From Hyphomicrobiales bacterium (GTDB lineage Bacteria > Pseudomonadota > Alphaproteobacteria > Rhizobiales > Beijerinckiaceae), in contig PLRT01000055.1 of NCBI GenBank assembly GCA_003164915.1, positions 1-33,164 on the forward strand: DNA of 33,164 bases, given 5' to 3'. The position numbers and the translations under genes were made by a program. Below are positions 1-33,164 of the stretch, one piece after another (positions within the stretch are counted from its first letter, which is position 1; each line of letters begins with the position of its first letter). The notes beneath the pieces were generated by a model. It saw nothing but the letters and a program-made list of their open reading frames with translations. It searched no databases and was not told where the DNA came from.

Positions 1-3000
1 GCGCGCGCTTGGCGTCGTCCTGCGCCTTCCGGCGTTCGTCCTCGGCTTTCTTGCGGTCCTGCTCCGCCTTCAGCTGCGCCTGTTCGGCCTCGTAGGCGGC
101 GACCTCGGCTTCGCGCTGACGCATGTAACGCTCGGCCTTGAGCCGACGGTTGAACCACGCGCGTTCGCGAATGTCGGCGTCTAGCGCGGTTATGCGATCG
201 GTCTCGCGGCCGATCGCCTGCGCGGCGAGCCCGGCGGCGAGCGCCGCTGCGTCGATGCGGCGCGTCGGCGCGTCGAAGCCGCCGGTCAGCGAGACGTCGA
301 CCGTCGGCGGCGGCCCGTTCCAGAACTTGCCGCCGCGCGCCTCCGCGAAGACGACGTCGAACGTCAGGCTCGCGGCGCGCAGATCGTAGGCGGCGCTCGC
401 CGTCGCCGCGCCGCCGGCGCGCGGAACGGCCATCGGTTCGAGGCGCACGACCCCCCCGCTCAGCGTCGCCGGCGTCGCGCCGTCCGGCAGCGGCAACGCG
501 GCGCGATCGAGTTCGAGGCCGAGCGCGTAGCCGACATTGGTCTCGTCGATGCCGATGTCGCCCGATCGCGCGCGCGCCAGCACGCGGGTCAGCGCGGCGG
601 GATCGAGGCGCGGAATGGTCGCGCCGCGCAGTTCGACCTTCCCCTCGCCCGCCAAACCGCCGATCAGCGCGCTGACGCTGTCGCCTGAACTGGCGAAGCT
701 GAAGGCGCCCCCGACGCGCCCATGAAACGCCGGCTGGTCGACAGCAAGCGGGTCGACAGCGAGCTGCCCAGTCACCGTCGCCTGCGCCGCGTCGCGCCGC
801 GCCGTCAACCGCCCCGAGGCGTGAGCGCCGCCGATATCCATCGACACGTCGTCGAGGTCGAGGCGCCCGTGATCGAGTCGCAGCCGCCCGTCGAAGCCGC
901 GGGCCGTCGCGCCGGCGCCGAGATCGACCGCGCCGACGCGCAGGTTGAGATCGAGAGGCGGCGGATCGAGGCTCGGCGAAGCGAAACTCGCGTCGCGCGA
1001 GGCCGGTACGCCGAACGTCGGCCCGAGCAGACTGGCGAGATTGACGCGGTCGAGCGAAAGGTCGCCTTGCAGCCCTGGCTTCGACCCCGCCGGATCGCCG
1101 GCGATCGACTGCGCCAGCGCGACGTCGGGGTCGACCGCCTCGGGGGCCGCGAGCCGCCACGTCAGCTTCGCATCGACCTTCGATCCCGCCGCGCTCCCCG
1201 TCACGCGCGGCAGCGCGAGCGCGTCGCCGCGCAAGGCGACGTCGACGGCGAGGTCGAGCGGCGCGGCGATCGCTCCGGGCTTGACGAGGCCAAGCGCGAC
1301 GAGCAGTCCGGAGACGTCGCCAGCCTTGAGCGTCGCCGCGCCGAACAGCGACGCGTCCCCCGCTTCCGCGGCCGGCCGCAGACGACCGCGCCAGGTGAAG
1401 TCGGCGCCCGACAGCGTTCCCGTCGCCTGAACGTCGAAGCCGACATCCCACCGGCCCTTCGCCGAACCCTCGAGGTGGGCGCGCGGCGTGGCGGCCGTCG
1501 GCGCGGCGAGGCCGAGTTGACGCACCAGCGCCGACCCGTCGTCCGCGTCGAGGCTGAAGGTCGCGTCGGCCGAGTCGCCCGATCGTTTCGCCACGAGGTT
1601 GAAATGGGTCGCGCCCGCCGCGCCTTCGGCTTTGATCGAATCGAGATCAGGGACGTTCGGATCGGCCGACCACGCCTGCAGCGTCGCCTTGACCGGCGAA
1701 AGCGAGCTCGAGCGCGCGGCGAGCCAGCGGCTCGCGGGGCCCGGCGCGACGCGGCCGATCAGCGTTGCGACGTCGTCGAGCTTGTCGGCGTCGACGTCCA
1801 GACGCACCAGCCGCCCTTTCGGGCCGAGATCGCCGCTCGCCTCGATCGAAGCGCCGCCCAGGCCGGAGAGCGAGAGTTTCTCCAACGATATGTCGTCGCC
1901 CGTCTTGGTCATCTTCAGCGCCAGCGAGCCGCTCTCGAACTCCGCGTCTCCAGGCCGGCCGACCCTCAGCTTCGCCGCCTGCAACGTCAGCGCGAGGTCA
2001 GCGCCGCCGATGAGGCCGGCGCTGAGACTGAGATCAGGCAGGGCGTCGACGTCGAGCGCGTCGCTGCTCAGCTCCATGAACAGCCGCGCGCGCGCGTTCG
2101 CGACCGGCGCGGTGTAGGCAATCGCTCCGGAGAGCGTCGACCGGTCGAGCGTCAGTTCGAGATCGCGGGCGGAGAAGCCGACCGCCGAAATCTCGACCTC
2201 GCCGGTCGCCGAGGCGGAGCGATACGGCAGCGCCCCATTCAGCGCCGCCAGGCTTTTCGCCCAATTCGGCTCGCCGCGAGTCGCCCAGTCGCGAAGCTGA
2301 GCGATGTCGCCGACCTGGACTTTCAGCGCGCCCTTGAAGCCCGGCGCAGGGCCGAGTTCGAGCCCGCCGGAAAGCCGCAGCGAAGCCTGGCCTGGCAGGT
2401 CGAGCGCGAGCGTGCCGGAAAGTGGCGCGCCTGCCGAAGCCGTCGCGCGCAGGTCGATATCAGAGATCGTTTGCGCGCCGACGATCGCCGAAGCGGCGGT
2501 GAAGGCGACGTCGATCGCCAACGGCGCGCCGTCGCCGCGCTGCAGCGGCGCGACGAGCCGCGCGAGGCCGGCGAAGGCGCGCGCCGGCGGCGTCGCGTCC
2601 TCGTCCTTGGCGCGCAGCAACGAGTCGAAATCGAGCTGCTTGGCGTCGAGATCGATCCATAGCCGCGGCGCTTTGCCGCCGGTGAGCTGCGCCGAACCGC
2701 GCGCTTCGAGCGCCCGTTCGTCGGGCCCGAAACGCGCAACCAGGTTCCGCGCCGTGGCGGCGCCGAGGTCGCCCGCCAGCGTTCCGGAGGCCCGCCAGGG
2801 CGTCGGCTGAGCCGGGTCGCTGAACGCAACTGCGCCGGTCGCCGTCGCCGCCCCGGCGTAGGCGATCGCCACGCCGCCGTCGCTTGGATTGATCGTCACG
2901 GCGCCGTCGAAGACGAGGTTGGGGCCGCCATCGCGGACAGCCTCGAGCTTGAGCGGCAGCGCCCCGTCCGACATCGCTCCGCTGGAGAACTGGATCGCCG

Positions 3001-3562
3001 CCGAGCCGAGGCCGGGCGCGGCGATCCGCCCGGCGCCGCGGAACGGCCCGATCAACGAACCCGCCGAGGCGTCGAGGTCGATATCGACGTCGAGCGGCGC
3101 CCGGTCGCCGCCGGTCAACGCGAGGCGGCCGCGTTCGACGACCAGGCGATCGAGCGCGATCCGGCCGCCGCCGACCTGCGGGCGCCAGTTCGGCAGGGCC
3201 AAGGCGCCGTCCGGGCGGCGGATGAGGCGCAAGACCGGCTGATCGAGGCGCGCGAGCGTGAAACGCGCCCGGCCGCTCGGCAGGCTGGCGAGCGCCGCCT
3301 CGAGTTGCAAGGACTTGCACGTCAGGGCTGGCGGGCCGCCGGGGCCGGCGCCGATCGTGACGTCCTTGAGCAGGAGATAAGGCGTCGGCAGGAAATGAAG
3401 ATCGATCGAACCGGCGACGGTGACCGGCGCGCCGACGACCGCGCTCAGCTCCGCCTCGACCTGCCCGCGATGGCGCGACCAATCGACGAACAAGGGCGCA
3501 ACCAGCGCCGCCGTCAGCGCCACGACCAGCAGAACGGCGACGAGCGTGAGAAAATGGCGCAC
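1..3562 (-). CDS. AsmA family protein (C-terminus cut by window edge)
   Basis: This is an AsmA-like inner-membrane-anchored envelope protein, a family linked to outer membrane assembly and lipid transport. The ORF track misses it because it has no stop inside the window. I read it on the minus strand from a GTG (MRHFLTLVAVLL). One N-terminal membrane helix is followed by the typical APLFVDWSRHR segment, then GSIDLHFLPTPYLLLKDV, the usual AsmA pattern after the anchor. About 1187 codons are visible and I checked the frame at both ends. Near the left edge the protein becomes highly charged and helical (FNRRLKAERYMRQREAEV, then KKAEDERRKAQDD), as in long rhizobial AsmA proteins. It is divergent from the ABC transporter. 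The GTG start is inferred; the frame stays open further upstream without a better start. Confidence 0.85.
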   Translation of the reverse strand, partial: MRHFLTLVAVLLVVALTAALVAPLFVDWSRHRGQVEAELSAVVGAPVTVAGSIDLHFLPTPYLLLKDVTIGAGPGGPPALTCKSLQLEAALASLPSGRARFTLARLDQPVLRLIRRPDGALALPNWRPQVGGGRIALDRLVVERGRLALTGGDRAPLDVDIDLDASAGSLIGPFRGAGRIAAPGLGSAAIQFSSGAMSDGALPLKLEAVRDGGPNLVFDGAVTINPSDGGVAIAYAGAATATGAVAFSDPAQPTPWRASGTLAGDLGAATARNLVARFGPDERALEARGSAQLTGGKAPRLWIDLDAKQLDFDSLLRAKDEDATPPARAFAGLARLVAPLQRGDGAPLAIDVAFTAASAIVGAQTISDIDLRATASAGAPLSGTLALDLPGQASLRLSGGLELGPAPGFKGALKVQVGDIAQLRDWATRGEPNWAKSLAALNGALPYRSASATGEVEISAVGFSARDLELTLDRSTLSGAIAYTAPVANARARLFMELSSDALDVDALPDLSLSAGLIGGADLALTLQAAKLRVGRPGDAEFESGSLALKMTKTGDDISLEKLSLSGLGGASIEASGDLGPKGRLVRLDVDADKLDDVATLIGRVAPGPASRWLAARSSSLSPVKATLQAWSADPNVPDLDSIKAEGAAGATHFNLVAKRSGDSADATFSLDADDGSALVRQLGLAAPTAATPRAHLEGSAKGRWDVGFDVQATGTLSGADFTWRGRLRPAAEAGDASLFGAATLKAGDVSGLLVALGLVKPGAIAAPLDLAVDVALRGDALALPRVTGSAAGSKVDAKLTWRLAAPEAVDPDVALAQSIAGDPAGSKPGLQGDLSLDRVNLASLLGPTFGVPASRDASFASPSLDPPPLDLNLRVGAVDLGAGATARGFDGRLRLDHGRLDLDDVSMDIGGAHASGRLTARRDAAQATVTGQLAVDPLAVDQPAFHGRVGGAFSFASSGDSVSALIGGLAGEGKVELRGATIPRLDPAALTRVLARARSGDIGIDETNVGYALGLELDRAALPLPDGATPATLSGGVVRLEPMAVPRAGGAATASAAYDLRAASLTFDVVFAEARGGKFWNGPPPTVDVSLTGGFDAPTRRIDAAALAAGLAAQAIGRETDRITALDADIRERAWFNRRLKAERYMRQREAEVAAYEAEQAQLKAEQDRKKAEDERRKAQDDAKRA

Positions 3563-3721
3563 TTCTGCGTGATCGACCGATTGAGCCCCGGGCCGCGGAT
3601 CGCCGCGCCCTAGGCTGACAACATGGCGCGAGCGTGGCGGCGGGACAAGCCGCGGATTCGCCGCAACGCTCCGTTGCATTCCAGCGGCCGGCGGTGGAAA
3701 CTGCGGTCCGGCCGATGGGCC

Positions 3722-3737
3722 TGACACGTCATTGTCA
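3722..3737. promoter_or_regulatory. Hyphenated dyad TGACA-N6-TGTCA upstream of ABC operon
   Basis: TGACA and TGTCA form a 5-base inverted repeat with a 6-base spacer, 67 bases before the binding-protein start. It lies in the 242-base gap between the divergent AsmA and ABC transporter genes. The same gap holds GCAACG-CTC-CGTTGC (3663-3677) and a GC hairpin GGGCCG-GGCG-CGGCCC (3751-3766). Any of these could be an operator or leader structure. I cannot name the factor, and short dyads occur by chance. Confidence 0.25.
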
Positions 3738-3804
3738 CACGCCGGAGCTAGGGCCGGGCGCGGCCCATGGGTGGGCGAAGGCGCAAGCGCCGAGGGGGAT
3801 AGTC

Positions 3805-4926
3805 ATGAGCAACGTAACGCTGCAGCAGCGCATGAAATGGTTCGCGTCCGTGGCCGCCACGGCGCTCGCGGTCTGCGCCGCGCCCGCTCTCGCCGCTCCG
3901 CCCGACGACCTCGTCGCCGCCGCCAAGAAGGAAGGCCAGCTCACCGTCATCGCGCTGCCGCGCGACTGGTGCGGCTACGGCGCGCTGATCGACAGCTTCA
4001 AGGCCAAGTACGGCCTCGCCGTCAACGAACTCAACCCCGACGGCGGCTCGGGCGACGAAGTCGAGGCGATCAAGGCCAACAAGGACAACAAGGGCCCGCA
4101 GGCCCCCGACGTGATCGACGTCGGCCTCAGCTTCGGCCCGTCCGCCAAGAAGGACGGTCTCCTGCTTCCCTACAAAGTTTCCACCTGGGACTCGATCCCG
4201 GATTCGGCCAAGGACGCCGACGGTTACTGGGTCGGCGACTATTACGGCGTGCTGTCGTTCGCGGTGAACGCCGACATCGTCAAGACCGTCCCGACCGATT
4301 GGCCCGACCTGCTGAAGCCGGAGTACAAGGCCTCCGTCGCGCTCGCCGGCGACCCGCGCACCTCCAACCAGGCGACGATGGGCGTCTACGCCGCCGGCCT
4401 GTCGACGGGCGAGACCGACGCCGCCAAGGCCGCCGCCAAGGGCCTCGACTTCTTCGCCGACCTCAACAAGAAGGGCAACTTCGTCCCGGCGATCGGCAAG
4501 GCCGCCTCGCTCGCCCAGGGCTCGACTCCGATCCTCGTCTTCTGGGACTACAACGCGCTCGCCGCGCGCGACGCCCTGAAGGGCAACCCCAAGGTCGACG
4601 TCGTCGTGCCGAAGACCGGCGTCATCGCCGGCGTCTACGTCCAGGCGATCAGCGCCTATGCGCCCCATCCCAACGCCGCCAAGCTGTGGCTCGAGCACCT
4701 CTATTCGGACGAAGGGCAGCTCGGCTGGCTGAAAGGCTACTGCCACCCGATCCGGTTCAACAATCTGGTGGAAAACAAGAAGGTGCCGGCCGAGTTGCTC
4801 GACGCGCTGCCGCCGGCCGATAGCTACGCCAAGGCCAAGTTCCCGACCCTCGAGGAACAGGCGGCGGCGAAGGACGTCATCGCCAAGCAGTGGGACACGG
4901 TCGTCGGCGCCACCGTCGCCAAGTGA
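3805..4926 (+). CDS. ABC transporter periplasmic substrate-binding protein
   Basis: Extracellular solute-binding protein of the family that includes spermidine/putrescine and iron(III) receptors. It would capture a ligand in the periplasm and deliver it to the permease pair encoded just downstream. The start is ATG at 3805 because GAGGGGGA lies just before it and a Sec signal peptide follows (hydrophobic ATALAVCAAPALA, cut near residue 30). The track start at 3634 would add 57 residues ahead of the signal. The protein is 373 residues. The mature part keeps two cysteines, in DWCGYG near the N-terminus and GYCHP near the C-terminus, which could form a disulfide. The ligand cannot be read from the sequence. 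It is the first gene of a four-gene set with two permeases and an ATPase. Confidence 0.9.
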   Translation: MSNVTLQQRMKWFASVAATALAVCAAPALAAPPDDLVAAAKKEGQLTVIALPRDWCGYGALIDSFKAKYGLAVNELNPDGGSGDEVEAIKANKDNKGPQAPDVIDVGLSFGPSAKKDGLLLPYKVSTWDSIPDSAKDADGYWVGDYYGVLSFAVNADIVKTVPTDWPDLLKPEYKASVALAGDPRTSNQATMGVYAAGLSTGETDAAKAAAKGLDFFADLNKKGNFVPAIGKAASLAQGSTPILVFWDYNALAARDALKGNPKVDVVVPKTGVIAGVYVQAISAYAPHPNAAKLWLEHLYSDEGQLGWLKGYCHPIRFNNLVENKKVPAELLDALPPADSYAKAKFPTLEEQAAAKDVIAKQWDTVVGATVAK

Positions 4927-4950
4927 CGCCCGCACGCGTGATCAGCCCAC

Positions 4951-4978
4951 GCCCCGCCTCCGTCATTGGCGGCGGGGC
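4951..4978 (+). terminator. GC stem-loop between binding protein and permease genes
   Basis: GCCCCGCC and GGCGGGGC can pair around a 12-base loop, 24 bases after the binding-protein stop. No T-tract follows. In ABC operons such hairpins often stabilise the upstream mRNA or partly end transcription so that more binding protein than permease is made. That role is inference. Confidence 0.45.
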
Positions 4979-5026
4979 TGACGTCGCTGTGGCCCCCGGC
5001 GTGCGCGGCGCGGTCGCGTTGCGCGC

Positions 5027-5908
5027 ATGACGACGGTCGCGACTCCCGCGACGGGCGTTCTGCGCTTGCCCAATCTGGCAGCGTGGCTCGGCGTCGCGCC
5101 GTTCTTCCTCTTTGCCGTCATGTTCCTGATCCTGCCGACCGGTTCGCTGCTGGTCGGCGCGTTCCAGGACCATGACGGCGCATTCACCTTGTCGAATCTC
5201 GGCCGGCTGTGGCAGCCCTCGATCCGACTTTCCTACCTGCTCAGCATCGAGATCAGCCTCGCCTCCGCCTTTCTCGGCGCGCTGATCGGCCTCGCGCTGG
5301 CGATCGCGGCGCTGCGCGGCGGCCTGCCAGGCTGGGTGCGGCCGACGCTGATGACCTTCAGCGGCGTCGCCTCGAATTTCGCCGGCGTGCCGCTCGCCTT
5401 CGCCTTCATGGCGACGCTCGGCCGCCTCGGCTTCATCACCATCCTCCTCAGGAGCGTCGGGCTCGACATCTACGCCGCCGGCTTCAACCTCTTCACCTTC
5501 ACCGGTCTTACCGTCACATACCTGTATTTCCAGATTCCACTGATGGTCCTTGTGATTGCGCCGGCGATCGACGGAGTCAAGGCGGAGTGGGGTGAGGCGG
5601 CGGAAATCCTCGGCGCCGGACGGCTGCAGTACTGGCGCATGATCGTCGCGCCGATCCTGTGGCCGAGCGTGCTCGGCGCTTCGCTGCTTCTGTTCGCCAA
5701 CGCCTTCGGCGCCATCGCCACCGCCTACGCGCTGACCGGTTCGTTCCTCAACATCGTGCCAATCCTGCTCTACGCGCAGATCCGCGGCGACGTGCTGCAC
5801 GACCCCAACCTCGGCTACGCGCTCGCCCTCGGCATGCTGCTGATCACCGGCCTGTCGAACGTGGCCTATCTCTACCTGCGAGCGCGCTCAGACCGGTGGC
5901 TCAAATGA
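5027..5908 (+). CDS. ABC transporter permease, PotB-like
   Basis: Inner-membrane permease of 293 residues in the binding-protein-dependent (BPD_transp_1) family. It has about six hydrophobic segments. The cytoplasmic EAA loop that docks the ATPase is seen as EWGEAAEILGAG followed by VAPILWPSVLGA. It pairs with the next permease to form the channel. It lies 100 bases after the binding-protein gene, beyond a GC hairpin, and its TGA overlaps the next ATG (ATGA), so the two permeases are probably translationally coupled. Similarity in style is to PotB/AfuB-type permeases; the transported compound is unknown. Confidence 0.9.
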   Translation: MTTVATPATGVLRLPNLAAWLGVAPFFLFAVMFLILPTGSLLVGAFQDHDGAFTLSNLGRLWQPSIRLSYLLSIEISLASAFLGALIGLALAIAALRGGLPGWVRPTLMTFSGVASNFAGVPLAFAFMATLGRLGFITILLRSVGLDIYAAGFNLFTFTGLTVTYLYFQIPLMVLVIAPAIDGVKAEWGEAAEILGAGRLQYWRMIVAPILWPSVLGASLLLFANAFGAIATAYALTGSFLNIVPILLYAQIRGDVLHDPNLGYALALGMLLITGLSNVAYLYLRARSDRWLK

Positions 5909-6693
5909 AGAGCGGCAAGCTCGGCGCCTGGCTGGCGATGTTCCTCGGCGTCGCTTATTTCCTGGCGCCGCTGATCGCCACTTTCGAATTCTCACTGCGC
6001 ATGCGGCGCGGCGAATACAGCTTCGACGCCTATCGCGTCGTGCTGGCGAGCGCCGATTTCCACGATTCCTTTCTTTACTCCACTGTGCTCGGACTGCTGA
6101 CCATCGTCGTCGGCATCCTCATCGTCGTGCCGACCGCCTACTGGGTCCAGCTCCGCCTGCCGAAGCTGCGCGGCCTGGTCGAGTTCATCACCCTGCTGCC
6201 GCTGGTGATCCCGGCGATCGTGCTGGTGTTCGGCTATGTCAGGCTCTATGGCAGCTCGTCGATCCTGCCCTTGACGGCGACCTCGCTCGGCGCCGACGCG
6301 CTGCTGATGTTCGGCTATGTCGGCCTCGGCCTGCCCTACATGTACCGCTCGGTCGAGACCGCGCTGCGCTCGATCGACGTGCGCACCCTGACCGAAGCCG
6401 CCGAAAGCCAGGGCGCCGGGATCTGGACCATCCTCGTCCACATCATCCTGCCCAACATCCGCTCCGGCATCCTGTCGGGGGCGTTTCTCACCTTCGCCAT
6501 CGTCATCGGCGAGTTCACCTTCGCCAGCCTGCTCGATCGGCCGGCTTTCGGCCCCTATCTCCAACTCATCGGCGCCAACCGCGCCTACGAGCCGTCGGCG
6601 CTGGCGATCATCGCCTTCGCGTTGACCTGGGCTTGCATGGGCTTGATCCAGCTCGTCGGCTCGGGCATTCGCATTCCTGTCGGCAAGCGTTAG
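5905..6693 (+). CDS. ABC transporter permease, PotC-like
   Basis: Second inner-membrane permease of the importer, 262 residues. The track begins it at 5659, but the ATG at 5905 overlaps the previous stop as ATGA and starts right before the first membrane helix (GAWLAMFLGVAYFLAPLIA), so I use that. Six hydrophobic segments are visible. The EAA loop reads LTEAAESQGAGIWTILV followed by ILPNIRSGI. The ATPase gene starts 11 bases after its stop, which fits one operon. Confidence 0.9.
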   Translation: MKSGKLGAWLAMFLGVAYFLAPLIATFEFSLRMRRGEYSFDAYRVVLASADFHDSFLYSTVLGLLTIVVGILIVVPTAYWVQLRLPKLRGLVEFITLLPLVIPAIVLVFGYVRLYGSSSILPLTATSLGADALLMFGYVGLGLPYMYRSVETALRSIDVRTLTEAAESQGAGIWTILVHIILPNIRSGILSGAFLTFAIVIGEFTFASLLDRPAFGPYLQLIGANRAYEPSALAIIAFALTWACMGLIQLVGSGIRIPVGKR

Positions 6694-6704
6694 GATAGTC
6701 GCCC

Positions 6705-7769
6705 ATGTCGTTCCTCACCCTGACCGGCGTTCGCAAGGCCTTCGGCGCAAATACGGTCGTGCGCGACTTCAATCTCTCGGTCGAGCGCGGCGAATTCGTC
6801 ACCTTCCTCGGCCCGAGCGGCTGCGGCAAGACGACGACCTTGCGCATCGTCGCCGGCTTCGAGGCGCCCAGCGCCGGCGAGATTCGCATCAGCGGCCAGG
6901 ACGTCACCCATCTGCGCGCCAACAAGCGCGCAATCGGCATGGTGTTCCAGTCCTACGCGCTGTTCCCCAACATGACGGTGGCCGCCAACATCGGCTTCGG
7001 CCTCAAGGTCGCGCGCAAGTCGCCGGCCGACATCAAGTCGCGGGTCGACGAGATGCTGGCGCTGATCAAGCTGCCGCAGCTCGCCGGACGCTACCCCTAT
7101 CAGTTGTCGGGCGGCCAGCAGCAGCGCGTCTCGCTCGCCCGCGCGCTGGCGCCGAGTCCGCAGATCCTGCTGCTCGACGAGCCGCTCTCCGCCCTCGACG
7201 CGCGCATCCGCGTCTCGCTGCGCGAGGAAATCCGCTCGCTGCAGCGCAGTCTCGGCATCACCACGATCTTCGTCACCCACGACCAGGAGGAAGCCCTGTC
7301 GATGTCGGACCGCGTCGTCGTGATGAACGAAGGCGCGATCGAACAGGTCGGTTCGCCGAGCGAGATCTACAATGCGCCGCGCACTCGCTTCGTCGCCTCG
7401 TTCGTCGGCACGCTCAATCTGCTCAACGGCAAGATCGTCGACGCGTCGGTCGGGGCGATCGACATCGACGGCCAGCGCGCGACGACGCGGCGCAAGCTCA
7501 ACGGCGCCAAACCCGGCGACATCCTGCCGTTGGCGTTGAGGCCTGAGGCCCTGCGGCTCGGCGAAGGCGGCGACGATCGCAACACGCTCGCCGGCGTCAT
7601 CGAGGACGTCGCCTTCCTCGGCGCGGTCGTCCGGGTGCGGGTGCGACTGCAGGAAGCCGCGGTCATCATCGACATGTTCAACACCGGCGGCCCTGACCTG
7701 CCGGCGCGCGGCGCGCCGATCACGGTCAACTTCAGTCGCGACGACCTGATCCCGCTGCAAGCGCACTAG
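6705..7769 (+). CDS. ABC transporter ATP-binding protein (PotA/FbpC-like)
   Basis: Cytoplasmic ATPase of 354 residues that powers the importer. Walker A is GPSGCGKT (residues 36-43), the Q-loop is FQSYALFP, the signature is LSGGQ (134-138), Walker B is ILLLDEP (154-160) and the switch histidine is in THDQEEAL (192). A C-terminal TOBE-type region follows from about residue 240, as in PotA, FbpC and CysA-like proteins. The catalytic residues all look intact. It closes the four-gene transporter set and is convergent with the glutamate-synthase-like gene, with only 14 bases between the stops and no clear terminator. Confidence 0.93.
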   Translation: MSFLTLTGVRKAFGANTVVRDFNLSVERGEFVTFLGPSGCGKTTTLRIVAGFEAPSAGEIRISGQDVTHLRANKRAIGMVFQSYALFPNMTVAANIGFGLKVARKSPADIKSRVDEMLALIKLPQLAGRYPYQLSGGQQQRVSLARALAPSPQILLLDEPLSALDARIRVSLREEIRSLQRSLGITTIFVTHDQEEALSMSDRVVVMNEGAIEQVGSPSEIYNAPRTRFVASFVGTLNLLNGKIVDASVGAIDIDGQRATTRRKLNGAKPGDILPLALRPEALRLGEGGDDRNTLAGVIEDVAFLGAVVRVRVRLQEAAVIIDMFNTGGPDLPARGAPITVNFSRDDLIPLQAH

Positions 7770-7783
7770 ACGCGCGGCGTCCC

Positions 7784-9412
7784 TCAAACCGCGACGGTGA
7801 AGCGGTCGGAGCGCGCCATCTCCCATTGCTCGCGCCACCATTCGTCGCACGCGCCCGAAATCAGCCCGCCCGGCTGCAATTGCGGATAGAGCCCGGCAAA
7901 CGTCCGCGTCTCGCTTGGGCTGATGCGGCGCGAGAAATGAACAGGGCGGAAGTCGCGCGGATGATCGAGCCCCGCCGCGGCGGTCAGTTCCGCCAGCGCG
8001 TGCAGCATCGAGCGGTGGTAGTTGCGCACGCGCTCGGTCTTGTCCTCGACCACCAACGCGCGGGAGCGCGTCTTGTCCTGGGTCGCGACGCCGGTCGGAC
8101 AGCGGTCGGTGTGGCAGGACAGCGACTGGATGCAGCCGAGCGCGAACATGAAGCCGCGGGCGGCGTTGCACCAATCGGCGCCGAGCGCCATCGCGCAGGC
8201 CATGTCGAAGGCGTTGGCGATCTTGCCCGAAACGCCGATGCGGATGTCGCCGCGCAGGCCCGCGCCGGCCAAGGCGTTGCGCACGAAGACGAGCCCTTCG
8301 CGCATCGGCAAGCCGATGTGGTCGGCGAATTCGAGCGGCGCCGCGCCGGTGCCGCCTTCCTTGCCGTCGACGACGATGAAGTCGGGTCGGACGCCCGTCT
8401 CCAGCATCGCCTTGCAGATGGCGAGAAACTCCCACGGATGTCCGACGCAGAGCTTGAAGCCGACCGGCTTGCCGCCGCTGAGCCGCCGCAATTCGCCGAT
8501 GAATCCCATCATCTCGAGCGGGTTCGAGAATGCGCCGTGGCGCGCCGGGGAAATGCAATCGCGGCCGACCGGCACGCCGCGGATCGCAGCGATCTCGGCG
8601 GAGACCTTGGCCGCCGGCAGCACGCCGCCGTGGCCGGGCTTGGCGCCCTGGCTCAGCTTGATCTCGATCATCTTGATCTGACCGTTGGCCGCCGTGGCGG
8701 CGAAGCGTTCGGGATCGAAAGCGCCTTCCGGCGTGCGGCAGCCGAAATAGCCCGAGCCGATCTCCCAGATCACGTCGCCGCCGCCCTCGCGATGATGGGG
8801 GCTGAAGCCGCCCTCCCCGGTGTCGTGGGCGAAGCCGCCGAGCGCCGCGCCGCGATTGAGGGCGCGGATGGCGTTGGCGCTCAGCGCGCCGAAGCTCATC
8901 GCGGAGATGTTGAAGACCGAAATCGAATAGGGCTGGGCGCAGCCCGGCCCGCCGACAAGGGCGCGAAATGGCGTCGCGGAAATCGCCGCCGGCGCTATCG
9001 AATGGCGCAGCCATTCGTACCCCTGCGCATTGACGTCGAGCTGGGTGCCGAACGGCCGCTTGTCGAGCTGCATCTTGGCGCGCTGATAGACGATGGCGCG
9101 CTGATTGCGCGAAAATGGCAGACCGTCGGTCTCGCTTTCGAAGAAGTACTGCCGCATCTCCGGCCGAATCTCTTCGAGCACGAAGCGCAGATGGGCGGAG
9201 ATCGGATAATTGCGCAGCACCGCGTGACGCGTCTGGAAGAGGTCGCGCGCGCCGAGCAGCGACAGCGCGGCGAAGACGACGAAAGCGGGAACGAGCGCGG
9301 CGCTTCCGCTCGGCCAGGCGGCGACCGTCGCGACGGCGCAGACCAGCGCCAACAGGGCGCTCGCCGTCAGCGCGATGAACCGCGCCGAAAACGCCAGAGC
9401 CAGAAACCGCAT
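7784..9412 (-). CDS. FMN-binding glutamate synthase family protein
   Basis: This 542-residue protein resembles the FMN/iron-sulfur half of glutamate synthase (GltB) but lacks the glutaminase domain. It starts with two membrane helices (MRFLALAFSARF, then a second around residues 40-58). The start at 9412 is chosen over 9589 because it has a G-rich site upstream and gives the helix at once. Core barrel motifs include ISAMSFGALS, GEGGFSPHH, KPGHGG and VDGKEGGTGAAP. A CIQSLSCHTDRC segment gives the C-x5-C-x4-C pattern of the 3Fe-4S site. It probably transfers electrons or makes glutamate from a membrane-near position, but the real substrate of these stand-alone proteins is unsettled. No gltD is beside it. 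Confidence 0.88.
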   Translation of the reverse strand: MRFLALAFSARFIALTASALLALVCAVATVAAWPSGSAALVPAFVVFAALSLLGARDLFQTRHAVLRNYPISAHLRFVLEEIRPEMRQYFFESETDGLPFSRNQRAIVYQRAKMQLDKRPFGTQLDVNAQGYEWLRHSIAPAAISATPFRALVGGPGCAQPYSISVFNISAMSFGALSANAIRALNRGAALGGFAHDTGEGGFSPHHREGGGDVIWEIGSGYFGCRTPEGAFDPERFAATAANGQIKMIEIKLSQGAKPGHGGVLPAAKVSAEIAAIRGVPVGRDCISPARHGAFSNPLEMMGFIGELRRLSGGKPVGFKLCVGHPWEFLAICKAMLETGVRPDFIVVDGKEGGTGAAPLEFADHIGLPMREGLVFVRNALAGAGLRGDIRIGVSGKIANAFDMACAMALGADWCNAARGFMFALGCIQSLSCHTDRCPTGVATQDKTRSRALVVEDKTERVRNYHRSMLHALAELTAAAGLDHPRDFRPVHFSRRISPSETRTFAGLYPQLQPGGLISGACDEWWREQWEMARSDRFTVAV

Positions 9413-9533
9413 GAACGCCCCCGTAGGCGTCGCTTGCGGCCGAATCGCGCCGCGGCCGCACGACGCGTCGCGACGCTGACATAGTTTTGCGTCTACGCGA
9501 AGACGCGCGCTTGCCGCGGTCCGCGCTCGCGAG

Positions 9534-10685
9534 TCAGGTCTGTTGCGGCGCTCCAGCGAGCCAGACGCCGCGCAGGTTGAGGCGGTCATCGAGATGGATG
9601 AGGTCGGCGCGCGCGCCAGGCGCCAGGCCGCCGATACGACCGTCCAGCCCGAGCAGCCGCGCCGGCGTCGCCGTCGCCATTTTCAGCGCCTCGGCGAGCG
9701 GCAGGCCGAGCGCCCCGACGACGTATCGCACCGCGTCGAGCAGGGTGATCGCGCTGCCGGCGAGCGTGTCGAAATCGTCCAGCAGGCGCGATCCTTCGCG
9801 CCGCATGCGCCGCCCTTGCAACATGAACACGGACGGTCCTCCCGCCGCCGGCGGCATCGCGTCGGAAACGAGCGCGACCCCCCCTGCCCCTTTGGCGTTG
9901 ATCGCCGCGCGCATCGCGGCGTCATGGACGTGCTGCCCGTCGGCGATCAGGCCGCAGACGATCCGGGGATCGGCGAGCGCTGCGCCGACCAGGCCCGGCG
10001 CGCGCGATCCGAGTTGGCTCATCGCATTGAAGAGATGGGTGACCGCGCGCGCGCCGGCGGCGAAGGCGGCGCGCGCTTCTTCTGCCGTCGCCTCGGCGTG
10101 GCCAAGGCTGACGACGATCCCCGCCGCGGCGAGGCGCGCGATGCGCTCCGGGCCGGCGGCGGCCGGCGCCAAGGTGACGACCATCGCGCCAGACCTAGCC
10201 AAGACGAGCTGCTCGACGTCGCGATCGCGCATCGGACGGATGAATTCGGCGAGATGCACGCCTTTGCGGCGTGGGTCGATGAACGGCCCCTCGACATGGA
10301 CGCCGAGCGCGCCGGGCGTGACGCGCGCCGCCTCGGCCGCCGCCAACAGCGCCGCGGCCAGCACAGCGGGCGAATCGGTGATCACCGTCGGCAGAATCGA
10401 CGTCACGCCGGCGCAGCGATGGGCGGCCGCCATCGCCGCGATCGTCTCCGGCGTGGGCGCGGCGTTGAACAGCGCGCCGCCGCCGCCGTTGACCTGCCAA
10501 TCGACCAGCCCCGGGGCCAGCACACCGCCGGCAAGGTCGACCGCCTCCACGTCGCGCGGCCGTTCCGCGGTCGGCGCGATCGCGAGGATCGCACCATCCT
10601 CGACCACCAGCGCGCGATCGTCACGCATCGTCAGTCCGTCGAACAGGCGCGCTCCGAAGAAGACCTGCCGTCGTCTGTCGCTCAT
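9534..10685 (-). CDS. nagA: N-acetylglucosamine-6-phosphate deacetylase
   Basis: NagA removes acetate from GlcNAc-6-phosphate to give glucosamine-6-phosphate, in amino sugar and cell-wall recycling. The protein has 383 residues, the usual length. Visible active-site parts are HVEGPF (metal ligand Glu132), SLGHAEAT (His196), THLFNAM (His217) and the catalytic Asp275 in VSDAMPP. The QVNGGGG turn near residue 64 is also typical. Its ATG overlaps the stop of the upstream sugar kinase gene as ATGA, so kinase and deacetylase are likely made together. No nagB deaminase or PTS gene is visible, so the next step must be encoded elsewhere. Confidence 0.93.
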   Translation of the reverse strand: MSDRRRQVFFGARLFDGLTMRDDRALVVEDGAILAIAPTAERPRDVEAVDLAGGVLAPGLVDWQVNGGGGALFNAAPTPETIAAMAAAHRCAGVTSILPTVITDSPAVLAAALLAAAEAARVTPGALGVHVEGPFIDPRRKGVHLAEFIRPMRDRDVEQLVLARSGAMVVTLAPAAAGPERIARLAAAGIVVSLGHAEATAEEARAAFAAGARAVTHLFNAMSQLGSRAPGLVGAALADPRIVCGLIADGQHVHDAAMRAAINAKGAGGVALVSDAMPPAAGGPSVFMLQGRRMRREGSRLLDDFDTLAGSAITLLDAVRYVVGALGLPLAEALKMATATPARLLGLDGRIGGLAPGARADLIHLDDRLNLRGVWLAGAPQQT

Positions 10686-11575
10686 CCGGGGACGCCGTCG
10701 AGCGCCGGCAGCGTCCCGCCAGCGATGAGAAGCGCGCCGTCGGCGTCGTCGTAGAGCGGATCGCGCAGCAAAGCGCGCGACGACGGAGCGAGATACGGCG
10801 TGATCGGCGCAGTCATGCCGCCGACCAGCGCGACGCGGGTCGCCCCGAACCCGCGCGTCGCGTCGATCAGCGCGTCGATCGCCAGCGCCGCAGCGTCAAC
10901 GATCGCCTTCGCCACGGCGTCGCCGGCGGCGGCGCGCTCGAAGACGAGCGGCGTGAAGGCGCCATAACCGGCGGGCTTGGCGGTCAGCGCCCATTGCGTC
11001 GCGACAAGGGGATCGTGGCCGAAGCGACGCATGATCTCGTCGGTCAGCGGCGAGGCCGGGCCAATCCCGTCGTGAGCGCGCAGCGCGGCGCGGATCGCCT
11101 CGGCGCCGACGCGCGCCAGCGAGCCATCGTCGCCGAGCAGGAAGCCGCGCCCGCCGATCAGCGTCTCCCGACCGTCGACGCGGACGATCGCCGCCGAGCC
11201 GGTGCCGGCGATAACCAAGGCGCCGTCGCCGCCGCCGTGGGCGCCAAGACAACCGGCGACCGCATCATTGGCGGCGCGCACGCTGGCGTAAGTCGAGTAG
11301 CGCGCCTCGACGCGCGCCGCGTCGTCGCGGGTGGAAAGGCCGGCGACGCCGATCCCGAGCGCCAGCTGGCCGCGATCGGCGGGATCGAATCCCGCCTTGG
11401 CGCAAACCGCGTCGGCCTGCGCGTCAACCGCGGCCAGCGCGGCGTCGAAATCGACGTAGAGATTGCCCCCCGCGCCCCGCGCTTCGGCGAGCGCGCGCCC
11501 GCCAGCGTCGCGCAGTCGCGCGTGGCAGCGCGACGCGCCGCAATAGACGCCAATGTAGAGGCGACCCGCCTGCAC
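10682..11575 (-). CDS. BadF/BadG-type sugar kinase (probable GlcNAc/GlcN kinase) with altered phosphate loop
   Basis: This 297-residue ASKHA-fold protein belongs to the BadF/BadG/BcrA family, which includes N-acetylglucosamine and glucosamine kinases. Its place before nagA, with ATGA overlap, suggests it makes GlcNAc-6-phosphate. It starts at a GTG with a good AGGGGAGG site. The second phosphate motif AGTGS (123-127) and the acidic AANDA (Asp104) are kept. The first phosphate motif is odd: the family norm is close to GxDGGGT, but here it reads GVYCGAS (residues 9-15), with Tyr for Asp and Cys and Ala for Gly. The later DDGSLARVG also departs from the usual DEGSGxxLG. It may have altered activity or a different role; a base-call error is possible. 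Confidence 0.8.
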   Translation of the reverse strand: MQAGRLYIGVYCGASRCHARLRDAGGRALAEARGAGGNLYVDFDAALAAVDAQADAVCAKAGFDPADRGQLALGIGVAGLSTRDDAARVEARYSTYASVRAANDAVAGCLGAHGGGDGALVIAGTGSAAIVRVDGRETLIGGRGFLLGDDGSLARVGAEAIRAALRAHDGIGPASPLTDEIMRRFGHDPLVATQWALTAKPAGYGAFTPLVFERAAAGDAVAKAIVDAAALAIDALIDATRGFGATRVALVGGMTAPITPYLAPSSRALLRDPLYDDADGALLIAGGTLPALDGVPG

Positions 11576-11662
11576 GCCGACCTCCCCTGAATGTCCCGCG
11601 CGCCCGCCGTATCGATCGCGTCGGACAGGCTAGTCATTTCGCGACGCGGCGGCAAATGCGGG

Positions 11663-11676
11663 GGCCCGCCCGGGCC
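11663..11676 (-). terminator. GC hairpin just after the epimerase gene
   Basis: On the minus strand GGCCC-GGGC-GGGCC begins two bases after the epimerase stop. The stem is only five pairs and is followed by C-rich sequence and then ATTT, not a clean U-tract. It may separate the epimerase unit from the kinase-nagA unit. Confidence 0.35.
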
Positions 11677-11677
11677 G

Positions 11678-12631
11678 TCAGCTTCCGTGATAACCCTTCG
11701 CGCCGATTGCCTGGGCGAGCGGACTGCGGAAGTCCTCGCCGGCGGCGAGACGGTCGAGCGCACGGCGGAAGTCGTATAACGGCCGCCAGCCGAGCTCGGC
11801 GACCGCGGCGCGATTGTCGTAGACCCGGTCGATCGACGGGAACATGCGCCAGCCGCGCTGGGCGTAAAGCGCCTCGTGCTCCGGGAACGCGCGACGGACG
11901 ACGGCTGCCGCGTCCTGCCTCAGCGCCAGCGCATCGTCGGGCGAGAACGGCGTCGTCGCCGAGACGATGTAGCGCGCGAAACCGAGCGCCGGCGCCTTGT
12001 CGAGCGCGAGGAGATGCGCCGAGACCACGTCGGCGATGTCGACGCGGCGATAGAGCAGTTCATTGACCTGCGTGTTGGCGATTTCATAGGCGGCGCTGAC
12101 GCGCGGATCGTCGTCGGCCTCGGGGAAGAAACGCGATGCGCGCAACACGACCGCCGGCAGGCCGCGCTGGCGCGCATAAAGTTCGCACAGCAGTTCCGCC
12201 GCTTGCTTGGTCGCTCCATAGATATTCTTCGGCACGGGCGGAACGCGTTCGGTGATCCACGCCGCCGGCTCGCCCGCGCCCGGCGTCAGCGCCGAGCCGA
12301 AGACGCTGGTGGTGCTGGTGTAGACGAAGGCTTCGACTCGCGCGTCGAGCGCGGCTTCGAGCAGGGTCAGCGTTCCGGCGGCGTTGGTGGTGAGGAAGTC
12401 CTTGTCGTCGCGGGTCGAGACATGCGGCTTGTGCAACGTCGCGCAATGGACGACCGCGCGCGCGCCCCGTAGGCTTTCGACGACGAAGCCGCGATCGTTG
12501 ATCGAGCCGACGCGGTCGGTGTAGGGCGACGGCGTGAGGTCGAGGCCGAGCGCTGGCCGGCCCACGGCGCGCAGCGTCCGCATCAGCGCCTCGCCGAGAT
12601 GGCCGGCGCTCCCCGTCACTATGATCGTCAT
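11678..12631 (-). CDS. NAD-dependent epimerase/dehydratase (extended SDR)
   Basis: Nucleotide-sugar-type extended short-chain dehydrogenase of 317 residues. The Rossmann motif TGSAGHLG lies at residues 6-13, a serine/threonine-rich YTSTTS at about 104-109 and the catalytic YGATK at 138-142. The track start at 12790 is 53 codons too far; the ATG at 12631 puts the nucleotide fold at the N-terminus. The exact substrate cannot be told; family members act on NDP-sugars or related compounds. It starts 10 bases after the GNAT acetyltransferase stop and is probably co-transcribed with it. Confidence 0.87.
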   Translation of the reverse strand: MTIIVTGSAGHLGEALMRTLRAVGRPALGLDLTPSPYTDRVGSINDRGFVVESLRGARAVVHCATLHKPHVSTRDDKDFLTTNAAGTLTLLEAALDARVEAFVYTSTTSVFGSALTPGAGEPAAWITERVPPVPKNIYGATKQAAELLCELYARQRGLPAVVLRASRFFPEADDDPRVSAAYEIANTQVNELLYRRVDIADVVSAHLLALDKAPALGFARYIVSATTPFSPDDALALRQDAAAVVRRAFPEHEALYAQRGWRMFPSIDRVYDNRAAVAELGWRPLYDFRRALDRLAAGEDFRSPLAQAIGAKGYHGS

Positions 12632-12641
12632 GCGCGCGATC

Positions 12642-13139
12642 CTAGGCTCCGCGCGCTTTGCCGGCGACGCCGTCGAACGCGCCGGGCTGCAATTCGCAGT
12701 AAAGCACGCGGTGGGGATCGACCGGACCCGGCAGGACGACCCGTCCCGGCGGAACGCGTTGGAAGCCGATGCGCGCGTAATACGGCTCATCGCCGACCAG
12801 CACGACCAGCTTGCCGCCGGCGGCGCGCGCCGCGTCGAGCGAAGCGGCGACCAAGGCTTCGCCGATGCCCTGGCTGCGGAACACCGGCTCGACGATCAGC
12901 GGCCCGAGCAGCAAGGCCGGCGTTTCGCCGATGACGATCGGCGTCATGGCGTTGGCGCCGACCAGCAGCGTGCCGACCCGCGCGACGAAGCTCAGGCCGA
13001 GGTCGGGCGACGTGGCCTCGCGCAGGCGATAGGCGGTGCGGGCGAAGCGGCCTGGCCCGAACACGCGCTCGTTAAGCCGGAGAATCGCCTCGGCGTCGGC
13101 CGGGGTCTCCGGCTCCAGGATCAACGACACGTCGGCCAT
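12642..13139 (-). CDS. GNAT family N-acetyltransferase
   Basis: Small cytoplasmic acetyl-CoA-dependent acetyltransferase of 165 residues. The acetyl-CoA pyrophosphate loop is RSQGIGEAL (88-96), after a beta-strand LLLGPLIVEP. The later PYYARIGFQRVPPG segment is typical of the YhbS-like branch. The acceptor is unknown. It lies 73 bases after the Nudix gene and 10 bases before the epimerase gene, all on the minus strand, so the three may form one unit. Confidence 0.88.
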   Translation of the reverse strand: MADVSLILEPETPADAEAILRLNERVFGPGRFARTAYRLREATSPDLGLSFVARVGTLLVGANAMTPIVIGETPALLLGPLIVEPVFRSQGIGEALVAASLDAARAAGGKLVVLVGDEPYYARIGFQRVPPGRVVLPGPVDPHRVLYCELQPGAFDGVAGKARGA

Positions 13140-13212
13140 ATGCGCCTATGCAAGCTGAAACGCCGGGGGACATAGCACGCCGGCGCCAGCCGACGGAAGG
13201 GCGCGATGAAAC

Positions 13213-13695
13213 TCACCAGATCGTCGATAGCGCCGCGCCCTCAAGCGCTTCTTCGAGCCGCGACCGTGTGCCGCGTGTCGTGTCGGACGGCAGCGCCGCG
13301 ACGGGGAAGAACCGCGCCTCGACGATCTCGCGGTCGGGCGCGCGCTCGCCGGTCACTCGGAACCGCCTCACCACATAGACCGCGACATGGTCGCGCCGCG
13401 AGATCGGGCGATTGAGGAACAGGCCATGCAGGATGGGCGGGCCGTCGACGACGACGTTGGCCTCTTCGGCAAGTTCGCGCTTGAGCGCCATCTCGAACGT
13501 TTCGCCGACTTCGACGCCGCCGCCCGGCAATTGCCAGCCGGGCGCGTAGGTGTGCTTGACCAGCATCACCCGACCCGAATCGTCGAGCACGAGGCCGCGC
13601 ACGCCGAGCGTCATCGGCCGCGCCAGCAGAAACCAGATATGCGTGAGGCGCGTGAACAGTCGCGCTGACAGCGGACGGACGGATTGCCCTTGCAT
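13213..13695 (-). CDS. Nudix hydrolase
   Basis: Pyrophosphohydrolase of 160 residues that cleaves nucleoside diphosphates linked to another group. The Nudix box is clear at about residues 59-81: GGVEVGE, then RELAEEANV, giving G-x5-E-x7-RELxEE. One box position, usually Gly, is Asn80, a mild departure. The N-terminal stretch FTRLTHIWFLLARPMTLGVR is somewhat hydrophobic and basic, as in several alphaproteobacterial homologs. Substrate is not predictable. It is divergent from the metallophosphoesterase gene. Confidence 0.9.
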   Translation of the reverse strand: MQGQSVRPLSARLFTRLTHIWFLLARPMTLGVRGLVLDDSGRVMLVKHTYAPGWQLPGGGVEVGETFEMALKRELAEEANVVVDGPPILHGLFLNRPISRRDHVAVYVVRRFRVTGERAPDREIVEARFFPVAALPSDTTRGTRSRLEEALEGAALSTIW

Positions 13696-13802
13696 CGTGG
13701 TGAGCCTCTTTCTAAGGGTCTCGTCGCCCGTCCGTCGCCATGGTCCGGGCCGCGAGCCTAGCCAATCCCCGCCCGCCCGCCAACGCGCAAGACCGTCCGC
13801 CG

Positions 13803-14711
13803 ATGAGCTTCGTCGTCGCCCATCTCACCGACGTCCACCTCGGACCGCTGCCGCGCCCGCGCTTCGAAGAGCTGCGCGTCAAGCGCGTCATGGGCTACGT
13901 CAATTGGAAGCGCGCGCGCGAACGGCTGAGCGATATGGCGGCGCTCGCCCGCCTGGTCGACGACATGGGCGCCCAGAAGCCGGACCATGTCGCGGTCACC
14001 GGCGACCTCGTCAACATCGGCCTGCCCTCCGAGTTCCGCCGCGCGGCGCAGTGGATGGGCGGGATCGGCGACCCAGACGACGTGTCGCTGACGCCTGGCA
14101 ATCACGACGCCTACGTGCGCGACGCGATGCCCCATCTCGCCGCGGCCTTCGCGCCCTGGACGCAGGGGGACGCCGAATACGCGCACGGCGAGACCTTCCC
14201 GTTCGTGCGCGTGCGCGGCGACGTCGCGCTGATCGGCCTCAGCACGGCGACGCCGACCGGGCCGCTGATGGCGACCGGCCGGCTGGGAGCGCGGCAGATC
14301 GAGGCATTGGCCGCAATCCTCAGCAAGACCGGCGCAAGCGGGCTCGCGCGCGTCATCCTCATCCATCATCCGCCGCTGGCGCGCGGCGGTGGGCCGCTGC
14401 GCAGCCTGATCGATGCGCGCGCCTTCGAGGCGACGGTCGCGCGCCACGGCGCCGAGGCGATCCTCCACGGCCATACGCACAAGAGCATGGTCGACCATCT
14501 CGCCTCGCCCGCCACGCGCGTCGAGGGCGGGCGGATTCCGATCATTGGCGCGCCCTCGGCTTCCTCCGCATCGACCGACCCGCGCCAACGCGCCGCCTAT
14601 CACCTGATCCGGCTCGAGCGCGCCGGCGAGCATTGGCGCATTTCAGCGCGGGCGCGCGGCCTGGCTCTCGGCAGCGGGGAGATCGGCGAACGCACTGCGC
14701 CCGCGGTCTAA
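13803..14711 (+). CDS. Calcineurin-like metallophosphoesterase
   Basis: Two-metal phosphoesterase of 302 residues. The metal-binding motifs are in the family order: LTDVHLG (Asp10, His12), VTGDLVN, GNHD, IHHPP and HGHTHK. The track start at 13740 adds 21 residues with no family character; ATG at 13803 places the first beta-strand (SFVVAHLTDVH) at the N-terminus. The substrate could be a cyclic nucleotide, a phospholipid head group or a UDP-lipid; the sequence does not decide. It reads away from the Nudix gene and is followed by a likely separate promoter for psuG. Confidence 0.9.
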   Translation: MSFVVAHLTDVHLGPLPRPRFEELRVKRVMGYVNWKRARERLSDMAALARLVDDMGAQKPDHVAVTGDLVNIGLPSEFRRAAQWMGGIGDPDDVSLTPGNHDAYVRDAMPHLAAAFAPWTQGDAEYAHGETFPFVRVRGDVALIGLSTATPTGPLMATGRLGARQIEALAAILSKTGASGLARVILIHHPPLARGGGPLRSLIDARAFEATVARHGAEAILHGHTHKSMVDHLASPATRVEGGRIPIIGAPSASSASTDPRQRAAYHLIRLERAGEHWRISARARGLALGSGEIGERTAPAV

Positions 14712-14725
14712 AGTCGCGGAGAGCG

Positions 14726-14754
14726 TTTGATCCGCGCCCGACAAAGCTGATAAT
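14726..14754 (+). promoter_or_regulatory. Candidate sigma70-type promoter for psuGK
   Basis: TTTGAT and GATAAT are separated by 17 bases and end 42 bases before the psuG ATG. Both hexamers are close to the general housekeeping consensus, and the stretch is richer in A and T than its surroundings. It is a sequence match only. Confidence 0.5.
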
Positions 14755-14796
14755 CAAGCCGAGCCGCCGTGCGCGGCCGCGAAGAAGGCGATTGGC

Positions 14797-15714
14797 ATGA
14801 CTGCGAATTCGTTGCTCGAAGTTTCGGCGGAAGTCGCCGAGGCGTTGGCCGGTCACAAACCGGTCGTCGCGCTCGAGTCGACGATCATCACCCATGGGAT
14901 GCCGTTTCCGACCAATCTCGAGACGGCCTTGATGCTCGAGAACGCCGTGCGCAACCAGGGCGCCACGCCGGCGACGATCGCCGTGCTCAACGGGCGCTTC
15001 AAGGTCGGCCTGACGCGCGACGAGGTCGAGCGGCTGGCGCGGCTGTCTGGCGGCGTGGTCAAGGCCTCGCGCCGCGACCTCGCCGCGGTCGCGGCGCGCC
15101 ACGGCGCTGCGGGCACGACGGTCGCAGCGACCATGTACGTCGCCGACCTCGCCGGCATCGAGATCTTCGCCACCGGCGGCATCGGCGGCGTGCATCGCGG
15201 CGCGGAAGAAACCTTCGACATCTCGGCCGACCTCGTCGAACTGTCGCGCACCCGCGTCGCCGTGGTCTGCGCCGGCGCCAAGTCGATTCTCGACATCGAC
15301 AAGACGCTCGAATATCTCGAATCGCATGGCGTCGCGGTGTGCGGCTTTCGCTGCGACGAATTTCCCGCCTTCTACGCGCGGTCGAGCGGCTTCCGGCTCG
15401 AGCATCGCTGCGACGGCCTTCACGACCTCGCGCGCATCGTGAGGCTGCAGCGAGAGATCGGGCCGGGCGGCCTGCTGATCGCCAATCCGATCCCCGAGGA
15501 AAAGGCGCTCGACGCCGAGGCGATCGAGGCGCGCATCGCCGAAGCGGTCGCCGAGGCGAAGGCCAAGGGCGTCGCCAAGAAGGAAGTGACGCCGTTCCTG
15601 CTCGGCCGGGTCGTCGAGTTGACCGGCGGCCGCAGCCTCGAGGCCAACATGGCGCTGGTCGAGAACAACGCGATGCTCGCCGCCCAGGTCGCGGTCGAGT
15701 TGTCCCGCCTGTGA
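14797..15714 (+). CDS. psuG: Pseudouridine-5'-phosphate glycosidase
   Basis: PsuG splits pseudouridine 5'-phosphate to uracil and ribose-5-phosphate, the second step of pseudouridine breakdown. The protein is 305 residues, the normal length. Recognisable blocks are VALESTIITHG (Glu27), VVKASRRDL, ATGGIGGVHRG, CAGAKSILDI, and IANPIPEE, all family hallmarks. A GAAGAAGG ribosome site precedes the ATG. Its stop overlaps the GTG of psuK (GTGA), so the kinase is probably translated by coupling. No nucleoside transporter is adjacent, which suggests use of pseudouridine from internal RNA turnover or import by a system elsewhere. Confidence 0.95.
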   Translation: MTANSLLEVSAEVAEALAGHKPVVALESTIITHGMPFPTNLETALMLENAVRNQGATPATIAVLNGRFKVGLTRDEVERLARLSGGVVKASRRDLAAVAARHGAAGTTVAATMYVADLAGIEIFATGGIGGVHRGAEETFDISADLVELSRTRVAVVCAGAKSILDIDKTLEYLESHGVAVCGFRCDEFPAFYARSSGFRLEHRCDGLHDLARIVRLQREIGPGGLLIANPIPEEKALDAEAIEARIAEAVAEAKAKGVAKKEVTPFLLGRVVELTGGRSLEANMALVENNAMLAAQVAVELSRL

Positions 15715-16628
15715 GCCAAGTCCGGCCGGCGGTTGCCGCGCGGCGCATCCTCGTCGTCGGCGACCTGATGATCGACACGATCGTCGAACCCGAGGGGCCG
15801 CTCGTCCGCGGCTCCGACCGGCGCGCGGCGATCGTCGACCGGCCGGGCGGATCGGGCGCCAATCAGGCGGCGTGGCTCGCGCATTTCGGCGCCGCGGTCG
15901 ACTTCGTCGCGCGCGTCGGCGCGGCCGACCGGCGGCGCGAGGCGGCGCGGCTCCGGCGGGTCGGCGTGACGCCGCACCTCGCCGCCGACAGGCGGCGCGA
16001 GACGGGTCGGCTGATTGCGCTGATCGAACCGGGCGGCGAGCGCAGCTTCCTGACCGACCGCGCCGCCAATCTCGACCTCTGCGCGCGCGACTTTCCCGAA
16101 GCCGTGGTCGACGGCGCGGCGATGATCCATCTCTCGGGCTACAGCTTTTTCGCGCCCGGCCCCCGCGACGCCGTCGTCGGCCTGATCGCGCGGGCCGCCG
16201 GCCGTCCGATCGGCGTCGATCCCGCCTCGGCGGAATTCCTGCGCGAAGCGGGACCCGACAACTTTCTCGCCTGGACGCACGGCGCGGCCATGCTCTTCCC
16301 CAACGAGGAAGAGGCCGCCGTGCTTTCGGGGACCGACGACCCGCAGGCCCAGGGCGCGCGGCTCGCCGCCCATTATCCGCTGGTCGTCGTCAAGCGCGGC
16401 GCGGCGGGCTGCGAGGCCTTCGCCGCCAAGTCGAGATGGCGTGTCCCCGCCCCGCCCGCCGCGGCCAAGGACAGCACCGGCGCCGGCGACGCGTTCGTCG
16501 CCGCCTTCCTCGTCGCCCATCTCGCCGGACAGCCGATCGAGCGTTGCCTCGCCGAGGCCGCGGCGATGGGCGCCAAGGCGACCGAGTCCATCGGCGGCCA
16601 GCCGGAGAACCGCGGGCGGCGCGGCTAG
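15711..16628 (+). CDS. psuK: PfkB-family kinase, probable pseudouridine kinase
   Basis: Carbohydrate/nucleoside kinase of 305 residues. The track starts it at 14769 inside psuG; the GTG at 15711, overlapping the psuG stop, begins directly before the first Rossmann strand (RRILVVGDLMID). PfkB signatures are seen: GGSGANQAAWLAHFGA near the N-terminus and the anion-hole/catalytic DSTGAGDAF near residue 257. The coupling with psuG makes pseudouridine the best substrate guess: it would make pseudouridine 5'-phosphate for PsuG. Substrate assignment is by neighbourhood, not by a specific residue. Confidence 0.87.
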   Translation: MSQVRPAVAARRILVVGDLMIDTIVEPEGPLVRGSDRRAAIVDRPGGSGANQAAWLAHFGAAVDFVARVGAADRRREAARLRRVGVTPHLAADRRRETGRLIALIEPGGERSFLTDRAANLDLCARDFPEAVVDGAAMIHLSGYSFFAPGPRDAVVGLIARAAGRPIGVDPASAEFLREAGPDNFLAWTHGAAMLFPNEEEAAVLSGTDDPQAQGARLAAHYPLVVVKRGAAGCEAFAAKSRWRVPAPPAAAKDSTGAGDAFVAAFLVAHLAGQPIERCLAEAAAMGAKATESIGGQPENRGRRG

Positions 16629-16629
16629 T

Positions 16630-16647
16630 GCTTGCGTTTTTGCAAGC
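16630..16647 (+). terminator. Stem-loop after psuK
   Basis: GCTTGC-GTTTTT-GCAAGC begins two bases after the psuK stop. The T-run lies in the loop, not after the stem, so it is not a classic intrinsic terminator. It may protect the 3' end or be chance. Confidence 0.35.
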
Positions 16648-16715
16648 GGTCGGTCTGGCATTCGCGCGCAAGCCTCCCCACATGGGGCGCTTATCACCTC
16701 GCCCTGAGCCCATTC

Positions 16716-17618
16716 ATGACCATCCGCGCGATCAAACGCATCAGCCAGTCCCGCCCCGCTCTCGAAGGCGCCGGCGTCAAGCTTCGCCGCGCCTTCGGCT
16801 TCGGCGACACTTCCGATTTCGATCCGTTCCTGATGATGGACGATTTCCGTAACGATCGCCCGAGCGATTACCTCGCCGGCTTTCCCTGGCATCCCCATCG
16901 CGGCATCGAGACGATCACCTATGTGCTGGCCGGCTCGGTTGCGCATGGCGACAGCCTCGGCAATTCCGGCGTGCTCGGCGCCGGCGACGTTCAGTGGATG
17001 ACCGCCGGCCGCGGCATCCTCCACCAGGAAATGCCGAAGGGCGACCCGCTCGGCCGCATGCACGGCTTCCAGCTGTGGGCCAACCTCCCTTCGAGCCTGA
17101 AGATGACCGCGCCGCGCTACCAGGACGTGCCGAGCGTGGCGATCCCCGAAGTGATCGACGACGACGGCGTCTCGGTGCGCGTCATCTGCGGCGATTTCTG
17201 GGGCCAGAAGGGCCCGGTCGACGGCGTCGCCGCCGACCCGCGCTACCTCGACGTCACTGTGCCGCCGGGGAAGCGCAAGGTCCTACCGGTCGAAACCTAT
17301 CGTCAGGCCTTCGCCTATATCTTTCAGGGCTCGGCGACTTTCGCCGGCGCCTCCGCGCCGTTCGGCGCATTGCGCGAGGAACTGGTCGGCGGCGAGGAAA
17401 CGCTGGTGCGCGACACGGTCGGCGACCGCTCGCTGGTGGTGTTCGATTCCGGCGACGAAGTGGTCGTCCAGGCGGGCGACGAAGGCGTGCGCTTCCTGCT
17501 CGTCTCCGGCCGCCCGTTGCGCGAGCCGATCGCCTGGCACGGCCCGATCGTGATGAACACCCAGGCCGAGATCCGCCAGGCGCTCACCGACCTGCGCGAC
17601 GGGTCGTTCATCCGGTAA
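16716..17618 (+). CDS. Pirin family protein
   Basis: Bicupin protein of 300 residues. The metal-binding residues of pirin are at their expected spacing: His59 and His61 in WHPHRGIETI, His103 and Glu105 in GRGILHQEM. The start is ATG at 16716; the track start at 16632 lies in the stem-loop region after psuK. Bacterial pirins have been described as quercetin dioxygenase-like enzymes or as regulators of metabolic enzymes, and the role here is open. It follows psuK by 87 bases and could be read from the same or its own promoter. It is convergent with the glycosyltransferase gene. Confidence 0.92.
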   Translation: MTIRAIKRISQSRPALEGAGVKLRRAFGFGDTSDFDPFLMMDDFRNDRPSDYLAGFPWHPHRGIETITYVLAGSVAHGDSLGNSGVLGAGDVQWMTAGRGILHQEMPKGDPLGRMHGFQLWANLPSSLKMTAPRYQDVPSVAIPEVIDDDGVSVRVICGDFWGQKGPVDGVAADPRYLDVTVPPGKRKVLPVETYRQAFAYIFQGSATFAGASAPFGALREELVGGEETLVRDTVGDRSLVVFDSGDEVVVQAGDEGVRFLLVSGRPLREPIAWHGPIVMNTQAEIRQALTDLRDGSFIR

Positions 17619-17638
17619 ATGCGGGCCAGCCGCAGCGT

Positions 17639-18859
17639 CTAGCGCGCCAGCGCGGCGCGATAGACCGCGAGCGTCTTTTCCGTCATCTGCTCGAGCGAGA
17701 AGTTCGCCTCGACATGGGCGCGCGCGCGCACGGCGATCGCGTCGCGCGCAGTTGCGCCGAGCGTCAGCGCGCTGGCCAACGCATCGGCGAGCGCCGGCGC
17801 GTCGCCTGGAGGAACGCGCCAGCCGGTGCGTTCCTGCGGCGACGTCTGCGGCGGCGCCAACACGGTCTCCGGCGCGGCGCCGGAATCCGACACCACCACC
17901 ATCGCGCCCAGCGCCTGGGCCTCGACTGCGCTGCGGCCGAAGGCTTCCGGCTGGGTCGACGGCACGGCGACGACGCTCGCGGCGATCAGCGCCGCCGGCA
18001 TGTCGTGGCAATGGCCGACGCGCGCGACCACGTCCTCGAGTCCGGAGCGGCGGATGCGCGCGTCGAGATCGCGCGCATAGGAATCGCGCCCCTGCGCGTC
18101 GCCCGCAAGCACGAAGCGCACGTCGGCATATCCGCGCTCCTTGAGCAGTTTCGCCGCCTCGATCAGCACCCGCTGCCCCTTCCACTCGGTCAGCCGCGCC
18201 GCCAGCAGCACGATGCGCTCGTGCGGCGCGGCGCCCCAGGCTTCGCGCAACTGGGTCACCCGCCCGCGCTCGACCGAATTGGGCGCGAAGCGCGCGAGAT
18301 CGGTCCCGCGCGGAATGACCGCGAGCCGGCCGCGCGCAAATGGATAGAGCCGTTCGATCGCGTCGGCGGTGAACTGCGAGTTGGCGATGACGAAATCGCC
18401 GCGCGCCATCACCGAATTGTACCTGAGCTTCAAGGCCGAGCGCCCGCCGTAGGCGCCATGAAAGGTGGTGACGAACGGCCGCCCGACGCGGCGGCAGGCG
18501 CCGAGCGCAACCCACGCCGGCGCGCGCGAGCGCGCGTGGACGAGGTCGACCCCCTCCTCGATGATCAGCCGCGCCAGTCGCGGCGCGTTGAGCGCCATCG
18601 AAACCGGATTCTTGGTCGCGGCGGGGAACGGCGCCAGCACGCCGCCGACCGCCTGCAATTCGGCCGCCAGCCGGCCGCCTTCCGACGCGACCAGAGCGCG
18701 CGCGCCGGCCTGCACCAGGGCGGCGGCGACGTCGATCGTCGTGCGCTCGGCGCCGCCGGCGTCGAGCCGCGGAATGATCTGCAGAATCGTGCGTCCGGCG
18801 AGGGCGCCGCTCTCGGCGCGGCCGAAGGGCGCGAGCGTGGCGGCGCTCACGCGCCCCAC
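17639..18859 (-). CDS. Glycosyltransferase family 4
   Basis: GT-B fold glycosyltransferase of 406 residues. The N-terminal domain has the donor/acceptor groove start IIPRLDAGGAERTT, and VHARSRAPAW and TTFHGAYGG. The C-terminal domain has ARLTEWKGQ and the nucleotide-sugar E-x7-E motif EAFGRSAVE. It most likely transfers a sugar to a cell-surface glycan or lipid; donor and acceptor are unknown. The GTG at 18859 is the track start, but a second GTG at 18850 has a better G-rich site ahead of it (GGTGGGG) and may be the real one. It is alone, with no other glycan genes next to it. Confidence 0.9.
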   Translation of the reverse strand: MGRVSAATLAPFGRAESGALAGRTILQIIPRLDAGGAERTTIDVAAALVQAGARALVASEGGRLAAELQAVGGVLAPFPAATKNPVSMALNAPRLARLIIEEGVDLVHARSRAPAWVALGACRRVGRPFVTTFHGAYGGRSALKLRYNSVMARGDFVIANSQFTADAIERLYPFARGRLAVIPRGTDLARFAPNSVERGRVTQLREAWGAAPHERIVLLAARLTEWKGQRVLIEAAKLLKERGYADVRFVLAGDAQGRDSYARDLDARIRRSGLEDVVARVGHCHDMPAALIAASVVAVPSTQPEAFGRSAVEAQALGAMVVVSDSGAAPETVLAPPQTSPQERTGWRVPPGDAPALADALASALTLGATARDAIAVRARAHVEANFSLEQMTEKTLAVYRAALAR

Positions 18860-18966
18860 CGCGCCAGATGGTCGCGCGCCGCGCCGCCGGCATTGACGGC
18901 CGCCGCCGCGTCGGCCATGCCGGCCGGAAGGAAGGGCCTGAAACCCGGACGAATCATGGGATCGAT

Positions 18967-19755
18967 TTGACCGTGATCTGCGACGAACCGCAATTCCTCG
19001 CCATCGGCGAAGGGACGGCGCGACGCCGTATCGCGTTTCGCCGCCGCTGGCCAGCGCGCGGCGGCCTGCCGGGGATCGTCTGGCTCGCCGGCTTCGGCTC
19101 CGACATGGTTTCGACCAAGGCGAGCGCGCTCGACGTCCATTGCGCCGAGCGCGGCCAGGCGCTGCTGCGCTTCGACTATTCCGGCAACGGCGCCTCGGAG
19201 GGCAAGTTCGAGGACGGAACGCTTTCGCTGTGGCTCGAGGACGCGCTGGCGGCGATCCGCGCCGAATCCACCGGACGCACCGTGCTCGCCGGCTCGTCGA
19301 TGGGCGGCTATATTGCGCTGCTGGTCGCGCGCGCGCTCGCCGTGGCGGGCGAGGCGGGACGGCTCGCCGGCATGGTTCTCGTTGCGCCGGCGGTCGATTT
19401 CACCGAGGCGCTGATGTGGGCGCGCGCCAGCGACGAAGAGCGCCGCGAGCTGATGGAAAAGGGCGTATGGGCGCGTCCGTCCGAATATTCCCATTCCGGC
19501 TACCGCATCGCCCGCGCTCTGATCGAGGACGGGCGGAAGCATCTCCTGTTCGGCGCGACGATCCGCAGTTACTGTCAGACCCGCATCCTGCAGGGCATGC
19601 AGGATCCCGACGTTCCCTACCGGCATGCGCTGACGCTGGTCGAGCATATGGCGGGCGATCCGGTCACGCTGACCTTGATCAAGGACGGCGACCATCGCCT
19701 GTCGCGGCCGCAGGACCTCGCGCTGATCCTCGAAGCGATCGACAGCTTCGCCTGA
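18967..19755 (+). CDS. Alpha/beta hydrolase
   Basis: Serine hydrolase of about 262 residues. The nucleophile elbow is GSSMGG; an early WLAGFGSDM loop and FDYSGNGAS fit the oxyanion region, and a late IKDGDHRLS provides the histidine. The start is uncertain: the track uses 18868, but the stretch before TVICDEPQFL is arginine-rich and not family-like. TTG at 18967 (GGGATCG upstream) or GTG at 18973 are better. Related proteins are annotated as carboxylesterases or depalmitoylase-like hydrolases; substrate is unknown. It ends one base before the convergent YgjP-type gene. Confidence 0.86.
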   Translation: MTVICDEPQFLAIGEGTARRRIAFRRRWPARGGLPGIVWLAGFGSDMVSTKASALDVHCAERGQALLRFDYSGNGASEGKFEDGTLSLWLEDALAAIRAESTGRTVLAGSSMGGYIALLVARALAVAGEAGRLAGMVLVAPAVDFTEALMWARASDEERRELMEKGVWARPSEYSHSGYRIARALIEDGRKHLLFGATIRSYCQTRILQGMQDPDVPYRHALTLVEHMAGDPVTLTLIKDGDHRLSRPQDLALILEAIDSFA

Positions 19756-19756
19756 G

Positions 19757-20512
19757 TCACGCGCCTTCCGCCCCGAAGCGATGCAGATCGGCGCCGTTCG
19801 CGCGCAGCCACGCTTCGGCGCGCTCCGTTTCGGGATAGAGCCGGCGCGCCAACTTCCAGAACATCGGCGAATGATTCATGTGGACGATGTGCGCGACTTC
19901 GTGGGCCGCCAGATAATCGAGGATTTCCGGCGGCGCGAGGATCAGACGCCAGGAGAAGTTGAGTCCGCCGGTCGACGAGCATGAGCCCCAGCGGCTCGCC
20001 GTGTCGCGCAAGGCGATGCGGCGCGGCGCGACGCCGAGCCGCGTGGCGTGGCGCGCCACCGCCGCTTCGAGGTCCTTGCGCGCTTCGCGCTTGAGGAAGT
20101 CGGCGACGCGGCGAGCGATGAACGGCGCTTCGCCGGCGACGCAGATGATTGGCCCGCCAGCTCCATTCTCGGTCCAGACGACGCCGCGCGCGCCCGGCCG
20201 ATGGACGATCCGGTGATCGACGCCGCGCAGCGGCGTCACCGCGTTCGGCGCAAAAGCGACGGGCCGCGGCAACCGCTTCAGCCGCGCGCCGATCCACGCC
20301 GCGTGGCGCTCGGCGAACTCGCGCGCCGAACGCAGCGAACTGCGCGTCGGCATGGTCAGCAGCACGTCGCGCGTCGCCGTACGCACACGCAGCGTGAAGC
20401 GCTGCGACGTCGACAGTCGCTTCAGCGCGACGCGATAGACTTCCCCCGCGTGGGCGACCTCGATGTGCGCGACCGGGCCCGGCGGCGGACGGCGTTCGAA
20501 CAGGCGCAGCAT
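19757..20512 (-). CDS. YgjP/DUF45-type zinc metallopeptidase
   Basis: Putative cytoplasmic zinc metallopeptidase of 251 residues in the YgjP (DUF45, M48-like) family. The zinc motif is HEVAH (204-208) followed by His214 in HMNHSPMFW, and the upstream SRWGSCSS (173-180) is another family hallmark. The physiological substrate of this family is poorly known. It lies 59 bases downstream of cobU on the same strand and may be co-transcribed, although no functional link is evident. Confidence 0.9.
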   Translation of the reverse strand: MLRLFERRPPPGPVAHIEVAHAGEVYRVALKRLSTSQRFTLRVRTATRDVLLTMPTRSSLRSAREFAERHAAWIGARLKRLPRPVAFAPNAVTPLRGVDHRIVHRPGARGVVWTENGAGGPIICVAGEAPFIARRVADFLKREARKDLEAAVARHATRLGVAPRRIALRDTASRWGSCSSTGGLNFSWRLILAPPEILDYLAAHEVAHIVHMNHSPMFWKLARRLYPETERAEAWLRANGADLHRFGAEGA

Positions 20513-20571
20513 GGGCGGATGGTAACCTAGCGACGCTCCGAGTCGCCAGGAATTTCGCGCCTTTGAGCCAA

Positions 20572-21135
20572 TCAGCGCAATCGGACGTCGGGTCGCGGGG
20601 CCGGCTTGAGCTGGGTCGGCAGGCCGGCGGCGACGGCGACGACCGCGCCGCAGGCGGCCGCCGCCGCCTGGTTGAGCCGCCCCTGCCAGTCGCGAAAGGC
20701 GCGGCCGAGCGGAGTCGCCGGCACGACCCCCGCCCCGACCTCGTTGGAAATCAGGATCGCCGGACCGTCGAGTTCGGATAGAACCTTCGTCAATTCCGAT
20801 ATTTGCGCCTCGATGTTAAGGTCCGCTTGCATCAGGTTGGCAAGCCACAGAGTCAGGCAGTCGACGAGAGTCGCTCGCCCCGGCCGGGCTTCCGCCCGCA
20901 GCGCCGAAGCGAGCGCCAGCGGCTCCTCGCGGGTCCGCCAGCCCGTGCCGCGCTCGCCGCGGTGGCGGGCGATGCGTTCTGCCATTTCAGCGTCGCCGGC
21001 CTCGGCGGTGGCGAGGTAGAGTCTTTCGGCGGCTGTCGCTTCGGCGAGCGCCAGCGCGTAGCGGCTCTTGCCCGAGCGCACGCCGCCGATCACCAGGACG
21101 GAGCGGCAGAAGACGGATTCGAGCGAACTGCCCAT
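20572..21135 (-). CDS. cobU: Adenosylcobinamide kinase / adenosylcobinamide-phosphate guanylyltransferase
   Basis: Bifunctional enzyme of cobalamin lower-ligand assembly (CobU, called CobP in many alphaproteobacteria). It phosphorylates adenosylcobinamide and then adds GMP. The P-loop is GGVRSGKS (17-24). The histidine expected to carry GMP is His58 in RIARHRGERG, and later LVDCLTLWLANL and LISNEVGAGVVP are typical. Length (187) is normal. It stands apart from other cobalamin genes here; I saw no B12-riboswitch sequence in the 111 bases upstream. Confidence 0.94.
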   Translation of the reverse strand: MGSSLESVFCRSVLVIGGVRSGKSRYALALAEATAAERLYLATAEAGDAEMAERIARHRGERGTGWRTREEPLALASALRAEARPGRATLVDCLTLWLANLMQADLNIEAQISELTKVLSELDGPAILISNEVGAGVVPATPLGRAFRDWQGRLNQAAAAACGAVVAVAAGLPTQLKPAPRPDVRLR

Positions 21136-21246
21136 ATTGCTTCGATCTCATGCGCCGGAACGCAATTCAATCCGGCCTTTACGGCGCCGCAACGGTTTGC
21201 TCCAATCGCGGCGGCGACCCTGCCCTAGCCGAGCCCGAGGCCGTGC

Positions 21247-21807
21247 GTGTCCGTTTCTCTCGACCAGACTCTGCGCGATTGGCGCGATTTCTACGCCATG
21301 GGCGGCGCCGCGGCGGCGACGCTGGTCGGCCTGATGTTCGTCTTCGCCTCGATCGGCGCGAGCCAGCTCGCCGCCCGCAATCTCGGGGCGATGCGCGCTT
21401 TCATCACGCCAACGGTTGTCCACTTCGCATCGGCGCTGTTCGTCTGCCTGGTGTCAGTCATGCCGGGGCACAGCGCGCGCAGCCTCGGCGGCGTGCTCGG
21501 CGTCGGCGCACTGATCGGCGTCGCGTACTGCGGCCAGATCCTCGTCTTCATCTTTCGCCGCTTCGCCGCCGGCCTGGCGTGGGAGGACCGGCTCTTCTAT
21601 GCGTTGATCCCCCTCGTCGGCTATGTCCTGCTGCTCGCCTCGGCGGCGATCGAACTCGAGGGGCGCCCCGACGACGCCAATATCCTCGCCGGGATTGCAA
21701 TCATCGCGCTGATCGTCGCCGGACTTCGCAACGCCTGGGACATGACGGTGTGGATGACGACGCGCGGCGCAGCCGACAGCCCGTCCGCGCCCGCCGAGGG
21801 CGGCTAG
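21247..21807 (+). CDS. Small integral membrane protein of unknown function
   Basis: I do not recognise a function. The 186-residue protein has four to five hydrophobic segments, the first in AAAATLVGLMFVFASIGAS after a short soluble start (LDQTLRDWRDFYAMGG). Similar small proteins are common as hypotheticals in Rhizobiales. The start is GTG at 21247. It is divergent from cobU and 72 bases before the aminotransferase gene, so it may or may not belong to that operon. The C-terminus is Pro/Ala/Glu-rich and soluble. Confidence 0.7.
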   Translation: MSVSLDQTLRDWRDFYAMGGAAAATLVGLMFVFASIGASQLAARNLGAMRAFITPTVVHFASALFVCLVSVMPGHSARSLGGVLGVGALIGVAYCGQILVFIFRRFAAGLAWEDRLFYALIPLVGYVLLLASAAIELEGRPDDANILAGIAIIALIVAGLRNAWDMTVWMTTRGAADSPSAPAEGG

Positions 21808-21879
21808 GCGCGACCGCGCGCCGTATCCATGATCGAGCGATTTGCGTTAAATGCGCGCCTCACGATCCAGCGGTTTCCG

Positions 21880-23037
21880 ATGAACTCCCTCTTCGCCGGT
21901 CTCGGCGTCAGCGTCTTCGAGGTCATGTCGCGGCTGGCGCGCGAGCGCGACGCGGTCAACCTCGGCCAGGGATTTCCCGACGATCCCGGCCCCGCCGATG
22001 TGCGCGCCAAGGCGGCGGAGGCGGTGATCGACGGCTGGAACCAATACCCGCCGATGCTCGGCCTACCTGAGCTGCGCGCCGCCGTCGCCGCCCATTACAA
22101 GCGTTTCCAGGGGCTCGAACTCGATCCCGAACGCGAGGTCATGGTGACCTCGGGCGCGACCGAGGCGATCGCCGGCGCGCTAATGGCGCTGATCGAGCCG
22201 GGCGACGAGGTCGTGCTCTTCCAGCCGATGTACGACGCCTATCTGCCGCTGGTGCGACGCGCCGGCGGCGTGGCGAAATTCGTCACGCTGAAGCCGCCGC
22301 GCTGGACCTTCGACGCGGCCGACCTCGCCGCCGCCTTTTCCGACCGCACGCGCGTCGTCCTGTTCAACAATCCGCTCAACCCGACCGGGGTCGTCTACGG
22401 CCGCCAGTCGCTCGAGATCCTGGCGCGCGCTTGCGTCAAATACGACGTCATCGCGCTCTGCGACGAAGTCTGGGAGCACGTGGTGTTCGACGGCCTCGAC
22501 CATCAGCCGCTGATGGCGATGGCGGGCATGCGCGAGCGCACGGTCAAGATCGGCTCGGCCGGCAAGATCTTTTCGCTGACCGGCTGGAAGGTCGGCTTCG
22601 TCATGGCCGCGCCGGAGATTTTGCGCATTCTCGCCAAGGCGCACCAGTTCATCACCTTCACCACCCCGCCCAACCTGCAGAGCGCCGTCGCCTACGGCCT
22701 CGGCAAGGACGATTCCTATTTCGCGGCCATGCGCCAGGGGTTCCAGCGCAGCCGCGACCGCTTCGCCGCTGGCCTCCGGGAGCGCGGCTTCTCGGTGCTG
22801 CCGAGCGCGGGCACCTATTTCCTCAACGTCGACCTCGCGCCGCTCGGCTGCGACGACGACGTCGCCTTCTGCCGCGAGCTGGTCGAGCGCCATGGCGTCG
22901 CAGCGATTCCGGTCTCGGCCTTCTATGCCGAAACGCCGATCCGCACCGTCGCGCGCTTCTGCTTCGCCAAGCGCGACACGACGCTCGACGCGGCGCTGAT
23001 GCGGCTCCAAGGGGTCGCCAGCGAGGCGCGCGTATGA
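21880..23037 (+). CDS. PLP-dependent class I/II aminotransferase
   Basis: Fold-type I aminotransferase of 385 residues. The PLP lysine is Lys229 in GSAGKIFSLTGWK; NPLNPTG (164-170), CDEVWEH (Asp195) and the N-terminal NLGQGFPD are also seen. This pattern matches the kynurenine/methionine aminotransferase group (YbdL, glutamine transaminase K-like), so aromatic or sulfur amino acids are possible substrates. I start at 21880 because homologs usually begin a few residues before LFAGL; the 21829 start adds 17 residues. Its TGA overlaps the next gene's ATG. Confidence 0.92.
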   Translation: MNSLFAGLGVSVFEVMSRLARERDAVNLGQGFPDDPGPADVRAKAAEAVIDGWNQYPPMLGLPELRAAVAAHYKRFQGLELDPEREVMVTSGATEAIAGALMALIEPGDEVVLFQPMYDAYLPLVRRAGGVAKFVTLKPPRWTFDAADLAAAFSDRTRVVLFNNPLNPTGVVYGRQSLEILARACVKYDVIALCDEVWEHVVFDGLDHQPLMAMAGMRERTVKIGSAGKIFSLTGWKVGFVMAAPEILRILAKAHQFITFTTPPNLQSAVAYGLGKDDSYFAAMRQGFQRSRDRFAAGLRERGFSVLPSAGTYFLNVDLAPLGCDDDVAFCRELVERHGVAAIPVSAFYAETPIRTVARFCFAKRDTTLDAALMRLQGVASEARV

Positions 23038-24203
23038 CGCTGGCTCGCGTCGCGCTCGCGCTCGCGGTTGCCGGATTGTGCGCGTCGGCGACCCTGGCCG
23101 CTGAGACGTCTCCCTTCGCGCCGCCGCCCGCACAGGCGCCGAAGATCGTCCGTCTGCTCGCGCCTCCCGCCGTGATGGACGTCGACGCGCTGCAGGGATT
23201 CGAGGCTGAAAGCGGCTATCAAGTCGCCTACGACGCCTACGAGGGCGCGGCCGACCTCGCCGAGAAATGGCGCGACGGCCCCTACGACCTCGTCGTCCTT
23301 TCCGGCCCGGCCTTGGCGCGCGAGATCGCCGCCGGCGCGTTGGCGCGGCTCGACCACGCGCGTCTGCCCAACGTCGACAAAGTCCGGCCGGCAGCGCTCG
23401 CCAAGCTCGCCGCCTACGACCCGACCGCCGCAGACTGCGCGGCGCCGCTCGGCTGGTACGCAACCGGTCTGCTGTATGACGCCGACAAGGCGGCGCAGCG
23501 GATCGCCGGCGCGCCGACCTCGTGGAACGCCCTCTTCAATCCGATCGAAGCGAGCAAAATGGCGGACTGCGGCGTCGTGCTGCCCGACGACCGCGATGCT
23601 CTGTTCGCCGCCGCCTGGCGATTGCTCGGCGTCGATCCAACGCGCGCGACCGCCGTGCAGGTCAAGAGCGCCGCCGCTCTGATCGGCCGCAGCCGCAAGA
23701 CGGCGCGCGCCTTCCCCGCCGCCGACGTCGTCAGCGCGCTGGCGAGCGGCGCCGCCTGCCTCAGCGTCGGCGACGCCGGCGAGGCCGAAGCCGCCAAGTC
23801 GCGCAGCCGGGAGGGCGGCGCCGGCGCCGACATCCGTTTCGCCCTGCCGAAGGAAGGCGGCGGACTGGCGATCGAGGTCTACGCCATGCCCCGCGACGCG
23901 CTGCACAGCGACGTCGCCTACCTGTTGCTCGATTACCTGCTGCGCCCCGAGATCGCGAGCCGCAACGCCGCGGCGGCGCGGCTGATCGACGCCGAAGCCG
24001 CCGACCAGGACGAAACGCTCAAGCGGCTATCGCCGCAAGGAGCCTACGATGCTCGGGTCGCGCCTTTGGTGCAGACCGAATGGGAGAGTCTCGTCACCAG
24101 CAAGGCCGAAGCGCCGAAGCCGTCGCAATCGGGCGGACGAACGCCGCCGGCGCGGGTAAAAGCCCAGAGACCGAATCCGAAGAAACCCAAGAAGCCGCAA
24201 TGA
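23034..24203 (+). CDS. Orphan periplasmic solute-binding protein (PotF/PotD-like)
   Basis: Secreted protein of 389 residues that looks like a polyamine-type solute-binding protein. It begins with a Sec signal (VALALAVAGLCASATLA, cut near residue 22), then RLLAPPAVMDVDALQGFE and YDAYEGAADLAEKW, like the first lobe of such receptors. The track start at 22431 lies inside the aminotransferase; ATG 23034 overlaps that gene's stop. No ABC permease or ATPase is next to it. The last 40 or so residues are Lys/Pro-rich (KAQRPNPKKPKKPQ), an unusual tail. It is coupled on both sides, so it may bind a compound handled by the aminotransferase or the EamA exporter. Function is unproven. Confidence 0.82.
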   Translation: MTLARVALALAVAGLCASATLAAETSPFAPPPAQAPKIVRLLAPPAVMDVDALQGFEAESGYQVAYDAYEGAADLAEKWRDGPYDLVVLSGPALAREIAAGALARLDHARLPNVDKVRPAALAKLAAYDPTAADCAAPLGWYATGLLYDADKAAQRIAGAPTSWNALFNPIEASKMADCGVVLPDDRDALFAAAWRLLGVDPTRATAVQVKSAAALIGRSRKTARAFPAADVVSALASGAACLSVGDAGEAEAAKSRSREGGAGADIRFALPKEGGGLAIEVYAMPRDALHSDVAYLLLDYLLRPEIASRNAAAARLIDAEAADQDETLKRLSPQGAYDARVAPLVQTEWESLVTSKAEAPKPSQSGGRTPPARVKAQRPNPKKPKKPQ

Positions 24204-25141
24204 ACCGTGGCGCGCAGCGCCCGATGACGACGACCGAATGGGGTCTGCTGCTGCTGTTGTCGCTGCTCTGGGGCGGCTCATTCTTCTTCGTCGGAATCGC
24301 CGTCAAGGCATTGCCGCCATTTACGATTGTCGCTGCGAGAGTGACGATCGCGGCGGCGCTTCTGTGGCTCGCCGCGCCATTGACGGGGGTTTCCGCCCTG
24401 CGGCTCGGCCGCCAGGCGCCGGCGCTGCTGGCGCTCGCGCTGCTCAACAACGTCGCGCCGTTCTCGCTGCTGACCTGGAGCCAGACCCAACTCGCCAGCG
24501 GCCTCGTTTCAATCCTCAACGCGACGACTCCCGTGTTCACTGTCGTCATCGCCCATTTGTTCACCGTGGAGGAAAAGCTCGACCAGCGCCGCCTCGCCGG
24601 CGCGCTGATCGGTGTCGTTGGCGTCGCGGCGATGATCGGGCCTGAGCTGTTGGGCGGCTTCGCCGGCCATCTCGTCGCCGAGCTTGCCGCGCTGCTGGCC
24701 GCTACGTCTTACGCCGCCGCGAGCGTGTTCGCGCGGCGCTTCCGCCGGCTCGGTCTGGCGCCGATTGAGCTGGCGACCGGCCAGGTCACGGCGTCGGCTC
24801 TCGTGCTTCTGCCGCTCGCGCTCGCCGTCGACATGCCCTGGCGGCTGCCCGCGCCCGGCCCCGCGGCGATTGCGGCGATCGGCGCGATCGGCGCGCTGTC
24901 GACGGCTCTCGCGTATGTCGTGTTCTTCCGCATCCTCGCCGGCGCCGGCGCGGTCAATGTTGTGCTGGTGACCCTGCTCGCGCCGGCGACCGCGATCCTG
25001 CTCGGCGCCGCGGCGCTCGGCGAGCGGCTCGCGGCCCGCGACTTCTTCGGCCTGGCGACCATCGCGCTCGGCCTCGCCGTCATCGACGGCCGCCTGCCGC
25101 GCGAGGCGCGGGCGCGCTTCGCGGCGGCGTTCGACCGTTAA
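24200..25141 (+). CDS. EamA family (DMT superfamily) transporter
   Basis: Inner-membrane protein of 313 residues with about ten hydrophobic helices in two EamA repeats. The first repeat opens with LLLLSLLWGGSFFFVGIAV, the usual start of this family. ATG at 24200 overlaps the binding-protein stop (ATGA); the track start at 23522 is wrong. EamA proteins often export amino acids or metabolites, so with an aminotransferase in the operon an amino-acid-related substrate is plausible, but this is inference. Confidence 0.92.
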   Translation: MNRGAQRPMTTTEWGLLLLLSLLWGGSFFFVGIAVKALPPFTIVAARVTIAAALLWLAAPLTGVSALRLGRQAPALLALALLNNVAPFSLLTWSQTQLASGLVSILNATTPVFTVVIAHLFTVEEKLDQRRLAGALIGVVGVAAMIGPELLGGFAGHLVAELAALLAATSYAAASVFARRFRRLGLAPIELATGQVTASALVLLPLALAVDMPWRLPAPGPAAIAAIGAIGALSTALAYVVFFRILAGAGAVNVVLVTLLAPATAILLGAAALGERLAARDFFGLATIALGLAVIDGRLPREARARFAAAFDR

Positions 25142-25206
25142 ACGCCCGCGCTCGCAGACTCCCCATCCTCCTGGCCGCAGGTTAAGATCGCGGTCCGGAG
25201 GCGGGC

Positions 25207-25467
25207 ATGGCGATTGATCGCGACAATCCCGGCGACCTCGCGCGACGCGCGGCGGAACGGCGCGCGCGGCGCCCCGGCCGCAGGCCCGACGCGGACCTGT
25301 GGCGGCGCGAATCTTTCTGCCTGCCGCGCCTGCAAGCGCGGGCCAAAGCGCGTGAGTTGTTCGAGCGCTTTCCCAAGGCGGCCTACATGACGGAAATCGA
25401 GTTCTGGAGCGAACGCGCCGACGGCCAGATCGAATTCGTCGTTCGTCGCCTGCCCAGCGCCGACTGA
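25207..25467 (+). CDS. Small conserved-looking protein of unknown function
   Basis: An 86-residue soluble protein that I cannot name. The first half is very Arg/Ala-rich (AAERRARRPGRRPDADLW). The second half looks structured: FERFPKAAYMTEIEFWSERADGQIEFVVRRLP. A good ribosome site (GGAGGCGGG) precedes the ATG, which supports it as a real gene. It follows the EamA gene by 65 bases on the same strand. No cysteine pair or known motif beyond that is visible. Confidence 0.62.
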   Translation: MAIDRDNPGDLARRAAERRARRPGRRPDADLWRRESFCLPRLQARAKARELFERFPKAAYMTEIEFWSERADGQIEFVVRRLPSAD

Positions 25468-25837
25468 ATCGGCTTCACGAGGCGTCTCGACCCCGACGCG
25501 AGCGCTCGATGGACCGCTTATGGTTGCCGAAATGTGGCGACATTCAAGATAGTTCTCAACGTAAATAATTCATTTACCAACATCCTCTTGCCAGAATTTA
25601 GGCTATTAGTGGTTTTGCTGCAGAATAAATAATGGTTATTGCGTTGCACTACGAGCGTTGACAACCTAGACCTTGCATCTAATTACTTGCGCATTGTCGC
25701 CCGAATCCCGCCACATTCCCTCTCTGTGTTGTGATCATTGGGTTACAGACTTACAACCAATCCAGGGCTATATTCCGACCATGGCCGGCGGGGTGGTTCG
25801 GACTCCCTCCGTTATGGTTGGTGACGAGGAGATTGCG
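25468..25837 (+). promoter_or_regulatory. AT-rich control region upstream of the outer membrane protein
   Basis: This 370-base gap is much richer in A/T than its surroundings, most clearly from about 25540 to 25790. It holds a perfect dyad GTAAAT-AATTC-ATTTAC (25561-25577). A promoter candidate is TTGACA-N16-TAATTA (25658-25685). A second is ACAGAC-N17-CTATAT (25745-25773); the spacing and -10 fit the rhizobial housekeeping consensus better. The leader would then be about 55-60 bases, with GAGGAGA just before the ATG. I saw no other gene or RNA fold. Confidence 0.55.
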
Positions 25838-26479
25838 ATGAAAAAGGTTCTGTTGGCCGCGTTGATGGCCGGGGTTGCGTCGAGCGCGATGGCCGCCGAC
25901 CTCCCGACCCACAAGGCGCCGCCGGCGCCGGCGCCGTATTATGCGCCGCCCATCTTCAGCTGGACGGGCTTCTATGTCGGCGTGAACGGCGGCTGGGGCG
26001 GCGGCAGCAGCGGCGGCGACTTCGGCAGCCCGTCGGGCGGCCTCGTCGGCGGCACGGTCGGCTACAACTACCAGATCGGTCAGTTCGTCGCCGGCCTCGA
26101 AGGCGACTGGGACTGGGCCGATCTGAACAAGAATGGCGCTAACGTCCTCGGGCCGTACGGCAACAAGATCGACGACATGGTGACCGCCCGCGCACGCGCC
26201 GGCGTCGCGCTCGGCCGCGCCCTGCTCTATGTCACCGGCGGCTACGCGGGCGTCGACGTCAAGACGAGCCTGCCGTACTATTCGTACTCGTCGACCGATT
26301 GGCGCAGCGGCGCTGCGATCGGCGCCGGCCTCGAATACGCCTTCACCAACAACATCTCGGCCAAGGCCGAATATCTCTACGTGCCGCTCGGCTCGCAGAC
26401 GTTCACGGACAGCACCTACTCGGCCAAGAGCGACCTCAATCTCTCGATCGTTCGCGCCGGCCTGAACTACAAGTTCTGA
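25838..26479 (+). CDS. Outer membrane beta-barrel protein (Omp25/Omp31-like)
   Basis: Small outer membrane protein of 213 residues, of the kind abundant in Rhizobiales envelopes. The signal peptide is MKKVLLAALMAGVASSAMA, cut before ADLP. A Pro/Ala linker (KAPPAPAPYYAPP) is followed by the typical first strand SWTGFYVGVNGGWGGG, then alternating strands, YVTGGYAGVD, and a last strand ending NLSIVRAGLNYKF with the terminal Phe needed for BAM insertion. I start at 25838 because it has a strong GAGGAGA site and the signal follows; the track start at 25673 is spurious. It ends before a strong terminator. Confidence 0.93.
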   Translation: MKKVLLAALMAGVASSAMAADLPTHKAPPAPAPYYAPPIFSWTGFYVGVNGGWGGGSSGGDFGSPSGGLVGGTVGYNYQIGQFVAGLEGDWDWADLNKNGANVLGPYGNKIDDMVTARARAGVALGRALLYVTGGYAGVDVKTSLPYYSYSSTDWRSGAAIGAGLEYAFTNNISAKAEYLYVPLGSQTFTDSTYSAKSDLNLSIVRAGLNYKF

Positions 26480-26500
26480 TCGGCCCGAATCCGCAAGTTC

Positions 26501-26532
26501 AAAGGCCCGGCGGGGAGACCCGCCGGGCCTTT
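26501..26532 (+). terminator. Strong intrinsic terminator of the outer membrane gene
   Basis: Perfect 14-pair stem AAAGGCCCGGCGGG / CCCGCCGGGCCTTT around a GAGA loop, 21 bases after the stop. Its A/T ends give a T-run on either strand, so it can end transcription from both directions, including the convergent glutathione transferase gene. Confidence 0.9.
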
Positions 26533-26558
26533 GTCATGTCCGGCGTCCGGGCGCTGGT

Positions 26559-27164
26559 CTAGCCGGCGAAGGCGGTCGCCGCGAAAGCCGGGACGGCGGC
26601 GGCGAAGCCATCAAGCCAGGCGACGAGCTTGGGATGGGCGGAGCGCCATTCGCCGGCGAAGCGCAGGTCGAGATAGCCGAGCGCGCAGGCGATCGCGATC
26701 GCCCCCACATCGACCTGCCTGGCCGCCGGCGGTCGCGCCTCGAGCGCCGTCAACGCGCGCGTCGTCTTCTCCGCCTGGTAGGCGACCCATTTCGCCGACC
26801 GCTCGGCCGACTCGCGCATGCGGCTTTCGTAGACTTGCAGGATCGCGGCGTCGGCGACGCCGTCGGCAAGCGACTGCAGCGTCAGCGCGCGAATCCGCGG
26901 CGCGAGTTCGGCCGGGATCAATCGTCCGCCCCCAGCCAGGCCGTCGAGATATTCGACGATGACGCGGCTGTCGAAGATCGCCTGGCCGTCCTCGAGGAGG
27001 AGCACGGGGATCTTGCCGAGCGGATTCTGCCGCCGCAGCGAATCGGCCGGATCGCCGGTGTCGGCCCGCTCGATCGCGATCCTCCCCTCCAGGCCGAGTT
27101 CGGCGGCGGCAATCCGCACCTTGCGTCCGAACGGCGAAGCGGGCGACGTGCGCAGCGTAAGCAT
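26559..27164 (-). CDS. Glutathione S-transferase family protein
   Basis: Cytoplasmic GST-like protein of 201 residues. The thioredoxin-like N-domain starts LRTSPASPFGRKVRIAA, with the catalytic Ser likely in SPASPFG. NPLGKIPVLLL gives the cis-Pro, and DSRVIVEYLD the glutathione-binding region. The helical C-domain runs to the end. ATG at 27164 with AGGAAAG upstream is used, not the track start at 27377 that would run into the trxB promoter. It is divergent from trxB. Confidence 0.92.
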   Translation of the reverse strand: MLTLRTSPASPFGRKVRIAAAELGLEGRIAIERADTGDPADSLRRQNPLGKIPVLLLEDGQAIFDSRVIVEYLDGLAGGGRLIPAELAPRIRALTLQSLADGVADAAILQVYESRMRESAERSAKWVAYQAEKTTRALTALEARPPAARQVDVGAIAIACALGYLDLRFAGEWRSAHPKLVAWLDGFAAAVPAFAATAFAG

Positions 27165-27247
27165 GGCGATCTTTCCTGGGTCGCAAAATCCTCCCCATTC
27201 TGCGCCGAATCGCCGCTCTTGTCGTCGTGGAAGGGGGCGCGGCGCGT

Positions 27248-27274
27248 ATTGCCGGACCATTCCGGCGCCTATAT
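27248..27274 (+). promoter_or_regulatory. Weak promoter candidate for trxB
   Basis: ATTGCC-N15-CTATAT, about 70 bases before the trxB ATG. The -10 hexamer is identical to those proposed for the outer membrane gene and secE, but the spacing is short, so the -35 may be elsewhere. Confidence 0.3.
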
Positions 27275-27342
27275 GAGCGAAGCTCCGCCGACGCGCGGCG
27301 ACGCCTCGGCCGGCGTCGGTCGATCGGCGCCGCGAGGTTTGC

Positions 27343-28308
27343 ATGACCGCTTCCACCCACGAACGCCTGGTCGTCATCGGCTCCGGCCCGGCCGGCTACA
27401 CCGCGGCGGTCTACGCCGCCCGCGCGATGCTGAAGCCCTTGCTGCTCAGCGGCTTCGAGCCGGGCGGTCAGTTGATGATAACCACCGACGTCGAGAACTA
27501 CCCGGGCTTCGCCGCGCCGATCCAGGGCCCATGGCTGATGGACCAGATGCGGCTGCAGGCCGAGCATGTCGGCGCGCGCGTCGAGAGCGAATACGTCACC
27601 GCGCTCGAACTCGGCCAAAGACCGTTCCGCATCCGCTGCGACAGCGGCCGCGCGTTGACCGCCGACGCCGTCATTCTCGCCACCGGCGCCAAGGCGAAAT
27701 GGCTCGACCTGCGGGGCGAATCGCGGTTCAAGGGCTTCGGGGTCTCCGCCTGCGCGACCTGCGACGGCTTCTTCTTCCGCGGCAAGACGGTGCTGGTGGT
27801 CGGCGGCGGCAACTCCGCAGTCGAGGAGGCGCTCTACCTCGCCAACATCGCCAAAGAGGTCGTGGTCGTTCATCGCCGCGATTCGTTCCGCGCCGAGAAG
27901 ATCATGAGCGAGCGGCTGTTTGCGCGCCCCAACGTGTCGGTGCGCTGGAACAGCGTCGTCGACGAGATCCTCGGGCGCGACAACCCGCTCGGCGTCACCG
28001 GCGCGCGATTGCGCGACGTGCGCACCGGCGCGCTGACGACGATCGACGCCGACGGCGTCTTCATCGCGATCGGCCACGCCCCGGCGACCGAGCTGGTCGC
28101 CGGCCAGCTTGCGCTCAAAGCCAACGGCTACGTCGCGACGAAGCCCGGTTCGACCACAACCAACATCGAGGGCGTCTTCGCCGCCGGCGACATCGCCGAT
28201 GACGTCTTCCGCCAGGCGGTCACCGCCGCCGGCCTCGGCTGCATGGCGGCGCTGGAGGCCGAGCGTTGGTTGGCGCTCCAGGCGCCGGCGCGCGCCGCAG
28301 CAGAGTGA
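27343..28308 (+). CDS. trxB: Thioredoxin reductase
   Basis: FAD- and NADPH-dependent enzyme of 321 residues that reduces thioredoxin in the cytoplasm. The FAD site is GSGPAG (13-18), the redox pair is CATC (137-140), the NADPH site is GGGNSA (154-159) followed by HRRDSFRA, and the C-terminal FAD site is GVFAAGDI. All residues look intact and the length is normal. It is followed after 122 bases by a LysR regulator and lies opposite a GST gene, in a redox-flavoured cluster. Confidence 0.95.
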   Translation: MTASTHERLVVIGSGPAGYTAAVYAARAMLKPLLLSGFEPGGQLMITTDVENYPGFAAPIQGPWLMDQMRLQAEHVGARVESEYVTALELGQRPFRIRCDSGRALTADAVILATGAKAKWLDLRGESRFKGFGVSACATCDGFFFRGKTVLVVGGGNSAVEEALYLANIAKEVVVVHRRDSFRAEKIMSERLFARPNVSVRWNSVVDEILGRDNPLGVTGARLRDVRTGALTTIDADGVFIAIGHAPATELVAGQLALKANGYVATKPGSTTTNIEGVFAAGDIADDVFRQAVTAAGLGCMAALEAERWLALQAPARAAAE

Positions 28309-28430
28309 AGCTGGCGCAAAACCTGCTATAGGGAGCGGCAAGCGGCGGCCGACCCGCCGCCGCGCCTGTCGCGCAACGAGCGCCGCGACGAAGCCCGACG
28401 AAGCGGCGGCCGGGCGCGCCGGAGACCGGG

Positions 28431-29324
28431 ATGGATTGGGACAAGCTGCGCATCTTCCAGGCGGCTGCGGAGGCCGGCTCGTTCACCCATGCGGGCGAAA
28501 CCCTGGGTCTCAGCCAGTCGGCGGTCAGTCGCCAGGTCGGCGCGCTCGAACAGGAGCTCGGCGCCCCCCTCTTCCATCGCCACGCGCGCGGGCTCATCCT
28601 CACCGAACAGGGCGAGATGCTGCGCGAGGCGGTGCACGACGTCGTGCTCAAGCTCGACGCGGTGCGCAGCCGCCTGATCGACACGCGCGAGAAGCCGCAC
28701 GGCGAACTGCGCGTCACCAGCACTTTGGCGCTCGGCGCCAATTGGTTGGCGCCGCGGCTCGAGGAATTCGTCGAGCTCTATCCGGAAGTAAAGCTGCAAC
28801 TGCTGCTGTCCGACGACGAGCTCGACATCGGCATGCGCGAAGCCGACATCGCGTTGCGGCTGCGCGAACCAATGCAGCCCGACCTCATCCGCCGCCGTCT
28901 GTTCACCGTCCACTTCCACGCCTACGCGTCGACCGACTATCTCAAGAAGGGCGGCCAGCCGCGCACCATCGCCGACCTCGACCAGCATCGGCTGGTCGCT
29001 TTCGGCGCGCCGACGGCGACGCATTTCCTCTACGACCTCAATTCGCTGCTGACGGTCGGGCGCGACCCGAAATCGCCGCGCGTCCCCCATATCGCGATCA
29101 ACAATCTCGCCGCCATCATTCGCTCGGTCGAGCACGGGGTCGGCATCGCGGTGCTGCCCGACTATTGCGTCGCGCCGAACTCCGGCTTGGTGCGGCTCTT
29201 GCCGCAGGTCGATATGCCGGAAATGGACTGCTTCCTCGTCTACGCGGAGGAGTTGAAGAACGTCGCGCGCATCCAGGCGTTCCGCGACTTCCTCGTCGCC
29301 AAGGCGCAGCGCTGGCGCTACTGA
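28431..29324 (+). CDS. LysR family transcriptional regulator
   Basis: LysR-type regulator of 297 residues. The winged helix-turn-helix lies at the N-terminus (FQAAAEAGSFTHAGETLGLS, then SAVSRQVGALE). The effector-binding domain begins near residue 90 (GELRVTSTLALGANWLAP) and runs to the end. The effector is unknown. It follows trxB in the same direction, so it may act on that gene or on the nearby redox genes; this is only positional. No long TA-rich LysR box was obvious. Confidence 0.92.
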   Translation: MDWDKLRIFQAAAEAGSFTHAGETLGLSQSAVSRQVGALEQELGAPLFHRHARGLILTEQGEMLREAVHDVVLKLDAVRSRLIDTREKPHGELRVTSTLALGANWLAPRLEEFVELYPEVKLQLLLSDDELDIGMREADIALRLREPMQPDLIRRRLFTVHFHAYASTDYLKKGGQPRTIADLDQHRLVAFGAPTATHFLYDLNSLLTVGRDPKSPRVPHIAINNLAAIIRSVEHGVGIAVLPDYCVAPNSGLVRLLPQVDMPEMDCFLVYAEELKNVARIQAFRDFLVAKAQRWRY

Positions 29325-29340
29325 GGCGAAACCGCGCTCG

Positions 29341-30288
29341 TCACATGAAGAGCGGCTCCTTCTCCAGTCCCTTGTAAAGCGAGGCGACCTGCTCGGCGTA
29401 GCCGTTGAAGAGGAGGGTCGGGCGCTGCTCGCCGGTCGTCAGGAAGGTTTCGCGCGCCTGGCTCCAGCGCGGATGCGGCACGTCCGGATTGACGTTGGCC
29501 CAGAAGCCGTATTCGTCGGGGCCGAGTTGCTGCCAGAAAGTCTGCGGCCGATCGGCGACGAAGCTCACCTTGACGATCGACTTCGCCGACTTGAACCCGT
29601 ATTTCCACGGCGTCGCCAGACGGATCGGCGCGCCCTGCACCTTGGCGACCGGCTTGCCGTAGGCGCCGGTGACCACGAAGGCGAGTTCGTTGGTCGCTTC
29701 GGCGATCGTCAGCCCCTCGACATAGGGCCACGGCATGAACAACTTCTGGCCCGGCGCCTCGTCCGCGTCGAGGAAGCTCTCGAAGCGCACATATTTCGCG
29801 CCCGACAACGGCTTCGCGCGATCGATCAGCGCCTTCAGCGGAAAGCCGGTCCACGGGATCGCCATCGACCACGCCTCGACGCAGCGGTGGCGATAGAGCC
29901 GCTCCTCGAGGCCGATCGTCTTGACGAGGTCGTCGACGTCGATCGTCTCTTTTTTCTCGACCAGCCCGTCGATCGTCAAGGGCCATGGCCGCGTCTTCAG
30001 CGCGTCGGCGTCGACGTGTTTGCTCGTCGTGAATTCGTAGAAGTTGTTGTAGTGGAGGTTGATCTTCTCCGGCGTCACCTCGCGGTCGAGCGAGTAGGCG
30101 GGGTTGCGCTTGGCGGGATAGAGTCCGGCGTTCGGAACGGCCTCGTCGGCCAGTGCGCGACGCGGCAGGCCAGCGACGCCGAGCGCGGCGACGGAACCGG
30201 CGACAAAGGCGCGGCGGTTGAGGAAAATCGCTTCCGGGGTGGTCTCGCTGGCGGGAATCTCCCACCCGCGGCGGCGGTGATCGAGCAT
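29341..30288 (-). CDS. msrP: Protein-methionine-sulfoxide reductase catalytic subunit
   Basis: MsrP (YedY) is a periplasmic molybdopterin enzyme that repairs oxidised methionine in envelope proteins. The protein is 315 residues. A Tat signal is seen (NRRAFVAG at 24-31, cut near ALA47). The molybdenum ligand is Cys136 in RHRCVEAW, followed by SMAIPWTGFPL. Other hallmarks are MPWPYVEGL and GAPIRLATPWKYGFKS. Its usual heme-b partner msrQ is not next to it on either side; it would have to be elsewhere or the upstream direction is filled by nusG. It is on the same strand as secE-nusG, 102 bases after nusG. Confidence 0.95.
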   Translation of the reverse strand: MLDHRRRGWEIPASETTPEAIFLNRRAFVAGSVAALGVAGLPRRALADEAVPNAGLYPAKRNPAYSLDREVTPEKINLHYNNFYEFTTSKHVDADALKTRPWPLTIDGLVEKKETIDVDDLVKTIGLEERLYRHRCVEAWSMAIPWTGFPLKALIDRAKPLSGAKYVRFESFLDADEAPGQKLFMPWPYVEGLTIAEATNELAFVVTGAYGKPVAKVQGAPIRLATPWKYGFKSAKSIVKVSFVADRPQTFWQQLGPDEYGFWANVNPDVPHPRWSQARETFLTTGEQRPTLLFNGYAEQVASLYKGLEKEPLFM

Positions 30289-30367
30289 GGCGGCCCTCGC
30301 GACGTTTACGGCGGACGTTCGAGACGCGGCGGAGACAACCGCCGGTTCTAGCGATACGCGAGGCTGT

Positions 30368-30384
30368 GGGCGTTTGTTACGCCC
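30368..30384 (-). terminator. Short hairpin after nusG
   Basis: GGGCGT-TTGTT-ACGCCC, a six-pair stem starting six bases past the nusG stop (minus strand). No U-tract follows. It may partly separate secE-nusG from msrP. Confidence 0.3.
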
Positions 30385-30390
30385 CGCCGA

Positions 30391-30921
30391 TCACACTTTC
30401 TCGACCTGCCCGAACTCGAGGTCGACCGGCGTCGCGCGGCCGAAGATCGACACCGCGACCTTGACCCGCGAGCGCTGCTCGTCCACTTCCTCGACCACGC
30501 CGTTGAATGAAGCGAATGGACCGTCGGCGACACGCACGTTTTCGCCGATCTCGAAGCGGATCGACGCCTTCGGCCGCTCGACCCCGTCGGCGACCTGGCC
30601 CTTGATCCGCTCGGCCTCGTTGTCGGGGATCGCCATCGGCTTCTTGTCGGCGCCGAGGAAGCCGGTGACCTTCGGGGTGTTCTTGATCAGGTGGTAGACC
30701 TCGTCGGTGAGGTCGCATTTCACCAGCACGTAGCCGGGAAAGAACTTGCGCTCCGAGTTGACCTTGCGGCCGCGCCGAACCTCGACGACCTGCTCGGTCG
30801 GCACCATGATCTCCACGAACTTGTCCTGCAGCCCGCGCTGGGCCGCCTGTTCGCGGATCGACTCGGCGACTTTCTTCTCGAAGTTCGAATAGGCGTGGAC
30901 GATGTACCAGCGCATGTTCAT
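30391..30921 (-). CDS. nusG: Transcription termination/antitermination protein NusG
   Basis: NusG binds RNA polymerase and modulates elongation, Rho action and coupling to ribosomes. The 176-residue protein has the NGN domain ([29 protein letters not shown]) and a C-terminal KOW domain ([19 protein letters not shown]). The start at 30921 (MNMRWY) fits the family length; the track start at 31296 runs through secE. secE lies 47 bases upstream, as expected. The usual next gene, rplK, is absent: msrP follows instead. Confidence 0.96.
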
Positions 30922-30968
30922 GTGCGGGATTCCGGAATTCCTCGATGGAGCGGCGCTTGGCGGCCGGA

Positions 30969-31166
30969 TCAGCCGCCGCGGCCGAGGCCCAGCGCCAGAC
31001 TGACCGCCACTCTGAGCCCCTCGTCGACGACCAGGAAGAAGAAGCTGGTGAACACCACCATCAACAGCACCATGCCGGTCGTGATCAGCGTCTCGCGCCG
31101 GCTCGGCCAGACGACCTTGGTCGCCTCGGACCGCACCTGCTGGAGAAACTCGAAAGGACTGGCCAT
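30969..31166 (-). CDS. secE: Preprotein translocase subunit SecE
   Basis: SecE is the small essential part of the SecYEG channel. The 65-residue protein has the conserved amphipathic [17 protein letters not shown] and a single membrane helix ([18 protein letters not shown]), the normal short alphaproteobacterial form. It leads the secE-nusG unit. The gene upstream on the other strand is SRAP; tuf is not present. Confidence 0.96.
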
Positions 31167-31268
31167 GTTTCTTCACGCCTGACGGCGGCTCGACGGTCGC
31201 GCGGCAGCGGACGCGCCGGGCCAAAAAATTGGGGCGCGGAACCTTTCGGCGCCGCGCCAAGCAAGCCT

Positions 31269-31297
31269 CATATAGGAAGCGGGGCCGCTTCGCCAAG
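31269..31297 (-). promoter_or_regulatory. Candidate promoter for secE-nusG
   Basis: On the minus strand CTTGGC-N16-CTATAT, close to the rhizobial CTTGAC-N17-CTATAT consensus. It would give a leader of roughly 95 bases before secE. The ten bases around the -10 (CCTATATGAG) also occur upstream of trxB. Confidence 0.5.
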
Positions 31298-31379
31298 CGA
31301 AATGTGCGGGCGGCGGCGCCGGACCTGCGCTTTTCCGCGCCCTTTGACCCTCCCCGGCGGCGCGGAGCAGGATCGATTC

Positions 31380-32021
31380 ATGTGCAACCTCTACTCGGTC
31401 ACCACCAACCAGGAGGCGATTCGCCGCCTGTTCGCGGTCGCCAACGACCGCGCCGGCAATCTGCCGGCGCTCTCCGCCGTATTTCCCGATCAGTTCGCGC
31501 CGATCGTGCGCAACGCCGCCGGCGGCGGGCGCGAACTCGTCCTGGCGCGATGGGGCGTCCCCGGTCCGCTCCAGGTCGGGCAGCCGCTGGTCACCAATTT
31601 GCGCAATCCGGCGAGCCCGTTCTGGCGGCGCTGGCTCGGGCCGGCCAACCGCTGCCTCGTCCCGGTCAACGCCTTCTGCGAATACGCGAATACGAAGCCG
31701 CGCAAGACGCCGGTGTGGTTCGCCCGCGACGACAGCCGACCTTTGTTCGCCTTCGCCGGCGTGTGGGGCCGCTGGCGCGGCGCGCGCGGGCCAAAATCGG
31801 CGCCGGTCGAGGGCGAGCACGAGCTGTTCGCCTTCCTCACCGCCCCGCCCAATGCGGTCGTCGCGCCGATTCATCCGAAGGCGATGCCGGTCGTGCTGAC
31901 CGACCCCACGGCCTTCGAGCTGTGGCTGACCGCCGACACCCCCGAGGCGCTGAAGCTCCAGGCGTCCGCGCCGGACGACGCGCTGACGATCGTCGCGCGC
32001 GGCCAGCGCGAAGACCCCTGA
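31380..32021 (+). CDS. SRAP (HMCES/YedK) family abasic-site DNA-protein crosslink protein
   Basis: SOS-response-associated peptidase domain protein of 213 residues. It would covalently shield abasic sites in single-stranded DNA. The nucleophile is Cys2 (MCNLYS), which is freed when the initiator Met is removed. The active-site glutamate is in NAFCEYAN, and the histidine in APIHPKAMPVVL. The start is fixed by the need for Cys2. It is divergent from secE, and lies between secE and the tRNA 3'-end fragment described below. Confidence 0.93.
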   Translation: MCNLYSVTTNQEAIRRLFAVANDRAGNLPALSAVFPDQFAPIVRNAAGGGRELVLARWGVPGPLQVGQPLVTNLRNPASPFWRRWLGPANRCLVPVNAFCEYANTKPRKTPVWFARDDSRPLFAFAGVWGRWRGARGPKSAPVEGEHELFAFLTAPPNAVVAPIHPKAMPVVLTDPTAFELWLTADTPEALKLQASAPDDALTIVARGQREDP

Positions 32022-32098
32022 GCCTGGCTCGCGCGGGGCTTCGGCTGGAGACCACAAGCTTTTGATCTAGCAAAGAATCGAGCTGATCACCGCGAAAC

Positions 32099-32120
32099 TG
32101 GCAGGAGAGGAGGGACTCGA
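32099..32120 (-). other. tRNA-Trp 3'-end fragment, putative attachment site
   Basis: On the minus strand these 22 bases read as the 3' end of a tRNA: T-loop TCGAGT, T-stem CCCTC, acceptor CTCTCCT, discriminator G73 and CCA. U72 implies A1, and A1-U72 with G73 is characteristic of bacterial tRNA-Trp. No anticodon arm or D-arm lies beside it: the match stops inside the T-loop, where the next base departs from the tRNA. This is what an integrase leaves when an element enters a tRNA 3' end. The intact tRNA would lie beyond the right window edge. Confidence 0.6.
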
Positions 32121-32176
32121 TGTAATTCGGCTCCCGGATCTGACCCGGTGATGACCAATCGTCTCAATGCATTACT

Positions 32177-32190
32177 ACGCCGATCGGCGT
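32177..32190. repeat. Perfect 14-base palindrome
   Basis: ACGCCGATCGGCGT equals its own reverse complement, without a spacer. It lies about 60 bases inside the putative island edge and about 145 bases past the gntK stop. It could be a protein-binding site or part of a termination structure. Confidence 0.5.
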
Positions 32191-32335
32191 TCGGACCCCG
32201 CGCCGATTGACAGCGGCGAGAGAAGCGCGCCCACAAAACACCAATGCGCCGAGGGAAGCGATCGGTTGATCAGCTCATGCCGACGCTGCTTCGCTCCGAG
32301 ATAGACGGAGGCTCACAACCGACCTGTGTCTCGTG

Positions 32336-32917
32336 TCAGCCGGCGCCGCGGCCGGACGACGAGCGCAATCCGCGATGCTCGCGTTGCAGCGCGGTCAGGA
32401 TGGCGTCGACGATCTGATCGGGCGAACCACCGATGTCGATCGTGATCACCGGTTCGTCCTTGTCGGGTTCCTCCAGCGTCTCGAACTGGCTGGCAAGCAG
32501 GCTCGGCGGCATGAAATGGCCCATTCGCTGGGTGATCCGCGCTGACACCAGCGCGCGTTCGCCGCGCAGATAGATCAACTCGACGTCAGACCGGCCCGCC
32601 CGAATGCGCTCGCGGTAGGCGCGCTTCAAGGCCGAGCAGGTGATGATTCCAGAAACACCCTCGGCGTTCCAGAGGTCGATGAGGGCGGCGATCGAATCGA
32701 GCCACGGCAGGCGATCGGCGTCGGTCAGCGGAATGCCGTGGTGCATTTTGTCGACGTTGGCCTGCGGATGGAGGGCGTCGCCCTCCTGGAACCTCCAGTG
32801 GAGTCGGCCCGCCAGCATAGCTGCGACGGTGGTCTTGCCAGAGCCGGACACGCCCATGACGATCAGGATGATCGGGGATGTCGTTCCCGCGGCCTCTTCG
32901 TTTACGACCGAGCTCAT
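32336..32917 (-). CDS. gntK: Gluconokinase
   Basis: GntK phosphorylates D-gluconate to 6-phosphogluconate, feeding the Entner-Doudoroff or pentose phosphate routes. The 193-residue protein has the P-loop GVSGSGKT (22-29), then FQEGDALHP and KMHHGIPLTDADRLPW, both characteristic of this kinase, and CSALKRAYRE and RMGHFMPPSLL further on. Its ATG overlaps the stop of the upstream MFS gene (ATGA), so uptake and phosphorylation are coupled. It lies on the presumed island side and looks slightly less GC-rich than its neighbours. Confidence 0.96.
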   Translation of the reverse strand: MSSVVNEEAAGTTSPIILIVMGVSGSGKTTVAAMLAGRLHWRFQEGDALHPQANVDKMHHGIPLTDADRLPWLDSIAALIDLWNAEGVSGIITCSALKRAYRERIRAGRSDVELIYLRGERALVSARITQRMGHFMPPSLLASQFETLEEPDKDEPVITIDIGGSPDQIVDAILTALQREHRGLRSSSGRGAG

Positions 32918-33164
32918 GGTTGCGAGGGATCGGCGATCGGCTCGATCTTGCCGAGAACGAATACGTACGACAGGATGCCGATCGCCAGCACCACGCCGGC
33001 AATCAGGAACGCGTTGCCGAACGACTGCGTCTCGCCGACGACGAACCCGGTGACCGCCGGGGCGACGACGCCCATCATGTTGTTGGCGAAGTTCATGATG
33101 CCGCCGATGGTTCCGGTGCCGCCTTGCGGCGCGATCAGCGAGGGGATCGACCAGCCGACCGGCG
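32914..33164 (-). CDS. MFS transporter, ACS family (C-terminal part)
   Basis: Only the last 82 codons are in the window; the gene runs off the right edge. GGTGTIGGIMNFANN and APAVTGFVVG followed by a last hydrophobic helix (IAGVVLAIGILSYVFVLG) match anion:cation symporters of the hexuronate/galactonate/glucarate type. With gntK overlapping its stop, a sugar acid such as gluconate is the likely cargo. The track start at 33096 is an internal Met. Confidence 0.85.
   Translation of the reverse strand, partial: PVGWSIPSLIAPQGGTGTIGGIMNFANNMMGVVAPAVTGFVVGETQSFGNAFLIAGVVLAIGILSYVFVLGKIEPIADPSQP

Follow-up and report, generated by a model that had tools for sequence, protein, structure and literature searches.

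A PotF-type binding protein encoded behind an aminotransferase gene in Beijerinckiaceae, probably stranded from a split polyamine importer

Introduction

The closest described counterparts of the solute-binding protein analysed here are PotF, the binding component of the PotFGHI putrescine importer, and the SpuD-type binders. Binding proteins can share permeases. Polyamine-type binders that work without being importers also exist; one is NspS of the NspS-MbaA system of Vibrio cholerae, described also in Sinorhizobium meliloti, in which MbaA is the receptor partner (PMC9993111). The neighbouring gene products belong to described families as well. Aminotransferases of the PRK08912 family are relatives of Rv0858c, YbdL and the kynurenine/glutamine transaminases and have kin of mixed substrate specificities, and the EamA/DMT exporters include YedA and YddG.

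Here we describe a locus in a 33,164-nt stretch of DNA (hereafter the window; contig PLRT01000055.1 of assembly GCA_003164915.1) from a Hyphomicrobiales bacterium of the family Beijerinckiaceae, in which genes for all three protein types follow one another. A narrow literature search returned no description of an aminotransferase-binding protein pair or of an orphan PotF encoded with an aminotransferase.

Results

The three genes lie on the forward strand and encode a class I/II aminotransferase (AT; 21880..23037, with the start at MNS as in orthologues), a PotF-type solute-binding protein (SBP; 23034..24203) and an EamA transporter (24200..25141). A preliminary description had singled them out as unrelated protein types joined by ATGA junctions, and both overlaps were confirmed, at 23034-23037 for AT/SBP and at 24200-24203 for SBP/EamA. 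Pfam and NCBIfam likewise confirmed the domain types (Aminotran_1_2 and PRK08912, SBP_bac_6, and EamA, respectively). On the 5′ side of the AT gene, a cobU-type gene on the reverse strand (20572..21135), regarded as context only, is also close to AT or SBP in several relatives and was not found at the AT-SBP locus of genome G118, the nearest relative of the window's species in the sample. Between cobU and AT lies a 186-aa ORF (21247-21807) with no Pfam or NCBIfam match; among the genus loci read, it is present only in the window and in G118. Rfam at gathering thresholds gave no match between positions 18000 and 28500.

The AT reaches 661.5 bits against PRK08912, above the curated cut-off of 498, and comparison with the aminotransferases of that family and its relatives revealed nothing unusual. 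Its nearest solved structures are Rv0858c and YbdL. The AT is present in many genomes without an adjoining SBP gene, which means that it has a job of its own.

One set of 149 family genomes was searched for each of SBP, AT and EamA. Of the 80 genomes in which both AT and SBP occur, 41, spread over 16 genera, have the two adjoining with AT in front; gaps of up to 3 kb counted as adjacency, most being below 250 nt and six measuring 420-1960 nt. A second family of the order (f36) has the same pair in seven genomes, as judged by coordinates; four of these were read as loci. Moreover, the coupling of the two genes exceeds chance: in 10 of 35 AT-linked loci, belonging to different genera, SBP has an in-frame start that shares 4 or 1 nt with the AT stop. 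Judged from sequence, AT and SBP are an old conserved pair, older than the EamA neighbourhood. A contig scan with the window SBP returned a single match, a distant Spirochaetaceae locus, which was not used.

The EamA product carries two EamA stretches and thus has the domains of the EamA/DMT exporters, but its matches to the named exporters (TIGR00950 and YedA) are weak and fall below the cut-offs, and in relatives its gene is not linked to AT-SBP. That is, among the six genus genomes searched, EamA adjoins SBP only in the window's own genome (G000) and in G118, and it lies one gene away in G027; in other genera the best EamA match is located elsewhere in the genome. SBP and EamA are about 85 nt apart in G118; within the sample, the SBP/EamA overlap is confined to the window's species. 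In G027 the separating gene encodes a sulfatase with a choline-sulfatase C-terminal domain, and a sulfatase gene likewise follows SBP in G150, where the contig ends. In G095, which has no SBP match, the sulfatase gene precedes EamA, and both remain together with the 86-aa ORF and the porin, GST and thioredoxin-reductase-like genes. This distribution of EamA led us to reject the trio as a unit: the three genes are apart in most relatives. Of the single shared task proposed in the preliminary description, the part that stands is the association of AT with SBP; EamA does not belong to it. EamA probably came to lie beside SBP by local rearrangement, and it needs no place in the explanation of the locus.

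Sulfatase genes were located at L033:9156-10679, L087:8076-9392 and L145:5432-6946, with the choline-sulfatase C-terminal domain found in the two that were scanned (L033 and L145); no such gene is present at the window and G118 loci. Any connection between the SBP and choline compounds would be speculation.

The SBP is homologous to solved polyamine binders over the binding-protein fold, with similarity along its whole length (best E 5.5e-45). Its matches to PotF and PotD fall far below their cut-offs, with 144.6 bits against the 636 set for the NCBIfam PotF equivalog NF007962. While its relatives keep the polyamine pocket and have PotGHI, the window SBP has the equivalents of W37, W244 and E185 replaced, carries an extra basic tail and is encoded behind an aminotransferase gene in a genus in which PotGHI was not found.

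Among the loci read, 19 are whole potFGHI operons and the remaining SBPs stand alone; potGHI adjoins SBP in none of the 35 AT-linked loci. A PotH query taken from a potFGHI operon was then run against genomes with AT-linked SBPs, and a strong match (about 290-380 bits) was found elsewhere in the genome in 31 of the 41 tested AT-SBP genomes of the family and in all four tested from f36. Thirty further loci were fetched, of which 24 hold a strong potHI set. There is no potF beside it in 22 (L127 and L131 among them stop at a contig end, and for these the locus alone does not decide), and the other two, L133 and L142, are whole potFGHI operons. SBP and PotH also occur together: among tested genomes in which AT was matched and SBP was not, 0 of 16 have a strong PotH, a count that leaves out G153, which was not searched for SBP. 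The simplest reading is that of a split importer, with potF behind AT and potGHI at a distance, in which case the SBP would not be a natural orphan; in most relatives its likely partner would be precisely the kind of distant ABC system that the preliminary description had named as incompatible with its proposal. In G064 the AT-linked SBP seems to be broken into two frames (L065:6889-7988), and a whole potFGHI operon (L142) is found elsewhere in that genome.

In the window's genus no such partner was seen. The AT-SBP pair is present in G000, G118, G066, G027 and G150, in all of which PotH and PotI matches are only weak (at most 150 and 165 bits, respectively), and G000 has no clear PotGHI (best PotH E 4.8e-28, best PotI E 1.5e-17); the window's genome is 88% complete and the other four 91-98%, and the absence of PotGHI rests on all five together and on the similarity thresholds. 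The SBP gene has no ABC gene next to it. The closest such set, comprising a binding protein, two permeases and an ATPase, lies at 3.8-7.8 kb (3808..7769, forward strand) and was rejected as a partner of the SBP on account of having its own binding protein. The lack of ABC partners noted in the preliminary description is thus confirmed beside the gene and extends, within the genus, to none visible genome-wide. In G000 three PotH/PotI-like ABC sets were found, each with its own SBP, and no SBP-less set was seen. Contigs 44 and 50 of that genome (L149 and L150) carry two more sets of the same class than the one in the window, each with an SBP-like ORF, their neighbours having been judged by eye.

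The polyamine pocket was scored at ten PotF positions (W37, S38, D39, Y40, S85, E185, W244, D247, D278 and Y314), the allowed residues being taken from operon PotFs. Y40 and Y314 are included as positions that we take to contact the ligand. The others come from PotF structures, and W37 is conserved in 100% of 250 homologues (PMC8666671). The window SBP keeps one of the ten positions, in an alignment that includes very divergent rows and is least sure around W37-Y40; Glu aligns with both D247 and D278. One position is also kept by the G118 SBP, and three to five by those of the other three genus members. The AT-linked SBP of G028 is an example with a full pocket. Of the stand-alone SBPs scored (n = 53), all 38 that come from genomes with strong PotH reach 9-10 of 10, whereas the 15 without it score 1-10 with a median of 6 (Mann-Whitney p 5e-11, without correction for kinship). 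The contrast recurs within genera: in g11, the SBP of G109, with PotH, scores 10/10, and those of G010 and G051, without PotH, 6/10 and 7/10, and in g40 G126 differs in the same way from G103 and G144. One exception is G070, whose SBP keeps all ten positions although the PotH match in that genome is weak (164 bits). Five stand-alone SBPs of g22 and g40 that are neither AT-linked nor accompanied by strong PotH (L037, L039, L043, L045 and L089) show milder changes (7-9/10).

In a tree of SBPs, where long branches leave the placements of L058 and L070 uncertain, the five genus sequences cluster together (SH-aLRT 100), with the g11 pair placed inside the canonical AT-linked SBPs; the pocket has thus drifted more than once. 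On this evidence the window SBP would have lost polyamine binding, although a changed pocket could still bind amines.

The SBP nevertheless continues to look like a gene. Its frame is open and intact in all five genus members, and all five N-termini resemble signal peptides by eye, that of the window (MTLARVALALAVAGLCASATLA, probable; 23034..23099) included, so the protein is probably exported to the periplasm. Between the window and G118 (NG86), dN and dS are 0.24 and 0.78 for SBP, 0.13 and 0.64 for AT, and 0.20 and 0.67 for EamA, which gives a dN/dS of ~0.3 for SBP against ~0.2 for AT, rough values given the high dS. When a frame of SBP length was evolved in a simple neutral simulation, fewer than 1% of the runs were still without stops once changes reached 0.39 per site or more. 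Taken as sequence signals, these values mean that the SBP is under moderate purifying selection, and a pseudogene was rejected on frame integrity. The Lys/Pro-rich tail seen in the preliminary description is real: it extends ~30 residues (24105..24200) past the canonical PotF end, WxxVKTGK. Comparable but dissimilar tails are found in G027, G150 and G066, and none in G118.

Discussion

We think it probable that the window SBP is a PotF that was stranded by the loss of its transporter and is still made together with AT. It would descend from a split polyamine importer of the PotFGHI type, as its PotF part, with potF behind an AT gene that had its own job and potGHI at another place in the genome. 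In the window's genus the potGHI partner would have been lost and is no longer detectable. The SBP gene would have stayed where it was, with the translational overlap with AT preserved, while its product lost most of the polyamine pocket; in most genus members the product carries a basic, Pro-rich tail, and the gene is kept intact under moderate purifying selection. The SBP would no longer feed polyamine to PotGHI and may now have a transporter-free binding role or be undergoing slow loss. The purifying selection argues for a role, and the fast change without a common new pocket for decay.

Two other readings would give the SBP a working partner at the locus or elsewhere. According to the preliminary description, the AT makes an amino-acid product that EamA exports and that the SBP holds or senses outside. 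The two ATGA overlaps in the window's species are what speaks for this, and no positive evidence for such sensing or holding was obtained; with EamA apart from the pair in nearly all relatives and kept with other genes in G095, with the SBP/EamA overlap not common to G118, and with an AT-SBP pair that predates the EamA association, we find this scheme hardly credible. It is also very unlikely, if less so, that the SBP serves another ABC permease of the same genome. Binding proteins can share permeases and further ABC sets of the same class are present, but the three PotH/PotI-like sets of this genome already carry their own SBPs.

If the SBP is indeed a stranded PotF, its present state could be read in two ways. 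It may be a slow relic without current function, surviving through translation with AT and through some mild or recent usefulness, a possibility that we regard as somewhat doubtful. The fast change, the pocket loss and the variable low-complexity tail are consistent with it, as are the loss of the SBP in 16 of the 16 tested genomes that have AT and lack both strong PotH and SBP, and the broken AT-linked copy in G064; a dN/dS of ~0.3, the lack of stops at a divergence where neutral frames would break, and the retention of the SBP in at least four genera without PotGHI argue against it. Alternatively, the SBP may have been repurposed after the loss of PotGHI, taking a new ligand and acting as a transporter-free periplasmic buffer or sensor tied to AT metabolism. 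The intact frames in five genus members under purifying selection, the AT overlap kept after pocket loss in several genera, and the precedent of NspS (PMC9993111) all favour such a change of role. NspS, however, has its MbaA receptor, and no c-di-GMP receptor partner of this kind was noticed beside the window SBP among the ORFs listed for the genus loci; the pockets also differ among genus members. On balance we hold repurposing to be unlikely, and the broader version, in which several lineages independently turned a stranded PotF into a transporter-free periplasmic binder made with AT, with a new ligand linked to AT metabolism, to be slightly more so.

The stranded-PotF reading accounts for an apparently orphan SBP, which would be half of an importer whose genes are split. 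It also carries a warning, in that neighbours or a family name alone are insufficient to call a solute-binding gene an orphan or its product a polyamine binder. The lineages with and without potGHI would provide a natural test of the fate of a binding protein once its transporter has gone.

Follow-up and report, generated by a model that had tools for sequence, protein, structure and literature searches.

A 22-base piece of a tRNA-Trp gene stands upstream of secE in a Hyphomicrobiales genome, and we regard it as most probably the attR-type scar of a mobile element that integrated into tRNA-Trp, a reading based on sequence comparison. The piece lies near the right end of the window, by which we mean the whole stretch of 33,164 nucleotides that was analysed (contig PLRT01000055.1 of assembly GCA_003164915.1), in the following setting:

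30391..30918, minus strand: nusG, 89-94% identical in congeners
30969..31166, minus strand: secE, a core gene, on the presumed old downstream side of tRNA-Trp (TIGR00964 above cut-off)
31167..31306, minus strand: secE promoter/leader block, the last DNA conserved with congeners (blastn)
31368..32021, plus strand: SRAP gene (SOS-response-associated peptidase, HMCES/YedK type), between the putative scar and secE (PF02586, E 3.6e-24)
32099..32120, minus strand: orphan tRNA-Trp 3' end, putative attR-type scar, identical to congeners' tRNA-Trp and unique in the window; made up of T-loop, T-stem 3' strand, acceptor 3' strand, G73 and CCA
32121..32212, minus strand: 92-bp dispersed intergenic repeat, TGTCAATCGGC...GCCGAATTACA, with palindromic core ACGCCGATCGGCGT, adjoining the tRNA fragment without a gap
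32336..32917, minus strand: gntK, gluconokinase, presumed element cargo (TIGR01313 above cut-off)
32914..33162, minus strand: C-terminal end of an MFS transporter of the D-galactonate-transporter type, presumed cargo (TIGR00893 partial match, MFS_1)

The minus strand of 32099-32120 reads TCGAGTCCCTCCTCTCCTGCCA, and these 22 bases are identical to positions 55-76 (T-loop through CCA) of the congeners' tRNA-Trp, that is, to the last 22 bases of the genes with anticodon CCA called there by ARAGORN, which bears out the initial annotation in its description of a minus-strand match running from the T-loop to the CCA. The 22-mer occurs once in the window, found a match in 0 of 100 shuffles and would be expected by chance, by arithmetic, about 4e-7 times in a genome of 3.8 Mb. 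Within it, CCTCTCCT is the version of this lineage's own tRNA-Trp, and many family relatives carry CCACTCCT at that place in theirs. ARAGORN and Rfam found no tRNA in the window, as expected for 22 bp. The fragment has several properties that the Islander catalogue asks of such pieces: it reaches through the CCA and is thus an end piece of a tRNA gene, not an internal one; it lies outside conserved coding sequence, between the SRAP gene (ending at 32021) and gntK (ending at 32336); and a cognate tRNA gene, its anticodon hidden by two Ns, is present in the same genome on contig C110. We conclude that the fragment is the displaced 3' end of the genome's own tRNA-Trp and not a chance match.

In the draft genome (G000; 285 contigs, 88% complete) the only second copy of the 22-mer, with up to 3 mismatches allowed, is at C110:140-161. 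It belongs to a tRNA gene at C110:118-161 that reads AGGAGTGTAGCTCAATTGGTA-NN-CGAGTCCCTCCTCTCCTGCCA, with both ends exact and a two-N assembly gap over the anticodon region; to judge from the congeners, it would be a tRNA-Trp. A different acceptor or T-arm in the genome's tRNA-Trp had been named at the outset as grounds for abandoning an insertion, and the C110 gene carries the same 22 bases. By position, U6 would face U67 in the acceptor stem of this lineage's tRNA-Trp (C110 and several congeners), and many relatives have A67 instead of U67. The C110 gene keeps the 5' flank of the congeners' tRNA-Trp and is then followed by unrelated DNA carrying sodB and cyoAB. Two Fe/Mn superoxide dismutase genes are present in G000, at C110:816-1433 and on C199; the C199 copy shares the neighbourhood of sodB on C139 of the sister genome G002, which marks the C110 copy as the additional one. 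For cyoAB, only 1 of 10 congeners has a close relative (84%), and C110 runs on into C140 through a 25-bp overlap.

On the window side, the best congener copies of gntK are 38-60% identical and stand at other places (a gntK-like gene of G001 matches it at 67% by blastn); in the suggested comparison with relatives, no congener had a close gntK at this place. The MFS transporter gene is cut by the contig end at 33164, about 1 kb right of the fragment. C94 was considered as the rightward continuation through a 25-base end overlap and rejected, the shared end being convergent. GC content falls from 69.5% left of 31306 to 64.9% right of the 92-bp repeat and is 61.7% on C110, and this lower GC together with the gene content fits accessory DNA at both ends. 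It is plausible but unproven that gntK, the galactonate-type transporter, the second sodB and cyoAB all belong to one island.

Synteny with congeners breaks just upstream of secE. By blastn against nine congeners, conservation of the secE promoter block stops at 31306-31311, and beyond about 31306 none of the nine matches the window apart from the tRNA-Trp piece and the gntK-like gene of G001. While tRNA-Trp lies within about 1 kb of secE(-nusG) in eight genomes of the family and three others of the order, no congener examined keeps it within that distance. Where congeners carry both on one contig, the two are 12.2 kb (G009) and about 29 kb (G010) apart without any orphan, so other processes also part tRNA-Trp from secE; in the other congeners they are on different contigs or were not both found. 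The interval in G009 (C149:4527-16600, L065) encodes GntR/FCD regulators, Asp/Glu racemase-like enzymes, an amidohydrolase, a beta-lactamase-fold protein and an MFS transporter, and neither an integrase nor an orphan tRNA end was found in it. The two tRNA-Trp matches of G008 seem to represent a single locus, present on two contigs with overlapping ends.

A comparable orphan occurs in the sister genome G002, the most informative one for comparison. Window positions 36-31306 align colinearly with its contig C89 (70-82% identity per block); beyond them C89 is unrelated, save for a tRNA-Trp 3' part of 49 bp (C89:46712-46760, positions 28-76) at a distance of 2.7 kb upstream from secE. An intact tRNA-Trp, with different DNA behind it, is present in G002 as well. 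The orphan has its gene of origin, its side of secE and its orientation in common with the window fragment, but differs in its length, in the patatin-like cargo between it and secE and in having no 92-bp repeat adjoining. Similar short repeats, TGGCACCAATTTGGCACCC and TGGCACCGCTTTGGCACTC, follow tRNA-Trp on C77 of G002 and precede the orphan on C89; they may have served an integrase as arm-binding sites at either end of a single element. No orphan tRNA-Trp end was found, with up to 5 mismatches in 22, in the regions examined in other congeners.

Integrases of the genus and its phages also point to tRNA-Trp. In the congener G007 the end of a tyrosine integrase gene lies 92 bp past tRNA-Trp, and a scan of IMG/VR for the exact 22-mer retrieved a prophage-type contig (L135, 3300041809_001828) with a full tRNA-Trp, an integrase gene 12 bp on and a tRNA 5' flank resembling that of the genome studied here, and a phage contig (L134, 3300037099_000532) that carries tRNA-Trp positions 29-76 alone, 21 bp past the integrase gene, a piece with an attP-like form. 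The L135 integrase shares 45% and 46% identity with the other two, and a search with an alignment of the three uncovered a fourth integrase beside tRNA-Trp in IMG/VR (L138). Of the 80 genome loci kept for relatives of these integrases, 48 have a tRNA gene next to the integrase, with tRNA-Met the most frequent. These arrangements indicate that phages use tRNA-Trp as an attachment site in this genus, so that a displaced 3' end is the scar one would expect. The two temperate phages and the G007 element share with the window a host with the same tRNA-Trp 3' end, but in them a tyrosine integrase lies directly downstream of tRNA-Trp or its 3' part, phage genes take the place of the metabolic genes near our fragment, and the shared piece extends from position 29 (anticodon stem) to the CCA; of this core of about 48 bp the window has only the 22 bp of positions 55-76, cut at the 92-bp repeat.

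The course of events that we favour, integration into tRNA-Trp, would have started from an ancestral tRNA-Trp shortly upstream of secE-nusG. A tyrosine integrase would have recombined the tRNA 3' end borne by the element (attP) with the tRNA-Trp gene (attB). The full tRNA-Trp now on C110, before the second sodB and cyoAB, would owe its 3' end to the element, and the original 3' end would have been left behind on the side of secE, at 32099-32120. DNA from 32121 rightward would then belong to the element, whose integrase may have been lost or may lie in the unassembled part. Together, the identity of the fragment, the congener-like 5' flank on C110, the break in synteny, the G002 orphan, the extra sodB and lower GC, and what relatives have at tRNA-Trp (integrases, prophages and an attP-like site) favour this origin. 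Against it count the lack of an integrase at either end, the location of the ends on different contigs, the anticodon gap on C110, the SRAP gene, and the orphan-free separation of tRNA-Trp from secE in G009 and G010. None of the five tyrosine recombinases in the draft genome, two of them Xer-like, is on C110, in the window or near either end, and ARAGORN found no tRNA beside them; nor did the integrase group of L135, L134 and G007 have a match beside the C110 tRNA-Trp, where sodB and cyoAB stand instead. The proposal of the initial annotation that an element entered tRNA-Trp is strengthened by the displaced 3' end and the tRNA-Trp-type copy on C110, but an integrase near the ends was not found, and its extension to everything right of the site reaches beyond a contig that stops about 1 kb further on, with the tRNA on another short contig; the search that it proposed for an intact tRNA-Trp with a tyrosine recombinase yielded a tRNA-Trp-type gene with the same 22 bases (and the NN gap), but no integrase beside it.

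The edge of the fragment calls for separate consideration. The match does break off within the T-loop, as first described, but the break coincides exactly with the end of the 92-bp repeat, so that the edge need not mark a crossover site. The repeat has 13 other, diverged matches in its own genome (C115:2854-2944, C120:5236-5321, C133:28326-28414 and others) and few in congeners. Its short inverted ends read TGTnAwTCGGC/GCCGAwTnACA, two tandem copies stand on C105, and it resembles a small non-autonomous element. That the repeat targets tRNA 3' ends was considered and rejected, as seven loci with other copies have no tRNA and their flanks are unrelated. The edge could with about equal likelihood be that of the integrase crossover or a later cut by the repeat. 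Known islands often have their sites at the T-loop or the T/acceptor junction (1836 islands with sites in the T-stem region versus 2083 with anticodon-centred sites in the Islander catalogue; PMC4383910), which counts against the repeat having set the edge.

Carried further, the involvement of the repeat leads to an explanation free of site-specific integration, in which the repeat or another rearrangement produced the fragment by cutting a duplicated or relocated tRNA-Trp in the T-loop, the 5' part being deleted. Aligned copies of the repeat are indeed conserved from TGT to ACA, ending exactly where the tRNA fragment begins, with unrelated sequence beyond the ACA, and neither a target duplication at the repeat nor a tRNA 5' part beyond it is visible. 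This scenario nevertheless fails to explain why the piece on the secE side is a CCA-bearing 3' end, oriented as in G002, whose orphan has no adjoining repeat, and it leaves the phage attP and the integrases at tRNA-Trp unaccounted for; we hold it to be improbable. An assembly artefact, with a false join in the contig at either the repeat or the 22-mer, has in its favour that the draft contigs share 25-base ends, so short repeats do break the assembly, that the NN interrupts the C110 tRNA beside the same 22-mer and that the neighbouring repeat is multicopy. The other repeat copies, about 79-96% identical over the matched stretches, are too diverged for a simple misjoin, however, and G002, an independent assembly, likewise carries an orphan on that side of secE, making a chimera highly improbable.

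The description of the fragment as lying next to secE was right as to vicinity but not as to adjacency, since 932 bp, including the SRAP/HMCES-type gene, intervene. No SRAP homologue was found at this place in the congeners examined, and the gene may either be older than the insertion or have arrived with another insertion. A second SRAP-family gene is seen on C263 (L104 3465-4136 and 6130-6801), separated by about 2 kb from a partial integrase of phage type at the contig end, which suggests that SRAP genes travel on elements in this genome. That the fragment is instead the attP or attL/R of a second, nested element, for example one that brought the SRAP gene, with the island on the secE side and not to the right, would accord with the absence of that gene from congeners and with the C263 neighbourhood, but is hardly credible for an interval (31307-32098) of less than 0.8 kb with core GC content (70.3%) and no integrase.

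With integration into tRNA-Trp as the preferred reading, the locus is a sound but ordinary genomic-island boundary, its mechanism being textbook and the case a new instance of a known mark, as displaced tDNA fragments are the standard sign of genomic islands (PMC4383910; PMC9897764). Like the tDNA islands of Islander, among which T-stem-region sites are common, it combines a tRNA gene with a displaced 3' fragment; unlike them (PMC4383910), its two ends are on unlinked contigs and no integrase is seen, so the Islander filters could not be passed, and where that catalogue expects a 3' fragment downstream of the tRNA gene, in the same orientation and 2-200 kb away, the fragment and the C110 tRNA lie on different contigs. 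CGI48 of Shewanella putrefaciens CN-32, a genomic island integrated in tRNA-Trp (PMC8978831), likewise has this gene as its conserved locus, but its reported entry is at the tRNA 5' end, with 50-bp sites and excision shown by experiment, and its host class and integrase are different (PMC8978831).

The small novelty lies in the tRNA-Trp hotspot of this genus and in the repeat that sits exactly on the putative scar. A broader scheme, in which the gap between tRNA-Trp and secE is a genus-wide hotspot used by phages and catabolic islands in turn and the repeat settled on the scar and cut it, strikes us as rather unlikely; if true, a palindromic repeat cutting the attachment scar would lock the island in place. 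The indicated group of phage integrases with tRNA-Trp as attachment site makes the hotspot testable, and the fragment precisely fixes where an accessory region of this genome has its left end.
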